Positions 1 to 64,000 of a DNA stretch of 64,000 nt are shown here, piece by piece. Under the pieces are notes generated by a model. That model saw only the letters and a list, made by a program, of their open reading frames with translations. It was not told where the DNA came from and did no database searches. The translations under genes and the position numbers were made by a program. The DNA comes from Thermoplasmata archaeon (GTDB lineage Archaea > Thermoplasmatota > Thermoplasmata > Lutacidiplasmatales > UBA184), in NCBI GenBank assembly GCA_021817245.1, contig JAKAVQ010000001.1:124001-188000 (forward strand), in the 5' to 3' direction. Each line of letters starts with the position of its first letter. Within the stretch, counting starts at the first letter, position 1.

Positions 1-1280
1 ACGGCGGCGCTGAAGAGGACGAACTTCGAGACGAAGCCGATCGTGAGCGGGACCCCGGCGAGGGAGAGCAGCATCAGCGCGAACGCGACGGCGGTGAGCG
101 GCCGCCGCGTACCAAGGCCCCGCCAGTCCTCGATCAGCGGACCGACGCCCCACGCCGCGACCCCCGCGACGAGAAGGAACGCGGCGCCCTTCATGAAGAC
201 ATGCGCGAACATCTGCAGGGTCGCGCCCGCCAGCGCCGGGGCGGTGCCGATGGCGACCCCGATCAGCATGTAGCCGGCCTGGCTGATCGAGGAGTAGGCG
301 AGCATGCGTTTCATCTCCTTCTGGAGGAGCGCGAGGACGTTCCCCACCGTCATGGTGACGACGGCAAGCACCGAGAGCGTCACCTGCAGCACCGGTCCGA
401 GAGCGACCGCGCCGTTCGTGAACGGGCCCCCCGACGGTGCGGTGCGGGCGAGGAGCACCGGCCCGAGGAAGACGAGGAAGAAGGCGAAGAGCCCGACCTT
501 CTTCGACCCGCCCGCGAGGAACGCGGTGACGTCGGTCGGGGCGCCGTCGTAGACGTCGACTGCCCACGCGTGGAACGGCACGAGCGTGGCCTTGAACGCG
601 AGGCCGACGATGAGGAAGCCGTAGCCGAGGAGGACGAGTACGGGATAACCGCCCGTCCCCGCGACCGCACGGATCGCGTAGAGGTTCGTTGTCCCGTACG
701 CCCCGTACAGCAGCGAGGCGCCAAAGAAGGAGAGCGTGGTCGAGAGCGCGCCGATGATGTACATCTTCATCGCCGCCTCCATCGACCGGGCATCGCGCCG
801 GGTGTACGCCACGAGGAGGTAGGTCGCAATGCTCGTGATCTCGATCGAGAGCAGGAGGAAGATCAGGTCGGAGGCGATCGCGACGAGCAGCATGCCGAGG
901 GTGGCGAGCGAGAGCAATCCGAAGAAGATCGGCGCCCCCCGCTCGCGGCTCGGTCGGCTCAGCGACGCGAGCGCGACGAGGAGCCCCGCCAAGAGGAAGA
1001 TCGCCTGAAAGACGAGCCCGAGCGACGTGACCGCGTAGAGGGGGGTTCCCGAAGGGACGGTGTCGATCCCGCCGGAGGAGATCGTGGCGAGGCCGGCGAT
1101 CGGCGCGAAGCCGAGGTCGGCGAGCACGAACAGGAGGGCGAGCGCCATGCCGAGGACGGTGACGGCGCCGACGACCTCGTTCCGGCGGACGCGGACCACG
1201 TCGAGGAGGAAGACGAGGAGCGTTCCCGCGAGCAGGAGGATCTCGGGGAGGAATGGGCCGGCGAAGCTCGCGACGTCCAT
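1..1280 (-). CDS. nuoN: Complex I subunit N (3' end outside window)
   Basis: Antiporter-like membrane subunit of NADH-quinone/ferredoxin oxidoreductase-type complex I, part of the proton-pumping arm. Reading the minus strand from the ATG at 1280 gives about 426 residues with no stop before the window edge, so the C-terminus is missing. The protein is a run of hydrophobic helices and has the family motif VDVYDGAPTDVTAFLAG in the region that also carries the conserved lysine/glutamate helices of NuoL/M/N. It is the last gene seen of the nuoA-N operon and starts 4 bases after nuoM ends. Family assignment is firm; only the tail cannot be judged. Confidence 0.95.
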   Translation of the reverse strand, partial: MDVASFAGPFLPEILLLAGTLLVFLLDVVRVRRNEVVGAVTVLGMALALLFVLADLGFAPIAGLATISSGGIDTVPSGTPLYAVTSLGLVFQAIFLLAGLLVALASLSRPSRERGAPIFFGLLSLATLGMLLVAIASDLIFLLLSIEITSIATYLLVAYTRRDARSMEAAMKMYIIGALSTTLSFFGASLLYGAYGTTNLYAIRAVAGTGGYPVLVLLGYGFLIVGLAFKATLVPFHAWAVDVYDGAPTDVTAFLAGGSKKVGLFAFFLVFLGPVLLARTAPSGGPFTNGAVALGPVLQVTLSVLAVVTMTVGNVLALLQKEMKRMLAYSSISQAGYMLIGVAIGTAPALAGATLQMFAHVFMKGAAFLLVAGVAAWGVGPLIEDWRGLGTRRPLTAVAFALMLLSLAGVPLTIGFVSKFVLFSAA

Positions 1281-1284
1281 CGTC

Positions 1285-2763
1285 CTAAGGTCCCGGCCAG
1301 CCGTGGATCGGCGAGCTCACGATCACGTTCACGAGGAGTCCCGGCAGGATCCCGAAGAGGACGGTGAAGGCGACCAGGATCCCCATCCCCGCCCCTTCGT
1401 ACCACGGGATGTCGTGCGCTCCCGCCGGGATCCCTCTCGGCGTGCCGAACAGGAGGCGCTGCATCATCCACAGGTAGAACGCGGCGGTCACGACGAGGAT
1501 CGCGAGAGGGAGGAAGACCCAGTACGACAGGCCGTTCCACGTTGCGAGCAGCGCGGTGAACTCGGCGGGGAAGCTGATGAGCGCTGGGAGCCCGAGCGAC
1601 GCGAGGGAACCGGTCATGATGAGGGTCGACAGGGCCGGCGTGGTCGGGGTGATCCCGCCGATCGACGCGATGTCGCGGCTGCCGAAGGTATGGTGCACGC
1701 TGCCGGACGACATGAAGAGGAGACCGCTCACGATCCCGTGGGCGAACATCAGGAGCACCGCCGCGATGAGTCCGAGGGACGAGTCGAGCGCGATCGCGAG
1801 GAGGACGATCCCCATGTGGTTGATCGACGAGTAGGCGACGAGTCGCTTCAGGTCCCGCTGGGAGAGCGAGAGCACCGACCCCCATACGATCGAGAGGAAC
1901 GCCACGAAGAACAGGATCGGTTGGGCGGTGTGGAGGCCGCTCGGCAGCACCTCGACCGCCCACCGGATGAGTCCGTAACCCCCGAGCTTCAACAGAAGGC
2001 CGGCGAGCAGTACCGAACCGCCGGTCGGTGCCTCGACGTGCGCGTCGGGCAGCCACGTGTGGAACGGCACCATCGGGAACTTGACGCCGAAGCCGAAGAA
2101 CAGCGCGAGGAACAGGAACGTCTGGGGGACCGCGGAGAGCGAGCGGGCCCCGGCGTAGACGCTCGAGAAGTCGAAGGAGCTCGACCCCGAGTAGAAGACG
2201 AGGGCGAGCAGGCCCACCAGCATCACGATCGAGGCGACGTGGGTGTAGATGAAGAACTTCAGCGCGGCGTACCGGCGTTGGGGTCCGCCCCAGAACCCGA
2301 TCAGGAAGAACATCGGGACGAGCACCGCTTCCCAGAAGAGGAAGAACAGGAGGATGTCGAGGGCCACGAAGACGCCGAACGAGCCGAGGCAGGTGAGCAG
2401 GAGCAGGCCGAAGTACGCCGCCGGACGCTTCGACTCGCCCCAGGAGTAGATGACGGTCGCGACCTGGAGGATCCCGGTAAGGAGGATCAGGACGAGGGAG
2501 ATCCCGTCGACGCCGACCGTGTAGTTGATCCGCATCCACGACAGGTGGATCCAAACGTACGACTCACTCTCCGAGAAGCCGGGAACGAGCGCCCCGTTGT
2601 ACCCCGGCCAGCCCGAGAATCCGAGGAAGATGAGCGCGATCTCCCCGAGGAATACGGCCGACGTCGCGAGCGCGACCCACCGGGCGCGGGACCCGGCGAG
2701 GAACGTCGCGACCGTGCCGACGAGCAGGGTCAGGATCGTGAGGGAGAGGATCGGGAGCGTCAC
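1285..2763 (-). CDS. nuoM: Complex I subunit M
   Basis: Antiporter-like proton-pumping subunit of complex I, 492 residues, the usual length for NuoM, with about 14 predicted membrane helices. The motif DAHVEAPTGGSVLLAG and the later lysine-containing segment LKRLVAYSSINHMG are typical of NuoM/MrpD proteins. It lies between nuoL (2 bases upstream) and nuoN (4 bases downstream), so the three antiporter-like genes are tightly packed and probably translated from one message. No truncation or unusual residue was seen. Confidence 0.97.
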   Translation of the reverse strand: MTLPILSLTILTLLVGTVATFLAGSRARWVALATSAVFLGEIALIFLGFSGWPGYNGALVPGFSESESYVWIHLSWMRINYTVGVDGISLVLILLTGILQVATVIYSWGESKRPAAYFGLLLLTCLGSFGVFVALDILLFFLFWEAVLVPMFFLIGFWGGPQRRYAALKFFIYTHVASIVMLVGLLALVFYSGSSSFDFSSVYAGARSLSAVPQTFLFLALFFGFGVKFPMVPFHTWLPDAHVEAPTGGSVLLAGLLLKLGGYGLIRWAVEVLPSGLHTAQPILFFVAFLSIVWGSVLSLSQRDLKRLVAYSSINHMGIVLLAIALDSSLGLIAAVLLMFAHGIVSGLLFMSSGSVHHTFGSRDIASIGGITPTTPALSTLIMTGSLASLGLPALISFPAEFTALLATWNGLSYWVFLPLAILVVTAAFYLWMMQRLLFGTPRGIPAGAHDIPWYEGAGMGILVAFTVLFGILPGLLVNVIVSSPIHGWPGP

Positions 2764-2765
2764 CG

Positions 2766-4763
2766 TTACCCACCTCCGAACTTCGCGACGAGGTACGGGG
2801 CGACGAATAGGAGGAGGACGAAGACCGCGATCAGTCCCGCCACGACGTAGGCGGCGTAGTCGGAAACGACCCCGGTCTGGATCCGCCGCAGGCGATCGCT
2901 GAGCTCCGCGAACATCCGCTCGAAACCGTGGACGGTCCCGTCGATCACGAACCGATCGACGAAGTCCGCCGCGCGCGCGACGGTGTAGACGCCCTTAGCG
3001 CCGATCCAGTCGAATCCGACCTTGAAGTAGTAGCGGTTCAGGAGGAGCCGGCGGAGCGGTTGCACGGGGCTCGAATCGGCCAGGACGAAGACCTTGCCGT
3101 GACCCCAGAGCGCCCACGCGAGACCGATCCCCGCGACCCCGAGGAACACGCTCGTGGCGCTCAGGGCGAGATCGGCCGGGCCGTAGACGGGCGGGATCCC
3201 CGCCGCGCCGGCGCCGTGGAGCAACAGTCCCTGGAAGTTCGGCCAGAAGATGAAGAGGCCCGCGCCCACCGCGAACGCCGACAGGACCACGAGCGGGACC
3301 TGCATGACCCAGGGTCCCTCGTGCGCGTGGGGCAGCGTAGGGTCGCGCGGTTTGTCCCCCGAGAAGGCGAGGAACCAGGCGCGGAAGATGTAGTAGGCGG
3401 TCAGGAAGACCGCCGCGACCGCGAGCACGAAGAACGGCCAGTACGCCGGGTGGCTCGGGAGCTGGGAGTAGACGGCGCTAAGGACGTCGTCCTTGCTCCA
3501 GAACCCGGCGAACGGCGGGATGCCGGCGAGCGCGAGCCCCCCGATCGCGAACGCGGCCGCGGTCACGCGCATCGACTTGCGGAGCCCGCCCATCTTGAAC
3601 AGGTCCTGCGTTCCGACCGCGTGGATGACCGAGCCGGCGGCGAGGAAGAGCAGCGCTTTGAAGAACGCGTGGGTGAAGAGGTGGAAGAGCCCCACCATGG
3701 CGAAGCCGGCGCCGACGGCGAGGACCATGTAGCCGAGCTGGCTGATGGTCGAGTAGGCGATGACCCGTTTGATGTCGGGGTGCACGACCGCCATCGTAGC
3801 GGCAAAGAACGTTGTGAATCCGCCCACCGCGACGATCGCCAGCTGGTCGGTCGACGTGAACCCGATGAAGAGGCTCGTGACCGCGAGCAGGTAGACGCCG
3901 GCGGCGACCATCGTCGCGGCGTGGATGAGCGCGGAGACCGTGGTCGGACCTTCCATCGCGTCGGGGAGCCAGACGTGGAGGGGGAACTGGGCGCTCTTGC
4001 CGGCCGCGCCGCCGAGGATCATGATCCCCGCGACCGTGAGGACCGTCGACTGGCCGCCCATCGCCCCCGCGAGGAACGGCGTCGTGCCGCGCACGAACAC
4101 GAACCCGTTCGCGGCCCAGCCGCCCGAGGGGCCGGTGGTCGCGTAGTAGTAGAAGTAAATGAAGATCCCGAGGAGGAACATCACGTCCCCCACGCGCGTG
4201 ACGAGGAACGCCTCCTTCGCGGCGCTCGACGCGCTCGGCTTCTCGTAATAGAACCCGATGAGGAAGTACGAGCAGACGCCGACCAGCTCCCAGAACAGGA
4301 AGAACTCGAACAGGTTGTTCGCGATGACGAGGCCGCTCATCGCCGCGAGGAAGAGGGAGAGCTCCGCGTAGTAGCGGGGCAGTCCGTGATCGTGGTGCAT
4401 GTACCCGATCGAGTACAGCATCACGAGGAAGCCGACGACCGTCACAACGAGCAGCATGAGCGCCGAGATCGGGTCGACGAGCGTCCCGGCGACCAGCGAG
4501 AAGCCGTTCGGGAAGACCCCCGGGGCCGCCGGGAGGTGGAACCAGGTGAACTGGACGTTCGTGTAACGGCTCGGGTCCATGAGCTCCGCCGCGGCGATCA
4601 GGACGCCGACCACGAGCGCGGCGCCGGCGAACCCGACCGCAAGCCATCCGCCCCACTCGAACCGCTTGAGGCGCGTCCCCGCGAGCCCGACGATCACGAA
4701 GGAGAGGACCATGAGGAGCGGAACGAGGAACGCGTATCCGAAGAGGTCGGCGAGCGAGACCAT
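2766..4763 (-). CDS. nuoL: Complex I subunit L
   Basis: Largest antiporter-like subunit of complex I, 665 residues. Family signatures are DAMEGPTTVSALIHAATM and IKRVIAYSTISQLGYM. The long C-terminal part (about residues 560-665) matches the lateral helix/anchor extension that distinguishes NuoL from NuoM and NuoN. It follows nuoK by 12 bases and precedes nuoM by 2 bases in the operon. Function in proton translocation is taken from the family; nothing in the sequence suggests loss of activity. Confidence 0.97.
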   Translation of the reverse strand: MVSLADLFGYAFLVPLLMVLSFVIVGLAGTRLKRFEWGGWLAVGFAGAALVVGVLIAAAELMDPSRYTNVQFTWFHLPAAPGVFPNGFSLVAGTLVDPISALMLLVVTVVGFLVMLYSIGYMHHDHGLPRYYAELSLFLAAMSGLVIANNLFEFFLFWELVGVCSYFLIGFYYEKPSASSAAKEAFLVTRVGDVMFLLGIFIYFYYYATTGPSGGWAANGFVFVRGTTPFLAGAMGGQSTVLTVAGIMILGGAAGKSAQFPLHVWLPDAMEGPTTVSALIHAATMVAAGVYLLAVTSLFIGFTSTDQLAIVAVGGFTTFFAATMAVVHPDIKRVIAYSTISQLGYMVLAVGAGFAMVGLFHLFTHAFFKALLFLAAGSVIHAVGTQDLFKMGGLRKSMRVTAAAFAIGGLALAGIPPFAGFWSKDDVLSAVYSQLPSHPAYWPFFVLAVAAVFLTAYYIFRAWFLAFSGDKPRDPTLPHAHEGPWVMQVPLVVLSAFAVGAGLFIFWPNFQGLLLHGAGAAGIPPVYGPADLALSATSVFLGVAGIGLAWALWGHGKVFVLADSSPVQPLRRLLLNRYYFKVGFDWIGAKGVYTVARAADFVDRFVIDGTVHGFERMFAELSDRLRRIQTGVVSDYAAYVVAGLIAVFVLLLFVAPYLVAKFGGG

Positions 4764-4775
4764 GCGTCGTTCCTC

Positions 4776-5093
4776 CTACCGCCGGAGCTCCGTGGCCTCG
4801 GCGACGTTGATCGATCCGCGCAGTCGGTTCAGGGCCAGGACGATCGCGAGCCCCACCGCGACCTCGGTCGCGGCAAAGCCGACCAGAACGACGGCGATCG
4901 CCTGCCCCGTGAGCCCCGCCGTTCCGCCGGTGTACGCGGCGAAATAGACGAAGTTGAGGATTCCCGCGTTCATCGCGATCTCGATCGCGATCAGGAGGAG
5001 GATGAAGTTCCGCCGAGTCAGGATCCCGAAGATCCCCACCGCAAGGAGGGCCGCGGAGAGACCGACGAAGCCGACGATCGGGAGCCCGCTCAC
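4776..5093 (-). CDS. nuoK: Complex I subunit K
   Basis: Small membrane subunit of complex I, 105 residues with three hydrophobic helices, the normal size for NuoK. The helix containing IAIEIAMNAGIL carries the conserved membrane glutamate expected in helix 2, and a second acidic residue occurs in the following helix (ATEVAVGLA). Its start codon overlaps the nuoJ stop by four bases (ATGA arrangement, 5090-5093), a sign of translational coupling. Order J-K-L matches the classic nuo operon. Confidence 0.96.
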   Translation of the reverse strand: MSGLPIVGFVGLSAALLAVGIFGILTRRNFILLLIAIEIAMNAGILNFVYFAAYTGGTAGLTGQAIAVVLVGFAATEVAVGLAIVLALNRLRGSINVAEATELRR

Positions 5094-5575
5094 TCGCGCC
5101 CCTCCCGGACCAGGTAGATCGCGCCGCCGACGGCCCCGAGCATGATCAGCCCGAGGAGGAGGAGCCAGGGACCGTTGACGTTGAAAAGGTTCTGGGAGAG
5201 GTACGTGGGATCGTAGGCGTGGACCGTGGCTCCGGCGGAGAACTCGCCGACGGAGGCGATGACGAAGATGAACGTCACGAGCGCGAGCGCGAGCGGCACC
5301 GCGCCGATCCCGGTCGTCGCCTCGCGGGAGAAGATCCGCTTGCGCGTGACCATGATGCCGAAAAGGAGCAGCACGGTCACGGCCCCGGCGTAGACGCCGA
5401 GCTGGAGCACCCCGAGGAACGGCGCCTCCAAGAGGAAGTAGATCGCCGAGAGGTCGACGAAGAAGACCGCGATCCAGAGGATCGTATGCACGAGCTCCCG
5501 CACGAGGAGCGCGAGGAGCGCCGTCGCGAGGGCGACGACGGCGAGCGCGAGGAATGCCAGTTCCTCGAGGATCAC
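5090..5575 (-). CDS. nuoJ: Complex I subunit J
   Basis: Membrane subunit J of complex I, 161 residues, about five helices. The start is set at the GTG at 5575, which overlaps the nuoI stop by 4 bases (GTGA). An upstream in-frame extension exists but only as an out-of-frame reading of nuoI, so it is rejected. The protein begins with a helix (ILEELAFLALAVVALATALL) and keeps the segment LGVLQLGVYAGAVTVLLLFG, the helix-3 pi-bulge region conserved in NuoJ. It ends overlapping nuoK by four bases. Confidence 0.93.
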   Translation of the reverse strand: MILEELAFLALAVVALATALLALLVRELVHTILWIAVFFVDLSAIYFLLEAPFLGVLQLGVYAGAVTVLLLFGIMVTRKRIFSREATTGIGAVPLALALVTFIFVIASVGEFSAGATVHAYDPTYLSQNLFNVNGPWLLLLGLIMLGAVGGAIYLVREGRE

Positions 5576-6348
5576 TTGCGAGTCCCCCAGAAGAGGCATT
5601 CCTTCGGGCAGACGCTGATGCACGTGCCGCAGCGGACGCAGTCGGAGTCGTTCACGACCGGTTCCTTCCAGATGCGCTTCGGGAGCTTCTCGCCGGGCTT
5701 CGCCTCCGGCTTCGGCACGTCGAGCATCGTGATGCACTGCGTGGGGCAGTCGCGGGCGCACGCGTTGCAGCCGATGCACAGCGGCGGGTCGAGCAGGATC
5801 GCGTCCTCGTTCTCCGGCCGCGCGAGCCGGATCGGGTTCATCGGGAGCTTCGAGCGGAAGACCTCGAAGAGCCGCTCGGGCGGATAGATCATGTCCGAGC
5901 GCTTCGAGACCGACAGCTCGTAGCGGGTCGTCATCGTGAGGCAGCCCTCGGGGCAGGCGTCCGAGCAGAATCCGCAGTAGCTGCACTTACCGTAGTCGAT
6001 CTGGGGGCACTTCTTCGGATGCTTGGGGTCGCTGCCCGCCGTCGTGACCATGTCGATGCAGACGTCCGGACAGCTGAACGCGCAGAGGTTGCAACTGATG
6101 CAGGTCGCGATGTTGAGCGCGTGAACGCCCCTATAGTTGTCCCAGACCTGACCGACACCGAACGGCTTTCCCGACGCCACGTCGAGCCGGTCGCGGAACT
6201 TCGGGTCCTCGAGCCGCTCGTACGGGTAGACGATCGTCGACGGACGGAACAGACTCTTCGCGAACTGTCGGGCCGCCGTCGCCATCGGGCGCGCGACCCA
6301 GAGGATCGGGTTCTCGTCGGGCTTCTCGGTCGCGGTCACGTCGCTCAT
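5572..6348 (-). CDS. nuoI: Complex I subunit I with four [4Fe-4S] motifs
   Basis: Peripheral iron-sulfur subunit that carries electrons toward the N2 cluster in NuoB. The start ATG at 6348 gives 258 residues, well above the roughly 150-180 usual for NuoI. Two standard motifs are present (C83, C86, C89, C93 and C122, C125, C128, C132), followed by a second ferredoxin-type pair (C191, C194, C197, C201 and C237, C240, C243, C247). All four have the CxxCxxCxxxC spacing. The protein therefore looks like NuoI with an added two-cluster ferredoxin domain. Because nuoE, nuoF and nuoG are absent here, the extra domain may be the electron entry site; that is inference. It sits between nuoH and nuoJ and overlaps nuoJ by 4 bases. 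Confidence 0.95.
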   Translation of the reverse strand: MSDVTATEKPDENPILWVARPMATAARQFAKSLFRPSTIVYPYERLEDPKFRDRLDVASGKPFGVGQVWDNYRGVHALNIATCISCNLCAFSCPDVCIDMVTTAGSDPKHPKKCPQIDYGKCSYCGFCSDACPEGCLTMTTRYELSVSKRSDMIYPPERLFEVFRSKLPMNPIRLARPENEDAILLDPPLCIGCNACARDCPTQCITMLDVPKPEAKPGEKLPKRIWKEPVVNDSDCVRCGTCISVCPKECLFWGTRK

Positions 6349-6371
6349 CGTGCTTCTCTCCCTACGTACGA

Positions 6372-7502
6372 TTAAATTCCCGGCGACGGGAGGCAACCGA
6401 ACACCGGCACGCACTTCACCGTGACGAGCGCCGCGGCGAGGAACACCGCCAATAGCGAGAGCGGGATCATCCGGTTCCAACCGACCCTGAGGAGCTGGTC
6501 GGTCCGCACGCGCGGAAGCGCGGCCCGGATCCAGACGAAGACGGCGAAGACCAGGTAGGTCTTCAGCATGAACCAGAAGATCCCGGCGAGCGGGAACGAG
6601 GTCGCGGCGCTCGGGACCCAGCTCGGCATCGTCCAGCCGCCGAGGAAGAGGAGCACCACCAGGATGCTCCCGATCAGCGAGCGCAGGTAGTCGGCGAGCA
6701 TGAAGAACGCGAAGAGCATCCCGCCGTACTCGGTGTTCCAGCCTTCGACAAGCTCCGCCTCCGCTTCGGGCAGGTCGAACGGGATCCGCTCCATCTCGGC
6801 GAGCATCCCGGCGACGAAGACGACGAGCGCGACGAACAGCGGGCCCCAGAACCAGTAGTTCTGCTGCTCGTACACGATCGTCGTGAGGTCGAAGCTGCCC
6901 GCGACGATCACGACCGCCACGACCGCGAGCAGCAGCGGGACCTCGTAGGCGATCATCTGGGCGGCCGAGCGCATCCCGCCCATCAGCGAGTACTTGTTGT
7001 TGCTCGACCAGGCGCTGACGAAGATGAAGAGCGGCGCGAAGGAGAAGATCGCGAGGGCGAGCAGCAGGCTCAGCGGGAGGGCTCCCGAATTCCAGCCGGA
7101 AGAGATCGGAAGGACGCCGAACAGGATCATCGACGTCACCATGTAGGCCGTGGGGCCGGTGAAGAATCCGAGCGCGTCCGCCTCGCGCGGCTGGACGGTG
7201 GTCTTGCGGAACAGCTTGAATCCGTCGGCGAAGTTCTGGAGGAGCCCCGCGTAGCCGACGTGCATCGCCCCTCGACGGTCCATGAACCGGCCGAGCAGCT
7301 TGCGCTCCCACCAGATCAGCAGGATCGTGTTGAGCATGCTCGCGGCGAGGAGCAGCGCCGCGAAGATCAGCACCGCGAGGCCGGTGATCACGTTCCCGTT
7401 CGAGATCCAGGCACGGAGCGGGTCCGGGAAGACGGAGGCGATCCCGCCGAGGAGGAGATGGGACAGATCGTACGAAACGGAGTACAGGGTGGCGCTCGCC
7501 AT
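6372..7502 (-). CDS. nuoH: Complex I subunit H
   Basis: Membrane subunit that joins the peripheral arm to the pump and lines the quinone cavity. The 376 residues form about eight or nine helices. Residues 238-254 read ERIPFDLPEAEAELVEG, the acidic loop diagnostic of NuoH/FpoH, and residues 75-100 hold the RGAMHVGYAGLLQNFADG segment near the quinone entrance. The length is slightly above the usual 320-350. It follows nuoD by 12 bases and precedes nuoI by 23 bases. Confidence 0.97.
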   Translation of the reverse strand: MASATLYSVSYDLSHLLLGGIASVFPDPLRAWISNGNVITGLAVLIFAALLLAASMLNTILLIWWERKLLGRFMDRRGAMHVGYAGLLQNFADGFKLFRKTTVQPREADALGFFTGPTAYMVTSMILFGVLPISSGWNSGALPLSLLLALAIFSFAPLFIFVSAWSSNNKYSLMGGMRSAAQMIAYEVPLLLAVVAVVIVAGSFDLTTIVYEQQNYWFWGPLFVALVVFVAGMLAEMERIPFDLPEAEAELVEGWNTEYGGMLFAFFMLADYLRSLIGSILVVLLFLGGWTMPSWVPSAATSFPLAGIFWFMLKTYLVFAVFVWIRAALPRVRTDQLLRVGWNRMIPLSLLAVFLAAALVTVKCVPVFGCLPSPGI

Positions 7503-7514
7503 CGCCCGGACGAC

Positions 7515-8660
7515 CTAGCGGTCGACCTCCCCGACGCAGACGTCGACACTGCCCATGATCGGTGGAATGTCGGCCACACGGTAGCCGACCAGGTAATGCC
7601 GGGACGCGGCGAGGTTCGCAAAGACCGGCGAGCGGAACTTGACGCGGTACGGGTGCTCGCCCCCTTCGTTCACGACGTACGCGAGGGCCTCGCCGTGGGG
7701 CTCCTCGATCGCGGAGAAGCCGACACCCTTCGGGTAGTTGCGCTTCAGGAGGTAGCCCTCCCGGCCGACCGGGGCGTACGGGGCGCCGAGCCAGCGGGGC
7801 AATTGATCGGCCATCACCGGTCCCGGGTGTCGGTCGAGCCAGTCAAGGACCTGGTAGAGGATCCGCACGGACTGGCGCATCTCCTCCATCCGGACGAGGT
7901 AGCGACCCGTGACGTCGGCGCCGTCCGCCACGGCCACCTCGAAGTCGAGCTGGTCGTACACCGCGTACGGTCGGTCCCGGCGCAGGTCCCGCTTTCTGCC
8001 GGCCGACCGGAGCATCGGCCCGGTGACGCCGTGGCGGATGCACTCCTCCGCCGAGAGCTTCCCGAGGCCATCGCACCGCTTGTGGAAGATGTCGGATCCG
8101 AGGCAGAGCTGGTCGTACTCGTGGAACCGCGGGAGGAGCCAGTCGAGGACCTTGCGGGCCCGGTCGGTGAACCCGGGCGGGAGGTCGTTGCGGACCCCGC
8201 CGGCCCGCATGTACTCGTAGGTCATCCGGGCGCCGGTGTAGCTCTGGAAAAGGTCGAGGATGAGATCGCGGTCCCGCATTCCGTAGAGGAAGGGGCTCAT
8301 GAGCCCGATGTCCTGCACGAACGCGGCATACCACATCAGGTGCGAGGCGATCCGCTGGAACTCCTCGCAGAGCACGCGAAGGTACTGGGCGCGCTCGGGG
8401 GGTCGAATATGGAGCGCTTCCTCCGCGGCGAGCATGTAGAGGTGCTCCCAGGCGAGGCCCGCGACGTAGCAGGTCCGGTCCATGAGGGTGATGACCTCGT
8501 TGTAGTGCCGGTCCTCGCTGATCTTCTCGATCCCGCGGTGGAGGTAGCCCATCTCGGGGTCGACGTCGAGGATCACCTCGCCCTCGATGCGCACCCTGAG
8601 GTTCCAGAGGCCGTGGGTCATGGGGTGCTGGGGCCCCATGTTGATCCACATCTCAGACAT
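7515..8660 (-). CDS. nuoD: Complex I subunit D
   Basis: The 49-kDa-type subunit of the quinone-reduction module, related to [NiFe]-hydrogenase large subunits. The start is placed at the ATG at 8660 so that the conserved N-terminus MSEMWINMGPQHPMTHG follows directly. A longer in-frame reading would add 25 arginine/serine-rich residues from inside nuoC. It has 381 residues. Motifs include GPQHPMTHG (9-17), DPEMGYLHRGIEKI and the C-terminal PPIMGSVDVCVGEVDR with the position of the fourth hydrogenase ligand region. nuoC and nuoD overlap by 8 bases and are separate genes, unlike the fused nuoCD of some bacteria. Confidence 0.96.
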   Translation of the reverse strand: MSEMWINMGPQHPMTHGLWNLRVRIEGEVILDVDPEMGYLHRGIEKISEDRHYNEVITLMDRTCYVAGLAWEHLYMLAAEEALHIRPPERAQYLRVLCEEFQRIASHLMWYAAFVQDIGLMSPFLYGMRDRDLILDLFQSYTGARMTYEYMRAGGVRNDLPPGFTDRARKVLDWLLPRFHEYDQLCLGSDIFHKRCDGLGKLSAEECIRHGVTGPMLRSAGRKRDLRRDRPYAVYDQLDFEVAVADGADVTGRYLVRMEEMRQSVRILYQVLDWLDRHPGPVMADQLPRWLGAPYAPVGREGYLLKRNYPKGVGFSAIEEPHGEALAYVVNEGGEHPYRVKFRSPVFANLAASRHYLVGYRVADIPPIMGSVDVCVGEVDR

Positions 8661-9126
8661 GGCGCGCCTTGACCTCCAGCTCCTCGGGCTCGTGGAGCTT
8701 GAACGAGCGGAGAAGCGGGTGGAACGCATACCCATCGGGCGTCAGGAGATGCCGCAGGTCGGGGTGATGATCGAACGTGATGTCGACGAGCTCCCACGTT
8801 TCGCGCTCGTGCCAGTTCGCGCTCGGCCAGACCGGGGTCGCGGACTCGACGTGGGCGTCGCTCGCGGGAACGTCCGTCGAGAGGACGACGTACTGGCGCG
8901 TGTCGTCCGACCAAAGGATGTAGAAAACCTCGCGATGGTCGACCCAGTCGATGCCGCCGACCGTGGAGAGGTGGTGGAACCCGAGCGCGTGGACGCTCCG
9001 GAAGACGTCGAGCGCGGCCTCCCGGCGGAAGCGGACCCGCCCGGCAGTGTCGGGGAACGCTTCGACGGATGTGATGCGGTCGCCGAGGGACGGGCGGAGG
9101 GTGCGCTCCAGTTCGTCGGTCTGCAC
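8653..9126 (-). CDS. nuoC: Complex I subunit C
   Basis: The 30-kDa-type peripheral subunit of complex I, 157 residues, close to the size of stand-alone NuoC. The motif HHLSTVGGIDWVDHREVFY in the middle and ERETWELVDITFDHHPDL near the end match the family pattern (EREvyD..GI.F..HPdLrRiL). It has no predicted membrane segment and should sit on the cytoplasmic side with NuoB, D and I. It begins 37 bases after nuoB and overlaps nuoD by 8 bases. Confidence 0.94.
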   Translation of the reverse strand: MQTDELERTLRPSLGDRITSVEAFPDTAGRVRFRREAALDVFRSVHALGFHHLSTVGGIDWVDHREVFYILWSDDTRQYVVLSTDVPASDAHVESATPVWPSANWHERETWELVDITFDHHPDLRHLLTPDGYAFHPLLRSFKLHEPEELEVKARHV

Positions 9127-9163
9127 GTCGCTCCTCTTCGTCCCTGCCCGGCAGACCAGGCGT

Positions 9164-9787
9164 CTACTCCTTGCGCTCGCGGATCAGCGTTTCCAGCCGG
9201 AGGATCCCGTCCAGCATCGCCTCCGGACGTGGCGGACAGCCGGCGATGTAGACATCGACCGGCACGAGCTTGTCCACGCCCGGCACGACCGAGTAAGCCG
9301 TGCGGAACGGGCCGCCGCCGGTGGCGCAGTTGCCCATCGCGATGACCCACTTCGGCTCGGGCATCTGCTCGTAGAGGGTGATGAGCTTGTGCGCGACCTT
9401 CCAGGTCACCGTGCCGTTCACGATCATGAGGTCGCACTGCCGGGGCGAAGAGCGGGGGACCACGCCGAACCGCTCGGCGTCCCACCGGGCACCAAAGGCA
9501 GCGGCGAACTCGATCGCGCAGCAGGCGAGCCCCCAGTGGAGCGGAAAGAGCGAATTGCGCCCCGCCCAGTTGAAGACCGGCCGGATGAGCTTCGATTGTC
9601 CCTGCTCCGCGATCAGGTCGGTGAGCGCCTCCTTCGCGGCCGGGATGAACTCCTTCACCCGGAGCGCCTCGATCTCCACGAACGGGACCGCCGGCTGCCC
9701 GGCCATCAGGAGGTCCCCATCCGCCCGGAACGACTCGGGCTGGGTCGCCGACCTCGCGAGCCGCGGCGCGGACGCGGGGGTCGTCAC
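9164..9787 (-). CDS. nuoB: Complex I subunit B (N2 cluster)
   Basis: Holds the terminal iron-sulfur cluster N2 that reduces quinone. With a GTG start at 9787 it has 207 residues. That GTG overlaps the nuoA stop by 4 bases, which decides the start over a later ATG (residue 28). Cluster ligands are visible as C89-C90 in [10 protein letters not shown]154 in [11 protein letters not shown] and C184 in [14 protein letters not shown]. The N-terminal 30 residues look poorly conserved and alanine/serine-rich, so a shorter protein starting at the ATG cannot be excluded. Confidence 0.95.
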
Positions 9788-10149
9788 ACGACCCACCTCT
9801 TCTCGCCGCTGAGCGCGTAGTAGATGCCCGCGATCGCGAGCCCGGTGAAGGCGGTCGCGATAAAGATCGGGTACCAGCCCGAGTTGACGCCCCGGAACGT
9901 GAGTCCCCAGAGCGCGAGGATAAAGCCGAGGACATCGACGGCGACGAAGACGATCGCGAAGGTGTAGTGCTGCGTCGGGAAGTCGATCTGGGCCTCGCCC
10001 TCGGCCTCCTCCCCACACTCGTAGGTCGTGAGCTGCAGGTACGACTTCCGCCGCTTCGCACCCAGCATCCGGTTCGCCGCGAGCGAACCGCCTCCGAAGA
10101 CGGCGGCGATGAGGGCGAATACCAGGAAGGTCGTGACCCCCGCGTCCAT
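9784..10149 (-). CDS. nuoA: Complex I subunit A
   Basis: First gene of the complex I operon. It has 121 residues with three membrane helices and the conserved loop after helix 1 containing [15 protein letters not shown], where the cysteine-containing loop near the quinone site lies. The promoter proposed at 10197-10204 would leave a leader of about 22 bases. The gene overlaps nuoB by 4 bases. The length and topology are ordinary for the family. Confidence 0.96.
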
Positions 10150-10196
10150 GGTCGGTACCGTGCGGCCGTCCGCGCAGGTCTTGCGACCCTCCCGCG

Positions 10197-10204
10197 TTAT
10201 TTAA
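10197..10204 (-). promoter_or_regulatory. TATA box of the nuo operon
   Basis: An A/T-only block (TTAAATAA on the minus strand) in an otherwise GC-rich spacer, 48-55 bases before the nuoA ATG. It is the only good TATA-like element upstream of nuoA and would drive the whole 10-kb operon. Confidence 0.6.
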
Positions 10205-10275
10205 CCTCAACTTGGGGAGCCCTCCTCCTGAGGGGAGAATCACGTCGGGGACGCGCGGGCCGGGCGTCCGGACGG

Positions 10276-10282
10276 CTATAAG
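10276..10282 (+). promoter_or_regulatory. TATA box of the GNAT pair
   Basis: CTATAAG lies 25-31 bases before the ATG at 10307, the spacing expected for a leaderless archaeal transcript. It lies directly in front of an earlier in-frame ATG (10283), which argues that 10283 is not the start. Confidence 0.55.
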
Positions 10283-10306
10283 ATGGCTCGGATACCCGCC
10301 GACCGA

Positions 10307-10978
10307 ATGCGCGACGACAGCCTGCGCCGCCCAGTGACCCTTCGGGGAAAGTGGGTTCAGCTCGTCCCGCTGGACGCGTCCCTGGCCGACGCGCTCTACG
10401 AGGCCGGAAAGGACCCGGAGGTGGGGCGGTACGTGCTCGAGGGTCCGGGTCCCGAACGCGCGTCCATGGACCGGCTCATCGAGCGGCTGCTCCGGCGGCA
10501 GGAGGAGGGTACCGATCTTCCGTTCGCCACCTTCCGCGTCGCCGACGGGCGACCGATCGGGATGACCCGATACCTCCACATCGATCGGCCGAACGAGCAG
10601 GTCGAGGTGGGGGGAACGTGGCTCGACCGACGATGCTGGCGCACCCCGTACAACACCGAGGCGAAGTTCCTGCTCTTCCGCCACGCCTTCGAGGTCGAAG
10701 GGCTGCACCGGGTCTACCTCAAGACCGACCTGCGCAACGAGCGCAGCCAGCGGGCGATCGAGCGGATCGGGGCGCTGCGGGAGGCCGTGCTGCGCGAGCA
10801 TCTTCTCTTGACGAGCGGCGAGTACCGCTCCTCCGTCTTTTACAGCATCCTGGCGGCCGAGTGGCCCCGGGTGAAACTCGGGCTCGAGCAGAAACTGAGC
10901 CGTCCGTGGAGCGCGCCCTCCCTAGCGGAGATCCCGCCGGACGGGAGTCCTCCGCTCGGCCGGTCACCGCAAACGTGA
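10307..10978 (+). CDS. GNAT N-acetyltransferase, RimJ/RimL type (copy 1)
   Basis: Acetyl-CoA dependent N-acetyltransferase of the RimJ/RimL-like branch, substrate unknown. The start chosen is the second in-frame ATG (223 residues), because a TATA box sits 25-31 bases before it and because the protein then aligns from its first residues with the next gene ([14 protein letters not shown] against PVTLRGRYVNLEPL). The segment [33 protein letters not shown] is cut in two here as [14 protein letters not shown] and [16 protein letters not shown], the typical RimJ/L core. Its stop overlaps the start of the second GNAT gene. Confidence 0.88.
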
Positions 10979-11580
10979 CCGCGCGCGGCTTTCGACCTCC
11001 CGTGACCCTGCGCGGGCGGTACGTCAACCTGGAACCGCTCTCGGCGGCGGACGTCCCCGGCCTGGCGCGGGCAGGTCGGGATCCCGACGTGTGGCGGCTG
11101 CTGCGGATCGGCCCGGCGCGCACCGAGCCCGAGATGGCCGAACTGGTCGACCAGTTCCTGTCCGCGCAAGCGAACGGGACCCTGCTCCCCTTCGTGGTGC
11201 GTGAGCCCTCCGGGCGTCCGGTGGGGATGTTCCGCTACTTCGATATCGATCGCGAGCACCGCTCGGTCGAGATCGGTACCTGGCTCGACCCCGTGGTGTG
11301 GAGGACCCCGGTCAACACCGAGGTGAAGTACCTTGGGCTTCGGCATGCCTTCGAAGCGGAGTCGGTCCATCGTGTGCAGCTGCGCACCGACGCGCGGAAC
11401 GTACGGTCGCAGGCCGCGATCGCCCGGCTCGGCGCGGTCCGGGAAGGAGAGCACCGGGAGCACTACCGGCTGCGGGACGGAAGCTTTCGTACCTCAATCA
11501 TCTACAGCATCCTCGCGTCGGAGTGGCCGATGGTCCGTCGGTCCCTCGAGGAAAGGCTGGCCCGACCCTGGAACCGATGA
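10975..11580 (+). CDS. GNAT N-acetyltransferase, RimJ/RimL type (copy 2)
   Basis: Second member of a tandem pair, 201 residues, clearly paralogous to the gene before it. Start is a GTG at 10975 whose last two bases belong to the previous stop (GTGA overlap), so the pair is probably translationally coupled. Shared blocks include PVTLRGRYVNLEPL at the N-terminus, WLDPVVWRTPVNTEVKYLG in the middle and VHRVQLRTDARNVRSQAAI in the acetyl-CoA binding region. Substrate cannot be told from sequence; family members acetylate ribosomal-protein N-termini or small molecules. Confidence 0.87.
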   Translation: MTARGFRPPVTLRGRYVNLEPLSAADVPGLARAGRDPDVWRLLRIGPARTEPEMAELVDQFLSAQANGTLLPFVVREPSGRPVGMFRYFDIDREHRSVEIGTWLDPVVWRTPVNTEVKYLGLRHAFEAESVHRVQLRTDARNVRSQAAIARLGAVREGEHREHYRLRDGSFRTSIIYSILASEWPMVRRSLEERLARPWNR

Positions 11581-11660
11581 GATAGATCCTTCCCTGCCGC
11601 GTCGGCGACCAACGGCGGGACGTCTCGGGTGCCCCCCCGGACGCGTCCGCGGCACCGGGG

Positions 11661-12461
11661 TCAGGCGCCTTTCGGACCGGAGCGGAAGTTCGGTTTCCGC
11701 TTCTCCCGGAACGCTCGGATCCCTTCGGGGAGCTCCTCGCGGCGCGCCGCTTCGACCGCGGCCCGTCGCTCGAGCATCATCTGGGATTCTGCGCTCTCGC
11801 GGAAGGCGGCGTGGAGGAGCCGCTTCGTCGCACCGTAGGCGAACGTCGGGCCGTCCGCGAGCTCCGTCGTCCGCTCGAGGGCGCGGCGAAGGAGGTCGGC
11901 CGCGGGCACGATCTCGTGGAGGAGGCCGAGCTCCCGCGCGCGGGCGGCCGGAAGGCGGGTCGTAGAGAAGAGGAGCTCCTGCGCGAGCCCGATGCCAAGG
12001 TAATGGGGAAGGAAGTAGGTGAGGCCCCCGTCGGGGACCGCGCCCAGGCTCGGGAACGCCGGCACGAGCGTCGCCTCCTCCGCAGCGATCCGCCAGTCGG
12101 CCGCGAGCGCGAGCGAGAGGCCGCCTCCCGCCGCGACCCCCGGCAGCGCGGCGACCACCGGCTTCGGCATCCCGAGCACCTCCCCGATCGCCCGCTCCAT
12201 CTCCCCGGTCAGGGCATGGAACAGCTCGGGCAGATCGCCCCGATCGAGCGACTCGTTCATGACGCCGACGTCGCCGCCGGCCGAGAACGCCGAGCCGGCG
12301 CCGGTCAGGAGAACCGCCCGGACGGCACGGTCGGTGGCCACGGTTTCGAGCGTGGTCCGGAGCGCCCGCATGGAGGCGACGTCCAGAGCGTTCCTCCGCT
12401 CAGGGCGGTCGATCGTCACGACCTCGACGTTGCCGCGGCGCTCGATACGGATCGGCTCCAT
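11661..12461 (-). CDS. Enoyl-CoA hydratase/isomerase family protein
   Basis: Crotonase-fold enzyme of 266 residues, normal for the family. The oxyanion-hole segments are visible as SAFSAGGDVGVMN (around residue 57) and PGVAAGGGLSLALAADWRIA (around 108). The usual second acidic catalytic residue region reads VPAFPSLGAVPDGGLTYFLP, where the glutamate of classic hydratases is replaced by small residues, so isomerase or another acyl-CoA activity is possible. It stands alone with its own TATA box 27-32 bases upstream and converges on the GNAT pair. Confidence 0.85.
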   Translation of the reverse strand: MEPIRIERRGNVEVVTIDRPERRNALDVASMRALRTTLETVATDRAVRAVLLTGAGSAFSAGGDVGVMNESLDRGDLPELFHALTGEMERAIGEVLGMPKPVVAALPGVAAGGGLSLALAADWRIAAEEATLVPAFPSLGAVPDGGLTYFLPHYLGIGLAQELLFSTTRLPAARARELGLLHEIVPAADLLRRALERTTELADGPTFAYGATKRLLHAAFRESAESQMMLERRAAVEAARREELPEGIRAFREKRKPNFRSGPKGA

Positions 12462-12487
12462 CGGTGGACGGCACCGGTGGTCGGGGA

Positions 12488-12493
12488 CTTAAG
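12488..12493 (-). promoter_or_regulatory. TATA-like CTTAAG element
   Basis: CTTAAG lies 27-32 bases before the ATG at 12461, consistent with a leaderless transcript for the enoyl-CoA hydratase gene. The same hexamer recurs at this spacing before several other genes of the window. Confidence 0.55.
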
Positions 12494-12520
12494 GAGCCCC
12501 CTTCGCACGTCGTGACGGTT

Positions 12521-13765
12521 CTAGGAGGAGGGCGCCGGGGGCCGACGCCGGGCGTCGGTCGAGGGCGGCGGGCTCGCCGGGGGTGGCGCCCCGGGACCGG
12601 GCGCCGTCGACGCGGGCGGGGGGCGGCTCGAGGGAGGTGGTGCGATCTCGTCGGCCGCCGGAAGGACGGGCATCGACGCGGTCTTCGTCCCCTTGCCGTA
12701 GGTGCTGACCATCGAGGTGGACTCGTCGGACTCGGCCTTGATCTCGTCCTCGATCGACTTAATCTCGGTCAGGAGCTCGTCCTGCCGGGGGATCGGCCCG
12801 AGGATGGTGTCCATGGAGCCGATCCGCTTCTCGAGGTCGTCGAGCGTGTTGAGGCTCCGGTCCGGGACCTGCCGGCTCGTGCCGAGGTAATCGCTCGCTC
12901 CTTCCATCAGGCGAGAGAACTCGAACGGGAACAGGATCTTCGTGGCCTGACCGTCCCCGACCTTTGCGACCGTGTCGAGCGAGAGCACGGTGAGGGCCTT
13001 GGCGTCGAGGACCCCGGCGCCGAGCGAGAGGATCCGCAGGCGCTGGGACTCGCCCTGGGCCTCGAGGATCGTCGCGACTCGGGCGCCCTCGGCCTCCAGG
13101 ATCTGGGACTGCCGTACTCCTTCGGCCTGCAGGATCCGAGAACGCTTCTGCCCTTCCGCGACCAGGATCGCGCTCCGCTTCTCCCCGTCCGCCCGAAGTA
13201 CCGCCGCCCGCCGCTGCCGCTCGGCGGCGGTCTGCTCCTCCATGGCGGTCTTGACCGGACCGACCGGGTCGACCTCCTTGATCTCGACCGCGTCGACGCG
13301 GACGCCCCACTTGTCGGTCGCCTCGTCGAGGATGTCGCGGAGCCGGGTGTTGATCCGCTCGCGGTTGTACAGGATCTCGTCGAGCTCCATGTCGCCGATG
13401 ATCGACCGCAGGGTCGTCTGGGCGAGGGCGACCGTCGCCACGTGGTAATCCTGTACCTGGAAGATCGCTTTCGGGGCGTCGACGACCTTGATGTAGATGA
13501 TCGCATCGACATTCGTCGGCGAGTTGTCCTTGGTGATGACCTCCTGGCGGGGGACCTCGAGCACCTGGGTCCGCAGATCGATCTTGAGGACGTTTGCGAG
13601 CGGACTCACCAGATTGAATCCGGGGTTGATCATGCGCTTGTACGAGCCGAGGAGCGTGACGATCCCCTGCTGGTACGGCTGGATCGTGTAGATCATCCGG
13701 GTCAGGATGACCAGGAGCAGGATGAACGCGAGAACGACGCCGACGATAACCCCCGTGTAGTCCAT
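12521..13765 (-). CDS. SPFH/stomatin-prohibitin family membrane protein
   Basis: Membrane scaffold protein of the stomatin type, 414 residues. One N-terminal helix (about 5-22) is followed by the SPFH domain (about 27-190, with TIQPYQQGIVTLLGSYK and the VLEVPRQEVITKDN strand). Next comes an alanine/glutamate-rich coiled coil (about 190-265, repeats of the form AEGxxxSxIL). The last 50 or so residues are proline-, alanine- and serine-rich, which is unusual for stomatins. The nfeD-like gene just upstream on the same strand is the expected partner. Stomatin/NfeD pairs are known from many prokaryotes and are linked to membrane quality control. Confidence 0.92.
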   Translation of the reverse strand: MDYTGVIVGVVLAFILLLVILTRMIYTIQPYQQGIVTLLGSYKRMINPGFNLVSPLANVLKIDLRTQVLEVPRQEVITKDNSPTNVDAIIYIKVVDAPKAIFQVQDYHVATVALAQTTLRSIIGDMELDEILYNRERINTRLRDILDEATDKWGVRVDAVEIKEVDPVGPVKTAMEEQTAAERQRRAAVLRADGEKRSAILVAEGQKRSRILQAEGVRQSQILEAEGARVATILEAQGESQRLRILSLGAGVLDAKALTVLSLDTVAKVGDGQATKILFPFEFSRLMEGASDYLGTSRQVPDRSLNTLDDLEKRIGSMDTILGPIPRQDELLTEIKSIEDEIKAESDESTSMVSTYGKGTKTASMPVLPAADEIAPPPSSRPPPASTAPGPGAPPPASPPPSTDARRRPPAPSS

Positions 13766-13859
13766 GGAATGCTCTCCGACCCGGTGAGGGTCGCCGCAGG
13801 CAAGCCACTCCGCCTTTTGAAACCCCGCCTACCCCGGGCGAAGCTCCACGGGCGCGCGT

Positions 13860-14330
13860 CTACGCGGACTTCGGCGGTTCGACCGGCTCGACCGACACCG
13901 AGACGCCCTCGCCGTGGACGATCTTCACCCGGGTCCCGACGGGGATCGGGATCGTCGACCGCGCGGACCAGACCTCCGAGCGCACCCGCACCTTCCCTCG
14001 GAGGGTGTTCGGCTCGACCGGGGCGATCACGATCGCCTCGTCCCCCACGAGACCCCCGCTCGTCGTCGAGAGGGGGCGATGGGTTGGCGCGACCCACCGA
14101 TAGTACGGGATCTCGATCAGCGCCGCGAGGATCGCCGTCACGACGATCACCACCGGTCCGATGTAGCTGTCGAGGAGCGTGTTGGGGAGGAAAAGGTAGA
14201 GGAATCCCGCGACGAGCAGGATCGACCCCGGGATCAGGAGGAGCGCGCCCGGGTGGATGAGCTCGAAGGCAAGGAGCACGAGTCCCGCGACCACGAGCGC
14301 GATGCCGATCGCCGGGTCGATGACCGTCAT
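13860..14330 (-). CDS. NfeD-like membrane protein
   Basis: Short NfeD-type protein of 156 residues. Three hydrophobic helices occupy about residues 8-70, and a C-terminal OB-fold-like domain follows (from GLVGDEAIVIAPVEPNTLRG onward, with GTRVKIVHGEGVSVSVEPV at the end). It lacks the N-terminal ClpP-like serine protease domain of long NfeD proteins. It precedes the stomatin-like gene on the same strand with a 94-base gap, the usual partner arrangement. A possible TATA element (TTTTATC, 14361-14367) lies 31-37 bases before the start. Confidence 0.88.
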   Translation of the reverse strand: MTVIDPAIGIALVVAGLVLLAFELIHPGALLLIPGSILLVAGFLYLFLPNTLLDSYIGPVVIVVTAILAALIEIPYYRWVAPTHRPLSTTSGGLVGDEAIVIAPVEPNTLRGKVRVRSEVWSARSTIPIPVGTRVKIVHGEGVSVSVEPVEPPKSA

Positions 14331-14385
14331 GCCTACGGGACGCGGAGGCGGGGCCGGGGATAAAACAAGAGCGCCCGTCGCGCGG

Positions 14386-14955
14386 TCAGCGAATGTAGCG
14401 TTCGGTCGTGTCCCGGTCGAACCCGCGCACCACCTTGAGCCGCCGTCCGTTACCGGAGGGCGCCTCGGCGAGGAACGGATAGAGTCGCCAGAGGTCTCCC
14501 TCCGCCATCCGGGTCGCCGGGTGGTCCGCTCCGAACGCCGCCCGCGTGACGTACGCAGTGACCGGCCGCACGGCCGACTCGGCGAGGTAACCCAGCGCGT
14601 GCAGGTACTCGTGGGCGAGGATCACGTAGACGAACGAGTTGAACTCGACCGCCGAGCGCGCGTGGTGACGCATCGTCTCGACGAGCCCCTCGTTGAGGAC
14701 GATGAGGTTCCCCGCGATCTGCCAGTACGCCCCGAGCTGAGGAGGAAGGTTCGAGAGACCGAGCCCGAGACCCGGCCGCTCGAGCCCGAGGACGTGGCGG
14801 ACCGCCCCTCGGACGACGCGGAAGACCGTGTCGAAATCGGCCGGCGATTCCAGCGCGCGGGCCAGGGGGAACGGCGCAGCGGTGGCGGGCCCGCCCGGTG
14901 GAGTACCGGAGGGGCCGACTGGGGAACGCTGGGGGGCGAGGGGCGCGATCGCCAT
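14386..14955 (-). CDS. Uncharacterised HExxH zinc-peptidase-like protein
   Basis: Protein of 189 residues not assigned to a named family. It has a zinc-peptidase motif HEYLH at 115-119 followed by ALGYLAE, and a later histidine (H145) in a GADHPATRMAEGD segment that could be a third ligand. No membrane segment is seen. The N-terminal 30 residues are proline-rich and probably flexible. The start is placed at the second ATG because a TATA element (14981-14986) lies 26-31 bases before it and directly touches the upstream ATG at 14982. Metal binding and protease activity are inference from the motif alone. Confidence 0.72.
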   Translation of the reverse strand: MAIAPLAPQRSPVGPSGTPPGGPATAAPFPLARALESPADFDTVFRVVRGAVRHVLGLERPGLGLGLSNLPPQLGAYWQIAGNLIVLNEGLVETMRHHARSAVEFNSFVYVILAHEYLHALGYLAESAVRPVTAYVTRAAFGADHPATRMAEGDLWRLYPFLAEAPSGNGRRLKVVRGFDRDTTERYIR

Positions 14956-14980
14956 CGCCTCGGGGAGGCCCCCCGGGGGC

Positions 14981-14986
14981 ATATAG
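14981..14986 (-). promoter_or_regulatory. TATA box of the HExxH gene
   Basis: CTATAT on the minus strand, 26-31 bases before the ATG at 14955. It overlaps an earlier ATG (14982), so it also decides the start codon. It may be read from the other strand for rio1 as well (ATATAG). Confidence 0.5.
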
Positions 14987-15085
14987 CCGTGGTTACGCCC
15001 GCATCACGAGCCTACCGTGAGGGGGATCTCGCCGTTCCGGCCGGCCCCCGAGCCTATGAGCCCGTGCCCGGTGGAGGGGGACATC

Positions 15086-15874
15086 ATGCCTCGCCCCGAG
15101 GACGTCGTCTTTCCCGGCCGCGAACGGTTCGAGGACCGTCGCAAGGAGCGCGAGCAGCGCAAGCTCCTCGACGAGTTCTTCGACCACGCGACCTTGCTCG
15201 CGGTCTCCCGCGTGATCAATCGCGGTCTCTTCGACGCGATCGACTACCCGATCTCGACCGGGAAGGAGGGCGGGGTGTTCCGGGCGACGAAGGACGCGGG
15301 ATGGCGAGCCGTCAAGATCTACCGGATCTCGAACGCGACCTTCCGCAACCTGCCGCCCTACGCGCTCGAGGCGCTGCGGCGCGAAGCGAGCGCGAAGAAC
15401 TACGGCGGCCTTATCTTCGCATGGACCCGTAGGGAGCATACGATCCTCGGCCGCCTCCAGGACGCCGGGGTCCGCTCGCCCGTCCCGTTCGGCCACTACC
15501 GGAACGTGCTGGTCATGGAGTACATCGGGACCTCGGAAGGCGCCGCACCCCGGCTCCGGGACGCCCGGATCGACGATCCGCAGGCCGTCTACGACGACCT
15601 CGTGGTCCAAATCGGCCGGATGGTGCGGGAGGCCCGGCTCGTGCACGGCGACCTCTCTCCGTACAACACCCTTTACTTCGACGGTCGCCCGGTGCTGATC
15701 GATGTCGCACAGTCGGTGGCGGCCGACCACCCCGAGGCGCTTCGGTTGCTGACCCGCGATCTTGCCAACTATGCGAAGTTCTTCCGGCGGCTCGGGGTGC
15801 CCGTGGAGACCGACGAGTTCTTGAAGGCCGTCGGGGCCGACCGGGTCGGCCCTCCGCCCGCAGAGGTGGACTAG
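15086..15874 (+). CDS. rio1: RIO1-type serine protein kinase
   Basis: Atypical protein kinase/ATPase of the RIO family, needed for late small-subunit ribosome maturation. The start at ATG 15086 (262 residues) is supported by a strong Shine-Dalgarno block GGAGGGGG at 15073-15080. Kinase features are the ATP loop STGKEGGVFRATK (about 57-69), the lysine K77 in VKIYR, the catalytic VHGDLSPYN (about 186-194) and the metal-binding LIDVAQSVA. These are RIO1 rather than RIO2 signatures, and no N-terminal winged helix is present. It is followed by a KH-domain protein after 2 bases, an archaeal arrangement in which both act in ribosome assembly. Confidence 0.94.
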   Translation: MPRPEDVVFPGRERFEDRRKEREQRKLLDEFFDHATLLAVSRVINRGLFDAIDYPISTGKEGGVFRATKDAGWRAVKIYRISNATFRNLPPYALEALRREASAKNYGGLIFAWTRREHTILGRLQDAGVRSPVPFGHYRNVLVMEYIGTSEGAAPRLRDARIDDPQAVYDDLVVQIGRMVREARLVHGDLSPYNTLYFDGRPVLIDVAQSVAADHPEALRLLTRDLANYAKFFRRLGVPVETDEFLKAVGADRVGPPPAEVD

Positions 15875-15876
15875 CC

Positions 15877-16440
15877 GTGCCGACGCTCTACGCTCGGATC
15901 CCGGACGATCGCGTCGGGGTCCTGATCGGTCCCGGCGGCCGGACCCGACGGGAGATCGCGACGGCGACCGGTACGACGATCGCGGTCGACACCGAGGAGG
16001 GCGAGGTCCGCCTCGTGGGCCCCGACACCGACCCGATCTCGGTGCTGAAGGCCCGCGACATCGTCCTCGCGATCGGGCGCGGCTTCTCGCCGGTTCGCGC
16101 GATGCGTCTCCTCAAGGAGAACACCTTCCTCGGGATCCTCGACATCAAGTTCACCACCGGTCACCGCGAGAAGGCGGCGTTGCGCCGGATCCGGTCGCGG
16201 GTGATCGGCACCCGGGGGCGGGCCCGGTCCCGCATCGAGGAGCTCTCCGGCTGCTCGGTCAGCGTCTACGGATCGACGGTCGCCCTGATCGGCGAGGAGG
16301 AGGAGCTCGAGCGGGCGACGCGCGCGGTCGAGCTTTTGCTCAAAGGCAGCGAGCACTCGACGGTCTTCCACCTCCTGGCCCGACTCCGCCGCGATGCCGC
16401 GGTGGCGGAGGCGGTCTCACCGGCGGAACCGGGAGACTGA
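15877..16440 (+). CDS. KH-domain protein, Dim2/Krr1 type
   Basis: RNA-binding protein of 187 residues with two KH-like modules: VGVLIGPGGRTRREIATATG (about 13-32) and the degenerate VIGTRGRARSRIEELSGCSVSVYG (about 109-132). This layout is that of archaeal Dim2/Pno1-Krr1 proteins, which bind the 3' end of small-subunit rRNA and work with RIO1. Start is a GTG at 15877, two bases after the rio1 stop. Downstream priS begins 8 bases after its end, so the three genes look co-transcribed. Confidence 0.91.
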   Translation: MPTLYARIPDDRVGVLIGPGGRTRREIATATGTTIAVDTEEGEVRLVGPDTDPISVLKARDIVLAIGRGFSPVRAMRLLKENTFLGILDIKFTTGHREKAALRRIRSRVIGTRGRARSRIEELSGCSVSVYGSTVALIGEEEELERATRAVELLLKGSEHSTVFHLLARLRRDAAVAEAVSPAEPGD

Positions 16441-16448
16441 CCCCATCG

Positions 16449-17768
16449 ATGGCGAAGACCGTCCCGCTGGACGCGCGGACCCTGGGCTGGGCCCGCGAGG
16501 TCTTCGCGGAGTACTATGCCGCGAACGAGGTTCCCCCGCCGGATCGGCTCACGCGGCGCGAGTTCGCCGCCTTCCCGTTCGCGACCGAGACGATCATGCG
16601 CCGGCACGCCACCCTTCGGACCCCGGAGGAGTTTGCCGCTTTCCTGCGTCGGGAGGTGCCGCGGCACGTCTACTACTCCTCCGCCTACTACCGGCGGCCG
16701 GCCGAACCCACGATGGCGGCCAAGGAGTGGCTCGGGGCCGACCTCATCTTCGACCTCGACTCCGACCACCTCCGGGGCGCGGAGGCGCTCGACTACGCCG
16801 GCCAGCTCGCGCTCGTCAAGACCCGCCTCATCGACCTCGTCGACGACTTCCTCTTCGGCGACTTCGGTGTGGATCCGGCGGCGACCTCCTTCGTCTTCTC
16901 GGGCGGGCGGGGCTATCACGTCCACGTGCACGACCCCCGCTTCCTCTCGCTCTCGAGCCCCGAGCGGCGCGAGCTCGTCGACTACGTCCTCGGGACCGGG
17001 GTCGACCCGATGCGGGCGGTCGAGGAGCGCCGCGAGGATGTGCGCGCCGGTCGGACGCTCTCCGCGCTCGACGACGAGGTCGGGTCGGCGACGCCCGGCG
17101 CTTCGGCCGCCCCCCGCACCCGTCGGCTCGCGCCGCCGGACGCTCCGGGCTGGCGCGGCCGGACGACCCGCGCCCTGCTCGAGGTCCTCCGTCGCTGGGA
17201 GTCGGCCGGGAAGGGGGCGGCCGTCGAGGAGCTCGTCCACCTGGGGATCGAGCCGACGAAGGCGCGTCGATGGGCGAAACTGATCGTCGACGAGGGCGGG
17301 GCCGCCCGGATCCGGGGATCACTGACGCTCGACGTCTTCAAGAAGGACCTGCCGCCCGAGTTCCTCGAGGCGGTGATCGCGCGGGCGAAGATCGAGGTCC
17401 AGGGCGAGACCGACGCGCCGGTCACGACCGACATCCACCGGCTCATCCGGCTCCCGGGGTCGCTCCACGGCGGCACCGGATTTCGCGTGGTGCCGCTCGC
17501 GCGGGACGCCATTACCGCCTTCGACCCGTTCCGGGACGCGCTCGTCGCGCCGATCGACGGGGCGACGACTCGCGTGACCTTCACCTCGGAGGTGCGCTAC
17601 CCGTTCCCCCCCGGGGGGCTCGCGGGAACCCCCGGGGCGGTCGGCGAGCTGCCTACGCCACTCGCGCTGTTCCTGGTGCTGCGGGGGGAGGCGGAGCTTC
17701 CGCCCGGACCGGGATCACGAGCCGACCGATCTTCTCGATCGACGCTTCGATCTGGTCCCCCGGCTTGA
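16449..17768 (+). CDS. priS: DNA primase small (catalytic) subunit
   Basis: Catalytic subunit of the archaeal/eukaryotic-type primase, which makes primers for DNA replication together with PriL. The catalytic acidic pair is D102 and D104 in LIFDLDSDH, followed by SGGRGYHVHV (about 149-158) and the nucleotide-binding DAPVTTDIHRLIRLPGSLHG near residue 330. At 439 residues it is slightly longer than usual. The normal family end seems to be near PTPLALFLVLRGEAELP, after which about 20 more residues are read. This tail runs through the end of the convergent FAH gene (116-base overlap). Confidence 0.95.
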   Translation: MAKTVPLDARTLGWAREVFAEYYAANEVPPPDRLTRREFAAFPFATETIMRRHATLRTPEEFAAFLRREVPRHVYYSSAYYRRPAEPTMAAKEWLGADLIFDLDSDHLRGAEALDYAGQLALVKTRLIDLVDDFLFGDFGVDPAATSFVFSGGRGYHVHVHDPRFLSLSSPERRELVDYVLGTGVDPMRAVEERREDVRAGRTLSALDDEVGSATPGASAAPRTRRLAPPDAPGWRGRTTRALLEVLRRWESAGKGAAVEELVHLGIEPTKARRWAKLIVDEGGAARIRGSLTLDVFKKDLPPEFLEAVIARAKIEVQGETDAPVTTDIHRLIRLPGSLHGGTGFRVVPLARDAITAFDPFRDALVAPIDGATTRVTFTSEVRYPFPPGGLAGTPGAVGELPTPLALFLVLRGEAELPPGPGSRADRSSRSTLRSGPPA

Positions 17769-18657
17769 GCTTGCGGCTCTCCTTCCCGAACTCATAGCCC
17801 GGTGATCCGCCGAGGCCCCCGAGCGAGATCACGTCGCCCGGCAGTAGGGTGATCCCGCGGGAAAGGTGCGCGAGGATATCGGGGATCCGGAAGACGTAGT
17901 CGGACGAGTCGCCCCGCTGGCGGGTCGTGCCGCCGATCTTGAGCTCCATCGCGAGCGGATACGGCTCGCCGATCTCCTCCTTGGGGACGACCCAAGGTCC
18001 GACCGCCATGGTCGCGTCGAACCCCTTGCCCATCACCCAGTCGACCGGTCCTTCGCCCGGGTACTGGAGGTCCCGGTAGCCCATGTCGAGGGCGATCGTG
18101 TACCCCGCTACGTGCTCCAGCGCCTTGGCCTCGGGGATTCCCTTGCCGCGGCGTCCGACGATGACAGCCAGCTCGAGCTCGACATCGGGGAACGTGCCGT
18201 TGGGGTTCAGGACCAGGGGCTCGCTCGGCCCGACGAGGCTGTTGTCGAAGCGGGTGAAGACGTACGGCTGCTTCGGGCGCGGTTTGCCCTGCTCGAGGAG
18301 ATGGGAGTGGGAGTTCGAGGCAAGGCAGTAGATCTTCGAACCGTGCACGATCGGCGCGAGGAGCTTCACGCCCTCCTCGGGCTTGAAGAGGTAGCGCGCC
18401 CCGGTCGCCGCGCGTGGGGTCCAGCCCATCTTGCGCCGACGGTCGATGTAATCGAGGATCTTCTTCGTGAGCTCGACGGAGTCCGGGCCCCCCGAGAAGA
18501 ACTGCTGCATGTCCCGGAAGCGGCTCGGGTCGGCCCCCTTCACGGGATTGACGCCGTAGTAGTCGCGGCAGGCCGTGTCGAGGTCGATGAACTCGTTCGC
18601 GTCGGTGATCATCCCGAAGTGGAACTGGTCCTGCAGGGTGAAGTGGACGAGCTTCAT
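17653..18657 (-). CDS. Fumarylacetoacetate hydrolase family protein
   Basis: FAH-fold enzyme of 334 residues. The metal-binding pair EleL is seen in PDVELELAVIVGRRGKG and the downstream aspartate region in YTIALDMGYRDLQ, followed by KGFDATMAVGPWVV. The C-terminal block LLPGDVISLGGLGGSPG matches the family closing motif. Members cleave or decarboxylate acylpyruvates or aromatic ring-cleavage products; the actual substrate here is unknown. The last 20 residues are proline/alanine-rich and lie within the priS overlap, so they may be dispensable. Confidence 0.9.
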   Translation of the reverse strand: MKLVHFTLQDQFHFGMITDANEFIDLDTACRDYYGVNPVKGADPSRFRDMQQFFSGGPDSVELTKKILDYIDRRRKMGWTPRAATGARYLFKPEEGVKLLAPIVHGSKIYCLASNSHSHLLEQGKPRPKQPYVFTRFDNSLVGPSEPLVLNPNGTFPDVELELAVIVGRRGKGIPEAKALEHVAGYTIALDMGYRDLQYPGEGPVDWVMGKGFDATMAVGPWVVPKEEIGEPYPLAMELKIGGTTRQRGDSSDYVFRIPDILAHLSRGITLLPGDVISLGGLGGSPGYEFGKESRKLKPGDQIEASIEKIGRLVIPVRAEAPPPPAAPGTARVA

Positions 18658-18772
18658 GATCCGGCTCCGTCGACCCCCGACGCCCCCGGGCGGATAACGG
18701 ATGCGCGTGGTCGGGCGCGGAGCGCCGAAGAGCGGGTCGGCGCCGGGCGCTGGGCCCGGGGAGGTGGCCGCC

Positions 18773-19177
18773 CTAGTGGAAGTGCCGGTGGACAGCGAGC
18801 AGATAGACGAAGAGGATGAGCGAGAAGACGAACCCGACGGTCGCGATCTGGCCGGAGAGCCCGTAGCTCAGCATCTCGAGGAACGTGAAGATGAGCGCGA
18901 GGACGAGCGCCCAGAGCCGGAGGTGCCAGAGGCCCAACGCGGCCGCGAGGATGATGAGGCCGCCGATCAGGAAGATCGCGCCGAAGACGACCAGCGGGAG
19001 CCCGAAGAGGCTCCGGCCGTGCCCGAGCACGGAGAAGGCGACCCCTCCCACGAGCACCAGCGCCCCGCTCAGGATGAGCAGGATCGCGAACAGCCCGACC
19101 AGGACCGCGAGGATCGCGACCCCGAGCGGCCGGGACGGAGGCGGAGGGGCCATCGGCGAATAGTTCTGCGCCGCCAT
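18773..19177 (-). CDS. Small four-helix membrane protein, unknown
   Basis: Protein of 134 residues with about four hydrophobic helices after a short proline-rich N-terminus (MAPPPPSRPLG). There is a glycine-rich first pair (VAILAVLVGLFAILLILSG, then VFGAIFLIGGLIILAAALG) and a last helix ending in HRHFH. No catalytic motif is visible and no family is recognised. The ATG at 19177 is preferred over a GTG three codons earlier. It stands alone between the FAH gene and the ribD-like operon. Confidence 0.7.
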   Translation of the reverse strand: MAAQNYSPMAPPPPSRPLGVAILAVLVGLFAILLILSGALVLVGGVAFSVLGHGRSLFGLPLVVFGAIFLIGGLIILAAALGLWHLRLWALVLALIFTFLEMLSYGLSGQIATVGFVFSLILFVYLLAVHRHFH

Positions 19178-19245
19178 GCTCTGCACAATTCACGCTTTTC
19201 CCACTAGATGAACCTATGGCCGGCGCCGTCCGAAGGTGGCAGCAT

Positions 19246-19944
19246 TCACGTCGGCGCGGGGCCCGGGCGGCGCGGGACGTACGTCGCGACGTACCCTTCC
19301 CCCAGCCGCTCGAGCCCGACGAGCGAGAGCGGCACCGCGTCGGCCGCCCCGCGGGTCTCGGAGCCCGTCGCGACCGGGGGCGCGGTCGTCCCACCGATGA
19401 CCACGGGTGCGTAGTAGATCGTCAGGCGATCGAAGAGCCCTCCCCGCAGGGTGCTCGCGATCACATCAGCGCCGCCTTCGACCATCAGACGGCGTATCCC
19501 GATCTCGTAGAGGAGGGGAAGGAGGGACGCGAGGTCGACGCGGGTCCGCCCGACGACGATGGCGTGCACGTGGGAGGGGAACACGCGCGTCGATCGTTCC
19601 GACGTCGCGACGACCGTCGGGGCGGTCCCGTCGAGGACCTTCGCCGTCGCCGGGGTCCGACCGGTCGAGTCGAGGACGACGCGGGTCGGGTCGCGCCGCG
19701 GCCGCTCGCCGAGGAGCTCCCAGTGGACGCGGAGCGAGGGATCGTCGTGGAGTACGGTCCCGACGCCGACGAGGATCGCGTCGGAGAACGCGCGCAGCCG
19801 CTGCACCCGGACGAGGTCCTCCGCCGCGGAGAGCCGCGCCCGCGCCCCGCCCGCGTAGGCGAGCCGGCCGTCGAGCGACGCGGCGCAGTTCACCCAGACC
19901 GACGGCCGCCGGGCCGGGAACTCCCCGGGACCGATCACGCCCAC
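19246..19944 (-). CDS. arfC: 2,5-diamino-6-ribosylamino-pyrimidinone 5'-phosphate reductase (RibD C-terminal family)
   Basis: Reductase of archaeal riboflavin/deazaflavin precursor synthesis that reduces the ribosyl side chain to ribityl using NAD(P)H. The 232 residues form one RibD-C/dihydrofolate-reductase-like domain with VNCAASLDGRLAY (18-30), DAILVGVGTVLHDDPSLRV (about 55-73) and the C-terminal LMVEGGADVIASTLRGGLFD. There is no deaminase domain, as expected for the archaeal single-domain form. It follows ftcD by 2 bases, so the two are probably co-transcribed with fen1 upstream. Confidence 0.91.
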   Translation of the reverse strand: MGVIGPGEFPARRPSVWVNCAASLDGRLAYAGGARARLSAAEDLVRVQRLRAFSDAILVGVGTVLHDDPSLRVHWELLGERPRRDPTRVVLDSTGRTPATAKVLDGTAPTVVATSERSTRVFPSHVHAIVVGRTRVDLASLLPLLYEIGIRRLMVEGGADVIASTLRGGLFDRLTIYYAPVVIGGTTAPPVATGSETRGAADAVPLSLVGLERLGEGYVATYVPRRPGPAPT

Positions 19945-19946
19945 CT

Positions 19947-21422
19947 CTAGCCCGAGCTCCGCAGCCGGGCGATCTCGGTCTCGTAGCGCTCGGTCGCTCG
20001 TCCCTCGGTCCGCAGGTCTGCCAGGTTAACGGTGACGTTCGCGAGCGCGCCCTCCACCGCCGCCCGAAAGAGGGCGAGGGAGGTGACCAGATCGCTCCGC
20101 AGCGCCGCCTTGGTCCGGCCCTCGACCGAGGCGAACCGCTCGGCCAGCCCGGCCGCCGACCGGGCGGTTTCGAGGGGGACCGACGCCGCATGCTCGAGCG
20201 CGTCCGCGACCGCCGTGCGCCGCTCCGGGTCGTCCGGTGCCTCCTTGCGGGCCCGCCGCGCCGTCCGCACGCCGTCGTACGACCGAGAGTCCTCGTCGGC
20301 GAGCTCGAGGAACCGTCGACGGCCCTCGGTGAGGGCTCGAGCGACTGCCGCGAGCTCCTCGGAGGGTCGGGCCGGATCCATCGAGTAGGCGAGGACCATC
20401 TCGCCAAGAGCGCAGGCGAGCGTCGCGGCGACCGCGGCGGCGCTTCCTCCCCCGGGGGTCGGGGTGCGCGCGGCGAGCCGCGCCGCGAACGAGGCGATCG
20501 GTTCGTGGCCGGGCGCCGCGGCCTCCGCGAGGCGGACCTTCCGCTCGAGCACCGCATCCCGATCGAACGCGTGGAGCTGAAGGTAGTACTCGGCCGCGGC
20601 GATCAACGCCTCCTCGGGGACGAGCCCGACGATCTCGGACTCCTCGATCCCGACGCCGTAGCGCGCCGCCTCGTGGCGAACGGCCTCGAGGGCCCGGTGG
20701 GGAGGGGTGATCCGGTAGTCGGTGAGGTTCATCGAGACCTGCGCCCGCGCGCGCTCGCGGATCTCGAAGCCGAGCGCCTTGACCTCGGGAAGTCCCCCGT
20801 CCCGCGCCCGGACGGCCCGGGCGATCTTCTTCGCGACGGCCACGTCGGGCGTGGTGAGGTACGCGTTGTAGGCGATCAGCACCGGCCGCGCGCCGATCGC
20901 GACCGCGCCCGCGGTCGGATGCACCCGCAGCTCCCCGAAATCCGGGGCCCGGGCCGGATCGCTCCCGATCGATGCCCGGATCCCCTCGAACTGACCCTCG
21001 CGCACTTTCGCGAGGTCCTGCCGTTCGGGGCGACGGGCGGCGCCGGCGTAGAGGTAGACCGGGATCCCCAGCTCCTTCGCGACCCGTTCGCCGAGGCGCT
21101 CGGCGAGGCGGACCGCCTCGGCCATCGTGGAGGCGCCGAGCGGAACGAACGGGACGACGTCGGTGGCTCCCATCCGCGGGTGCTCGCCCTGGTGCTGGGT
21201 GAGGTCGATCTCCCGGGTGGCGACGCGCATCATGCCGAGGACCGCTTCGAGGAGAGGCTCTCCCTCGCCGACGAGCGTGACCACCGAGCGATGGTGATCC
21301 GCGTTCCGCTCGACATCGAGCACTGTGACGCCGGCGATCCCGCGGGCGGCGTCGACGATCCGGGCGATCTTTCCCTCGTCCCGACCTTCCGAGAAGTTCG
21401 GCACGCACTCGAACGGGCTCAT
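19947..21422 (-). CDS. ftcD: Bifunctional glutamate formimidoyltransferase/formimino-THF cyclodeaminase
   Basis: Fusion of both FTCD activities in 491 residues. The transferase part (about 1-300) starts FECVPNFSEGRD and contains QHQGEHPRMGATDVVPFVP. The cyclodeaminase part (about 310-491) contains TPTPGGGSAAAVAATLACAL. Together they move the formimino group of histidine breakdown onto tetrahydrofolate and release ammonia. The ATG at 21422 overlaps the fen1 stop by 4 bases; a longer reading through fen1 is a shadow frame. Presence of this fusion suggests histidine catabolism and a folate-type C1 carrier, which is inference. Confidence 0.93.
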   Translation of the reverse strand: MSPFECVPNFSEGRDEGKIARIVDAARGIAGVTVLDVERNADHHRSVVTLVGEGEPLLEAVLGMMRVATREIDLTQHQGEHPRMGATDVVPFVPLGASTMAEAVRLAERLGERVAKELGIPVYLYAGAARRPERQDLAKVREGQFEGIRASIGSDPARAPDFGELRVHPTAGAVAIGARPVLIAYNAYLTTPDVAVAKKIARAVRARDGGLPEVKALGFEIRERARAQVSMNLTDYRITPPHRALEAVRHEAARYGVGIEESEIVGLVPEEALIAAAEYYLQLHAFDRDAVLERKVRLAEAAAPGHEPIASFAARLAARTPTPGGGSAAAVAATLACALGEMVLAYSMDPARPSEELAAVARALTEGRRRFLELADEDSRSYDGVRTARRARKEAPDDPERRTAVADALEHAASVPLETARSAAGLAERFASVEGRTKAALRSDLVTSLALFRAAVEGALANVTVNLADLRTEGRATERYETEIARLRSSG

Positions 21423-22453
21423 TCGGGCGAACCTCCAAACGTTTCGAGGAGGGTCTGATGGCCGCGGGTCTCGGCGGGGTTCGTGCTGGCGCGGGGACGC
21501 TGCCGTGCCCGCTGGACCGCTGCCCGGACCCGGGCCTCCGCGAAGCCGTGCCCGCCCACCAGGAGGCGGACGACCGCCTCCTCGTCCACCGGCCCGAACG
21601 AGGGGGCCGGGACATCGATCGCGTTCGGGTGCCGGAAGATCTCCGCGACCTCTCGGCTCTCCGCGGCGTCGAGACCAGCTTTCGCGACCGTGGCGTCGAA
21701 CCCGAGATGCTCCCGGACCAGCTTGAGCGCCTTCTTGGGGCCGTATCCCGGGGCCCCGTCGTTGAAGTCGGTGCCGACGAGAAGGCCGATCAGGATCAGC
21801 TCGTCCCCGTCGATCCCGAGCGCGGTCAGTAGCTCGTGCCGGTCGATCAGCTGGGCTCCGGGGCTTGCCCCCCCACGCCCCCGGGCAGCCAGCCCCCGAA
21901 CGAGGCGGGGGGCACCGAAGAGAAGGCTGTCGTAGTCCTCCGACGCCGCGGCCCAAACAGAGCCCCGCGCGGCCATCGCTGCGGCCTGCGCCTCGCCTTC
22001 CCCCGGTGCCTGGATCGCGGGGACCCCGAGGGACTGGAGGAGGGTCGTGATCTCGTCGACCATGGGGCGGGTGAGCCGGCTCGTCTGCGCCGCCTTCCGC
22101 CGCGCCGTCTCGAGGTCGCCCGCGGCGAGCGCCTGCTGCCACTCCGCTTCGGCCTTTTCCTTGATCTCGATGCGCTGCCGGATCGTGCCGGCCTTGCGCT
22201 CCGGCGGCTTTCCGTCGAAGACCCAGATCGGGAGAACCCCCTCGCGGAGCAGCGAGGTCGTCCGGTAGAACACTCCCATCAGGTGGCTCGTCACCCGGCC
22301 CTCGGCGTCGCAGAAGAGCTGCCCGTCCCGCTGGCGGATCGTAGCGAGGAACTGGTACGCGGCGTTGTAGCCGTCGACCGCAAGGGTGCGGCCCGCGAGC
22401 GCCTCCCACGGGATCTCCTGGGGGGTGACGATGTCCTTGAGCGGGAGCCCCAC
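21419..22453 (-). CDS. fen: Flap endonuclease 1
   Basis: Structure-specific 5' nuclease that removes RNA-DNA flaps in lagging-strand maturation and repair. The GTG at 22453 is used as start so the protein begins GLPLKDIVTPQEIPW, like other archaeal FEN1 proteins (344 residues). Metal ligands are visible at D27 (VDGYN), D80 (VFDGKPPE), in GEGEAQAAAMA, in SEDYDSLLFG and in GTDFNDGAPGYGPKKA. The C-terminal QTLLETFG (333-340) resembles a PCNA-binding PIP box. An upstream reading of 36 more residues is threonine/alanine-rich and crosses the divergent PAC2 promoter, so it is rejected. It is the first gene of a fen-ftcD-arfC unit. Confidence 0.94.
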   Translation of the reverse strand: MGLPLKDIVTPQEIPWEALAGRTLAVDGYNAAYQFLATIRQRDGQLFCDAEGRVTSHLMGVFYRTTSLLREGVLPIWVFDGKPPERKAGTIRQRIEIKEKAEAEWQQALAAGDLETARRKAAQTSRLTRPMVDEITTLLQSLGVPAIQAPGEGEAQAAAMAARGSVWAAASEDYDSLLFGAPRLVRGLAARGRGGASPGAQLIDRHELLTALGIDGDELILIGLLVGTDFNDGAPGYGPKKALKLVREHLGFDATVAKAGLDAAESREVAEIFRHPNAIDVPAPSFGPVDEEAVVRLLVGGHGFAEARVRAAVQRARQRPRASTNPAETRGHQTLLETFGGSPE

Positions 22454-22547
22454 GCCGTCCGCGAGGCGGCGCGGAGTACTTGGCACTTTTCGCGCCGCGG
22501 ACGCACCCTCATTAGGGCCGGCGGGTGTGGTCGTCGAGGTGAGGGCA

Positions 22548-23366
22548 GTGGTAGAGTTCACCTGGCGGGAGGAGGTTCCCCCCTCCGCAAGCTACGGTCC
22601 GGGGTCGGTCGTCGTCTCCGCGTTCCCGAGCGCCGGGCTCGCGACGATCGTGGCCGCCCACTACATGATCCGCGCCCTCAAGCTACCCCGTATCAGCCGA
22701 TTCGACTCCCCGGACGTTTCGCCGATCGCGATCGTCCAGAGCGGCGAGGTCAACCCGATGGTCCGCGCGTACGGACAGCCGAACCTCGCCCTCGTCCTAT
22801 CTGAGTTCCCGCCGACGCCGGCCCAGGCGAACGCGCTCGCGCGGTCGATCATCGACAGCGCCGAGCGCCACCGGGCCCGCCTGATCGTCTGTCTCGAGGG
22901 GGTCGTCCCTCACCCCCTCGGCGAAGAGGAGGGCGAGGGGACGGAGGAGGAAGGTGGGGCCGTCGCGGGCCTCGAGGACCAGACTCCCGAGCAGGTCTGG
23001 GTCGCCTTCTCCCATCGAGACGCCGCGCTCGCCAAGCTCTTCGAGGGGGCGGGAGCCCGCCCACTCGAGGACGGAGTGATCGGCGGCGTTTCGGGGGCCC
23101 TGCTCGTTCAGAGCATCGGCCGACCGATCCCGGTTGCGGTATTGCTGGTGAGCGCACGCGTGGCCGGCGGGCTTCCCGACCATCGGGCGGGCGCCGCGCT
23201 GATCGAGACGCTCGACCGGCTCCTGCCCGAGATCCGCATCGATACGACCCCGCTCCGCGCCCAGGCTGAGCAGATCGAGAAGGCGTTGCGTGCCGCGATG
23301 AAGTCGCGGCCGAGCTCGGCGCCGGCAGAGGTTCCGGCGACGCCCTCCCCCGAGATGTACCGCTGA
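22548..23366 (+). CDS. PAC2 family protein (proteasome assembly chaperone-like)
   Basis: Archaeal PAC2-family protein of 272 residues. Typical segments are VVSAFPSAGLATIVAAHYMI near the start and the SPIAIVQSGEVNPMVRAYG strand. A central loop is rich in glutamate and glycine. Archaeal homologues are thought to act as proteasome-related chaperones; direct function here is not shown. The GTG at 22548 is chosen because GAGGTGA (22536-22542) is placed as a Shine-Dalgarno site 5 bases before it. Earlier GTGs at 22527 and 22539 are alternatives. It diverges from fen1. Confidence 0.87.
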   Translation: MVEFTWREEVPPSASYGPGSVVVSAFPSAGLATIVAAHYMIRALKLPRISRFDSPDVSPIAIVQSGEVNPMVRAYGQPNLALVLSEFPPTPAQANALARSIIDSAERHRARLIVCLEGVVPHPLGEEEGEGTEEEGGAVAGLEDQTPEQVWVAFSHRDAALAKLFEGAGARPLEDGVIGGVSGALLVQSIGRPIPVAVLLVSARVAGGLPDHRAGAALIETLDRLLPEIRIDTTPLRAQAEQIEKALRAAMKSRPSSAPAEVPATPSPEMYR

Positions 23367-23415
23367 CCGGGCGCGGTCGAACGGGACCGTGGTCCGGAGG
23401 TCCTCGAGACCCACC

Positions 23416-23583
23416 TCAGGCGAACGTCTCGGTGTACGAGAGCAGGTAGAACGCACCGGCGATCATCACGGCGATGAGCGCGAAGATCGCGACGGGGTTC
23501 GAGCTGAACGCGATCACGGTGACCCCAAGCAGGATCGCCGGAAGCACGAGGGTGAGCAGTACCGTCGTGAGGCGTCCGTCCAT
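23416..23583 (-). CDS. Two-helix small membrane protein, unknown
   Basis: A 55-residue protein with two hydrophobic helices (TTVLLTLVLPAILLGVTVIA and VAIFALIAVMIAGAFYLLS) joined by a short FSSNP turn. It ends SYTETFA. The ATG at 23583 is preferred over a GTG at 23610 because a CTTAAG element lies 27-32 bases before the ATG and begins right at that GTG. No family recognised. It lies downstream of the FtsZ-like operon on the same strand but appears to have its own promoter. Confidence 0.65.
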   Translation of the reverse strand: MDGRLTTVLLTLVLPAILLGVTVIAFSSNPVAIFALIAVMIAGAFYLLSYTETFA

Positions 23584-23609
23584 CGGACCGGCCCGGAACC
23601 TCCCCCTCA

Positions 23610-23615
23610 CTTAAG
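23610..23615 (-). promoter_or_regulatory. TATA-like CTTAAG element
   Basis: CTTAAG 27-32 bases before the ATG at 23583; it matches the leaderless spacing seen at other genes of the window. Confidence 0.5.
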
Positions 23616-23703
23616 GTTGAGCGACGGGGGTCGGAGCGTGCCTTTCGGTCCCGCCCCGGTTCCCCGTCCCTCGAGGGGTCCGTCCGGGGGGCGCACGTCC
23701 CGC

Positions 23704-24627
23704 CTACGAGATCGTCGGCGGTCGCGCGCCAGCGTCGACCTCGAACGTGAGCTCCGCTTCGACGCCTCCGAGTGAGACGCCGGGAAGCGGTGAGGGGATC
23801 TCGGGAAGGACCGGGGGTACCGGTGGGACGACGCCGAGCGCGGGGATCTCGACCGCCGGGAGGCGGTTCATCGGCGGTTCGTTCACGGCCCGGGTCAGCT
23901 GCATCGCTTCGAGAATGGCCTCGGCGGGCGCAAGGAACGACTGCTCGATGTGGTCCTCGATGACGTTGGCCCAGTGCTGGCTGAGCCGGGAGATGGCCAG
24001 CCGGCCCTCGCTGCGAGCCAGTGCCTCGTTGTCGAGGATCTGGAGCGAGGCGCATCCGCGCTCCCGCTTCTCCACGAACGATTCGACGAAGTGAAGCCGG
24101 CCGATCGACCGGTCCGCAAGCGCTCGTCGCTCGCCTTCGGCGCGGAACGGCTTCACGACGAACGCGCTCACGACTTCGGCATTGCGGGAAGCGACCTCGA
24201 GGATGTAGGGGAACGCACCGCTCCCGGCCCCGCCGCCCATACTGCCGACCAGGATGACGAAGGTCGCGCCGTGGAAGATCCGTTGGAGCGCGGGCTCTGA
24301 GGCACGGGCCAGCATCCCCCCGACGAACGGCGAACCGCCGGTGTCGACGTCGGCGCCCGAGTCGGGTCCGAGATAGACCCTTCGATCGAACTCGTCGAAG
24401 CCCTGGACCTTGGGGTCGCAGTTGATCGCCACGCACTCGAGATGCCGGATATGCTGGCGTGCGATCTCCCGTGCGATCCGGATCGCCCCGCCCCCGACCG
24501 CAGCGAGGACGAATCGCACGTCCTGTCCGAGCCGCAGAGGGGGGTCCCACTCCGCGCTTCCGGGATCGCTGTAGCCTAGGCTGGCGCTTCGGTCTCCTCG
24601 TGTCCGCTCGGCCTCGTAGGTCCCCAA
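23704..24627 (-). CDS. FtsZ-like GTPase lacking the FtsZ C-terminal domain
   Basis: Tubulin/FtsZ superfamily protein of 307 residues. The nucleotide-binding half is clear: VLAAVGGGAIRIAREIAR (40-57), CVAINCDPK (65-73), the tubulin signature GSMGGGAGSGAFPYILEVA (128-146) and VVKPFRAEGERRALADRSI (157-175), then helix H7 material to about residue 245. The T7 loop with the catalytic NxDxxD motif and the whole FtsZ C-terminal domain are missing. They are replaced by a proline-rich stretch (about 250-285) and a short tail. Start appears to be a TTG at 24627; a GTG at 24519 is an alternative. It follows a double ribbon-helix-helix gene by 40 bases. FtsZ-like families without the second domain have been proposed for membrane remodelling; its role here is unknown. 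Confidence 0.85.
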   Translation of the reverse strand: MGTYEAERTRGDRSASLGYSDPGSAEWDPPLRLGQDVRFVLAAVGGGAIRIAREIARQHIRHLECVAINCDPKVQGFDEFDRRVYLGPDSGADVDTGGSPFVGGMLARASEPALQRIFHGATFVILVGSMGGGAGSGAFPYILEVASRNAEVVSAFVVKPFRAEGERRALADRSIGRLHFVESFVEKRERGCASLQILDNEALARSEGRLAISRLSQHWANVIEDHIEQSFLAPAEAILEAMQLTRAVNEPPMNRLPAVEIPALGVVPPVPPVLPEIPSPLPGVSLGGVEAELTFEVDAGARPPTIS

Positions 24628-24667
24628 ACCCCACCCCTTGGCTGCGGGCTCGACCGCTCCGTGGACG

Positions 24668-25168
24668 TCACCGGCCGACGACCCCCTTCCTCTCGAGGTC
24701 CTTGCCGCTCTCTTGGAGGGCTCCGACCTGGGTCCGGGTCTCCACCGCCTCGCGCACCGTTGCCCGAGCTCGTTGGACGAGCTCGTGGACCTTCAGCTCC
24801 ATCTCGCCCCGACGGACCACTTCCGCGAGGGTGTCCCTCACGGGGCGGCCGTTGCCGATATGGCGGCTGTAGGTCTCGAGGTCGGCGTACTCTTCCGGTC
24901 GCAGACGCACGGTGACTTCCACGAAGCCATCGGCGTCCACGGGGGGAGTCGGCGCGGTCGACATCGCGCGGGAGCGGAGGAACGCGTGCAGCGCCGCCCG
25001 CATGAGATCCGACCGGGTCGGGAACTCGCCGCTCGAAACGAACGAGTCGACCAGGCGAAGCTCGCTGCGGTTGCACCGTAGGGCGATGCGCGCGTCCTCC
25101 CGCTCCTCCCGGAACTCCTCGGGCGCAGGAGCGCCTTCCTTTTTCCGGTGGGATGCGTTGTCGAACAC
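24668..25168 (-). CDS. Ribbon-helix-helix regulator with two RHH-like domains
   Basis: DNA-binding type protein of 166 residues. One RHH-like unit spans about 27-66 (IALRCNRSELRLVDSFVSSG then TRSDLMRAALHAFL) and a second about 83-124 (VEVTVRLRPEEYADLETYS then VRDTLAEVVRRGE). A helical C-terminal tail follows. It is the first gene of an operon with the FtsZ-like gene. In haloarchaea the small RHH protein CdrS is encoded next to ftsZ2 and controls cell division, so a similar role is plausible but not shown. Start is a GTG at 25168 with a TATA box 29-38 bases upstream. Repeats TGTCGAAC over its start and upstream may be operators. Confidence 0.82.
   Translation of the reverse strand: MFDNASHRKKEGAPAPEEFREEREDARIALRCNRSELRLVDSFVSSGEFPTRSDLMRAALHAFLRSRAMSTAPTPPVDADGFVEVTVRLRPEEYADLETYSRHIGNGRPVRDTLAEVVRRGEMELKVHELVQRARATVREAVETRTQVGALQESGKDLERKGVVGR
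25160..25167. promoter_or_regulatory. TGTCGAAC motif, copy 1
   Basis: Eight-base motif right at the start codon of the RHH gene, downstream of its TATA box. Two further copies lie at 25264 and 25285. A repressor bound here would block transcription of the RHH/FtsZ-like operon. Confidence 0.4.
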
Positions 25169-25196
25169 AGCCGAGCATGGACATGGAAAGTTCCTC

Positions 25197-25206
25197 TACT
25201 TAAACG
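25197..25206 (-). promoter_or_regulatory. TATA box of the RHH/FtsZ-like operon
   Basis: CGTTTAAGTA on the minus strand, 29-38 bases before the GTG start at 25168. It predicts a very short or absent leader. Confidence 0.55.
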
Positions 25207-25556
25207 CGAGGCTGACTCGCTGACTATATTTCCGCAATGTTTCCCAACATCGGTTTTCTGACGTGTCGAACAGTCCCCCACAGCTGTCGAACGCAGAATC
25301 GATCGGCATGTCTAGGAGTATAACCACGCGCGACCGGGTGCCGGATGGGAGTTCGGGCCGGGGCCGCGCTCCCTTTCGTCGCCATCTCCCGCAAGAGGCC
25401 GAACTTGGGCTGTTCTGTGCAAGTAGGGTGGGGAGATCGCCGACCCGCCCTGGGCGGTCGACCCACGCAGAAGGGCGGCTCGGCGACCGCACTTTGCCCA
25501 GTGGGGCGCCTCGAGGCGAGCGAGCTGGGAGCACGAGGGGCTCGGACGGCCCGACG
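25207..25556. other. Intergenic region between RHH gene and pilin repeat
   Basis: About 350 bases with no convincing gene. Open frames here give arginine/serine/proline-rich proteins without domains and are taken as chance. It holds the TGTCGAAC pair and an A/T-rich segment (around 25222-25255) but no RNA gene was recognised. Confidence 0.5.
25264..25292. promoter_or_regulatory. Two TGTCGAAC motifs 21 bases apart
   Basis: Direct repeats of TGTCGAAC at 25264-25271 and 25285-25292. The 21-base period puts both on the same face of the helix, upstream of the operon TATA box. Together with the copy at 25160 they form a candidate operator set for the RHH protein; this is inference. Confidence 0.4.
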
Positions 25557-26349
25557 CGCCCCAGGAACCGCGAGTTCAAGTACTACGTCCCGGGCTGATG
25601 CGCTTCTGTCAAGGCGACACGCGACCCGGGCCGCATCCGGCGCTCATCTAGCCCCGGCTATGGTCGTGCGCGATTATGCGCATTAGTGTGTATATCGTTG
25701 ATTGGCGAATGTGGCATCGTTGAACGCCGTCCATAGGGCCTCAGGCTTGAAATAGTAGGTCCCGGCCATACGGAGACCCGCGGGTCAATTGGGCCCTCGG
25801 AGGAAGAACGAGAATGAACGTCTTGGGAAAGAGAGAGCGTAGCTGGCGAAAGGCGCGGAAGCGCGGGGTGTCACCGATCATCGCGACCATCTTGCTCGTC
25901 GCGATCACGGTCGTGTTGGCCGCCGTGTTGTACGTGCTGATCTCCGGACTCACGACCGGGCCAGGAAACGCCCCGCTGGGGTCCCACTTCGGGTGGGGAG
26001 CTCCGTCCAACACATCCGCGGGCACCGCCCTGACCTACACGGTCGGGATCGCCTCGGCCAGTGGGGTTAGCGTCTCGAACCTGAACCTGGGTCTCCACAG
26101 CCCCGGTGGGAACTCCCTCGCGCTGGCGACGTACGTCTCGACGATCGTGCTCGTGAACGCCCAGGGAAGCACGATCGCGACTTACTCCACCTCGAACGGA
26201 GCAGGCACGGCCGCGACGGGCTTCAACGGCGTGCTGTCGGCGGGCATGAGCATCCAGATCACGGCCGCGACGGGTCTCTTCGGCGACTCGCTGGTCGGGA
26301 TCGGGGTCGGCTCGTACTCGGGCACGGTGACGTCGAGCGCGTTCCCGTA
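25557..26349 (+). repeat. 793-base direct repeat, copy 1 (pilin unit)
   Basis: Matches 26693-27485 at a constant offset of 1136 bases. By eye the two copies differ only at 25571-25572 (CG against TA). The repeat covers about 257 bases upstream of the pilin gene plus the whole coding region. Identity ends inside the stop codon, so copy 1 ends TAA and copy 2 TAG. Confidence 0.93.
25690..25696 (+). promoter_or_regulatory. TATA box of pilin copy 1
   Basis: GTATATC about 118 bases before the pilin ATG, in the only A/T-rich part of the repeat and just after a palindrome ATGCGCAT (25676-25683). It predicts a leader of roughly 90 bases, long for this genome, and a Shine-Dalgarno site GGAGGA at 25799-25804. 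Confidence 0.45.
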
Positions 26350-26350
26350 A
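25814..26350 (+). CDS. Archaeal type IV pilin (copy 1)
   Basis: Pilin-like surface protein of 178 residues. The N-terminus has a class III (prepilin) signal, basic KARKRG followed by VSPIIATILLVAITVVLAAV, the archaeal Pilin_N pattern; cleavage would be expected after the glycine by a prepilin peptidase. The rest is rich in Ser, Thr, Gly and Ala with little charge, forming a probable beta-rich head. It has its own promoter, a Shine-Dalgarno site and a stem-loop downstream. The identical protein is encoded again 1136 bases away. Confidence 0.9.
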   Translation: MNVLGKRERSWRKARKRGVSPIIATILLVAITVVLAAVLYVLISGLTTGPGNAPLGSHFGWGAPSNTSAGTALTYTVGIASASGVSVSNLNLGLHSPGGNSLALATYVSTIVLVNAQGSTIATYSTSNGAGTAATGFNGVLSAGMSIQITAATGLFGDSLVGIGVGSYSGTVTSSAFP

Positions 26351-26372
26351 AGGGTCACCCCGAGTCACGGCA

Positions 26373-26400
26373 GCCCCCGAAGGGGCGACCAAACCATTTC
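26373..26400 (+). terminator. Stem-loop and pyrimidine tract after pilin 1
   Basis: A short GC hairpin (GCCCC, loop CGAA, GGGGC at 26373-26386) followed by a segment CAAACCATTTCCT and a T/C-rich run. A similar hairpin plus the same CAAACCATTTCCT follows pilin 2. Termination role is inference. Confidence 0.4.
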
Positions 26401-26692
26401 CTGCTTCTTTACTTCAGGACTCCTCCGGGCATCCCGCGACGGGGGGCACGGGCAGCCTATTCTTCTGTCCGGCCCGTGCCCCAAACCAACCACGGCCTCG
26501 TCATGGGGAGACCTGAGACTCGATGCTTGTTCCGACGAGCGCTCCTGCAGTGGTCGGCCCGCTTGGTGTTCCCTTCGGCGGAGCACGCACCTGCGAGTCT
26601 CTAGACACTGGGTTGTTTGATCCCTTACTACCTAGCCGGTCCCCTGCGCTGTACGATGTGCTGCGCGCCGCAACTGGTCCCGCAAACCTGCC
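26401..26692. other. Spacer between the two pilin repeats
   Basis: About 290 bases not shared by the two copies. No gene, RNA or transposase remnant was recognised. There is a GC-rich inverted repeat around 26440-26473 (GGGCACGGGC against GCCCGTGCCC) that may fold in RNA. Confidence 0.45.
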
Positions 26693-27485
26693 CGCCCCAG
26701 GAACCGTAAGTTCAAGTACTACGTCCCGGGCTGATGCGCTTCTGTCAAGGCGACACGCGACCCGGGCCGCATCCGGCGCTCATCTAGCCCCGGCTATGGT
26801 CGTGCGCGATTATGCGCATTAGTGTGTATATCGTTGATTGGCGAATGTGGCATCGTTGAACGCCGTCCATAGGGCCTCAGGCTTGAAATAGTAGGTCCCG
26901 GCCATACGGAGACCCGCGGGTCAATTGGGCCCTCGGAGGAAGAACGAGAATGAACGTCTTGGGAAAGAGAGAGCGTAGCTGGCGAAAGGCGCGGAAGCGC
27001 GGGGTGTCACCGATCATCGCGACCATCTTGCTCGTCGCGATCACGGTCGTGTTGGCCGCCGTGTTGTACGTGCTGATCTCCGGACTCACGACCGGGCCAG
27101 GAAACGCCCCGCTGGGGTCCCACTTCGGGTGGGGAGCTCCGTCCAACACATCCGCGGGCACCGCCCTGACCTACACGGTCGGGATCGCCTCGGCCAGTGG
27201 GGTTAGCGTCTCGAACCTGAACCTGGGTCTCCACAGCCCCGGTGGGAACTCCCTCGCGCTGGCGACGTACGTCTCGACGATCGTGCTCGTGAACGCCCAG
27301 GGAAGCACGATCGCGACTTACTCCACCTCGAACGGAGCAGGCACGGCCGCGACGGGCTTCAACGGCGTGCTGTCGGCGGGCATGAGCATCCAGATCACGG
27401 CCGCGACGGGTCTCTTCGGCGACTCGCTGGTCGGGATCGGGGTCGGCTCGTACTCGGGCACGGTGACGTCGAGCGCGTTCCCGTA
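26693..27485 (+). repeat. 793-base direct repeat, copy 2 (pilin unit)
   Basis: Second copy of the repeat at 25557-26349, same orientation, two mismatches by eye (26707-26708). It has the same TATA box, leader, Shine-Dalgarno site and coding sequence. Confidence 0.93.
26826..26832 (+). promoter_or_regulatory. TATA box of pilin copy 2
   Basis: Exact copy of the element at 25690-25696, at the same distance from the start codon, so both pilin copies should be expressed under the same signals. Confidence 0.45.
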
Positions 27486-27486
27486 G
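26950..27486 (+). CDS. Archaeal type IV pilin (copy 2, identical protein)
   Basis: The 178-residue product is identical to that of the gene at 25814. The class III signal, hydrophobic N-helix and Ser/Thr-rich head are as in copy 1. Perfect conservation including silent positions means recent duplication or ongoing gene conversion. The stop codon is TAG instead of TAA because the repeat ends within it. Downstream lies a stem-loop (27511-27533), then a separate PKD-domain pilin-like gene on the same strand. Confidence 0.9.
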   Translation: MNVLGKRERSWRKARKRGVSPIIATILLVAITVVLAAVLYVLISGLTTGPGNAPLGSHFGWGAPSNTSAGTALTYTVGIASASGVSVSNLNLGLHSPGGNSLALATYVSTIVLVNAQGSTIATYSTSNGAGTAATGFNGVLSAGMSIQITAATGLFGDSLVGIGVGSYSGTVTSSAFP

Positions 27487-27510
27487 GGAAGCTCCGGCGA
27501 CCGGGGCTGG

Positions 27511-27551
27511 CCCTCCCGTGAAAGCGGGAAGGGTAGCGCCAAACCATTTCC
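27511..27551 (+). terminator. Stem-loop and pyrimidine tract after pilin 2
   Basis: CCCTCCCG pairs with CGGGAAGGG (one bulged A) around a TGAAAG loop, followed by CAAACCATTTCCT and a C/T-rich run. It resembles the element after pilin 1 although the surrounding sequence is unrelated. Confidence 0.42.
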
Positions 27552-27746
27552 TTCCGCTCCCCTTCATGTCTCGGGCGTAGACAGTTGCGCTCCAGCCACG
27601 AGTTTCGGTGAGTGGCCCTAACACCCGCTCGAGGCAGATCGGTGCGCCCTACCGACCGAGCGTGGGCCTGCTACCCCCGAGAACTCACTCTGTGCTCGAG
27701 CGAGGGTACCCGCGGAACGATAACGTCTAAATAGCGGGGTCCCGCC

Positions 27747-27754
27747 TCTAAATC
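27747..27754 (+). promoter_or_regulatory. TATA box of the PKD pilin-like gene
   Basis: TCTAAATC, 35-42 bases before the ATG at 27789. A second similar block lies at 27726-27734; which one is used is open. Confidence 0.4.
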
Positions 27755-27788
27755 GACGAGGACCGCAGCGCCCTCGGGTCGACTAAGA

Positions 27789-29501
27789 ATGGTGATTGGA
27801 AAGGCGCGAACCCGCGGTGGCGATCGAAGCGGGCTCGAGCCAGCTTTTCGGGGCCGGCGATGGAACAGGAAGCGGAGGGGTGTGTCGGACGTCGTGGCCA
27901 CGATCCTCCTGCTTGCCCTCACGGTCACCCTCTTCTCTGCAATTTTCGCGTTCGTAACCTCGTTCCCCCCACCGCCGGCCCAGAACACCCAACAGTTCCA
28001 GGCGAATCTGGTGCTGACGTCCAACGGTACGTGGATCACGGGCGTCAACATCACGCACCTCGCGGGCGCGCCGGTTCCGAGCAACGCCCTCATTTACTTC
28101 AAGTCGTCCCGAAATCCCGGGCGGTGCCCGTTCATCGCCCCCGCCTCCGTGAGTCAGGGAATCGGTAGCTCGGTGTGGAGCCTCGGCCAGACCTGGAGTC
28201 TTCCGTTCAACACGTTCTGTAAGACCTCCTCTTGGGATCCGGTTCCGGACAACATCACCGTCTACGTCGTCAGCCAGGCGAACCTGATCTTTAGCGTGGT
28301 CTTGCCGGGACAGCAGCTCATCACTTCGCCCGCGGTGACGTCCACTTGGGTGTCGCCGAATCCGGTGGCGGTCGCGAGGAGCTTCACCGTGTACGCGACG
28401 ATCACCGGCGCGGTGAATCCGGACTCGGTCTACGTGAACCTCGCGAGTCTCGGGATTCCGGGCCTCTCCACCCCTCAACCCATGACGCTCTCGGAGGGGC
28501 AGTGGACCTACGCCGTCAGCTCCGGGGCCCCGAAGGCCGGGTCCTACACGGGCCTTATCAATCTCACCGGTGCCGCGGGCCAGACGGATGTGGCTACCGT
28601 GACCATCTCGGTGACGAGCTCGGGTAGTTCCTTCTTCGTGAGCGTAGCCGCGAACCCGACGTCCGGTACGGCACCCCTAACCGTCACGTTCGTCACCTCC
28701 CAGAACGGCGGGACTCCGCCGTTCAACTACTCGTGGTCCTTCGGGGACGGGTCCGGTGCGTACACCATGAACCCCACCCACACCTACAGCACGGTCGGAA
28801 CGTACCTCGCCGGCTTGGTCGTGACGGATAAGAACGGGAACATCTCGTCCGCCTCCGTTTCGATCACGGTGAACCCCTCCACCCCCACGTGCTCGGGCGA
28901 GACTGTGGCGGCAAACCGAAGCCAGACGTACTCCTGCTCACTGAACCCGAGCCAGTACATGGTGTTCACCTTCACGGTGAGCCCGCCTCAGTGGTCCAAC
29001 TCCAACTACGTCAACCTCTACGAGGTCGACAGCACGACAAGCGGATCCCAGCCAGTCTTCAGAATGGGTACGGGCCTAGGGGGGACCCCTAGCTACTCTT
29101 CGGCGTCGTTGCAAGGTAGCGGGCCGAATGCCTACATTCCGATCCCCTTGAGCAATCCGAACGCCAATGTCTTCGGAGGCTCGGGAACGTACTGGGTCGT
29201 GATCCAGACGGGCGCCGGCGACACCGGCGGCTTCTGTTTCAAGTGGACCCTCTCTGGCTCGCAGCAGCCGAATGGAGGGCCTACGTGTTCGGCTCCCTTC
29301 ATCGGCGTGCGCGGGTCCGGTGGTAGCGTGAGCTCGAGCGTTTCGTCAAAGGTCCCGTTTGCATCGACGATCGGCGCGGCAGCCCTCCCTCCGGCCGGTC
29401 CGTCATGGACCCCGAGCCCGGTGCTGCAGGCACCGAGATCGGTGGAGCACGGCCGGCAGATCCCGTACTTCCCCCCACGTCTCGAGTCACGAGCGGCATA
29501 G
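27789..29501 (+). CDS. Type IV pilin-like protein with PKD domain
   Basis: Surface protein of 570 residues with a prepilin-type N-terminus: basic WNRKRRG, then VSDVVATILLLALTVTLFSA, as in archaeal pilins. The extracellular part has one PKD domain (about 288-360: TSGTAPLTVTFVTSQNGG, then YSWSFGDGSG and HTYSTVGTYLAGLVVTDKNG). It also has many N-glycosylation sequons and a cysteine-containing beta region with YWVVIQTGAGDTGGFCFKW. It is much larger than a major pilin and may be a tip adhesin or minor pilin. The final 30 residues are Pro/Arg-rich. It follows the duplicated pilins on the same strand. Confidence 0.85.
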   Translation: MVIGKARTRGGDRSGLEPAFRGRRWNRKRRGVSDVVATILLLALTVTLFSAIFAFVTSFPPPPAQNTQQFQANLVLTSNGTWITGVNITHLAGAPVPSNALIYFKSSRNPGRCPFIAPASVSQGIGSSVWSLGQTWSLPFNTFCKTSSWDPVPDNITVYVVSQANLIFSVVLPGQQLITSPAVTSTWVSPNPVAVARSFTVYATITGAVNPDSVYVNLASLGIPGLSTPQPMTLSEGQWTYAVSSGAPKAGSYTGLINLTGAAGQTDVATVTISVTSSGSSFFVSVAANPTSGTAPLTVTFVTSQNGGTPPFNYSWSFGDGSGAYTMNPTHTYSTVGTYLAGLVVTDKNGNISSASVSITVNPSTPTCSGETVAANRSQTYSCSLNPSQYMVFTFTVSPPQWSNSNYVNLYEVDSTTSGSQPVFRMGTGLGGTPSYSSASLQGSGPNAYIPIPLSNPNANVFGGSGTYWVVIQTGAGDTGGFCFKWTLSGSQQPNGGPTCSAPFIGVRGSGGSVSSSVSSKVPFASTIGAAALPPAGPSWTPSPVLQAPRSVEHGRQIPYFPPRLESRAA

Positions 29502-29688
29502 AAGCACTCTCAATGGGGGAGAGCGCGTCGGGGACGCTTTCCGGTGGGCCGCAAGCAGTCGTGCATCGAGTACTATCGCGATCGGTGGAAGGGAATCTTA
29601 CCCGGTGGGCGACCACGAAGTGGCGCCCTGGCCGCCCTGCCGGATCGATCCTCGAACCGTCGACTCCAGGAAGATTGACGTGAAGTGA

Positions 29689-30762
29689 TCACGCGGGGGT
29701 CGTGAGGGTGGCGCCGCACTTCCAGCAGGTGGTCTCGTTCTCGTAAACCACGGCCGTGCAGCTGGGACAGGTCCTCTCCTTCACCGAGGGAAGTGGCGCG
29801 GATGGAGCGCCGGCGGACTTGGAGAGCGGCGGCGGGGCCGGGGCGACGGAGGTGTCGGTACCGCCCGGTCCGCTCGCGGAAGGAACGGGGCCGGCCGCGC
29901 GGGCTGCGGCGTCCTTCCGCCGCTGCTCGCGGTTCTTGAAGAGCAGGTAGAGAAGCAGGATGAAGTAATACGGAGCCCCCAGGAAGAGGAAGTCGTCGAA
30001 GTACAGGGTCGGAAGGATCGATCCGTACGTGGTCCAGTAGCCGCCCACGACCGGCCCCTCGAGGGCGTTGTACGTGGGATCGCCGACCAGGTTCTGGTAG
30101 AAGGGTCGGTGGGTCGTGCTGTTGCTGGTGTACACCCCCATCTGCCAGTCCCAGATCCCGTCGGACGGGATGGTGTGATGGAAGGTCACGGTGAGCGGGG
30201 TCGCGTTCAGGGGCTGGTGGAACGTGTAGTTCAGGAGGATGAACGGGTAGCCGGCACTGCACCAGCTCGGTGGGGAGGTCCCGCTCGTTGCCCCGGGACA
30301 TGTGCTGATGTACAGATTGAGCCAGAGCGGCGTGGAGTTGTTCCCGCTCGGTATTCCCGCACGGTAGAGGGTCACGGTCCAAGTGAAGTTGGTCGAGGTG
30401 TCGCCCGTGTACGGCGAGACGCTCGCGTTCTGCAAGAGGGAGGTTCCGCCGGTGCCGGGGATCGTGGCCAGCGAATCGGCCGGCGAGATCGGGGTACGGA
30501 TATCCTGCGTGATCACGAGCGAGGAGATGGGGGCAACGACGAGGATGACGACGAGGCCCGAGAGCGCAAGGTACCGGGGGCGCTTCAGCCCGGCCCAGAT
30601 CGGCAGCGCGAGGCCGAACAGGAGGAACGCCGGGATGGCAATGATCGCTTCGACGTAGACGTACACTGCGAAGACGACCAGGATCGTGACGGCGATCAGG
30701 AGAACTTTTCCGAGAGGCTTCTGGACGAAATCCCTAAAGCCACGGGTCATCTGTTGCTGCAC
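29689..30762 (-). CDS. Membrane protein with ectodomain and C-terminal zinc ribbon
   Basis: Unrecognised protein of 357 residues. About three N-terminal helices (19-85) are followed by a likely extracellular domain (86-250) with several N-glycosylation sequons and two cysteines. A further helix follows (about 253-275, FLGAPYYFILLLYLLF), then a charged, Pro/Ala-rich cytoplasmic tail. A zinc ribbon closes the protein: C332, C335, C346, C349 in CPSC and CWKC pairs. Start is GTG 30762 or ATG 30750. The same plan, ectodomain outside and zinc ribbon inside, is seen in the 1114-residue protein at 40243. It converges on the PKD pilin-like gene. Confidence 0.72.
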   Translation of the reverse strand: MQQQMTRGFRDFVQKPLGKVLLIAVTILVVFAVYVYVEAIIAIPAFLLFGLALPIWAGLKRPRYLALSGLVVILVVAPISSLVITQDIRTPISPADSLATIPGTGGTSLLQNASVSPYTGDTSTNFTWTVTLYRAGIPSGNNSTPLWLNLYISTCPGATSGTSPPSWCSAGYPFILLNYTFHQPLNATPLTVTFHHTIPSDGIWDWQMGVYTSNSTTHRPFYQNLVGDPTYNALEGPVVGGYWTTYGSILPTLYFDDFLFLGAPYYFILLLYLLFKNREQRRKDAAARAAGPVPSASGPGGTDTSVAPAPPPLSKSAGAPSAPLPSVKERTCPSCTAVVYENETTCWKCGATLTTPA

Positions 30763-30789
30763 GGAACGGGAGGGCAGACTTTCCTCCCC

Positions 30790-30799
30790 TTATAAGTAA
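30790..30799 (-). promoter_or_regulatory. TATA box of the zinc-ribbon membrane gene
   Basis: TTACTTATAA on the minus strand, 28-37 bases before the GTG at 30762. It abuts the apgM start on the other strand, so it is too close to be a normal apgM promoter. Confidence 0.5.
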
Positions 30800-32140
30800 A
30801 TGGCAACGGTTGACCGGCCCGGGGCGACGAAGGGCCGCGTCTACGCCCTGATCGTCCTGGACGGCCTGGGAGATCGCCCGCACCCCGACACGGGCGGGCA
30901 GAGCCCGGTCGAGGCCGCGACCACGCCCCATCTCGACCGCCTGTCGGGACTCGGTCGGCGCGGCAGTGTAATGGTCGTGGGCGCGGGGATAGCCCCGGAG
31001 TCGGACGCCGGAGTCTTCGCGCTACTGGGCTACGACCCGGTCCACGATTCCCCGGGGCGGGGCGTGCTCGAGGCGCTGGGCGTCGAGGTCCCCCTGGCAA
31101 CGGGCGACGTCGCGCTCCGTCTCAACTTTGCCACGGCCGAGGGTGACGGGACAATCCTCGATGCCCGGGTCGGCCGCTCGCTCTCCACGGCAGAGGCGAG
31201 AGACCTTGCCCGCGGAGTCACCGAGGCCGACCTGCTGGCGGGGCTCGGAATCCGGGCCGAGGTTCGTGCGACGGTCGGGCACCGGGGGGTACTCTGGCTC
31301 CACCCGGTGTCGGGCGGCCCCCTCTCGCCGAACATCTCGAACGCCGACCCGTTCTACGAGAAGGTGGGCGGAATGGGCCAAGCCCGGCGCCCCGAACATC
31401 CCCGGATCCTCCGGGTCGAACCGCTCGACGGCACCGGCGAGGCCCAGCGCACGGCCGATGCCGTGAACCTCCTGGTTGAGCGCGCCGGAGGGGTGCTCGC
31501 CGGGCACCGGGTCAACGCCCGTCGCGCCATGGGCGGCAAGAAGATCGGCAACGCGCTGCTCGTCCGGAACGCGGGAGGCCTGCCCACTCCCCCGCCGCGA
31601 CCGTTCTCCGAGCGGCACGGCCTCTCGGGGGCCGCGCTCACGGAGATGCCGGTGGAGCGGGGGATCGCCCGCATCCTCGGGCTCGCCGACGAGTACGTCG
31701 GTCCGATGGGGGCCGACCGAGAGACCGGATACCGGGAGCGGGCACGGCGGACTCGCGAGCTCGTCGAGCGCCACGAGTTCGTCTACGTGCATCTCAAGGG
31801 CCCCGACGAGCCCGGGCACGATGGCGATGCCGTGCGCAAGCGCGAGATCGTCGAGTCGATCGACCGATCGTTCTTCGGCCCGTTCCTCGAGGGACTTGAC
31901 CTCGGAAGGGTGCGGGTCGCGGTGACGGCCGACCACGCAACGCCTGCGGTGCTGAAGGGTCATTCCGACGACCCGGTCCCGCTGGTCATCGCGGGCGCCG
32001 GGGTCTGGCCGGAGCCGCCCGGCGCTGCCGTCAAGTTCGGGGAGCGGTCTTCCGCGGCCGGGGCGCTCGGCCTTCGTCGAGGCTCCGAGGTCCTCGAGCT
32101 GCTCATCCACACTCCGGCCCTTGGCGCCCCGACCGCATGA
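30800..32140 (+). CDS. apgM: Archaeal 2,3-bisphosphoglycerate-independent phosphoglycerate mutase
   Basis: Interconverts 3- and 2-phosphoglycerate in lower glycolysis and gluconeogenesis. The 446 residues belong to the alkaline-phosphatase superfamily: metal ligand D21 in IVLDGLGDRPH, nucleophile S68 in ESDAGVFALLGYDP, then LRLNFAT, and the C-terminal metal site KGPDEPGHDGD with TADHATPAVLKGHSDDPVP. It is the archaeal ApgM type, not the bacterial GpmI. The stop overlaps the trm5 start by 4 bases (ATGA). Confidence 0.95.
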   Translation: MATVDRPGATKGRVYALIVLDGLGDRPHPDTGGQSPVEAATTPHLDRLSGLGRRGSVMVVGAGIAPESDAGVFALLGYDPVHDSPGRGVLEALGVEVPLATGDVALRLNFATAEGDGTILDARVGRSLSTAEARDLARGVTEADLLAGLGIRAEVRATVGHRGVLWLHPVSGGPLSPNISNADPFYEKVGGMGQARRPEHPRILRVEPLDGTGEAQRTADAVNLLVERAGGVLAGHRVNARRAMGGKKIGNALLVRNAGGLPTPPPRPFSERHGLSGAALTEMPVERGIARILGLADEYVGPMGADRETGYRERARRTRELVERHEFVYVHLKGPDEPGHDGDAVRKREIVESIDRSFFGPFLEGLDLGRVRVAVTADHATPAVLKGHSDDPVPLVIAGAGVWPEPPGAAVKFGERSSAAGALGLRRGSEVLELLIHTPALGAPTA

Positions 32141-33159
32141 TCCGAGAGGGGCTGCGCGTTCCCCGACGTCAAGGGGAGGAGGTCCGGCGGGCGATGGTCG
32201 ACGCCGGATTCTTTGAGGGAGGGTTCGGGATCCTCCGCGAGGGGGAGTCTCTCGTCCTGCCGCTCGCTGCCGGGGCGAAGCCCCCGCCCGCGTGGGGAGA
32301 GATCGTCCAGCGCGACTTCCCGTCGTTCGAGACCTCTGGAAGTACCGACTACCGGGACATGCTCCGCTGGACCCCCGAGGACCGCGCCCGGCTTCCCCGC
32401 TCGTTCGATGTGGTGGGGGACATCGTGCTCGTCCGGCTGCCCTCCGAGCTCGAGGATCGGCGGGAGGAGGTCGGCGAAGCGCTGCTCGCCTTCGTTCCCT
32501 CCGCGCGTCTGGTCGGTCTCGACCGCGGGGTCCAGGGACCCGAGCGGCGACGGGCGGTGGAGCGCATCGCGGGGAAGGGCCCCTGGTCGACCCGCCACCG
32601 GGAGAACGGCCTCGCGTTCGACGTCGACGTCGCCCGGGCGTACTTCTCTCCCCGGCTCGCCCGGGAGCACGAGCGGGTCGCCGCCCAGGTCACCGAGGGG
32701 GACCGGGTCTACGACCTCTGCTGCGGCGTGGGGCCGTTCGCCGTGACGATCGCGCGGGACCGGCGGGCCAAGGTCGTCACGGCGGTCGACGCGAACCCGG
32801 CGGCCATCGAGCTCCTGCGGGGGACGCTGCGGCGGTGCTCCTTTCGCGACCGGGTGGAGCCGGTGGAGTCCCGGCTCGAAGAGTTCCTGCCCCGCGCCGA
32901 GCCTCGAGAGCGGGTCGTGTTGAATCTCCCTCTCGAAGGGATTAAGTATCTACCCTCGGTGGCACGGGCAGTCTCCCCGCTCGGCTGCCTGTACTACTAT
33001 GAGGTCGTGGGCCGCGCCGACGCGGAGACGCGAACGGAGGCGATCGTGAGCGCGCTTGGCGGCAGTGCGGCGTGGCGCGTGGCGGACCGCCATGTGGTCC
33101 ACCCGTACTCCCCGGCCTCGGACCTCGTCGCCTTCGTGCTGGCGCGTTCGGGAGACTGA
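32137..33159 (+). CDS. trm5: tRNA (guanine37-N1)-methyltransferase
   Basis: Makes m1G37 in tRNA next to the anticodon, the first step toward wyosine-type bases. The 340 residues show the Trm5 order: N-terminal domains, then YDLCCGVGPFAVTIARD (192-208) for S-adenosylmethionine, AVDANPAAIELL and the NLPLEG motif (263-268) in place of NPPxx. It overlaps apgM by 4 bases and precedes ppsA by 10 bases. Taw1, which uses m1G37 tRNA as substrate, is encoded at 60367 in the same window. Confidence 0.93.
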   Translation: MIREGLRVPRRQGEEVRRAMVDAGFFEGGFGILREGESLVLPLAAGAKPPPAWGEIVQRDFPSFETSGSTDYRDMLRWTPEDRARLPRSFDVVGDIVLVRLPSELEDRREEVGEALLAFVPSARLVGLDRGVQGPERRRAVERIAGKGPWSTRHRENGLAFDVDVARAYFSPRLAREHERVAAQVTEGDRVYDLCCGVGPFAVTIARDRRAKVVTAVDANPAAIELLRGTLRRCSFRDRVEPVESRLEEFLPRAEPRERVVLNLPLEGIKYLPSVARAVSPLGCLYYYEVVGRADAETRTEAIVSALGGSAAWRVADRHVVHPYSPASDLVAFVLARSGD

Positions 33160-33169
33160 CGAGGTTCCG

Positions 33170-35494
33170 ATGGCGTACGTGGTCGATCTTGCAGAGGTCT
33201 CGGTGTCCGACCTCCCCCTCGTGGGGGGAAAGGCGAGCAAGCTGGGCGAGCTCGTCCGGCAGGGGCTGCCCGTCCCTCCCGGTTTCGTGGTGACGACCGA
33301 GGCCTACCAAGCCTTCGTCGATGCGACGGTCCTGAAGACCGAGATCCCCGAAGCCCTCGGTTCGATCCGGACGGAGAAGCCGGAGACGGTCGAGCGGGCT
33401 TCCCAACGGATCCGGGCCGCGTTCGAGCGTACCGAGTTCCCGAAGGAGCTCTCGGACGTGATCTCCCGGGCGTACGAGGCGTACGTTCGCCGCCACCAGG
33501 TCCGCTTCTCGGCCGTCCGGTCGAGCGCTACCGCGGAGGACCTCGAGGGCGCGTCGTTCGCGGGGCTCCAGGATACCTACCTCAACGTCACGGGCGTAGA
33601 GAACATCCTCACCGGCGTGCGCAAGTGCTGGGGCTCGCTCTTCACCCCGCGGGTGCTCGTGTACCGTCAGAAGAAGGGGTTCGATCACGGAGCGGTCCGA
33701 CTGGCCGTGCTCGTGCAGAAGATGGTCGATGCGACCGTGAGCGGGATCCTGTTCACGCGCGACCCCAACACGGGCGAGAACCACATGATCGTCGAGGCCG
33801 GCTACGGTCTCGGCGAGGCGATCGTCGGCGGTGAGGTGACGCCCGACCATTACGTGGTCGACGGGGCCACGCAGAAGCTCGTCCACAAGCAGCTCTCCGA
33901 GCAGAAGATTCGGCTCGTCCGCGCGGAGGGCGGGGGCAATCGACGCGAGGAGGTCCCGGTGGCCGAGCGTTCGGCCCAGAAGCTCTCCGACCCACGGTTG
34001 AACCAGTTGGTCTCTCTCGCGCGGCTCATCGAGTCGCACTACCGTCGTCCGATGGACGTCGAGTGGTGCGGGGACGCCGAATCGCTCTACATCGTGCAGG
34101 CGAGGCCCGTGACCACCATACCTACGTCCACAGCGCCGGGAGCCAAGTCCGAACACGCCGCCGAAGGGCCGAGCGAGGAGGCTCCGATCCTCCGCGGGTT
34201 CGGGGCGAGCCCCGGGGTCGCGGTCGGCACGGCCCGGCTCCTTCACGGGGCCGCGGAGCTCGACAAGCTCAGCGCCGGCGAAGTGCTGGTGACGTCGATG
34301 ACGACGCCGGACATGGTCCCTGCGATGTCGCGAGCGGCCGCGATCGTGACGGACGAAGGCGGCATGACGTGCCATGCGGCGATCGTCTCCCGGGAGCTCG
34401 GGGTGCCGTGCGTGGTCGGGACCCGGGAGGCCACCGCGAAGCTCAGCGACGGCATGGAAGTGACCGTCGACGGGAAGGCCGGGCTCGTCTTCCGCGGCAA
34501 CACCGCGCGCGCGCGGCCCGCGGCGTCCTCCCCGGCGGTCGGCGGAACGAATGTCGTGCATGCCCACGAGGGGGCACCGGTCACGGCGACCAAGATCTAC
34601 GTGAACGTCGGGGTCCCCGAGAAGGCCGAGGAGTACGCCCGATTGCCGGTCTCGGGGGTCGGTCTCCTCCGGATCGAGTTCATCTTCACGGCCCACGTCC
34701 GGGAGCATCCCCTCGCCCTCCTCAAGAAGGGGAAGAAGGAGGAGCTCGTCCGTCGGCTGGCCGACGGCATCGGCAAGGTCTGCCAGGCGTTCGCGCCGCG
34801 GCCGGTCATCATCCGGACGTCCGACTTCAAGACGAACGAGTACCGCGGCATGCCGGGCGGAGCGGAGTTCGAGCCGTCGGAGGAGAACCCCATGATCGGC
34901 TGGCGGGGCTGCTCCCGGTACATCTCGCCGGTCTACCGGCCGGCGTTCCTGGCCGAGCTCGAGGCGATCCGACGCGTCCGCACCGACATGGGGCTCAAGA
35001 ACGCGATGGTGATGCTGCCGTTCGTCCGCAACACTTGGGAGCTCGAGGAGATCGCCGAGATCATGCGGGCGGAGGGACTCCGCCGGTCGCGGGACTTCCA
35101 GCTCTACCTGATGGCGGAAGTTCCTTCGACCGTTCTTCTCGCCCGGGAGTTTTCGAAGCATTGCGACGGGTTCTCGATCGGGTCGAACGATCTGACGCAG
35201 CTCGTCCTCGGCGCCGACCGGGATTCCGAGACGCTCGGGCGAATGGGATACTTCGACGAACGCGACCCCGCCGTCCTGCGGGCGATCTCGCTCCTGATCG
35301 AGGGGGCGCACGCCGAGGGCCGGACGGTCGGGATCTGCGGGCAGGGCCCGAGCGTCTATCCCGAGTTCGCGGAGTTCCTCGTCCGCGAGGGGATCGATTC
35401 CATCTCGCTCAATGCGGACACGGTCGTTCCGACCATCCGAACGATCGCCTCGCTCGAGCAGCGGATGAAGCTCGCGAGCGTGCGCGGTCGGTAG
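33170..35494 (+). CDS. ppsA: Phosphoenolpyruvate synthase
   Basis: Converts pyruvate, ATP and water to phosphoenolpyruvate, AMP and phosphate. Start ATG 33170 has GAGGT as Shine-Dalgarno 4 bases before it; an in-frame extension inside trm5 is discarded. The 774 residues cover the N-terminal ATP-binding domain (GGKASKLGELVRQGLPVPPG, SSATAEDLEGASFAG), the phosphohistidine domain with H402 in GGMTCHAAIVSRELG, and the PEP/pyruvate barrel ending in the catalytic cysteine C723 of GICGQGPS. Full length and intact. With apgM it points to gluconeogenic flux. Confidence 0.95.
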   Translation: MAYVVDLAEVSVSDLPLVGGKASKLGELVRQGLPVPPGFVVTTEAYQAFVDATVLKTEIPEALGSIRTEKPETVERASQRIRAAFERTEFPKELSDVISRAYEAYVRRHQVRFSAVRSSATAEDLEGASFAGLQDTYLNVTGVENILTGVRKCWGSLFTPRVLVYRQKKGFDHGAVRLAVLVQKMVDATVSGILFTRDPNTGENHMIVEAGYGLGEAIVGGEVTPDHYVVDGATQKLVHKQLSEQKIRLVRAEGGGNRREEVPVAERSAQKLSDPRLNQLVSLARLIESHYRRPMDVEWCGDAESLYIVQARPVTTIPTSTAPGAKSEHAAEGPSEEAPILRGFGASPGVAVGTARLLHGAAELDKLSAGEVLVTSMTTPDMVPAMSRAAAIVTDEGGMTCHAAIVSRELGVPCVVGTREATAKLSDGMEVTVDGKAGLVFRGNTARARPAASSPAVGGTNVVHAHEGAPVTATKIYVNVGVPEKAEEYARLPVSGVGLLRIEFIFTAHVREHPLALLKKGKKEELVRRLADGIGKVCQAFAPRPVIIRTSDFKTNEYRGMPGGAEFEPSEENPMIGWRGCSRYISPVYRPAFLAELEAIRRVRTDMGLKNAMVMLPFVRNTWELEEIAEIMRAEGLRRSRDFQLYLMAEVPSTVLLAREFSKHCDGFSIGSNDLTQLVLGADRDSETLGRMGYFDERDPAVLRAISLLIEGAHAEGRTVGICGQGPSVYPEFAEFLVREGIDSISLNADTVVPTIRTIASLEQRMKLASVRGR

Positions 35495-35554
35495 ACCCGG
35501 AACGTCTCTCGCCCACGTTGCGATGGGCCCGCCCGTTCCCGGTGCCCCGGCGCC

Positions 35555-36394
35555 TCAGGCCCTCGGCGGCCTCCATCGCGGAGCTCCCGGCGGACCCGGT
35601 GTCGGGAGCGCCAGGACCGCTTCGGGAGGAAGCTCGTACTCGACGAACCGCCGGACGACGTGGAACCCCAGCGCTCCGAGCCGGGTCTCGAGGCGCGGGG
35701 AGTCGGTGAACATCGAGTAGCGCACACCAGGACCGGCCGTACCGTGCTCGATCGCGTAGTGGACGAGCGCGCTCGCCGCGCCCTGGCCGCGCGCCTCCCT
35801 CCGCGTCGCGACCGCGTGGATCCCGGCCGTCGTGCGGTACCGGTAGACGAGCGCCGAGGCGACCGGCGCCCCCCCGACCTCCGCGAGCAGCGGCACCAGC
35901 CGCTCGGTCGGGTTGGGATGGTTCCACGCGAGGTCGAGCGCGCTCCGCAGCTCCGGCCGCTCGCGCTCGTTCGACCAGAAGGACGCGAGGAGCTCGATCT
36001 CCGGGGTCCGGGCGGGCCGAACCGCGACGCCTTCCGCGGGACCCGCCCCAAGCGGCGCGTCGGCGAGCAGCAGCGCGAGGGAACCCTCCCGAGGACGGAA
36101 GCCGAATCGCCGGAGGCCGGCGTCGAGGTGATCGGGAACGGGGGGCGCGACCCGGAACGTCGGACGGAGGGCCCGTTGGAAGTAGTGGTCGAGCGCTCGC
36201 TCGAAGAAGGCGGTCTGCCGCTCCGGTCCGACCCCCGTCGCCTGAACGAAGTTGAACCGCGGCACGGGGAGCTTCTCGTGCGTGACGAGCGTCGCGCCCG
36301 GGACCTCGAGCGCATACCCCCCGAGCGTCAGGACGAACTGGCGTTCGGCCTCCAGCGCCGCGTCGCTCGCCGCCTCGCGACCCAAAGACTCCAC
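35555..36394 (-). CDS. GNAT family acetyltransferase
   Basis: The C-terminal half has the acetyl-CoA binding motif (IHAVATRREARGQGAASALV) followed by HYAIEHG and the closing strand LGALGFHVVRRFVEYEL. The N-terminal half (FNFVQATGVGPERQTAFFER and later) looks like a second, degenerate GNAT-like fold. The start is uncertain: GTG 36394 gives 279 residues, while an open frame continues up to a GTG at 36466 with unconserved sequence. Substrate unknown. It converges on ppsA and diverges from the fused beta-oxidation gene. Confidence 0.78.
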   Translation of the reverse strand: MESLGREAASDAALEAERQFVLTLGGYALEVPGATLVTHEKLPVPRFNFVQATGVGPERQTAFFERALDHYFQRALRPTFRVAPPVPDHLDAGLRRFGFRPREGSLALLLADAPLGAGPAEGVAVRPARTPEIELLASFWSNERERPELRSALDLAWNHPNPTERLVPLLAEVGGAPVASALVYRYRTTAGIHAVATRREARGQGAASALVHYAIEHGTAGPGVRYSMFTDSPRLETRLGALGFHVVRRFVEYELPPEAVLALPTPGPPGAPRWRPPRA

Positions 36395-36547
36395 AGCCGC
36401 CTCTAGGCATACGGGTAGAGAGGCATTTCGCCCGCGCGGGTCCGCCGGATCGCCGCGACCCGCCACGTCCCGGGCGAACCGTTATCTCTCGGTCCCCCTC
36501 GTCCGCGCGCGGTCGCTCTTCCGAGGGCGCCCGGGAGAACGTAGGCA

Positions 36548-38455
36548 ATGGTCGCGCGAAGGCTCGAGCTCCCCGGTCCCGTGGCGGTCCTGGGGGGCGG
36601 GAACATGGGAAGCGGGATCGCCCAGGCGTGCGCCCAGGCCGGTTTCACCGTTCGGGTCCGGGACGTCGATGCCGCCGCGGTCGCCCGAGGCCGCGCGCTT
36701 CTCGAAAAGATGCTCGCCGGCGCCGTCGAGCGGAAGAAGATGACGCCGGCGAAGCGCGACGAGGTCCTCGGTCGGATCTCCTTCGGGACCGATCTCGCGG
36801 CCGCCGTGAGCGGGTGCTCCCTGGTCGTGGAGGCGGTCTTCGAGGAGGAGACCGTGAAGCGGCGCCTCTTCGAGGAGATCGCGCCGCTCGTCGGACCGGA
36901 GACGATCGTCGCGACCAATACCTCCTCCCTCTCGGTGGAGTCCCTCGGCGCCGGGTTCCCCCACCCGGGACGCTTCGCCGGGCTCCACTTCTTCTACCCG
37001 GCGGCGATCAACAAGCTCGTCGAGATCATCGGGGCGCCGACGACCGACCCCGGAACGCTCGAAGAGCTCGAACGCTTCGGCTACCGGTTGCGCAAGATCC
37101 CGATCACCACGCGGGACGCATCGGGGTTCTGCGTGAACCGCTACTTCGTCCCGTATCTGAACGAGTCCGCCCGCCTCGCCGAGGAAGGCGTCGCGAGCCT
37201 CGCGACCATCGAGGAGGTGGGGCGGGAACTTTTCGGCGCGACGCTGGGCCCGTTCGAGCTGATGAACGTGACCGGGATCCCGATCGCCTACCACGCCGAG
37301 TCCTCGCTCTTCCGGGCCTTCGGGCCGGCGTACGCGCCCGCGGCACTCCTCGAGCAGCAGTTCCGGGCCGGTCGGCCCTGGGCGTGGAAAGAGACCTCGG
37401 TCGAGCCGGAGAAAAAGCCGGCGGTGCGCCGGCGTCTTCTCGGACTCACGATCGGCATCGCGACCCGGCTCGTGGAAGAGGGGGTCGCGTCGGCCGAGGC
37501 GACCGACCGCGGAGCGACGGTCGGTCTACGACGGCGCGCGGGACCGTTCGCGCAGCTCTCGTCGGTCGGGCTCCCCGAGGGCCTCGACATGGTCGAGGAG
37601 TACGCGCGGCGATGGCCGGGAAACTTCCCGGTCTCGAAGGAGCTCGCCGCCCGGGCGAAGCGGGGCGAGCACGCCTGGCCGATGCGCCTCGTCCGCGTCG
37701 AACGGAAGGGCCCGGTCGCCTGGGTCCTGCTCGACCGTCCTGAGGTACTGAACTCCCTCGACTCCGGGGTCCTCCGCGCGGTCGAGGACGCCTTTCGCGC
37801 CCTCGCGGAGGAGCCGAAGCCGCCGGTCGTGGTCCTGGCCGGTTCCTCGCCGGTCTTCGCGGCGGGCGCCGACATCGCCGAGATGGAGCAGAAGACGGTC
37901 GGCGAAGGGATCGCCTTCGGCTTCCTCGGCCAGCGCGTCGCCGAGACCGTCGAGCGGTTCCCGGCGCCGGTGATCGCGCTCGTGGAAGGGTACGCGCTCG
38001 GTGGAGGGCTCGAGTTGGCCCTGGCCGCAGACTTCATCGTCGCGGCGGAGGGCGCGCAGCTCGGTCTGCCCGAGGTCACCGTCGGCATCCATCCGGGGAT
38101 GGGCGGGGCGACGCGCCTCTCCCGATTGATCGGCCGGGGACGGGCGAAGCTCCTCACGTACACCGGCACGCCAGTCAGCGCCGAGGAAGCGTACCGGATC
38201 GGGTTCGTCGCGAAGGTCGTCACGGCCGCCGCGGCGCGGGAGGAGGTCCAGGCGCTCGCCGAGACGATCGCGTCCCGGGCGCCCCTCGGCGTCCGCTGGA
38301 TCAAGCAGGTGATCGACCGGGGGCTCGACGCGTCGCTCGCCAGTGCCCTCTACCTGGAGGCGGAGTCGGCCGGCCACACCTTCGGGACCGAGGATCGGAA
38401 GGAGGGGATGCGGGCGTTCCTCGAACGCCGGCCGCCCCGGTTCCAGGGAAAATAG
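36548..38455 (+). CDS. Fused 3-hydroxyacyl-CoA dehydrogenase/enoyl-CoA hydratase
   Basis: Bifunctional enzyme of 635 residues. The N-terminal NAD-dependent dehydrogenase covers about 1-375 (AVLGGGNMGSGIAQACAQAG for NAD, VVEAVFEEETVK, ATNTSSLSVESL, HFFYPAAINKLVEII). The crotonase domain covers about 385-635 (FAAGADIAEME and VEGYALGGGLELALAADFIV). The order dehydrogenase-hydratase is the archaeal fusion type, reversed relative to bacterial FadB. It hydrates crotonyl-type CoA esters and oxidises the 3-hydroxy product. It could serve fatty acid or amino acid breakdown, or carbon fixation of the 4-hydroxybutyrate type; the direction cannot be told. Confidence 0.93.
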   Translation: MVARRLELPGPVAVLGGGNMGSGIAQACAQAGFTVRVRDVDAAAVARGRALLEKMLAGAVERKKMTPAKRDEVLGRISFGTDLAAAVSGCSLVVEAVFEEETVKRRLFEEIAPLVGPETIVATNTSSLSVESLGAGFPHPGRFAGLHFFYPAAINKLVEIIGAPTTDPGTLEELERFGYRLRKIPITTRDASGFCVNRYFVPYLNESARLAEEGVASLATIEEVGRELFGATLGPFELMNVTGIPIAYHAESSLFRAFGPAYAPAALLEQQFRAGRPWAWKETSVEPEKKPAVRRRLLGLTIGIATRLVEEGVASAEATDRGATVGLRRRAGPFAQLSSVGLPEGLDMVEEYARRWPGNFPVSKELAARAKRGEHAWPMRLVRVERKGPVAWVLLDRPEVLNSLDSGVLRAVEDAFRALAEEPKPPVVVLAGSSPVFAAGADIAEMEQKTVGEGIAFGFLGQRVAETVERFPAPVIALVEGYALGGGLELALAADFIVAAEGAQLGLPEVTVGIHPGMGGATRLSRLIGRGRAKLLTYTGTPVSAEEAYRIGFVAKVVTAAAAREEVQALAETIASRAPLGVRWIKQVIDRGLDASLASALYLEAESAGHTFGTEDRKEGMRAFLERRPPRFQGK

Positions 38456-38489
38456 GTGGGTCGGGGAGCCCCCGCCCGACGGGCGGATC

Positions 38490-38888
38490 CTACGCGTGGC
38501 CGCCCGCGATCTCGGCCCGGTACGCCTCGGCGGTCAGGTACTCCTTCGGGTCCGCGGCCGCCGCGAGCTTCATGCGAAAGAGCCATCCCCGGCCGTACGG
38601 GTCCTGGTTGACGAGTTCGGGGTGCTTCGTGAGCTCCGCGTTCGCCTCGACGATCGACCCGTTCGCCGGCGCGTAGACGTCGGCGACGGTCTTCACGGAC
38701 TCGAGCACCATCGTGCTCGCGTCCTTCGTCAGGAGCTTGCCGGCCGCGGGAAGGTCGACGAAGACGATGTCCGTCAGTTCGGCCTGGGCGTGGTCGGTAA
38801 CGCCGACCGTCGCGGTGTCGCCGTCGACCCGCACCCATTCGTGGCTCTTCGTGTACCACCGGTCGTCCGGCACCTTCGTTTCGCTCAT
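38490..38888 (-). CDS. gcvH: Glycine cleavage system H protein
   Basis: Lipoyl carrier protein of glycine cleavage, 132 residues, normal length. The lipoylation site is K66 in VLESVKTVADVYAPANG, and the family entry YTKSHEWVRVDGDTATVGVTDHAQ is intact. It follows ahcY by 3 bases, so they are likely one transcript. The other glycine cleavage genes are not in this window; GcvH may also act as a lipoyl donor protein. Confidence 0.95.
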   Translation of the reverse strand: MSETKVPDDRWYTKSHEWVRVDGDTATVGVTDHAQAELTDIVFVDLPAAGKLLTKDASTMVLESVKTVADVYAPANGSIVEANAELTKHPELVNQDPYGRGWLFRMKLAAAADPKEYLTAEAYRAEIAGGHA

Positions 38889-38891
38889 CGT

Positions 38892-40124
38892 TCAGGTCCC
38901 TCCTTCCCACTCTGCGGCGTAGCGCACCTGCTCCGGGGTCGGCGTGTCGATCCGCACGCCCATCGAGGGCAGCGCGGCCTCGGCGACCGCGCGATCGAGC
39001 TCCCGGGGGACCGCGTGGACGCGGGCCTCCATCGTCCGGCCGTTCCGGGCGAGGTGCTCGGCGCTCAGCGCCTGCAGCGCAAAGGAGAGGTCCATGATCT
39101 CGACCGGGTGGCCTTGCCCCGCAGCGAGGTTGATGAGCCGCCCTTCCCCGAGGAGGTAGACCCGGCGGCCGTCGGCGAAGGCGTACTCCTCCACGTGGGG
39201 CCGGGCCGCCCGGTGGCTCTGCGCGATCCCCTCGAGCTCGGAGCGGGCGACCTCGACGTCGAAATGGCCCGCGTTCGCGAGCAGGCAGCCGTCCTTGAGG
39301 ATGCGGAAGTGCTCGGACCGCACGACGCCCGTGTTGCCCGTCACGGTGACGATCAGGTCGGCCTCACGGGCCGCTTCGAACATCGGCATCACCCGAAAGC
39401 CGTCCATCCGGGCCTCGAGCGCGCGCACGGGGTCAATCTCGGTCACGACGACGTCGCCCCCGAGCCCCCGCAGGCGGGAGGCGACGCCCCGGCCGCACCA
39501 TCCGTACCCCGCGACCACGCAGACCTTGCCCGCGATCAGCAGGTTCGTCGCGGTGAGGATCCCGTCGACCGTGGACTGGCCGGTGCCGTAGCGGTTGTCG
39601 AAGAGGTGCTTCATCTCCGCGTTGTTGACGTCGATCGCGGGGAAGAGGAGCCGGCCGGACCGTTCGAGGGCCCGCAGGCGGGTGACCCCGGTCGTCGTCT
39701 CCTCGGTCGAGCCGCGGATCCGGCCCCGATCCCGACGGTCGGTGTGGACGAGCGCGACCAGGTCGGCGCCGTCGTCGACGATCACGTCCGGGTCGGCGTC
39801 CAGCATCGCGCGCACCCCGGCCTTGTACTCGGCGACCGATTCGCCCTTCCGAGCGAACGTCTCGACCCCCCCCTCGCGGACCGCCGCGACGGCGTCGTCA
39901 TCGGTCGAGAGGGGGTTGCTTGCGGCCAGGCGGACGTCCCCCCCTCCGGCCTTGAGCGCGAGGGCCAGGGCGCACGTCTTCGCTTCCACGTGGAGCACGG
40001 CCGAGATCGTGAGCCCCGAGAACGGACGCTCGGTCTCGAACCGGCGGCGGATCCCTTCAAGGACCGGCATGTGGCGGCGCGCCCATTCGATCTTGAGCCG
40101 TCCCCGCTCGAGGTCTCCGACCAT
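38892..40124 (-). CDS. ahcY: Adenosylhomocysteinase
   Basis: Splits S-adenosylhomocysteine into adenosine and homocysteine, clearing the product of methylation. With the ATG at 40124 it has 410 residues and begins VGDLERGRLKIEWARRHMPV, as in archaeal homologues. An earlier ATG at 40157 overlaps a TATA-like block and is less likely. Motifs are VHVEAKTCALALAL for substrate, DVNNAEMKHLFDNRYGTGQS and the NAD site VAGYGWCGRGVASRLRGLGG. The homocysteine released is the substrate of the cystathionine beta-synthase at 47303. gcvH follows directly. Confidence 0.95.
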   Translation of the reverse strand: MVGDLERGRLKIEWARRHMPVLEGIRRRFETERPFSGLTISAVLHVEAKTCALALALKAGGGDVRLAASNPLSTDDDAVAAVREGGVETFARKGESVAEYKAGVRAMLDADPDVIVDDGADLVALVHTDRRDRGRIRGSTEETTTGVTRLRALERSGRLLFPAIDVNNAEMKHLFDNRYGTGQSTVDGILTATNLLIAGKVCVVAGYGWCGRGVASRLRGLGGDVVVTEIDPVRALEARMDGFRVMPMFEAAREADLIVTVTGNTGVVRSEHFRILKDGCLLANAGHFDVEVARSELEGIAQSHRAARPHVEEYAFADGRRVYLLGEGRLINLAAGQGHPVEIMDLSFALQALSAEHLARNGRTMEARVHAVPRELDRAVAEAALPSMGVRIDTPTPEQVRYAAEWEGGT

Positions 40125-40242
40125 CGCGATTCCGGGTTCGGATACGTGGGACGGCATAAAGCCTGAGGCGCGCGGGCCGCATCCCTCGGCCGACGGGTGC
40201 GGGAAGGGGTCGGACGCTCCGGCGGGTTCGCCGGGATCGTTC

Positions 40243-43200
40243 CTACTGCGTCACGGAGCCGCAGAACGGGCAGACGAGGTACTCGGGCGGGATCTCCTTG
40301 CCGCAGTTGGGGCACGGCTTCAAGCTCCCTCCGGCCGCCGTCGACGGAGCGCTCGCGGGCGGGGCCGCTGCGGACGCGGCCGGGGCGGCCGATGCGGCCG
40401 GCGGCGCGCGCGATCCTCCCGCACCGCCGCGCGGCGGGCGGCCGGTGGCCTCGGGGGCCTCGACCGAGCTCGCGGGCGGGGCGGTCATGCCGGCGCGCGG
40501 CGTCCCCGTGCCCTGCTGGAGCTTCCACTGACCGAACGAGACGTAGCTCGGCTGGCGCTTCCACCAGTCCCAGAAGCTGCCCTCGCTGTAGTTCTCCCCG
40601 AGCTCCCGCTTCGCCTCGGCGCGGAACTTCTCGGTGAAGTCCGCGTACCCCTGGCGTTCGGGCTCCGAATCGCCCTCACCGGGCTTTCCGAGGAGCTGGG
40701 CAGCGCACTCCGGGCAGTACTGCGAGTTGGCGGGGATCGTCGACGCGCAGCGGCTGCATCGGATGAGGTCGGACTCGAACTCCGCGCCGCACTTCGGGCA
40801 GACGGTCGCGGTCTCGGGGATCAGATTGCCGCACTCGCCGCACTCGACGAGCTTACCCGCGGCGGACCGCCGGGCGAACAGGAGGAAGACCGCGATCCCG
40901 ACCACGACCGCCGCGACGATCGCGATCCAGATCCAGAGCGGTAGACCGAGGAGGGTCTGGGTCAGGAAGTTCTTCGAGGTCGTCGTTCCTCCGCCGACGG
41001 TGTAGGTGCTCGGCAGAGTGAAGGTCGCCGAAGTGACGCCGTTGTACGTCGCGTTGACCGCGAGATAGAACGACTCGCCGGGCGAGAGGTACTGGCTGAG
41101 CGGATACGACCAGGCGATCGAGAACGACGTCCCCGGGGAGGCGTGGGCGATCCCGATCTCTTCGGGGGTTCCCCCCGAGGTCGGTACCGCCCAGACCGCG
41201 ACCGTCGCCGCCTGGGAACCGTTGTAGGCGAGGGCCCCGTCCGTGTAGTACTGCTGGCTCAGATCGACGGAGGTCGGGGCCGTGGTGGACGCGGAGGCGA
41301 CCCGGATCTCGGAGGGCCGGATCGCGACCGTCGCGGTGGTGTTGTAGTACCCCCCACCGAGCGAGGAGATGCCGCCGTTCCAGTCGATGGCGAGGTAGAA
41401 GGCGTGGCTGAACGAACCGTGGAGTCCCGTGACCGAGTCGTTGACGACCCAGCTCACAGTGAGGGAATAGTACTCACCGGGCGTCGAGAGGTTGAGCCCG
41501 GTCGCGACGAACGACCCGACCGGGGCGCCGAGGCCCGACGAGTTGTACCAGATCGTCCCGCCGATCGAGGTGATCGGGGCCGTGCCCGCATCGGTCGCAT
41601 TCAGCTCGAATCCGAGGAGCTGGCCGATACGGACCGCGGGTGAGACCGTGGCGTTCGCGGTGACGACCGGGGGCGCGACCGTGACGAGGCCGTAGAAGCC
41701 GGTGAACGACTGCGTCGGACCAAAGTCCGGACCGTCGTAGTTCGCCGTGCCGTTCGCGACCCCGGTCGGGTACGGGCTCACCGACCAGTTGAACCAGAGG
41801 CTCGGGATCGCGGCGATCGGACCGGCGATGCCGAGGTGGTAGCCGCCGATGAAGATCCCGTCCGGGAGGGTCGGGCCCGTGAGCACTCCGGCGGCGAGGA
41901 GGAGCGAGGCCTGACCGAGCGCGTTCGACTCTCCGTAGGCCCGCGCTCCGTGGACCCCGTCCCAGTACTGTACATAGCCCCAGAGCGCCGGGTCGGCCAC
42001 CGCGAGGTCGTTGAGCCCGTTCGCGGTCGCGTTTCCGGACTGGCTCGCATTGTAGGCCGAGAAGGCCGTCACGGGCGCGTTCTCGAGGGGGACCTTGTTG
42101 CCGCCCGTGACGTTGAACTGGGCCCAGCGGTAGAGGTAGACCTGGCTCGAGGCGTCCGGCAGGAAGGCGGAGGAGCTGAACACACCGGGAATGGCCCCGG
42201 GCGTGGAGACGTTGGCCAGGTACGCGACGGCGCCGTCCGCGACATTGACCTTGAGCGCGTTCCACGGGTACGGCGGGCTCTGAGAGTACGGGCCGGTCGC
42301 GGGGAGGTTCCAGGTCGTGCCGATCGAGGTGTCGACCGCGGTCAGCTCCGAGCCGGCCCCGGCCACGATCATGCCGTAGATGTGGTCGCTCGTGTTCAGC
42401 TGGAAGCTGTACTGCGTGATGCCGACGCTCGAGCCCGACGCGATCGCGGCCGTGACGCTGACGGTCGCCGGAACGCCGAAGTCACCGGTGTGGTTGAGGT
42501 AGCCGAGCATCCCGCCGGCGGAGATCGCGGAAAGGAGCGCGGCCGAGAACGGCGCGTAGACGGTTCCGACCGTGAGCTTCGGGAACGTCACGCCCCCGAG
42601 GGAATAGGCGGTTCCGTTGTACGTCACCGAGACCGTGCCGGTGGAGGTCGTCGTGTTCGCGGTGTAGTCGATCGCCGCGTAACCACTGAGCGCGTTCGCC
42701 GCCGGGTACGACCAGTCGAGCGTGAGGTTCGCCGAGTCGTTCGGGCCGTTCACGTTCGCGGTAATGCCGCTGCTGGTGAGCGTCTGCTCGACCCCGCCGA
42801 AGTTGTTGACGAGGGCGGCCGGGCGGGCAAAGCCGTTCGTGAGCGTGTTGTCGGCGTAGACGTTCTCGACCCGACTGCCGAAGAGGTTCAGATGCGCCCC
42901 GTTGACGACGTCGAGGGTCGGCGCCCACTCCGTGTCCCCGAGGATCGCCGAGAGCTCGTTAAGGGAGGGCACGCTCGGGTTCGACGTGATCGTCGAGCCG
43001 TTGAACGTCGCGACCGCGGCGCCGCCCTCCACGAAGAGCCATCCGGGGAACGCGAACGTCGAGTTCCACGCCGTCAGCGTTCCGCTGACCGTGAGGTTCA
43101 GCTTCGCGTAGGCGTTGATGACCTGGACATCGGTGGTGAGCGTCGCACCGCGGAACTCCACCGTGCCCGCGTCGAGGAAGTGGTAGATGTGGAGGAGACG

Positions 43201-43587
43201 CTGCATCGCGGTCCCCGAGTCGGCGACGAACTGGACGAAGGAGAGCGTGACGTTCTCGATGAGGAGGGTGCCGCCCGCATCCACCGTGACGTTCCCGCCC
43301 TGGTAGTACGTGCTCTCCCCCGCGACGGGCTGGATCACGTAGGTCTGGCCGGGACCGACCACGAGGTCGCCGTGCGTGACGGGCGTCGCCGCAGCTCCGA
43401 GGTGGGCGTTGGGGACCCGGGTCGCGGAACCACCGGGAACGGCCGACGGCGCGAGCGCGGGAAGCAGCGTCAGGCTGCCGACCACCACCACTAGGGCGAT
43501 CAAGAGGATCGGGAGGGCTCGCAGGCGTTCGTTCGGTGTTCGCGCCGTTCCTCCGGTGCGGGAGGGACCGTCCCTTGAACGGTTCAC
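40243..43587 (-). CDS. Large surface protein with cytoplasmic zinc ribbons
   Basis: Unrecognised 1114-residue protein. An N-terminal hydrophobic segment (about 27-47, PILLIALVVVVGSLTLLPAL) is a signal/anchor. Then come more than 800 residues rich in Thr, Ser, Asn, Gly and Val with many N-glycosylation sequons; the first part (about 70-260) looks like right-handed beta-helix or pectate-lyase-like rungs. One helix (about 880-903, LPLWIWIAIVAAVVVGIAVF) crosses the membrane. The C-terminal part holds three zinc ribbons (from about 913, about 945 and about 1093), a FWDWWKRQPSYVSFGQWK segment and a Pro/Ala linker. GTG start at 43587 is backed by a TATA box 25-33 bases upstream. Confidence 0.8.
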   Translation of the reverse strand: MNRSRDGPSRTGGTARTPNERLRALPILLIALVVVVGSLTLLPALAPSAVPGGSATRVPNAHLGAAATPVTHGDLVVGPGQTYVIQPVAGESTYYQGGNVTVDAGGTLLIENVTLSFVQFVADSGTAMQRLLHIYHFLDAGTVEFRGATLTTDVQVINAYAKLNLTVSGTLTAWNSTFAFPGWLFVEGGAAVATFNGSTITSNPSVPSLNELSAILGDTEWAPTLDVVNGAHLNLFGSRVENVYADNTLTNGFARPAALVNNFGGVEQTLTSSGITANVNGPNDSANLTLDWSYPAANALSGYAAIDYTANTTTSTGTVSVTYNGTAYSLGGVTFPKLTVGTVYAPFSAALLSAISAGGMLGYLNHTGDFGVPATVSVTAAIASGSSVGITQYSFQLNTSDHIYGMIVAGAGSELTAVDTSIGTTWNLPATGPYSQSPPYPWNALKVNVADGAVAYLANVSTPGAIPGVFSSSAFLPDASSQVYLYRWAQFNVTGGNKVPLENAPVTAFSAYNASQSGNATANGLNDLAVADPALWGYVQYWDGVHGARAYGESNALGQASLLLAAGVLTGPTLPDGIFIGGYHLGIAGPIAAIPSLWFNWSVSPYPTGVANGTANYDGPDFGPTQSFTGFYGLVTVAPPVVTANATVSPAVRIGQLLGFELNATDAGTAPITSIGGTIWYNSSGLGAPVGSFVATGLNLSTPGEYYSLTVSWVVNDSVTGLHGSFSHAFYLAIDWNGGISSLGGGYYNTTATVAIRPSEIRVASASTTAPTSVDLSQQYYTDGALAYNGSQAATVAVWAVPTSGGTPEEIGIAHASPGTSFSIAWSYPLSQYLSPGESFYLAVNATYNGVTSATFTLPSTYTVGGGTTTSKNFLTQTLLGLPLWIWIAIVAAVVVGIAVFLLFARRSAAGKLVECGECGNLIPETATVCPKCGAEFESDLIRCSRCASTIPANSQYCPECAAQLLGKPGEGDSEPERQGYADFTEKFRAEAKRELGENYSEGSFWDWWKRQPSYVSFGQWKLQQGTGTPRAGMTAPPASSVEAPEATGRPPRGGAGGSRAPPAASAAPAASAAAPPASAPSTAAGGSLKPCPNCGKEIPPEYLVCPFCGSVTQ

Positions 43588-43611
43588 GACCGAATCAAGG
43601 TCGGGTTCCCG

Positions 43612-43620
43612 TATTTAAAG
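43612..43620 (-). promoter_or_regulatory. TATA box of the large surface protein gene
   Basis: CTTTAAATA on the minus strand, 25-33 bases before the GTG at 43587, predicting a leaderless message. It is one of the best TATA matches in the window. Confidence 0.6.
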
Positions 43621-43666
43621 GTGCTTTTGCGATGACGCGGCGCCGACGGCGAAAACACCCCGAGGA

Positions 43667-44722
43667 CTACGCCGGTCCGCGGGCGGACTCGGGGATCGAA
43701 ACGACGACCTTGCCGAAGAGGTCGGGCGCGTCGAACCGGGCGAGCGCGTCGGCCGCTCGTTCGAAGGGGACGACCGAATCGACGACCGGCCGAAGGCGAC
43801 CCGCGGAGAGGTGCCCCAGGACCTCCGCGAACTCCCCCGCGCTCGCCATCGTGCTGCCCCGGATCGAGGCCTGTCGCCAGAACAGGGTCCGCAGGTCGAC
43901 CTCGACGAGCGGTCCGGCAGTCGCGCCGATCACGACCACCCTTCCGCCCCGGGCGACCGCGCGGAGCGATCGAGGGAGGGTCGGGGCTCCGACCGAGTCG
44001 AAGACGACGTCGACGCCCCGCTTCTCGCTCCACTCCCACAGCGCCCGGTCGAGCGGGTGCTCCTCGTCGAACCGCAGCACCTCGTCGGCCCCGAGCGCTC
44101 GGCTCCGGGCGAACTTGCCCGCGGAGCGCGAAACGACCGCGACCTTCGCGCCGAGGAGCTTCGCGACCTGCACCGCCGCGGTGGGCACGCCCCCACCGGC
44201 GCCCACGATCGCGACCCGGTCGCCCGGTCCGACCTCCCCGATCGTCTTCAGCGCACGCCACGCGGTCTGGAAGACGAGGGGGACGGCCGCCGCCTCTTCG
44301 AAGGAGAGCTGGGGGGGGATCGGATGGACGTTCCGCCGGGGAACGACCGCGAGGGCGGTGGCGGTCCCCTGCGTGTGCTCGCCCACGATGCGGTAGTTCC
44401 GGCAAAGCGCCTCCCGCCCCGCGCGGCACGCGTCGCACGTGCCGTCCCAGAGCCCCGGGTTCAAGAGGACCCGCGTGCCCAGCGGCGGGTCGGAAACCCC
44501 TTCCCCCCACCGGTCCACGACGCCGGCGCCGTCCGAGCCGAGCACATGGGGCCGCTCGACCGGCACCCCCGGGATTCCCGCGAGGGTGAACCGGTCCAGG
44601 CGGTTGAACGCCGCGGCGCGGAGTCGGAGGCGGACCTCGCCCCGCCCCGGCGCGGGCTCCGGGACGTCGACGAACTGCAGTCGCTCGAGCCCCCCGTGCT
44701 CGGCGAATCCGAATCCCCGCAC
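43667..44722 (-). CDS. Zinc-type alcohol dehydrogenase/quinone oxidoreductase family
   Basis: Medium-chain dehydrogenase/reductase of 351 residues. N-terminal GroES-like catalytic domain (HVLGSDGAGVVDRWGEGV), a partial structural-zinc lobe (GTCDACRAGREALC, three cysteines plus context), and the nucleotide-binding domain with VAIVGAGGGVPTAAVQVAKL. The catalytic zinc cysteine of true alcohol dehydrogenases is replaced (AAAFNRLDRFT), which resembles the NAD(P)H:quinone oxidoreductase branch. It is the last gene of the transsulfuration operon, 6 bases after cysS. Its relation to cysteine metabolism is not clear. Confidence 0.88.
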   Translation of the reverse strand: MRGFGFAEHGGLERLQFVDVPEPAPGRGEVRLRLRAAAFNRLDRFTLAGIPGVPVERPHVLGSDGAGVVDRWGEGVSDPPLGTRVLLNPGLWDGTCDACRAGREALCRNYRIVGEHTQGTATALAVVPRRNVHPIPPQLSFEEAAAVPLVFQTAWRALKTIGEVGPGDRVAIVGAGGGVPTAAVQVAKLLGAKVAVVSRSAGKFARSRALGADEVLRFDEEHPLDRALWEWSEKRGVDVVFDSVGAPTLPRSLRAVARGGRVVVIGATAGPLVEVDLRTLFWRQASIRGSTMASAGEFAEVLGHLSAGRLRPVVDSVVPFERAADALARFDAPDLFGKVVVSIPESARGPA

Positions 44723-44728
44723 GGCCCG

Positions 44729-46168
44729 CTACGACCTCCGTACAGGGTGCCACCGAGTCGCTCCCCCACGGTCCTCAAGCTCGATGCCGGCGGCGGAAAG
44801 CTCGGCGCGGATGCGGTCCGCCTCGGCGTAGTCCCCCCGTCCCCGGGCCCGGGCGCGTGCCGCGATCGTCGCCTCGACGACCGGCGCGAGGGGCTCCGAC
44901 CCCACCGGCTCCCGAACGAACAGCCCAAGGACCTCCTCGCCCCAGCGGTACGGACTCCGAAGCTCCTCGAGCGCGGCGTCGGAGAGTTGCTCGAGGCGGT
45001 CGAGCCGCGGAGCGAGGGTTCGGCTCCACCCGAAGAGGAGGGCGATCGCCTCTCGCGTGTTGAAGTCCTCGGCCAGCGTCGCGTCGAGCCGGTCGGCGAG
45101 CGCGCCGGCCGCGGCGACGAGCTCCGCCGGGGCCTCGCCGGTCGCCGACCCCTCGGGCCGTTCCCGGCCGAGGATCTCCGCCAAGCGGTCCGCCGGGAGG
45201 CTCAGCGTGGCGTACGCCTCCCGGGCCTCCGCGAGGCTCTTCTCCCGGTCGAAGTCGAGCGGGCTGCGGTAGTGGGCGTTGAGGTAGTAGAACCGGAGGA
45301 CCATCGGGCCGTGCTCGCGGAGCGCGTCCGCGAGGGGGACCACGTTCCCGAGAGACTTCGACATCTTCTCCCCCCGCATCGTGAGCATGCCGCCGTGCAT
45401 CCAATAGTTCACGAGCGGCGCCTCGCCGGTCGCGCCCTCGGCGAGCGCGATCTCGCTCTCGTGGTGCGGGAAGATCAGATCGAGCCCTCCTCCGTGGAGG
45501 TCGTAGCGGGGGCCGAAGAGCCGGAGCGTGATCGCGGTGTCCTCGATGTGCCAGCCCGGTCGCCCGGGTCCCCACGGGCTCTCCCACGCCGGCTCGCCCG
45601 GGGTCGCCGCCTTCCAGACCGCGAAGTCCTCCGGGGCCCGCTTCGCCGGGTCGACCTCGATCCGCGCGCCCGGGCGCAGCGCGTCCGTCCGCTGGCCGGA
45701 GAGCGCGCCGTACTTCGCGAACTTCGCGACCGTGTAGTAGACGGAACCGGCGGAGGCGTAGGCGTAGCCGCGCTCGATCAGACCGCGGATCTGCGCGAGG
45801 ATCTCGGGGATGTAGTCGGTGGCGTACGGAAAGTAGTTCACCGTACGGATGCCGAGTTCCTCGGACGACCGCCGCCAGGCGCGAAAGTTGCGGTCGGACA
45901 GCGCGAGCGGGTCCGCCCCGCTCGCGGCCGCCCGCTCGATCACCTTGTCGTCGAGGTTCGTGACGTTCTGCACCGAGAGGACCCGGTAGCCCCAACGCCC
46001 GAGCGCCCGGGCCACCACGTCGAAGAAGACGAATGTCCGGGCGTGGCCGACGTGAGCTTCGTCCTGGGGAGTGAGGCCGCAGACGAAGAGCCCGACCCGC
46101 GGAGGGGAGATCGGCACGAACGGCCGGACCTCTCGGCTCATCGAGTCGTAGACCGAGAACCGGCGCAT
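44729..46168 (-). CDS. cysS: Cysteinyl-tRNA synthetase
   Basis: Class I synthetase loading cysteine on tRNA-Cys. The ATG at 46168 (MRRFSVYDSM) gives 479 residues; 22 further upstream residues lie in the previous gene and are dropped. The zinc cysteine C30 in GLFVCGLTPQDEAHVGHA, the HIGH-type HVGH (39-42), the zinc-site HHESEIAL segment and GEKMSKSLGN (around 268) are present. It follows the cystathionine gamma-lyase-type gene by 2 bases, so cysteine synthesis and use are in one operon. Confidence 0.96.
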   Translation of the reverse strand: MRRFSVYDSMSREVRPFVPISPPRVGLFVCGLTPQDEAHVGHARTFVFFDVVARALGRWGYRVLSVQNVTNLDDKVIERAAASGADPLALSDRNFRAWRRSSEELGIRTVNYFPYATDYIPEILAQIRGLIERGYAYASAGSVYYTVAKFAKYGALSGQRTDALRPGARIEVDPAKRAPEDFAVWKAATPGEPAWESPWGPGRPGWHIEDTAITLRLFGPRYDLHGGGLDLIFPHHESEIALAEGATGEAPLVNYWMHGGMLTMRGEKMSKSLGNVVPLADALREHGPMVLRFYYLNAHYRSPLDFDREKSLAEAREAYATLSLPADRLAEILGRERPEGSATGEAPAELVAAAGALADRLDATLAEDFNTREAIALLFGWSRTLAPRLDRLEQLSDAALEELRSPYRWGEEVLGLFVREPVGSEPLAPVVEATIAARARARGRGDYAEADRIRAELSAAGIELEDRGGATRWHPVRRS

Positions 46169-46170
46169 CG

Positions 46171-47313
46171 CTAGACCCCTCGCAGCGCCGTCCGGACATC
46201 GTCGGCGAGGTCCGAGGGGTCCTCGATCCCGCACGAAAGCCGCACCAGCCCGTCCGTGACGCCGTGCGCCTCGCGTTCCGCCTTCGGAACACTCGCGTGC
46301 GTCATCGTCGCCGGGTGGTCGACGAGCGACTCGACCCCCCCGAGGCTCTCGGCGAGGGTGAAGATCTCGAGCCCCTTCAGGAACCGCAGGACGGCGCGGC
46401 GGCCCCCTGCGAGGTCGACGCTCACGATCCCTCCGTAGCCCTCCATCTGCCGGCGGGCGAGCGCGTGCTGCGGGTGGCTCGCCAGCCCCGGATAGTGGAC
46501 CTTCTTCACCTTCGGGTGGCCCTCGAGGACCTCGGCCACGGCCCGTGCGCTCTCCCCGTGCGCGCGCATGCGGACGCCCAGGGTGTGGAGCCCCCGCAGG
46601 ACCAGGAAGCAGTCGAACGGGCTCGGTACCGCGCCGACCGCGTTCTGGAGCCAGGCAAACCGCTCGGCCTCCTTCTCCTCCCGCACGACGAGCGCGCCGC
46701 CGATGATGTCGGAGTGGCCCCCGAGGTACTTGGTCGTAGAGTGGAGCACGAGATCGGCGCCGAGCTCGATCGGTCGCTGGAGCGCCGGCGTCGCGAACGT
46801 GTTGTCGACGACCACGAGCGCGCCGGCCCCCTTCCCGAGCCGGGCGACTCGGCGCAGGTCGAGCACTTTGAGGAGCGGGTTCGTCGGGCTCTCCAGGTAG
46901 ACGAGGTCGGCCTTCGACGCGAGCGACGCCCGGAGGCGCCCGAGGTCGGTCATGTCGACGTAGTCGATCCGGACCCCGAACTGCCGTCGGTGGTGCTCGA
47001 AGAGTCGCCAGGTCCCCCCGTAGAGGTCGTCCCCGGCGACGATCCGAGCACCGCTCGGGAACCCCTCGAGCAGGGTGGCGAGCGCCCCAAGCCCGGAGGA
47101 GAACGCAAGGCCAGTGCGCCCGCCCTCGACCGCCGCGAGCGCCGCCTCCAGCACGGCCCGCGTCGGGTTGCCGCTGCGGCTGTAGACGTAGCCGGAGTGG
47201 ACGTTCGGAGCGGACTGGCGGAAGGTGCTCGAGAGGTAGATCGGCGGATTGACGGCCCCCGTGGCGGGGTCGGCGGGTTGGCGTTCATGGATCAGTCGCG
47301 TGTTAAAGCGCAT
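46171..47313 (-). CDS. Cystathionine gamma-lyase/gamma-synthase family enzyme
   Basis: PLP enzyme of the Cys/Met metabolism family, 380 residues from the ATG at 47313. The PLP lysine is K195 in HSTTKYLGGHSD; YSRSGNPTRAVLEAALA and VVVDNTFATPALQRP are family blocks. Gamma-synthase and gamma-lyase cannot be told apart firmly by sequence alone. Position right after cystathionine beta-synthase and before cysS argues for gamma-lyase, giving cysteine from cystathionine. It overlaps the preceding gene by 11 bases. Confidence 0.92.
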   Translation of the reverse strand: MRFNTRLIHERQPADPATGAVNPPIYLSSTFRQSAPNVHSGYVYSRSGNPTRAVLEAALAAVEGGRTGLAFSSGLGALATLLEGFPSGARIVAGDDLYGGTWRLFEHHRRQFGVRIDYVDMTDLGRLRASLASKADLVYLESPTNPLLKVLDLRRVARLGKGAGALVVVDNTFATPALQRPIELGADLVLHSTTKYLGGHSDIIGGALVVREEKEAERFAWLQNAVGAVPSPFDCFLVLRGLHTLGVRMRAHGESARAVAEVLEGHPKVKKVHYPGLASHPQHALARRQMEGYGGIVSVDLAGGRRAVLRFLKGLEIFTLAESLGGVESLVDHPATMTHASVPKAEREAHGVTDGLVRLSCGIEDPSDLADDVRTALRGV

Positions 47314-48706
47314 GACCGGAGCCCTCCTCGGACAGGAAACCGACCAGGTCGTGGCGGGTGAGCACGCCGATCGGCGTGCCGGTGACCGCATCGCGGACCA
47401 GGATCGCGCGCTCCTCTTTGAACCGGCGAATCACGTCGGCGACCGGCGCGTCGGCGCTGATCTCCGTGAACGGAGGGGAGAGGACGGCCGCGACCGAGCG
47501 CTCGAGGACCGTCTCGTCTTGGAGACCGCGGCGGAGGATCTCGTCCTCCTGGAGGCTGCCGGCGTTGGTCGTGCCCGCGAGGACCGGCATCTGGGAGATC
47601 GAATGGTGCCGCAGGAGCGAGAGCGCGTCGCGGACGACCGTCGTCGGGTCGACGGCCACCAGCGCCGGCGTCGGGGCCTTCCGGCCGAGGAGGTCGCGGG
47701 CCGTCGCGCCCGCGTCGAGGAACCCCTTCTCTCGCATCCAGTCGTCCGAGTAGAACCTCGACAGGTACCGGTCCCCGGAATCGGGCAGGATGACCACCAC
47801 CGTCGAACCCTCGGGCAGCGGCCGGCCCGCGAGCCAGTGCAGGGCGCCGGCGACCGCCGAGCCCGCGGAACCTCCGACGAACATCCCCTCCTCGTGGGCC
47901 AGTCGACGGGCCATGAGGAACGACTCGCGGTCGCCGACCTCGACGAACTCGTCGAGGTACTGGAAGTGGATCGACTGCGGGATCATGTCCTCTCCGATCC
48001 CCTCGACCTGGTAGGGGACGGGCTTCGGCAGCTGTCGGGTACGGAAGTAGGGCCCGAGGACCGATCCCGCGGGGTCGACCGCCACGATACGGACGCGGGG
48101 CCGGTGCTCCTTGAAGTACCGTCCGATGCCGCTCATCGTGCCGCCCGTGCCGACCGTACCGATCACCGCGCCGAGCGGTTCCCCGACGTCCCGGTCGATC
48201 TCGGGGCCGGTCGTGCGGTAGTGGGCCTCGGGGTTCGCCTGGTTCGAGTATTGGTCCGGATAGTACGAGTCCGGGATCTCTTTCGCCAGCCGACGGGCGA
48301 CCGAGTAATGGCTCATCGGGTGCTCCGGAGGCACCCCCGCGGGAGTCACGACGACCCGGGCCCCGAACGCGCGCAGGAGCCGGATCTTCTCTGAGCTCAT
48401 CTTGTCCGGGATCACGAACACCGCCCGGTACCCCCGGACGGCGGCCACGAGGGCGAGCCCCACTCCCGTGTTTCCGCTCGTCGCCTCGATGATCGTCGTC
48501 CCGGACCGGACGAGACCCTTTTGCTCCGCCGTCTCGAGCATGCTCGCCCCGATCCGGTCCTTCACCGAACCCCCGGGATTCAGGTACTCGAGCTTCGCGA
48601 GCACTCGGTACGGCACGCCGGCCGCCACGCGGCGCAGCGGCACGAGGGGAGTGTTGCCCACGAGGTCGAGGATGCTCTCGGCGACCGGACGGCCCGGGCT
48701 CATCAT
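47303..48706 (-). CDS. Cystathionine beta-synthase with CBS domain pair
   Basis: PLP enzyme joining serine (or activated serine) with homocysteine. From the ATG at 48706 (or 48703) it has 467 residues. The PLP lysine is K49 in NPGGSVKDRIG, followed by EATSGNTGVGLALVAA and GTVGTGGTMSGIGRYFKE. Two CBS domains follow (about 345-467, with SISQMPVLAG and the closing GTPIGVLTRHDLVGF), which in the family bind adenosyl ligands and tune activity. The sequence is closer to cystathionine beta-synthase than to bacterial CysK in having this pair. First gene of the operon; TATA element 22-30 bases upstream. Confidence 0.92.
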   Translation of the reverse strand: MMSPGRPVAESILDLVGNTPLVPLRRVAAGVPYRVLAKLEYLNPGGSVKDRIGASMLETAEQKGLVRSGTTIIEATSGNTGVGLALVAAVRGYRAVFVIPDKMSSEKIRLLRAFGARVVVTPAGVPPEHPMSHYSVARRLAKEIPDSYYPDQYSNQANPEAHYRTTGPEIDRDVGEPLGAVIGTVGTGGTMSGIGRYFKEHRPRVRIVAVDPAGSVLGPYFRTRQLPKPVPYQVEGIGEDMIPQSIHFQYLDEFVEVGDRESFLMARRLAHEEGMFVGGSAGSAVAGALHWLAGRPLPEGSTVVVILPDSGDRYLSRFYSDDWMREKGFLDAGATARDLLGRKAPTPALVAVDPTTVVRDALSLLRHHSISQMPVLAGTTNAGSLQEDEILRRGLQDETVLERSVAAVLSPPFTEISADAPVADVIRRFKEERAILVRDAVTGTPIGVLTRHDLVGFLSEEGSGHAL

Positions 48707-48727
48707 GTCGGCGAGGAGCGGGCCCCC

Positions 48728-48733
48728 ATTAAG
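48728..48733 (-). promoter_or_regulatory. TATA-like element of the transsulfuration operon
   Basis: CTTAAT on the minus strand 22-30 bases before the paired ATGs at 48706/48703, consistent with a leaderless transcript of the CBS-CGL-cysS-ADH operon. Confidence 0.5.
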
Positions 48734-48794
48734 TCTCGCGGCGCCGGCCGCCCGCGGGGGCGGAGTCCCCCCAGACCCCACGTCGTATGCGTTC

Positions 48795-48809
48795 GGTTCG
48801 AACCGGTTC
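48795..48809. promoter_or_regulatory. Overlapping palindromes upstream of BlaI-like gene
   Basis: GGTTCGAACC (48795-48804) and GAACCGGTTC (48800-48809) overlap, giving a 15-base symmetric block about 20 bases before the TATA box of the BlaI-like gene. It is a candidate operator for that regulator, which belongs to a family that binds palindromes as dimers. Confidence 0.42.
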
Positions 48810-48827
48810 GTTCGTGTCGGACCACCC

Positions 48828-48835
48828 TCTTAAGG
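48828..48835 (+). promoter_or_regulatory. TATA-like element of the BlaI-like operon
   Basis: TCTTAAGG 34-41 bases before the ATG at 48869; leader of roughly 10 bases expected. Confidence 0.5.
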
Positions 48836-48868
48836 AGTGCGCCCGCTTGATTTCCTGCGGAATCGTCG

Positions 48869-49228
48869 ATGCTCGGCTCGCTGGAGACGGAGGTCCTGGC
48901 CGCGCTCCGGGAGCTGAAGGAGGCTCCCGCTCGGGACGTCCGACGGGTGCTCGAACGACGGGGGTTCCGCGTCGCCTACACGACGGTCGCGACGATCCTC
49001 TCCCGCCTGTACGAGAAGGACCTGGTCCAGCGGCGTCGCGAGACCTGCCGGGGCGGGGAGCGGTACGTCTACCGGCCCGCGGCCGTCGAGCAGAAATACC
49101 TCGTCAACCTCCTCCGCGGCGTCGTGGCCATGTTCGGTCCGGCGGGGGTCGTCCATCTGAACGAGGAACTTGCGAAGCTCGACCCGTCGCAGGAGCGCGA
49201 GCTCCGGCGACGGCTCGGTCTCGACTGA
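48869..49228 (+). CDS. BlaI/MecI-like winged-helix regulator
   Basis: Transcription regulator of 119 residues. The winged helix covers about 1-75: LGSLETEVLAALRELKEA, then RVAYTTVATILSRLYEKDLV (recognition helix region) and the wing with ERYVYRPA. The C-terminal helix (EQKYLVNLLRGVVAMFG) would be the dimerisation part. In bacteria BlaI/MecI repressors are paired with a membrane metalloprotease sensor (BlaR1/MecR1). Here a membrane HExxH protein follows after 16 bases, so the same logic may apply. Confidence 0.85.
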   Translation: MLGSLETEVLAALRELKEAPARDVRRVLERRGFRVAYTTVATILSRLYEKDLVQRRRETCRGGERYVYRPAAVEQKYLVNLLRGVVAMFGPAGVVHLNEELAKLDPSQERELRRRLGLD

Positions 49229-49244
49229 CCTCGTCCGTCGCGTC

Positions 49245-50153
49245 ATGACGGTCTCCGTCCTCGGCGTCGTCCTCGGCGTCGCCTACCTCCCGGTGCTGGT
49301 CTGGATCGGACTGGGCTCGGCACTCCTGGTCGCCTACCGGCGGTCGGGATCGACCACGGTCTTCCGGCTCGCGGCCGTCTTCCTCGGGAGCTGGGCGGTC
49401 CTCGCGACGTCGGTCCTGGTCTGGGTCCTCACGAACGGGGGCCTCCCTGCGGTCGAGCGGCTCCTGAGCGCGCCCCTGACGATCTTCGACGACCAGTTCC
49501 TGCGGATCTGGCTGATCGGCACGGTCGGCGCCTTCTTGGTCTTCCTCGCCGCGTTCCTCCTCAATCAGCTTGTCGGGCGTGGGTTCCTGCTGGTGCTCCG
49601 TCCCCGGGAGCTTCCGTGGCCGCGTCGCCTACCCCGGCCGGCGGCCCCGGTCCGGCTCTTCGTGTTCGACTCCCTCCGGTCGGATGCCTTCACCTTCACC
49701 CTGCTCGAGCGGGGGGGTGCCGGCGCTCCGCACCGGGTCGACGTGATCCTGGTCTCGGAGGGATTGCTCCAACAGCTCTCGGGCCCGGAGTGGGAGTCCG
49801 TGCTCGCCCACGAGCTCGGACATATCCGGGAGCTCGACGGTCGGTATCTCACGTTCTTCCGCACGCTGGCGCGCATGATGCGCTGGGACCCGGTGCTCGC
49901 CTACCTCGCGAACGCGCTGACCCGCCGGGAGGAGTACCGCGCCGACCTGGACGCCGTCGAGCTCACCGGACGGCCCCGCGCCCTCGCGCGGGCGCTCTTC
50001 AAGGCCCTTCAGCTTCCGCCCGGGAGCCCCCGCGGCCTCCCCTCGCTGCTCGGGGCCGGTGGGCGCCGCGGGCGTCGGGAGACGGTCGCGCGGATCCGGC
50101 GGCTGGTCGCGCTCGCGGAGAGCGGACGGTTCCCGGAGGACGTCGGTGGGTAG
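49245..50153 (+). CDS. Membrane metalloprotease, M48/M56 (BlaR1-like) type
   Basis: Protein of 302 residues with about three helices in the first 115 residues, then a cytoplasmic protease domain. The zinc motif is HELGH (189-193) in SVLAHELGHIRELDGR; third ligand candidate E230 in RREEYRADLDAVELTG, an arrangement like HtpX/M48. Coupled to a BlaI-like regulator it resembles the BlaR1/MecR1 sensor protease, but no penicillin-binding sensor domain is present. Start ATG 49245. Its 3' end overlaps the next gene's start by 8 bases. Confidence 0.84.
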   Translation: MTVSVLGVVLGVAYLPVLVWIGLGSALLVAYRRSGSTTVFRLAAVFLGSWAVLATSVLVWVLTNGGLPAVERLLSAPLTIFDDQFLRIWLIGTVGAFLVFLAAFLLNQLVGRGFLLVLRPRELPWPRRLPRPAAPVRLFVFDSLRSDAFTFTLLERGGAGAPHRVDVILVSEGLLQQLSGPEWESVLAHELGHIRELDGRYLTFFRTLARMMRWDPVLAYLANALTRREEYRADLDAVELTGRPRALARALFKALQLPPGSPRGLPSLLGAGGRRGRRETVARIRRLVALAESGRFPEDVGG

Positions 50154-50916
50154 CGCCCCCGGGGGCGCCCGCAGGCTGCCCCGCCGGGGCGCCTCCGCGG
50201 TCGTCCTCCTGGCCGTCGTCGCCCTCCTCCTCACGGTCGGGAGCGCGCCCGGCGCCGCGGGGAAGGGGTATCCGCCGCTCCCGCTCGCGCTGGACCGGGC
50301 GTTCCTCGGCAACCTCTCCTCCCCGACCTTCGGGCCAGGGAGCTCCGGCTCGATCTCCTTCACGGTCGAGGACCCGCTCCCCTCCGCGCTCCAAGCGGTG
50401 GTCGTCTCCTTCGGAGTGTACGCCTTCAACGGATTCCCGGGGAACGCGACCGCTTTCGTCCCGGTCGCCGGCGCCCCGGTCCTGACGACCCCGACGAGCT
50501 CGGGCCCCACGGCGAGCGTCTCGGTCGGCGCGATCGCCCCGGGTCCCACCGGCACGTACCGGGGCTCGGTCGGCGTCGTGACGTCGGCGTCCACCCCGAG
50601 CGGTGCTTTCGCGGTGCGCACGTCGGTCAACTTCTCGCTCGCATCGAACGGCACCGGCTACCGTCTCGCCTCCCGAGGGTGGTTCAACGCGACGACCTGG
50701 GCCGCGGCGACCGAGCTCCCCAACGGGAGCACGACCCTGAACCTCTCGGTCCTCGGCGTCTCGGGGATCGTGCCCGAGACGACCGTCTACGTCGCGAACT
50801 CGGCTCCCTACGACTGGCTCCTCGGAGGGCTCGCGGTCGGCGGGATCCTCCTCGTCGGCGCCGGGGCGTTCGTCTACTTCCGAAGGGGTCCGGGTTCGAG
50901 ATCCGGTACCCGGTAA
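50146..50916 (+). CDS. Secreted, C-terminally anchored protein, unknown
   Basis: Protein of 256 residues from the GTG at 50146, which has GGAGGA (50135-50140) as Shine-Dalgarno 5 bases upstream. A basic N-terminus and hydrophobic segment (about 15-32, AVVLLAVVALLLTVG) form a signal peptide. An extracellular beta-rich region follows with several N-glycosylation sequons, and a C-terminal helix (WLLGGLAVGGILLVGAGAFVYF cut here as GGLAVGGILLVGAGAFVYF) ends in a basic tail. No family recognised. Being coupled to the protease gene, it may be the sensor or target of that system (inference). Its 3' end overlaps the convergent GGR gene by 43 bases. Confidence 0.75.
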   Translation: MGSAPGGARRLPRRGASAVVLLAVVALLLTVGSAPGAAGKGYPPLPLALDRAFLGNLSSPTFGPGSSGSISFTVEDPLPSALQAVVVSFGVYAFNGFPGNATAFVPVAGAPVLTTPTSSGPTASVSVGAIAPGPTGTYRGSVGVVTSASTPSGAFAVRTSVNFSLASNGTGYRLASRGWFNATTWAAATELPNGSTTLNLSVLGVSGIVPETTVYVANSAPYDWLLGGLAVGGILLVGAGAFVYFRRGPGSRSGTR

Positions 50917-52121
50917 GCCGTCCCCGGCGCGACCCAGGCCCCGAGCGCCTTCGGGAGGAGCCGGAGGAGCGACGGGGAGCGCCCGAGAAGCTCGCGAACG
51001 ACGTGCGTCGGGAAGTCGATGTCGCCGAAAGCGACGATCGTCGTTTCGGACTCGGAACCCTTGAGCGCCGCGATGACCGCGTCGAGCTCGTCGTCCGAGA
51101 GCCGGACGAAGATCCGGCGGAGGTAGAGGGCCCGGCGCAGTTCCTCGCCGAGCTCGGCCCGCCACGCCCGGTCGTACTCGGCGAGCGCGACCGCCGAGAG
51201 GTCGCCCCGCTCGAGCCCCTCGTGAACGACGGCCGCCGCGATCTCGGCGCAGCGCATGCCGGTGAAGATCCCTCCTCCGGAGAGCGGCTTCACCTGGGCC
51301 GCCGCGTCCCCCACGAGCAAGACCCGGTCCCCGTGCGTCCGGGGCAGGGTCCCGATCGGGATCCCCGACGCGAGGTAGGCGGTCGCGCTGCCGAGCGGGG
51401 CGCCGAACCGTCGGGAGAGATGCGCGACCAGCCGGTCGAAGTACGCCTTCGCGGACGTGCCGTCGGCGTCGCACGCGACCCCAACGCGGGCGCCGCCGGC
51501 CCCGTCCGGGATCCACCAGCCGAACAGGCCGGGCGAGAGGCGGCGCCCCAAGTACACTTCGACGGTGTCGGCGTCTCCCGGGCTCTTCGGGAATTCCGCT
51601 TCGAACGCCGGCAGGATCTCCACCGGTCGTCGGAGTCGATAGGCGCGGGCGACGGCGCTCGAGACGCCGTCGGCCCCGATCACGACCCGGGCCGATAGCT
51701 CCCGGATCGATCCGTCCGGGGCCCGGAGCCGGACCCGCTCCCGCACGCCGTCCGCCTCCAGCCGATGCTCGAACGTGGTAGCGGTCCGGTACTCGGCCCC
51801 GGCGCGGGCGGCCCGGTCGGCGAGGTAGATGTCAAGCCCGCTACGCTCGATGACGAACGCCCGGGGGAATTCGGCCCGAAAGGAGATCGATCCGAGGGAA
51901 GGTCCGAAGACCGAAGCACCTCGCACCGGGGCGCGGACGAACGAGTCGGAGCCGGCCAGGTCGAGGACCCTCTGGGAGACGAGGCCGGCGCACTGGACCG
52001 GAAGGCCGACCCGGGGATGCTCCTCCACGACGACCACGCGGTGGCCGTGGGCCGCCAGCCGGAACGCCGCCGTCGACCCGGCCGGACCGGCCCCCACGAC
52101 GAGGACATCGACGTCGTCCAC
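50874..52121 (-). CDS. Geranylgeranyl reductase family FAD enzyme
   Basis: FAD-dependent oxidoreductase of 415 residues. The dinucleotide site is VLVVGAGPAGSTAAFRLA (6-23); the family segment VQCAGLVS follows and the second FAD motif is VLLVGDAAAQVKPLSGGG (around 275-292). In archaea such enzymes saturate the isoprenoid chains of membrane lipids, but the family also acts on quinones and other prenyl compounds. The sequence is full length. It has a TATA-like element 24-29 bases upstream. Confidence 0.9.
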   Translation of the reverse strand: MDDVDVLVVGAGPAGSTAAFRLAAHGHRVVVVEEHPRVGLPVQCAGLVSQRVLDLAGSDSFVRAPVRGASVFGPSLGSISFRAEFPRAFVIERSGLDIYLADRAARAGAEYRTATTFEHRLEADGVRERVRLRAPDGSIRELSARVVIGADGVSSAVARAYRLRRPVEILPAFEAEFPKSPGDADTVEVYLGRRLSPGLFGWWIPDGAGGARVGVACDADGTSAKAYFDRLVAHLSRRFGAPLGSATAYLASGIPIGTLPRTHGDRVLLVGDAAAQVKPLSGGGIFTGMRCAEIAAAVVHEGLERGDLSAVALAEYDRAWRAELGEELRRALYLRRIFVRLSDDELDAVIAALKGSESETTIVAFGDIDFPTHVVRELLGRSPSLLRLLPKALGAWVAPGTAYRVPDLEPGPLRK

Positions 52122-52144
52122 GGAGCTCGGAGCGGTCCCGACCT

Positions 52145-52150
52145 CATAAC
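52145..52150 (-). promoter_or_regulatory. TATA-like element of the GGR gene
   Basis: GTTATG on the minus strand 24-29 bases before the ATG at 52121; weak match but right spacing for a leaderless transcript. Confidence 0.4.
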
Positions 52151-52238
52151 GGGCGGCCTGCCGCGCCGACCGCGCGACCCGGAGGGAAGCGCGGGGCCTC
52201 GGGACGGGTCGGGGACGGAGGGGGGCGGACGACGTCCG

Positions 52239-53225
52239 CTAGTTCCCCCGCCAGGGTGTCGCGACGAGGTCGGTCCGCTGGCGGGGCTCGACCGCCGACG
52301 CCTCGACCGGGACCTCACGGCCGGCCCGGTGCGCGAGATGGCCGGTCCAGGCGATCATCGCGCCGTTGTCCACACAGAGGGACCGGGGAGGGGCGTACAT
52401 CGTTCCGCCGCGCCCCTCGACCATCGCCCGGACCATCGACTTGAGCCGTTCGTTGCAGGCGACCCCGCCCCCCAGGACCACGGCGCCGTGTCCGCGGTGG
52501 GCGAGGGCCCGCTCGGTGATCTCGGTGAGCATCGAGTACGCGGTGACCTCGACCGAATACGCGAGGTCCGGTCGCGCAGCCCCCTTCGCGTGGAGCGCGA
52601 GCGTCGCGGTCAACATTCCCGAGAACGCGACGTCCATTCCGTGGACCGAGTACGGGAGCGGCCAGAGCTCCTGGCCGGCCAGCGCCTCCTTCTCGATCGC
52701 CGGCCCGCCGGGGAAGACCCCTCCGAGCTCGATCCAGAGCTTGTCGAGGAAGTTGCCGATCCCGATGTCGAGCGTCTCGCCGAGGACCCGGTAGCGTCCC
52801 CGGGCGTAGGCGATCACCTGCGTGTTCCCGCCGCTCGCGTAGAGTAGGAGCGGGTCGTCGAGGCCGCTCAGGACCCGCGCGATCTCGACGTGCGCGACGC
52901 AATGGTTGACGGGCACGAGAGGCTTCGACCAGGCGAGCGAGAGCATCCGCGCGACCGTCGCTCCCGCGCGCAAACAGGGCCCGAGCCCCGGGCCTTGGGC
53001 GAACGCGACCGCGTCGATCTCCGACGGGCGTACGCGGGCGGACTCGAGCGCCCGCTCGACCAGTCCGGGAAGGAGCTCGACATGGTGGTTGGCCGCCTCC
53101 CGCGGATGAATCCCCCCCTTCGGGGGACGGTACATGTCGGAAGCGAGGCCGAGGACCTCCGCCCGCTCGTCGACGATGCCGACGGACGCGGTGTGGGCCG
53201 TCGATTCGATCCCCAGGACGACCAT
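52239..53225 (-). CDS. kae1: Kae1, tRNA threonylcarbamoyladenosine synthesis (KEOPS)
   Basis: Catalytic ASKHA-fold subunit of KEOPS that transfers threonylcarbamoyl to A37 of tRNA. The 328 residues hold GIESTAHTASVGIV at the start, the metal histidines H108 and H112 (NHCVAHVEI), LYASGGNTQVIAY and VVLGGGVACNERLK. The Bud32 kinase, fused to Kae1 in some archaea, is not fused here. ATG 53225 has a TATA box 27-35 bases upstream that contains the tandem stop codons of the preceding small gene. Confidence 0.95.
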   Translation of the reverse strand: MVVLGIESTAHTASVGIVDERAEVLGLASDMYRPPKGGIHPREAANHHVELLPGLVERALESARVRPSEIDAVAFAQGPGLGPCLRAGATVARMLSLAWSKPLVPVNHCVAHVEIARVLSGLDDPLLLYASGGNTQVIAYARGRYRVLGETLDIGIGNFLDKLWIELGGVFPGGPAIEKEALAGQELWPLPYSVHGMDVAFSGMLTATLALHAKGAARPDLAYSVEVTAYSMLTEITERALAHRGHGAVVLGGGVACNERLKSMVRAMVEGRGGTMYAPPRSLCVDNGAMIAWTGHLAHRAGREVPVEASAVEPRQRTDLVATPWRGN

Positions 53226-53251
53226 GAACGGTCGGGACGAGCGAGCGGGGG

Positions 53252-53260
53252 TTTATTAGG
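53252..53260 (-). promoter_or_regulatory. TATA box of kae1 over stop codons
   Basis: CCTAATAAA on the minus strand, 27-35 bases before the kae1 ATG. Its TAATAA core is the two in-frame stop codons of the upstream small gene. Confidence 0.55.
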
Positions 53261-53510
53261 GGCCCGAGGGGCGGCCGGGCTCGTCGTCGGTCGACTCGAT
53301 GCGGAAGTTGACCCGCTTTCCGCGCAGGGTCTCCTGGATGCGATCGGCAAAGCTGAGCGACTCCGCGATCGTCGCCGGGCGCCCCCAGTCGTAGACGAAA
53401 TCGTATCCTTCGGTCTCGGGCCGGAAGCCGAGGTCCTCGAGCATGGTCGCCACCTCCGAGTACGGGGCGCCCTCGCTGTCAAGCTGAAGGAGGAGGAAGG
53501 TCTTGGTCAT
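53256..53510 (-). CDS. Small soluble protein, unknown
   Basis: An 84-residue protein starting MTKTFLLLQLDSEGAPYSEV. It has a strand-helix-strand feel (TKTFLLLQL, EVATMLEDLGF, YDFVYDWG, SLSFADRIQETLRGKRVNFRIEST) that could be a ferredoxin-like fold. No family recognised. Acidic tail. It lies between tgtA and kae1, and codon use is like its neighbours, which supports a real gene. It ends in two consecutive TAA stops. Promoter element at 53556-53561 gives a leader of about 20 bases. Confidence 0.7.
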   Translation of the reverse strand: MTKTFLLLQLDSEGAPYSEVATMLEDLGFRPETEGYDFVYDWGRPATIAESLSFADRIQETLRGKRVNFRIESTDDEPGRPSGP

Positions 53511-53555
53511 CGGCAGACCCCGGGGGTTTCGCGGAGCGGCGTAGCTCGAGAGGGC

Positions 53556-53561
53556 ATTAAG
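53556..53561 (-). promoter_or_regulatory. TATA-like element over tgtA stop codon
   Basis: CTTAAT on the minus strand, 46-51 bases before the ATG at 53510. Its TAA is the stop codon of tgtA (53557-53559). Confidence 0.42.
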
Positions 53562-55527
53562 CTCGCCCGTCCAGCGGGGGCAAACTTCCGTCGTCGACGG
53601 CGTCGTCGCCCGGCTCCGGCAGACCTTCCGGGGCACCGGCATGCGCCGTGACCCGGGCCGCGACCCCCCGGCGCATCCGGGGGATCTCGTGCGGGGCGAG
53701 GAGGAGCCGCCCGACCGCAAGCAGTCGGTCGTCCCGGTCCACCAGGAGCGCGGACGCGCCCGGGGCGAGGGCCGGGTCGGCGGCAACGACGAACCGGGAA
53801 AAGAGGCTCCGCCCGACCCGCACGAACGGGACCGCGTCGTCCGCGACCACGAGCCGATGTCGACCAAGGGGAACCGCTGCACGGACCCGTTCCGCGCCCC
53901 GCAAGCTCGGGCGGAGCACCCCGTCGGTCCCGACGTGGAAGAGGATCGGCCCCTCGCGTCGGAGCGCCTTCAGCCGACCGGATCGCCGCGAGCGCTCGGC
54001 CGTGATCCGTTCGGCGAGCCCCGATGCCGCCGCCCGCCCGTAGGTCCACTCGAGCAGGCCCTCGACCTGTCGACGGTTCCACTCCGTGCTCCAGTCGCGG
54101 TAGAGCTCCGCATCCGTTCCCAGCCGACGGGCCGCGTCCTGCGCGACGTCGGAGGGAGACCGATGCCGCGGCGGATCCGCGAACTCGTCGACGCCGAGGT
54201 ACGGACCGACGGGGTAGAGGTCGGTGAGCTCGAGCGGCACCGGTCCGAGGGGGGTCATCGCGTCCCAGTAGATCGGCTTCCCGGCGCGGTCCGAGAGCGG
54301 GAGGCGGGAGAGGAACTCCGGGCGGACGGCGATGCGCTCGATCCGGAGCGCCGGCGGTCGTCCGGCACGGTACGCCGATAGTCGGTCGAGGAAACGGCGG
54401 ACGGCCGGCCGTTCTCGGCTCTCGGGGCCGATCTCGCGGAAGGCGCGGCGGCTTTCCGGTTCGGTGGAGAGGAAGATCTCGGGGTGTCGGAGGGTCTCCG
54501 CGAGCGCGGCCCGCAAGGCCGGGTGGCCGGCGGCCCGACGCTCCGCGAGCTCCCAGAGCGTGCCCTCCCGGATCGCCCGACGGATGCGTCCGACCTCCTC
54601 GATCGAGACGAGCAGGTTGTGGAAGGCGATCCGACGCTCCCGGTCCGGCCCGGAGAGCCCGGCGACCTCGGTGAGCGGGCGCTCCGCGCAGAGGAAGCAG
54701 TGGCAGACCGTGTCCCGGAGCTCGTCGATCGCGACCGTCCCGTCCGGGAACATGAGGCTGCCCCGTCGGGCGAACTTGTGGTAGGCGGAGGAGTCGAACA
54801 GGTCGACCCCGAAGAGCGCCGCGAAGGCGAACGTCATCGGATGACCCGTGCCGAAGAGATGCACGGCCGAGCCGGGTCCGAGCGCCGGGCGTGCGGCGAT
54901 GAGGACGCGGGCGAGGTCGACGAACCGGTAGCGTTCGAGGAGCGGCACCACCCCACCGACCGCGAGAACGTCCCCGAGGTCGCTCGCGGCGGCCGCCGAC
55001 CGGGCGCGGAGCCCGGGGTGCAGCCCTCCCTGGACCGGGACCGCGAGGAGGCCCGGCCGTTCCCGACGGGCGGCCCGTGCCCGCTCGAGGGTTGTGGCCA
55101 GGGCGCGTTCGGCGTCGGCGATCGGGGTATCGGGTTCCGTGAAGAGATCGAGGACGGTCGCGATGTCGGATCCGATCTCCCCCTGGAAGGCCAGGATCTC
55201 CTCCGGTCCGACCTCCACGGACCCGTACGCATGCTGCTGGAAGGCGCCGGAGTCGGTCATCACCGGTCCGTCGAAGTCGAGGAGGCCGTGAACCCCCGTG
55301 GCCTCGGCGCGCGCCCGCAACGGCGGCGTCCGCCACAGGATGTAGGAGGAGGTGATCACCGCCCGAACGCCGAGCCGTTCCCGCATCTCGCGCGGAGGAA
55401 CCGGCTGACGTTCGCGGTCCGGGTGGACGACCGGAAGGAGGGCCGGGGTCTCGATCGCGCCGTGGGGGGTCTCGAACCTCCCGAGACGGGCGAGACCGTC
55501 CCGTTCGAGGATCTCGAAACCCGACAC
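53557..55527 (-). CDS. tgtA: Archaeosine tRNA-guanine transglycosylase
   Basis: Exchanges guanine for preQ0 at position 15 of archaeal tRNA. The GTG at 55527 gives 656 residues, the length of the long archaeal enzyme with C-terminal C1/C2/PUA domains. The nucleophile region is D92 in GPVMTDSGAFQQH; the zinc site is C275, C277, C280 and H303. The PUA part lies near 580-640 (VVADDAVPFVRVGRSLFSRF onward). The start is fixed by a CTTAAG element 25-30 bases before the GTG and by the domain beginning. Much longer readings upstream run through the UDG gene and are rejected. Confidence 0.94.
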   Translation of the reverse strand: MSGFEILERDGLARLGRFETPHGAIETPALLPVVHPDRERQPVPPREMRERLGVRAVITSSYILWRTPPLRARAEATGVHGLLDFDGPVMTDSGAFQQHAYGSVEVGPEEILAFQGEIGSDIATVLDLFTEPDTPIADAERALATTLERARAARRERPGLLAVPVQGGLHPGLRARSAAAASDLGDVLAVGGVVPLLERYRFVDLARVLIAARPALGPGSAVHLFGTGHPMTFAFAALFGVDLFDSSAYHKFARRGSLMFPDGTVAIDELRDTVCHCFLCAERPLTEVAGLSGPDRERRIAFHNLLVSIEEVGRIRRAIREGTLWELAERRAAGHPALRAALAETLRHPEIFLSTEPESRRAFREIGPESRERPAVRRFLDRLSAYRAGRPPALRIERIAVRPEFLSRLPLSDRAGKPIYWDAMTPLGPVPLELTDLYPVGPYLGVDEFADPPRHRSPSDVAQDAARRLGTDAELYRDWSTEWNRRQVEGLLEWTYGRAAASGLAERITAERSRRSGRLKALRREGPILFHVGTDGVLRPSLRGAERVRAAVPLGRHRLVVADDAVPFVRVGRSLFSRFVVAADPALAPGASALLVDRDDRLLAVGRLLLAPHEIPRMRRGVAARVTAHAGAPEGLPEPGDDAVDDGSLPPLDGRA

Positions 55528-55551
55528 GGCGCCCCGGGACGCTCCGCCTCC

Positions 55552-55557
55552 CTTAAG
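55552..55557 (-). promoter_or_regulatory. TATA-like CTTAAG element over UDG stop codon
   Basis: CTTAAG 25-30 bases before the tgtA GTG. The TAA inside it (55553-55555) is the stop codon of the upstream UDG gene. Confidence 0.55.
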
Positions 55558-56263
55558 GGGTCGGGGGGTGCCGCGCACCGGTCTCATACGACGCGCGGAT
55601 GCGCTCGAGCAGCTCGACGAGCATGGCGTGGGAGAGCTTGCCCGTGTTGGTGTTCTGGGGGCTCGGGTGGTACGACCCCCAGAGCAATGGCCGCCCGGCC
55701 CCAAGGGGGGCGCAGGCCCCGTGGCCGAACGGGGTCGTCGGCCGAGGTCCCCCGTAAACCTCCGGCAGCGCGTCGCGCAGCGCCTCCCAAGCGAACCCAC
55801 CGAGGGCGAGGACGGCCCGCACGTTCCCGAGCAGACGGAGCTCGCGCTCGAGGTACGGGGCGCAGTTTGCGCGTTCCGCGGGGAGCGGAAGATTCTCCGG
55901 CGGCGCGCACCGGACCGCGGCGGTGAGGTAAAGGTCCCGATACCGCAGGCCGTCGTTGCGGTAGCGGGAGGTCGGCTGGTTCGCGAACCCCGCCGCGTGG
56001 AACGCCCGGACGAGGAACGCCGCCGAACGGTCCCCGGTGAAGACGCGACCGGTGCGGTTCGATCCATGCGCGGCGGGTGCCAGACCGACCACGACCAGGC
56101 GGGCCGCCGGGTCGCCGAACCCGGGGACCCCCCGGCCCCAGTAGGTCTCCTCGCGGAACTCCCGCTTCTTCTCCCGAGCGATCCGTTCCCGGTACCGCAC
56201 GAGCCGGGGGCACCGGGCGCAGGCGACGACCTCCTCCCGGATCGCTCCGAGCGTGTCGGTCAC
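55553..56263 (-). CDS. Uracil-DNA glycosylase, family 5 (UDGb) type
   Basis: DNA repair glycosylase with an iron-sulfur cluster. The 236 residues carry cysteines C15, C18, C119 and C134 for [4Fe-4S]. Motif 1 is GLAPAAHGSNRTGRVFTGD, where the catalytic position holds alanine/histidine rather than the family 4 Glu, typical for UDGb. The closing GSYHPSPQNTNTGKL gives motif 2. GTG start at 56263, TATA element 21-26 bases upstream. Its stop lies within the tgtA promoter. Confidence 0.92.
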   Translation of the reverse strand: MTDTLGAIREEVVACARCPRLVRYRERIAREKKREFREETYWGRGVPGFGDPAARLVVVGLAPAAHGSNRTGRVFTGDRSAAFLVRAFHAAGFANQPTSRYRNDGLRYRDLYLTAAVRCAPPENLPLPAERANCAPYLERELRLLGNVRAVLALGGFAWEALRDALPEVYGGPRPTTPFGHGACAPLGAGRPLLWGSYHPSPQNTNTGKLSHAMLVELLERIRASYETGARHPPTP

Positions 56264-56283
56264 GGCTCCGGGAGCCCTCCGGG

Positions 56284-56289
56284 CTTAAG
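56284..56289 (-). promoter_or_regulatory. TATA-like CTTAAG element of the UDG gene
   Basis: CTTAAG 21-26 bases before the GTG at 56263, the shortest spacing among the set but still in the leaderless range. Confidence 0.45.
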
Positions 56290-56370
56290 GGAGTTCGGAG
56301 CCGGAACCTACCGCCAGTAGTCACCGGGGGTGACCTACGCCTTTAGAGGACGTGGGCCATGGTTTCTTCG

Positions 56371-57588
56371 ATGTCCGAGACACGGGTACCGCGGGGCGGC
56401 CGGGTGCGGCTCGGTGCCGTAGAGGGTGACCTTCGGGCCGAGGAGAACACCCGCATCGAGGCGGACGGGAAGATCTCGGTCGCGGGGGCGGCCCGCTTCG
56501 ACGGGAACGCCGAGGTTGTGGGGGATCTCGAGTGCCGTTCGCTCACGGCGGCCGATGGGACCGTCCGCGTGACCGGCAATCTCTCCGCCGCGGAGACCGT
56601 GCGCGGTGAGGATGCCTCGATCGAGGTCGGGGGAACGTTCCACGCGCGGCGGACGGACGTCGACCGCGGGCTCCGGGTCGAGGGGGCCGCGACCGGTGAA
56701 GAGTTCGAGGTGGGAGGAATCCTCGAGGGGGGCGACACTCTCTCGGCGGCGAAGGTCTCGGTCGGAGGGAAGTTCCACCTCGCGGGAAAGCTCTCGGCGC
56801 GGTCGGTCGAGGCCGGCGGGTCGGTCGACGTCGCCGATGTCGAGCTCGAGTCGCTCGAAGCCGGCGGGCTCATCCATCTGCGCGGCGGCTCCGTCTCCCG
56901 GTCGATTGAGGTCGGGGGACGCTTTGTCGCGGAGGAGTCGCTCACGTTCGGGTCGCTCGAGGCCGGAGGGACCGCCGAGCTGAAGGGGGACGGGAAGGGA
57001 GGGTCGGTCGAAGTCGGCGGCGTGCTGACCGTCCGGGGGAACCTCGCCTTCTCCTCGCTCGAAGTCGGCGGGCTGGGGTCGATCGGGGGTGATGGGACCG
57101 GCGAGAGCTTCGAGGTCGGAGGCAAGTTCCACGTCGGAGGCTCGCTCCGTGTCTCCCGCGGGATCGAGATCGGTGGTTCGATGGACGTCAAGAACGACCT
57201 CACGGCGGACCGCCTCGAGATCGGCGGGGAGGTCACGGCCCGCTCCGCGGTCGTGGCGGCGACGGCCGAGGTGGGGGGACGGGTCCGCACCGAGATCGGC
57301 CTCAAGGCGACCCGCGTGGTCCTTCAAAGGAAGTCCCGCGCCGTCGGGCCGATCGTGGGAGGGACCGTCGAGATCGGAGATAAGGCGCGCGCCGAGGACG
57401 TCTACGGTGACGCGGTCGAGGTCGGCGAGAAGGCCGAAGTGCGTCGGATCTTCGCGGCGCGCGTGCGCGTGCGAGACGGCGCGTCGGTCGACGAGATCAG
57501 CTACACGGAGTCGGTGGACCTCGATGCACGGGCGCACGTCGGTGCTTCCCCGAAGAAGGTCACGGCCCTTCCGACGTTTCCGCTGTAG
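56371..57588 (+). CDS. Bactofilin-like repeat protein (polymer-forming fold)
   Basis: Protein of 405 residues built of about ten or more 16-18-residue repeats with the core E-x-G-G (SVEAGG, SLEAGG, SIEVGG, SVEVGG, SFEVGG, GIEIGG and so on), flanked by less regular rungs. This is the signature of a right-handed beta-helix of the bactofilin/polymer-forming type. There is no signal peptide, so it should be cytoplasmic. The last 100 residues (ARAEDVYGDAVEVGEKAEVR, FAARVRVRDGASVDEISY) are closer to canonical bactofilin rungs. The second ATG is preferred as start because a CTTTAG block lies 25-30 bases before it; an ATG at 56359 is the alternative. A winged-helix gene follows after 23 bases. Confidence 0.82.
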   Translation: MSETRVPRGGRVRLGAVEGDLRAEENTRIEADGKISVAGAARFDGNAEVVGDLECRSLTAADGTVRVTGNLSAAETVRGEDASIEVGGTFHARRTDVDRGLRVEGAATGEEFEVGGILEGGDTLSAAKVSVGGKFHLAGKLSARSVEAGGSVDVADVELESLEAGGLIHLRGGSVSRSIEVGGRFVAEESLTFGSLEAGGTAELKGDGKGGSVEVGGVLTVRGNLAFSSLEVGGLGSIGGDGTGESFEVGGKFHVGGSLRVSRGIEIGGSMDVKNDLTADRLEIGGEVTARSAVVAATAEVGGRVRTEIGLKATRVVLQRKSRAVGPIVGGTVEIGDKARAEDVYGDAVEVGEKAEVRRIFAARVRVRDGASVDEISYTESVDLDARAHVGASPKKVTALPTFPL

Positions 57589-57611
57589 GACCGGCGCGCC
57601 GGAGGACCGGG

Positions 57612-57947
57612 ATGCTGAACGGCCGCGAGGGGAACGCGGGACCCCCCCGCCGACGAGAGGTCAGCGACCTCTACGCGACGGTCCTCGAAGTGGTGAAGCA
57701 CTACCACGGGGCCGCTCGCATCACGCGGGTCTCCTACGGGGCCGGGATGCCCGTCGACCGATTGCGGGTCCTGGTCGACCGGCTGGTCGCGCTGGGCCTC
57801 TTGAAGAGCGAAGAGCTTGACGGACGGCCCGTGTACGAGATCACGGCACGAGGTCAGGAGTTCCTCGACGTCTACTGGAAGCTGAGAGGTTACGTCGACG
57901 GTCTGGAGCGGGCTCCCCCGGACGGCCGGACGGGGCGGCGGGGATGA
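57612..57947 (+). CDS. Winged-helix regulator, archaeal ArnR1-like type
   Basis: DNA-binding protein of 111 residues. The winged helix covers about 18-88: DLYATVLEVVKHYHGAARIT, then VSYGAGMPVDRLRVLVDRLV and the wing DGRPVYEITARGQEFLDVY, as in archaeal single-domain HTH_45-type regulators. A Shine-Dalgarno GGAGG at 57601-57605 stands 6 bases before the ATG. Placed right behind the bactofilin-like gene it may be co-transcribed with it and control it (inference). Confidence 0.84.
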   Translation: MLNGREGNAGPPRRREVSDLYATVLEVVKHYHGAARITRVSYGAGMPVDRLRVLVDRLVALGLLKSEELDGRPVYEITARGQEFLDVYWKLRGYVDGLERAPPDGRTGRRG

Positions 57948-58041
57948 CCTCCTCCGACCGGTGGGACGAGAGCCGCTGTTGCGTACCGTCCCGCGGGACG
58001 GGCCCGGCCGGACTCCCCGTCGGCGACGCTACGCCGCGAGC

Positions 58042-58368
58042 TCAATAGTACCGGGGGACGCCGGGATCCACGGTCATCGACCAGGCGTCGATTCCACCGG
58101 CGAGATTGGCGACGCTCGTGTACCCCCGGGTCGTGAGGTATCCGGCGACGAGCATCGATCGGGCGCCGCTGTGGCAGTACACCACGACCTCACGGTCTCG
58201 AGGCACCTCGGAGAGGCGGGCGGGGATCTCCTGCATGGGGATGTGGAGCGACGGCTCGATCACGGCGTACTCTCGCTCGTACGGCTCGCGCACGTCGAGC
58301 AGGAAGACCCGTTCGGGCGACGCTCGAAGTCGGCGGGCCAGTTCGCGCGCCGCAAGCTCCTCGACCAT
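58042..58368 (-). CDS. Rhodanese-like domain protein
   Basis: Single rhodanese domain of 108 residues. The active-site cysteine is C65 in VVVYCHSGARSMLVAGYL, and the domain starts VFLLDVREPYEREYAVIE. Such proteins carry sulfane sulfur or serve as sulfurtransferases; partner unknown. ATG 58368 has a GATATC element 26-31 bases upstream. A long in-frame extension upstream is antisense to the ABC permease and is rejected. Confidence 0.9.
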   Translation of the reverse strand: MVEELAARELARRLRASPERVFLLDVREPYEREYAVIEPSLHIPMQEIPARLSEVPRDREVVVYCHSGARSMLVAGYLTTRGYTSVANLAGGIDAWSMTVDPGVPRYY

Positions 58369-58393
58369 GGGGGACTCCTTCCGGGCGGCCCAG

Positions 58394-58399
58394 AGATAT
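58394..58399 (-). promoter_or_regulatory. TATA-like element of the rhodanese gene
   Basis: GATATC (self-complementary) 26-31 bases before the rhodanese ATG; leaderless spacing. Confidence 0.42.
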
Positions 58400-58477
58400 C
58401 GATTGCGCTGCGTGCGCCGACCTTGCACGTCGCACGGGTCCGGCGAGGTATCCCGCAGTGCCATGCGACGGCAGCAG

Positions 58478-58486
58478 CCTTTTGAG
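58478..58486 (+). promoter_or_regulatory. TATA-like element of the ABC exporter genes
   Basis: CCTTTTGAG 24-32 bases before the ATG at 58510, in the divergent spacer with the rhodanese gene. Confidence 0.42.
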
Positions 58487-58509
58487 CGTCGGAGGCAGCA
58501 CCGAAGCCG

Positions 58510-59340
58510 ATGGACCCGAGCTCCCTGCCTTCCGACACGGTTCAGTGGTGGACCGCCGTTCGTCGGCAGCTCCGTTTCTACCTGAGGACGTGGCGGTTCG
58601 TCGGCCTCCTCATCTTCGTCATGGTCGTGACGACCGCGTTCACGGCGCTCTCGATCTACTACGGCGACTCCGGCGCTTCGGCGAACAGCTACCTCTACGG
58701 AGTGATCAACAGCCTTCCCACCTTTGGGATCATCATCGGCGCATTCATCGGAGGCGACGCGATCGCGATGGACTTCGGGAGCGGCACCGGGTACTTCATG
58801 CTCGTGCTCCCGGTCCGGCGGGTCGTCCTGCTCCTCGGTCGGTACGCGGCCGCCTTCCTCGCCTCCTTCGCGTTGATCCTGGTCTATTATGCCTACGCGA
58901 TCGCGGGGGCCAGCTGGTTCTACGGACTCGGCGGTCTCCCCTGGCTCGACGTGGCCGAGTCCATCGGCCTCGCCGCGCTCTTCGCGCTCGCGGTCCTTGC
59001 GACCGCGTTCCTCTTCAGCGCGTTCTTCCGGAGTCCGGCGATCAGCATCGTCGTGACGATCCTCGTGCTCTTCCTGGCGTTCACGATCCTGGACGGAGCG
59101 ATCGCGGTGACGGGCGTCGAGCCGTTCTTCTCGCTGCCGTACAGCGGCGGGGTCCTCGCGCTCGTCTTCCAGAGCGCGCCCCACCACGTGATCAGCAGCG
59201 TCGCGTCCGGGAGGGCCCGGATCACCATCCACACCTGGAACCCGTACATCTGGGAAGGGGTCGTGATCATGCTGGTCTACCTGGGGGTCGGTCTCGGCCT
59301 GAGCTCGGCGCTGTACCAGTACAAGGAGTCGAAGGGGTGA
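58510..59340 (+). CDS. ABC-2 type transporter permease
   Basis: Membrane component of an ABC exporter, 276 residues with six helices. ABC-2 features are the first helix after a basic amphipathic segment (RRQLRFYLRTWRFVGLLIF), DAIAMDFGSGTGYFMLVLPV and the later long helices. The substrate is unknown; NosY-like and antibiotic/lantibiotic exporters share this shape. The ATPase gene overlaps it by 4 bases (GTGA). Confidence 0.9.
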   Translation: MDPSSLPSDTVQWWTAVRRQLRFYLRTWRFVGLLIFVMVVTTAFTALSIYYGDSGASANSYLYGVINSLPTFGIIIGAFIGGDAIAMDFGSGTGYFMLVLPVRRVVLLLGRYAAAFLASFALILVYYAYAIAGASWFYGLGGLPWLDVAESIGLAALFALAVLATAFLFSAFFRSPAISIVVTILVLFLAFTILDGAIAVTGVEPFFSLPYSGGVLALVFQSAPHHVISSVASGRARITIHTWNPYIWEGVVIMLVYLGVGLGLSSALYQYKESKG

Positions 59341-60281
59341 CCGTGCCGCAGATCGAGGTTCAGGGCCTTTCCAAGAACTACAATCGCGGGCCGCCCGCAC
59401 TCAACGAGGCGACGTTCCGCTACGAGGGTTCCGGGGCGATCGGCTACCTCGGCCCGAACGGCGCCGGCAAGACCACGACCCTGAAGCTCCTGACGGGCCT
59501 CCTCCGGCCCACGGGCGGGAGGGCGCTCCTCAACGGCGTCGACGTCGCGCACGACCGCAAGCGTGCGCTCTCCAACGTCGGCGCGATCATCGAGAGCCCC
59601 GAGCCGTACCCGAGCCAGACCGTGGAAGAGGCGATCGAGATGGTATCCGATTTCCGCAGCGGACCGTCGCGGAGTGTCCGCGAGGAGATCCGAGCGCTCA
59701 GCGAGAAGCTCGACCTGCCCCCGCTCGACGCTCGGTGCGGGCGCCTCTCGAAGGGACAGCGCCAACGGGTCTCGATCGCCGCCTCTCTCGTGCGCGATCC
59801 CCAGGTGATCATCCTCGACGAACCGACGAGCGGCCTCGATCCCAAAGAGCGAATCCTGATCCGCAACCTGCTCAACGACCTCAAGCGCGATCACCTGATC
59901 CTGATGAGCTCGCACCTCATGCAGGAGGTGACCGAGATCTGCGACCAGGTGATCTTCATCAACCGGGGGGACATCCTCCTGCGGGACACCGTCCAGAACG
60001 TCGCGACACGGTTCCGAACGAGGGCGGTCGATGTCGAGTTCGCGACGCCGATCGTCGTCGACCGGATCAAGGCGCTCGGTCCGCTCGTCCAGGACGCGGT
60101 CGTCGTGGGAGAGCGCCGGTTCCGCATCTCGTTCGACGGTTCCGACTCCGCCCGGGCCGAGATCCTGAAGGGGCTGGTCGGCATCGGGCCGGTCCTCTCC
60201 TACCAGAACGCCTCGCTTGTCCTCGAGGATGCCTACCTCGCGCTGATGCAGGGCGGCGTCGCGGGGGAGTCGGCGGCCTAG
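59337..60281 (+). CDS. ABC transporter ATP-binding protein
   Basis: ATPase subunit of the same exporter, 314 residues from a GTG that overlaps the permease stop by 4 bases. Walker A is GPNGAGKT (39-46), the signature is LSKGQRQRVSIAASL (about 134-148), and Walker B is VIILDEPTSGLDP, with the switch histidine in LMSSHLMQEV. The C-terminal 90 residues form the usual extra domain of ABC-2 exporters (CcmA/DrrA type). A longer reading through the permease is a shadow frame. Confidence 0.94.
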   Translation: MTVPQIEVQGLSKNYNRGPPALNEATFRYEGSGAIGYLGPNGAGKTTTLKLLTGLLRPTGGRALLNGVDVAHDRKRALSNVGAIIESPEPYPSQTVEEAIEMVSDFRSGPSRSVREEIRALSEKLDLPPLDARCGRLSKGQRQRVSIAASLVRDPQVIILDEPTSGLDPKERILIRNLLNDLKRDHLILMSSHLMQEVTEICDQVIFINRGDILLRDTVQNVATRFRTRAVDVEFATPIVVDRIKALGPLVQDAVVVGERRFRISFDGSDSARAEILKGLVGIGPVLSYQNASLVLEDAYLALMQGGVAGESAA

Positions 60282-60332
60282 GCCCGAGCGCGACTCGCAG
60301 GGGCCCCTCCGGAAGGCGCGGATTTCCAAAAC

Positions 60333-60338
60333 CTTAAG
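60333..60338 (+). promoter_or_regulatory. TATA-like CTTAAG element of taw1
   Basis: CTTAAG 29-34 bases before the taw1 ATG, in the spacer after the ABC genes. Confidence 0.55.
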
Positions 60339-60366
60339 GGCCCAGGCCCGGTCGAGCGGCCGGCCG

Positions 60367-61350
60367 ATGGGCGATCAAGACCTCTCGAACGAGCTCGCCG
60401 GCCAGGGCTACCAGCTCGTCGGCAAGCACAGCGCGGTCAAGCTCTGCTACTGGACGCGCGAGTCGCTCGTCCACGGACGGGACTGCTACAAGGGCCGCTT
60501 CTACGGCATCGAGAGCCACCGGTGCCTCCAGATGTCCCCCTCGATCGACTCGTGCAACCTGCATTGCCGGTTCTGCTGGAGGAACCAGGGCTGGGAGAAC
60601 GACGGCGTGATGCCGGAGTACGACGATCCCGAGGGACTCCTCGATCGGTCGATCGGCGCCCAGCAGCGGATCCTTTCGGGGTTCAAGGGCGACGCCGGGA
60701 CCGACCTCGAGCGCTGGGAGGAGTCCCAGAGTCCCCGTCACATCGCGATCTCGCTGACGGGTGAGCCGACGCTGTACCCGAAGATGAACCGCTTCCTCGA
60801 GCTCTGCCATGAGCGAGGGATCACGACGTTCCTCGTCACGAACGGAACCAATCCGGACGCGCTCCGGGCGCTCGACCCCCTCCCGACCCAGCTCTACCTG
60901 TCCGTGACCGCGCCGAACCGGGAGGTCTTCCGGCGCCTGACGCTCCCGACCGATGAGGGAGCGTGGGACCGGCTGCTCGAGTCGCTCTCGATCCTGCGCG
61001 ACCTGAAGACGCGCCGGGTCGTCCGCCACACGCTCGTCAAGGGATGGAATCTCGGCTGGGTCGATGCCTACGCCGAGCTCGACCGGCTCGCCCTCCCGGA
61101 CTTCATCGAGCCGAAGGGGTACGTCTACATGGGCAAGTCCCGCCAGCGGCTGGGCCGGGACCACGTCCCGGCCCACGAAGAGATCGCGGGATTCGCCCGA
61201 CGCTTGGCCGCAAAGGTCGGATACCGCGTGCTCGATGAGTCCCCGGAGTCGAAGGTCTTTCTTCTCGGACGAAGTGAGGCAGGGCGATACCTTCCCGGTC
61301 GGGCCCCCGCGTTGACGGCGGAGATCCCCTCCGTTTCGGTCTCCGCCTAG
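60367..61350 (+). CDS. taw1: 4-demethylwyosine synthase (radical SAM, TYW1/Taw1)
   Basis: Radical SAM enzyme that condenses m1G37 of tRNA-Phe with a two-carbon unit from pyruvate to give the tricyclic base. The 327 residues contain the SAM cluster C63, C67, C70 (CNLHCRFC) and the second cluster cysteines C27, C40 and C53, the arrangement known for archaeal TYW1. ISLTGEPTLYPKMNRFLEL and the LVTNGTNP strand follow. The N-terminal flavodoxin domain of the eukaryotic enzyme is absent, as in archaea. It has its own TATA element. Its stop shares a CTAG with the stop of the convergent Sec61-beta gene. Confidence 0.95.
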   Translation: MGDQDLSNELAGQGYQLVGKHSAVKLCYWTRESLVHGRDCYKGRFYGIESHRCLQMSPSIDSCNLHCRFCWRNQGWENDGVMPEYDDPEGLLDRSIGAQQRILSGFKGDAGTDLERWEESQSPRHIAISLTGEPTLYPKMNRFLELCHERGITTFLVTNGTNPDALRALDPLPTQLYLSVTAPNREVFRRLTLPTDEGAWDRLLESLSILRDLKTRRVVRHTLVKGWNLGWVDAYAELDRLALPDFIEPKGYVYMGKSRQRLGRDHVPAHEEIAGFARRLAAKVGYRVLDESPESKVFLLGRSEAGRYLPGRAPALTAEIPSVSVSA

Positions 61351-61508
61351 ATCGGGCGCCAGTTCAGGATCGAGACGAACACCGCGGCGCCGATGCCGAG
61401 ACCGAGGACGAGGTAGGGGTTGACCTTCAGCGCCCTCGTCTCCTCCATGTCGTAATACTGGATGAGACCGGCGGCGCTCGAAAAGCCGGTACGGCGACTG
61501 TCGGGCAT
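61347..61508 (-). CDS. secG: Sec61-beta/SecG-type translocase subunit
   Basis: Very short gene (53 residues), found by reading the minus strand: the product begins MPDSRRTGFSSAAGLIQYYD and ends VFVSILNWRPI. The RTGFxSAAGLxxYxD N-terminus and the single C-terminal helix (PYLVLGLGIGAAVFVSIL) are characteristic of archaeal Sec61-beta, the small third subunit of the SecYE-beta protein channel. A strong TATA box (61534-61540) lies 26-32 bases before the ATG. Stop codon interlocks with the taw1 stop in CTAG. Confidence 0.92.
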   Translation of the reverse strand: MPDSRRTGFSSAAGLIQYYDMEETRALKVNPYLVLGLGIGAAVFVSILNWRPI

Positions 61509-61533
61509 GGCAGTGGGTCAAGTCCCGGGCCGC

Positions 61534-61540
61534 TATTTAA
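61534..61540 (-). promoter_or_regulatory. TATA box of the Sec61-beta gene
   Basis: TTAAATA on the minus strand 26-32 bases before the ATG at 61508; a good archaeal TATA match with leaderless spacing. Confidence 0.6.
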
Positions 61541-61562
61541 CCCTCGCTCGGGGGATCACCGG

Positions 61563-62357
61563 CTAGCGGCGGAGGGAGAACGCGCCGACGTCGAGCACCG
61601 CGTCCTCCACCGACTCGCGGAACCGCCCGAGCAGCCCTCCACCGAGCTCGTTCTGTCCTCCGTTCAGCACGCGGTCGAGCCAGGGCCGGGGCGGCAGGAC
61701 CCGCACCGTTCGACGGGAGGGTACCCCAGTGAGGCGGGAGAGCTCCTCGAGCACGAGCTCGCGGTCGGCGAGCGCATCCACGAGGCCGAGTCTTAGCGCC
61801 TGAGATCCGGTCCAGAACTCGCCGGTCGCGAGCGGGCGGACCTCGTCGACCGGGCGCTTTCGCTCCCGCGCGACCACGTCCACGAAGACCTGGTGGCCCT
61901 CGTCGGCGATCGCCTGGAGCTTGACCCGCTCCTCGTCGGTGAGCGGTCGGTATCCCTGGTAGGCGTCCTTGTGGACCCCGGCGTGGATCAGGTCGACCGA
62001 GATCCCGAGCCGTCGGACGAGGTCTCGGACCGCGAAGTGGGGGAAGATGACGCCGATCGAGCCGACCTCCGACTCGGGATAGGCGAAGATGCGGCGCGCG
62101 CCCAGCGCGGCGAGGTACGCGCCCGACGCACCGATCGAGCCGATGCTCGCGAAGACCGGCTTCACCTGGTCGAGCCGCTTCACGGCGAGGTAGAGGTCCA
62201 TCGACGCGATCGACTCCCCGCCCCCGCTCGAAATGTCGAGGAGGACGCCGCGAACGCGTCCGCGGCTCCGGAGGCCCTTCAGGAGGCGCAGGTACGGTTC
62301 CACAGAGCGCTCCCGGATCGTCCCGCGGAACGGCACGTGGGCGAGCACCTCGCGCAT
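61563..62357 (-). CDS. sppA: Signal peptide peptidase SppA-like serine protease (S49)
   Basis: Protease of the S49 family that degrades leftover signal peptides. With ATG 62357 it has 264 residues and begins VLAHVPFRGTIRERS. The nucleophile is S78 in SIGSIGASGAYLAA and the general base K130 in VHKDAYQGYRPLTDEE, both in archaeal SppA positions. No N-terminal membrane helix is seen, so it may be soluble or peripheral, unlike many SppA. An in-frame extension to 62531 would include the promoter and is rejected. Confidence 0.9.
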   Translation of the reverse strand: MREVLAHVPFRGTIRERSVEPYLRLLKGLRSRGRVRGVLLDISSGGGESIASMDLYLAVKRLDQVKPVFASIGSIGASGAYLAALGARRIFAYPESEVGSIGVIFPHFAVRDLVRRLGISVDLIHAGVHKDAYQGYRPLTDEERVKLQAIADEGHQVFVDVVARERKRPVDEVRPLATGEFWTGSQALRLGLVDALADRELVLEELSRLTGVPSRRTVRVLPPRPWLDRVLNGGQNELGGGLLGRFRESVEDAVLDVGAFSLRR

Positions 62358-62388
62358 GGAGAGCCTTCCCCGCCGGAGCCCCCGGCGG

Positions 62389-62396
62389 ATTATAGG
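62389..62396 (-). promoter_or_regulatory. TATA box of the sppA gene
   Basis: CCTATAAT on the minus strand, 32-39 bases before the ATG at 62357. Confidence 0.5.
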
Positions 62397-62423
62397 CGTG
62401 ACCGTCGGCCGTCCGTAAGGACG

Positions 62424-62430
62424 TTTCAAG
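62424..62430 (+). promoter_or_regulatory. TATA-like element of the 62455 gene
   Basis: TTTCAAG 25-31 bases before the GTG at 62455; weak match, right spacing. Confidence 0.38.
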
Positions 62431-62454
62431 TAGGGAGCCCCACCGGTACCTTCC

Positions 62455-62916
62455 GTGCGCATCCTCCTCTGGCCTCGCGCGCCCGTGGTCGCGCGGCACC
62501 TGCTCGCTCCGACGATCCCCGAACTCCTCACCAGTTCGACGCCGGTCTCTACGCTCCTGTTCGATCCGCTACAGTTCCTCGTCTCGTTCGCCGGGATCGT
62601 CGGCCTCTACGGCACCGGAGCCCTCCTGATCCGGGAGTCCACGGCGGCCTACCGCAAGGGCTGGGGGACGGTCCTGCTGATGGGCGCCGCCTACGGCATC
62701 GCCGAAGAAGGCGTCAAGGTGCGCACTTTCTTCCAGTTGGGCGGCAGTCCGGTTGATGCGCTGGGCTCGTACGGGCACCTCTTCGGCGTCAACTGGCTTT
62801 GGGCGCTCGGCCTCACTCTCTTCCACGCGACGTGCTCGATCGGACTCCCGATCCTCCTCACCGGCCTCTGGTTCTCCGAGGTGAGGGGACGTCGCTGGAT
62901 GGACCGGGGGCGCTGA
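62455..62916 (+). CDS. Membrane protein, unknown
   Basis: Protein of 153 residues with about four helices (LQFLVSFAGIVGLYGTGALL, GWGTVLLMGAAYGIAEEG and LWALGLTLFHATCSIGLPI among them). The third segment carries two glutamates, and a histidine sits in the last helix pair, which resembles but does not match the CAAX-protease pattern. No family recognised. GTG start. It diverges from sppA. Confidence 0.65.
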   Translation: MRILLWPRAPVVARHLLAPTIPELLTSSTPVSTLLFDPLQFLVSFAGIVGLYGTGALLIRESTAAYRKGWGTVLLMGAAYGIAEEGVKVRTFFQLGGSPVDALGSYGHLFGVNWLWALGLTLFHATCSIGLPILLTGLWFSEVRGRRWMDRGR

Positions 62917-62990
62917 CCGTCGTGGCCGGGGTCTATGTCTCGGTCGTGGCGACCTTCGCGTAGGCCGTCGGGCACGGCCCGACGCCGGCG

Positions 62991-63452
62991 ATGCTCGCGT
63001 TCTGGCTCGGTGTCATCGGGCCCCTCCTCTTCCTTGACGCGATCGGTCCCGCGGATCTCCTTTCGGTGCGCCCCGGCCCCCGGCGCACCGGGACTGTCGG
63101 GCTCGTGCTCGCCCGCACCTTGGAGTTCGATGCGTGGCTCGCGGTGATCGTCCGCGCGGGAACCCGGGCCCTCCCGGCGGTCGCGGCGGCGGCTCTCGTG
63201 ATCGCCGCCAGCGTCGGGGCGTTCGGGGTGGTGCGGTACCTCGGGGGCACGGCGGGCCCGGAGCGGGTGAGGTTCGATTTCGCGGTCGGCATGCTCGGGA
63301 TCCCTTTCGTCTTCGATGGGATCCTCGAGGCATCGGCCCCGGGAATCCTCGCGGTCTCGGCCCTCTTCGCGCACCTCCTCGTCCGCCTCGGTCGGAGCTT
63401 GCAGCTCCGGTCGGAGCTCGAAAGCTTCGCTGCCCCCTCGTCTCCGGTATGA
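62991..63452 (+). CDS. Membrane protein, unknown (possible longer form with in-frame TAG)
   Basis: Protein of 153 residues with three or four helices (LAFWLGVIGPLLFLDAIG, ALPAVAAAALVIAASVGAFG, GILAVSALFAHLLVRLG). The reading frame stays open upstream except for one TAG at 62961, before which a hydrophobic stretch starting at GTG 62922 fits the same frame. So the gene may be a shortened or broken version of a longer one, or simply start at the ATG. No family recognised. Confidence 0.55.
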   Translation: MLAFWLGVIGPLLFLDAIGPADLLSVRPGPRRTGTVGLVLARTLEFDAWLAVIVRAGTRALPAVAAAALVIAASVGAFGVVRYLGGTAGPERVRFDFAVGMLGIPFVFDGILEASAPGILAVSALFAHLLVRLGRSLQLRSELESFAAPSSPV

Positions 63453-63474
63453 CGAACGGGGCGCGGGCTCCGGA

Positions 63475-64000
63475 CTACGGATGGCGGTCGAGGAAGTCGC
63501 GGACGACACCCATGTACCGGTTCCGTTCCTCCCAGAATGCTGTGTGCGAGCTCTCGGAGAAGACGACCAGCTCGGAGTCCGGGAGGTGCGCATGGATCGA
63601 CTCGGCGACCGCGGGCGTGACCTCGTCGTACCGCCCGACCGTTACGAGAGCGGGCACGCGGATCTCGCCGAGCCGGTCGGTGACACGGTAGTCCCGGATG
63701 TTTCCGAGGATCGTGAACTCGTTCGGCCCGTTCATCGTGAGGTACTTCGGGAGGCTGGTGTGGTCGAGGCTGTAGGTGAGCTCCACGGGCCACGGATCGA
63801 GCCGGCAGAGGTGGCGTCGGTAGAACTCCCGGACGGCTCCGAGGTATTCCGGGTGCTGGAAATCTCCCCTCTCCTCGTACCGGGCGAGGGCCTGCCGAAC
63901 GGGCGGCGGGAGTTCCGACTTGAGCCGTATCATCTCGCGGGACGCGAGGGGCACGTCCGCGAGCCCACTCGCGCTGACGATCGACCGGAGCGGCTCGGGA
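63475..64000 (-). CDS. Proline iminopeptidase-like alpha/beta hydrolase (5' end outside window)
   Basis: The frame is open to the right window edge, so only the C-terminal 175 or so residues are seen. The lid-domain sequence SASGLADVPLASREMIRLKS, LDPWPVELTYSLDHTSLPK, and the catalytic aspartate (GRYDEVTPAVAE) and histidine (FSESSHTAFWEE) match proline iminopeptidase/TricF1-type hydrolases. The nucleophile serine would lie outside. Likely releases N-terminal residues from peptides. Confidence 0.85.
   Translation of the reverse strand, partial: PEPLRSIVSASGLADVPLASREMIRLKSELPPPVRQALARYEERGDFQHPEYLGAVREFYRRHLCRLDPWPVELTYSLDHTSLPKYLTMNGPNEFTILGNIRDYRVTDRLGEIRVPALVTVGRYDEVTPAVAESIHAHLPDSELVVFSESSHTAFWEERNRYMGVVRDFLDRHP

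Follow-up and report, generated by a model that had tools for sequence, protein, structure and literature searches.

In tubulins and FtsZ, the T7 loop of one subunit activates GTP hydrolysis at its neighbour, and it is T7 together with the second domain that defines how these proteins work. TubZ forms polymers and possesses a second domain, and its partner TubR is a winged-helix protein, not a ribbon-helix-helix (RHH) protein. In haloarchaea, the regulator CdrS pairs with ftsZ2 (PMC7439475, PMC8406309), and in archaeal FtsZ a GID-type motif binds SepF (PMC8178401). FtsZl1 (Tubulin_2) has an FtsZ-like GTPase domain from which the usual C-terminal domain is absent; instead the type protein, of 1051 aa, carries an extended coiled coil and a helical C-terminal domain, and its gene lies in another context (PMC2875224).

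The 64-kb window analysed here (a single stretch of an archaeal chromosome of the class Thermoplasmata) contains a gene for a truncated FtsZ-like protein, designated FtsZ-L, and a gene for a tandem RHH protein (Table 1). As in the CdrS-FtsZ2 pair, the RHH gene is directly upstream of, and co-oriented with, the FtsZ-family gene, there are operator-like sites in the promoter and the best NCBIfam match of the RHH protein is CdrS (1.3e-5, below cut-off). However, CdrS is a short RHH protein (the NCBIfam model has 61 positions), whereas the 166-aa protein encoded here is of the tandem RHH type, has a long C-terminal helix and ends in a conserved LERKGVVGR. FtsZ2 is full length and has T7, in contrast to FtsZ-L, which has kept neither T7 nor the second domain. 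The full-length RHH-linked FtsZ of the same genome is encoded separately, on contig C1.

Table 1. Features of the FtsZ-L locus, numbered from the first nucleotide of the window.
Feature	Position	Strand	Evidence or remark
Truncated FtsZ-like protein (FtsZ-L)	23704..24627	-	307 aa, TTG start, TAG stop; same-length orthologs
FtsZ-type GTPase domain, residues ~33-205 (T1-T6)	24011..24531	-	AlphaFold2, Foldseek, motif table
Helix H7, residues ~212-249, unbroken across the T7 position, without NxDxxD	23881..23994	-	AlphaFold2, motif table
Variable Pro-rich linker, residues ~250-290, predicted disordered	23755..23880	-	Alignment, AlphaFold2
Conserved C-terminal peptide (A/V)ELTFEV, residues 291-297	23737..23757	-	Ortholog alignment
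Tandem RHH protein, CdrS-like, 166 aa, GTG start	24668..25168	-	40 nt gap to FtsZ-L
TATA-like box TTTAAGTA, -36 of RHH start	25197..25204	-	Upstream-region comparison
Conserved element TGTTCGACA(CGTCAG), -103/-104, candidate RHH operator	25264..25272	-	Upstream comparison
Second operator-like site GTTCGACA, 21 nt farther upstream	25285..25292	-	Upstream comparison
Third copy of TGTTCGACA, over RHH start codon, encodes conserved F-D-N/K	25159..25167	-	Upstream comparison

Orthologs of FtsZ-L with 46 to 75% identity over most of its length occur in most genomes of the same genus (101 genomes searched). A class-wide profile search found the protein in 24 of the 26 same-genus genomes that are at least 90% complete, as well as in further genera of the archaeal family; scores were at least 220 bits within that family and fell to about 100 or less beyond it. 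Dozens of orthologs are known in this one archaeal family, UBA184/Lutacidiplasmatales; those hosts that have names are MAGs of Thermoplasmata, UBA184 and Candidatus Lutacidiplasma silvani among them. The TTG start is well placed, since most close orthologs have GTG at the identical position. From codon analysis against six orthologs (dN ~0.11 to 0.18, dS 0.8 to 1.2), the GTPase domain plus H7 is under strong purifying selection.

The initial annotation of this gene as an FtsZ-like GTPase with its C-terminal domain missing holds. Pfam Tubulin (PF00091) matches FtsZ-L (8e-14) and there is no Pfam match to the FtsZ_C activation domain (PF12327); NCBIfam ftsZ (TIGR00065) covers only model positions 23 to 161 of 353, at 71 bits against a cut-off of 295. 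The AlphaFold2 model, run on 48 family members, shows a confident FtsZ N-domain (33-205) and a single helix (212-249) unbroken where T7 would be, followed by a disordered tail of about 58 residues; confidence is low for the first 30 residues and for most of the chain beyond residue ~255. Foldseek aligns FtsZ-L to ~167 to 200 of the ~305 residues of solved FtsZs, in the N-half only, and the solved sequences nearest to it are FtsZ. The T7 motif NxDxx[DES] is present in 30 of 31 FtsZ1/2 proteins and in all nine RHH-linked full-length FtsZs compared, and in none of the 31 FtsZ-L family members examined. On the established FtsZ/tubulin mechanism, FtsZ-L subunits would not be able to stimulate GTP hydrolysis in one another in the manner usual for these proteins.

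The GTP-binding half had been described as intact, which is true of T2 (NxD), T4 (GGGxGxG; GGGAGSG in FtsZ-L), T5 (PF..E..R) and T6 (LDN) but not of the whole: Arg takes the place of the T1 Asn in 30 of 31 family members, T3 is altered and the Asp of H7 that contacts guanine has been replaced. Judged from these motifs, nucleotide binding is likely, with uncertain specificity, and the T1 substitution together with the lost H7 Asp could make it weak or altered. Similarly, T7 and the second domain are indeed absent, but to describe them as replaced by a Pro-rich tail is incomplete, as the tail also ends in the conserved peptide ELTFEV, whose E, L, T, F and second E are each conserved in 42 to 48 of 48 sequences. 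FtsZ-L thus resembles canonical archaeal FtsZ1 and FtsZ2 in its GTPase fold, in T2, T4, T5 and T6 and in a disordered tail ending in a conserved peptide; it differs in having neither T7 nor FtsZ_C and in belonging to a separate clade. ELTFEV stands in place of the GID motif of archaeal FtsZ, with a similar plan of linker and docking peptide. In the helix that replaces T7, Glu E236 (23920-23922 in the window) is conserved in 47 of 48 sequences and may be a remnant or a new contact.

FtsZl1 also lacks the usual C-terminal domain. However, FtsZ-L is not to be filed under it because of the coiled-coil and helical C-terminus of FtsZl1 and its different gene context; the match of FtsZ-L to Pfam Tubulin_2 (PF13809) is not significant (E 0.15, 11.8 bits, cut-off 27). 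Membership of FtsZl1 or FtsZl2 was rejected on domain evidence.

Truncated proteins of this kind extend well beyond the FtsZ-L family. Most sampled families of the class Thermoplasmata, whose members range from soil acidophiles to methanogens, have short ORFs (~234 to 300 aa) that end after H7. Among truncated proteins overall, T7 is absent from 67 of 67. A conserved tail is specific to each major subgroup, such as LDSFLENY in group B. A search of 250 genomes of the phylum gave short high-scoring matches in the class Thermoplasmata only, among the matches listed, and full-length proteins in the other classes. FtsZ-L does not cluster as an ordinary FtsZ: in a GTPase-domain tree of 57 rows and 198 columns, unrooted and without CetZ rows, a single branch with support of 99/96 sets all 35 truncated proteins, FtsZ-L among them, opposite 22 full-length FtsZs. 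The tree has long branches, the stem of the FtsZ-L family amounting to 1.5 to 2 changes per column; the C1 paralog of the host genome (L003) and four divergent full-length proteins termed 'Y' were left out as long branches. Full-length FtsZs that follow an RHH gene also occur in the class; duplication of a cdrS-ftsZ2-type pair, with subsequent loss of domain 2 from one copy, would therefore be the simplest history.

The cdrS-ftsZ2 pair and FtsZl1/2 have been described already. T7-less RHH-linked FtsZ-like proteins appear to be new, being undescribed in the open-licence full-text literature, although such absence is weak evidence. They could be missed by surveys, since sequences with less than 60% alignment coverage were discarded in a large one (PMC9871819).

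The association with the RHH gene is strict. This gene is directly upstream of FtsZ-L, on the same strand, in 28 of 28 same-genus loci having upstream sequence (the window included) and in 58 of the 62 named loci, the remaining four starting at contig edges. Outside the FtsZ-L family, a tandem-RHH gene precedes all 36 truncated ftsZ-like genes that were read. In the most distant family members (L093-L096), it is the sole conserved neighbour found. The predicted structure of the RHH protein has two helix pairs and the long C-terminal helix, and its closest solved relatives in the PDB are RHH proteins of the CopG/ParD type. Co-transcription alone, without physical contact, would explain the pairing. 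Between FtsZ-L and the PAC2 gene is a small hydrophobic ORF (23420-23582, minus strand; ~55 aa, starting MDGRLTTVLL).

The RHH promoter is also conserved. Of 42 loci, 37 have TGTTCGAC in front of the RHH gene (maximum of five in shuffles), nearly always at -103/-104, and there is often another copy 21 nt farther upstream and a third over the RHH start codon. Exact TGTTCGACA occurs twice in the whole 64-kb window, both times at the RHH locus. The degenerate pattern GTNNGACA is over-represented in front of RHH genes in groups A, B, D and E and in the set linked to full-length FtsZ, with 13 to 23 sites per group against 0.5 to 1.1 in mononucleotide shuffles (13 in A with 0.6 expected; 15 in B, 23 in D and 20 in the full-length-linked set, each with 0.5 expected). 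The pattern was picked after groups E, A and B had been seen and was hinted at by the full-length set; group D is the independent case. The operator-like sites are repeated at a spacing of 20 to 22 nt. Probably, GTNNGACA sites are autoregulatory RHH operators that have been conserved along with the gene pair. A further conserved element, GGTTATAC (window ~25320-25327, minus strand), lies upstream in 24 of 42 loci. A scan for sigma-70-type promoters, a type irrelevant for archaea, found none.

Elsewhere in the host genome there are two canonical FtsZs (contigs C6 and C31) and the third full-length paralog on C1, and the genome also encodes SepF. The C1 paralog has FtsZ_C, a degenerate T7 (NVDLAS) and its own tandem-RHH gene just upstream. 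A search of the genome for paralogs with the RHH profile matched the window gene alone and thus does not demonstrate a shared ancestry of the two RHH genes. The promoter at the C1 paralog (L003, G000:C1:102263-102745) carries GTCAGACA/TGTCTGAC sites.

A different FtsZ complement is found in family f8 (the DISCRIMINATING case), in which mcrA was present in 11 of 11 genomes tested. The family therefore consists of methanogens of the class Thermoplasmata, presumably Methanomassiliicoccales; an assignment to Thermoplasmatales was dropped, as proteasome alpha sequences were against it and mcrA indicates a methanogen family. In 19 f8 genomes (95 to 99% complete) no FtsZ_C domain is Pfam-detectable, and all 19 have the truncated protein, with an RHH gene upstream in 8 of 8 loci read. 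SepF is encoded in about 8 of the 19. Many f8 genomes hold a divergent full-length FtsZ paralog, from which the T7 motif was absent in 4 of 4 read. The divergent, T7-motif-less full-length proteins L199-L202 of f8 genomes are encoded beside ribosomal protein genes, and at least two of them follow an RHH gene. In a check for ESCRT, the Snf7 profile detected its Sulfolobus control weakly. Four genomes of another family, f19 (G085, G094, G113 and G217; 97 to 99% complete), gave zero tubulin-family matches. This is in line with the published loss of FtsZ from Picrophilus, Acidiplasma and Ferroplasma (PMC10936438), if f19 corresponds to that group.

We give roughly even chances to FtsZ-L being a single-domain paralog that acts as a nucleotide switch or adaptor and does not self-assemble. 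The pair would go back to the duplication of a Thermoplasmata operon of the cdrS-ftsZ2 type, and FtsZ-L would be co-transcribed with the tandem-RHH DNA-binding protein, which probably autoregulates the operon via GTNNGACA sites ~21 bp apart. The N-domain of FtsZ-L would bind nucleotide but have no T7 to offer a neighbour, making it a switch or adaptor instead of a self-assembling cytomotive GTPase. Its C-terminal peptide (ELTFEV in the FtsZ-L family) may dock a partner, which could be the RHH protein, a divisome protein or FtsZ, and this docking might tune cell division or tie division to DNA or gene expression. More tentatively, and at clearly less than an even chance, the tandem RHH protein and the T7-less, single-domain FtsZ may form a class-wide Thermoplasmata system in which the FtsZ acts as a GTP switch, linked to DNA, that controls the cell cycle. 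In some methanogens of the class, this FtsZ would be the sole well-preserved FtsZ-family protein left, and the system would work without canonical FtsZ.

The clade has lost T7 and the second domain yet is strongly selected across the class, always beside a CdrS-like regulator, and suggests reuse of the FtsZ GTPase domain outside polymer dynamics. It opens to test a GTP-switch arm in the control of archaeal cell division. It also raises the question of how the methanogens of the class divide, if all of their FtsZ-family proteins lack the catalytic loop.

Alternatively, FtsZ-L might cap or terminate FtsZ filaments. The nucleotide face of FtsZ-L would bind the exposed T7 face of full-length FtsZ, which would supply the activating residues to FtsZ-L, and growth would halt in an end block like that of SulA or MciZ. 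These inhibitors of FtsZ ends are not tubulin-fold proteins, unlike FtsZ-L, but may share with it a way of working, occupation of the T7-side face of FtsZ. From established FtsZ structure, FtsZ-L keeps the domain whose top face meets the T7 of the neighbour in filaments; T4 to T6 are conserved and full FtsZ1, FtsZ2 and SepF are encoded in the same genome. The top interface is, however, altered at T1 and T3 across the family. Capping would not be the general function because the 19 methanogen genomes without Pfam-detectable FtsZ_C keep the truncated protein, unless the 'Y' proteins act as its partner. It is a possible but rather unlikely account.

A DNA-partition or nucleoid system, with the RHH protein as centromere- or DNA-binding partner and FtsZ-L as NTPase, would resemble TubR-TubZ or ParR-ParM. 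Like TubZ-TubR, the pair combines a tubulin-family NTPase with a neighbouring gene for a DNA-binding protein and with DNA repeats (here at 20 to 22 nt); the pairing is strict and persists without canonical FtsZ. However, systems of the TubZ type need a polymer, for which FtsZ-L has neither T7 nor second domain. The sites overlap the promoter of the operon itself, and autoregulation is the simpler account. Furthermore, TubZ-TubR is plasmid-borne and has a winged-helix adaptor, whereas the RHH pair is chromosomal (on a 340-kb contig) and in conserved synteny, PAC2, XPG-type nuclease and formiminotransferase (FTCD) genes coming after FtsZ-L in near relatives. A search for viral relatives found none. 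A partition role is improbable.

It is also improbable that FtsZ-L forms a novel polymer through a non-tubulin interface, such as the long H7 or the tail. Such an interface could be made by the long exposed H7 and by E236, which is conserved where T7 used to be, but the predicted fold suggests no second interface.

A toxin-antitoxin module, in which the RHH protein would be the antitoxin and the FtsZ-like protein, encoded after it, the toxin, is very improbable. The RHH gene does come first and the nearest RHH proteins in the PDB are CopG/ParD antitoxins, but presence in nearly all of the more complete same-genus genomes, the PAC2-XPG-FTCD synteny and the class-wide distribution are the pattern of a core gene; toxin-antitoxin and mobile-element readings were both rejected on these grounds.

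A frameshift, an assembly error or decay of an FtsZ paralog might be suspected in a gene that is short and without a normally essential domain, but is refuted almost beyond doubt by the orthologs, since all complete ones, across many assemblies, share one architecture and a length of ~295 to 331 residues (~305 aa), dN is far below dS and no remnant of an FtsZ C-domain was found in any frame of window 22000-25200.

Beyond the promoter, the window contains near-identical tandem copies (25557-27486; 300 nt, 99%, spacing 1136) and two copies of an identical type IV pilin gene encoding 178 aa (25814-26350 and 26950-27486). In many related loci, pilin genes likewise lie upstream of the RHH gene.
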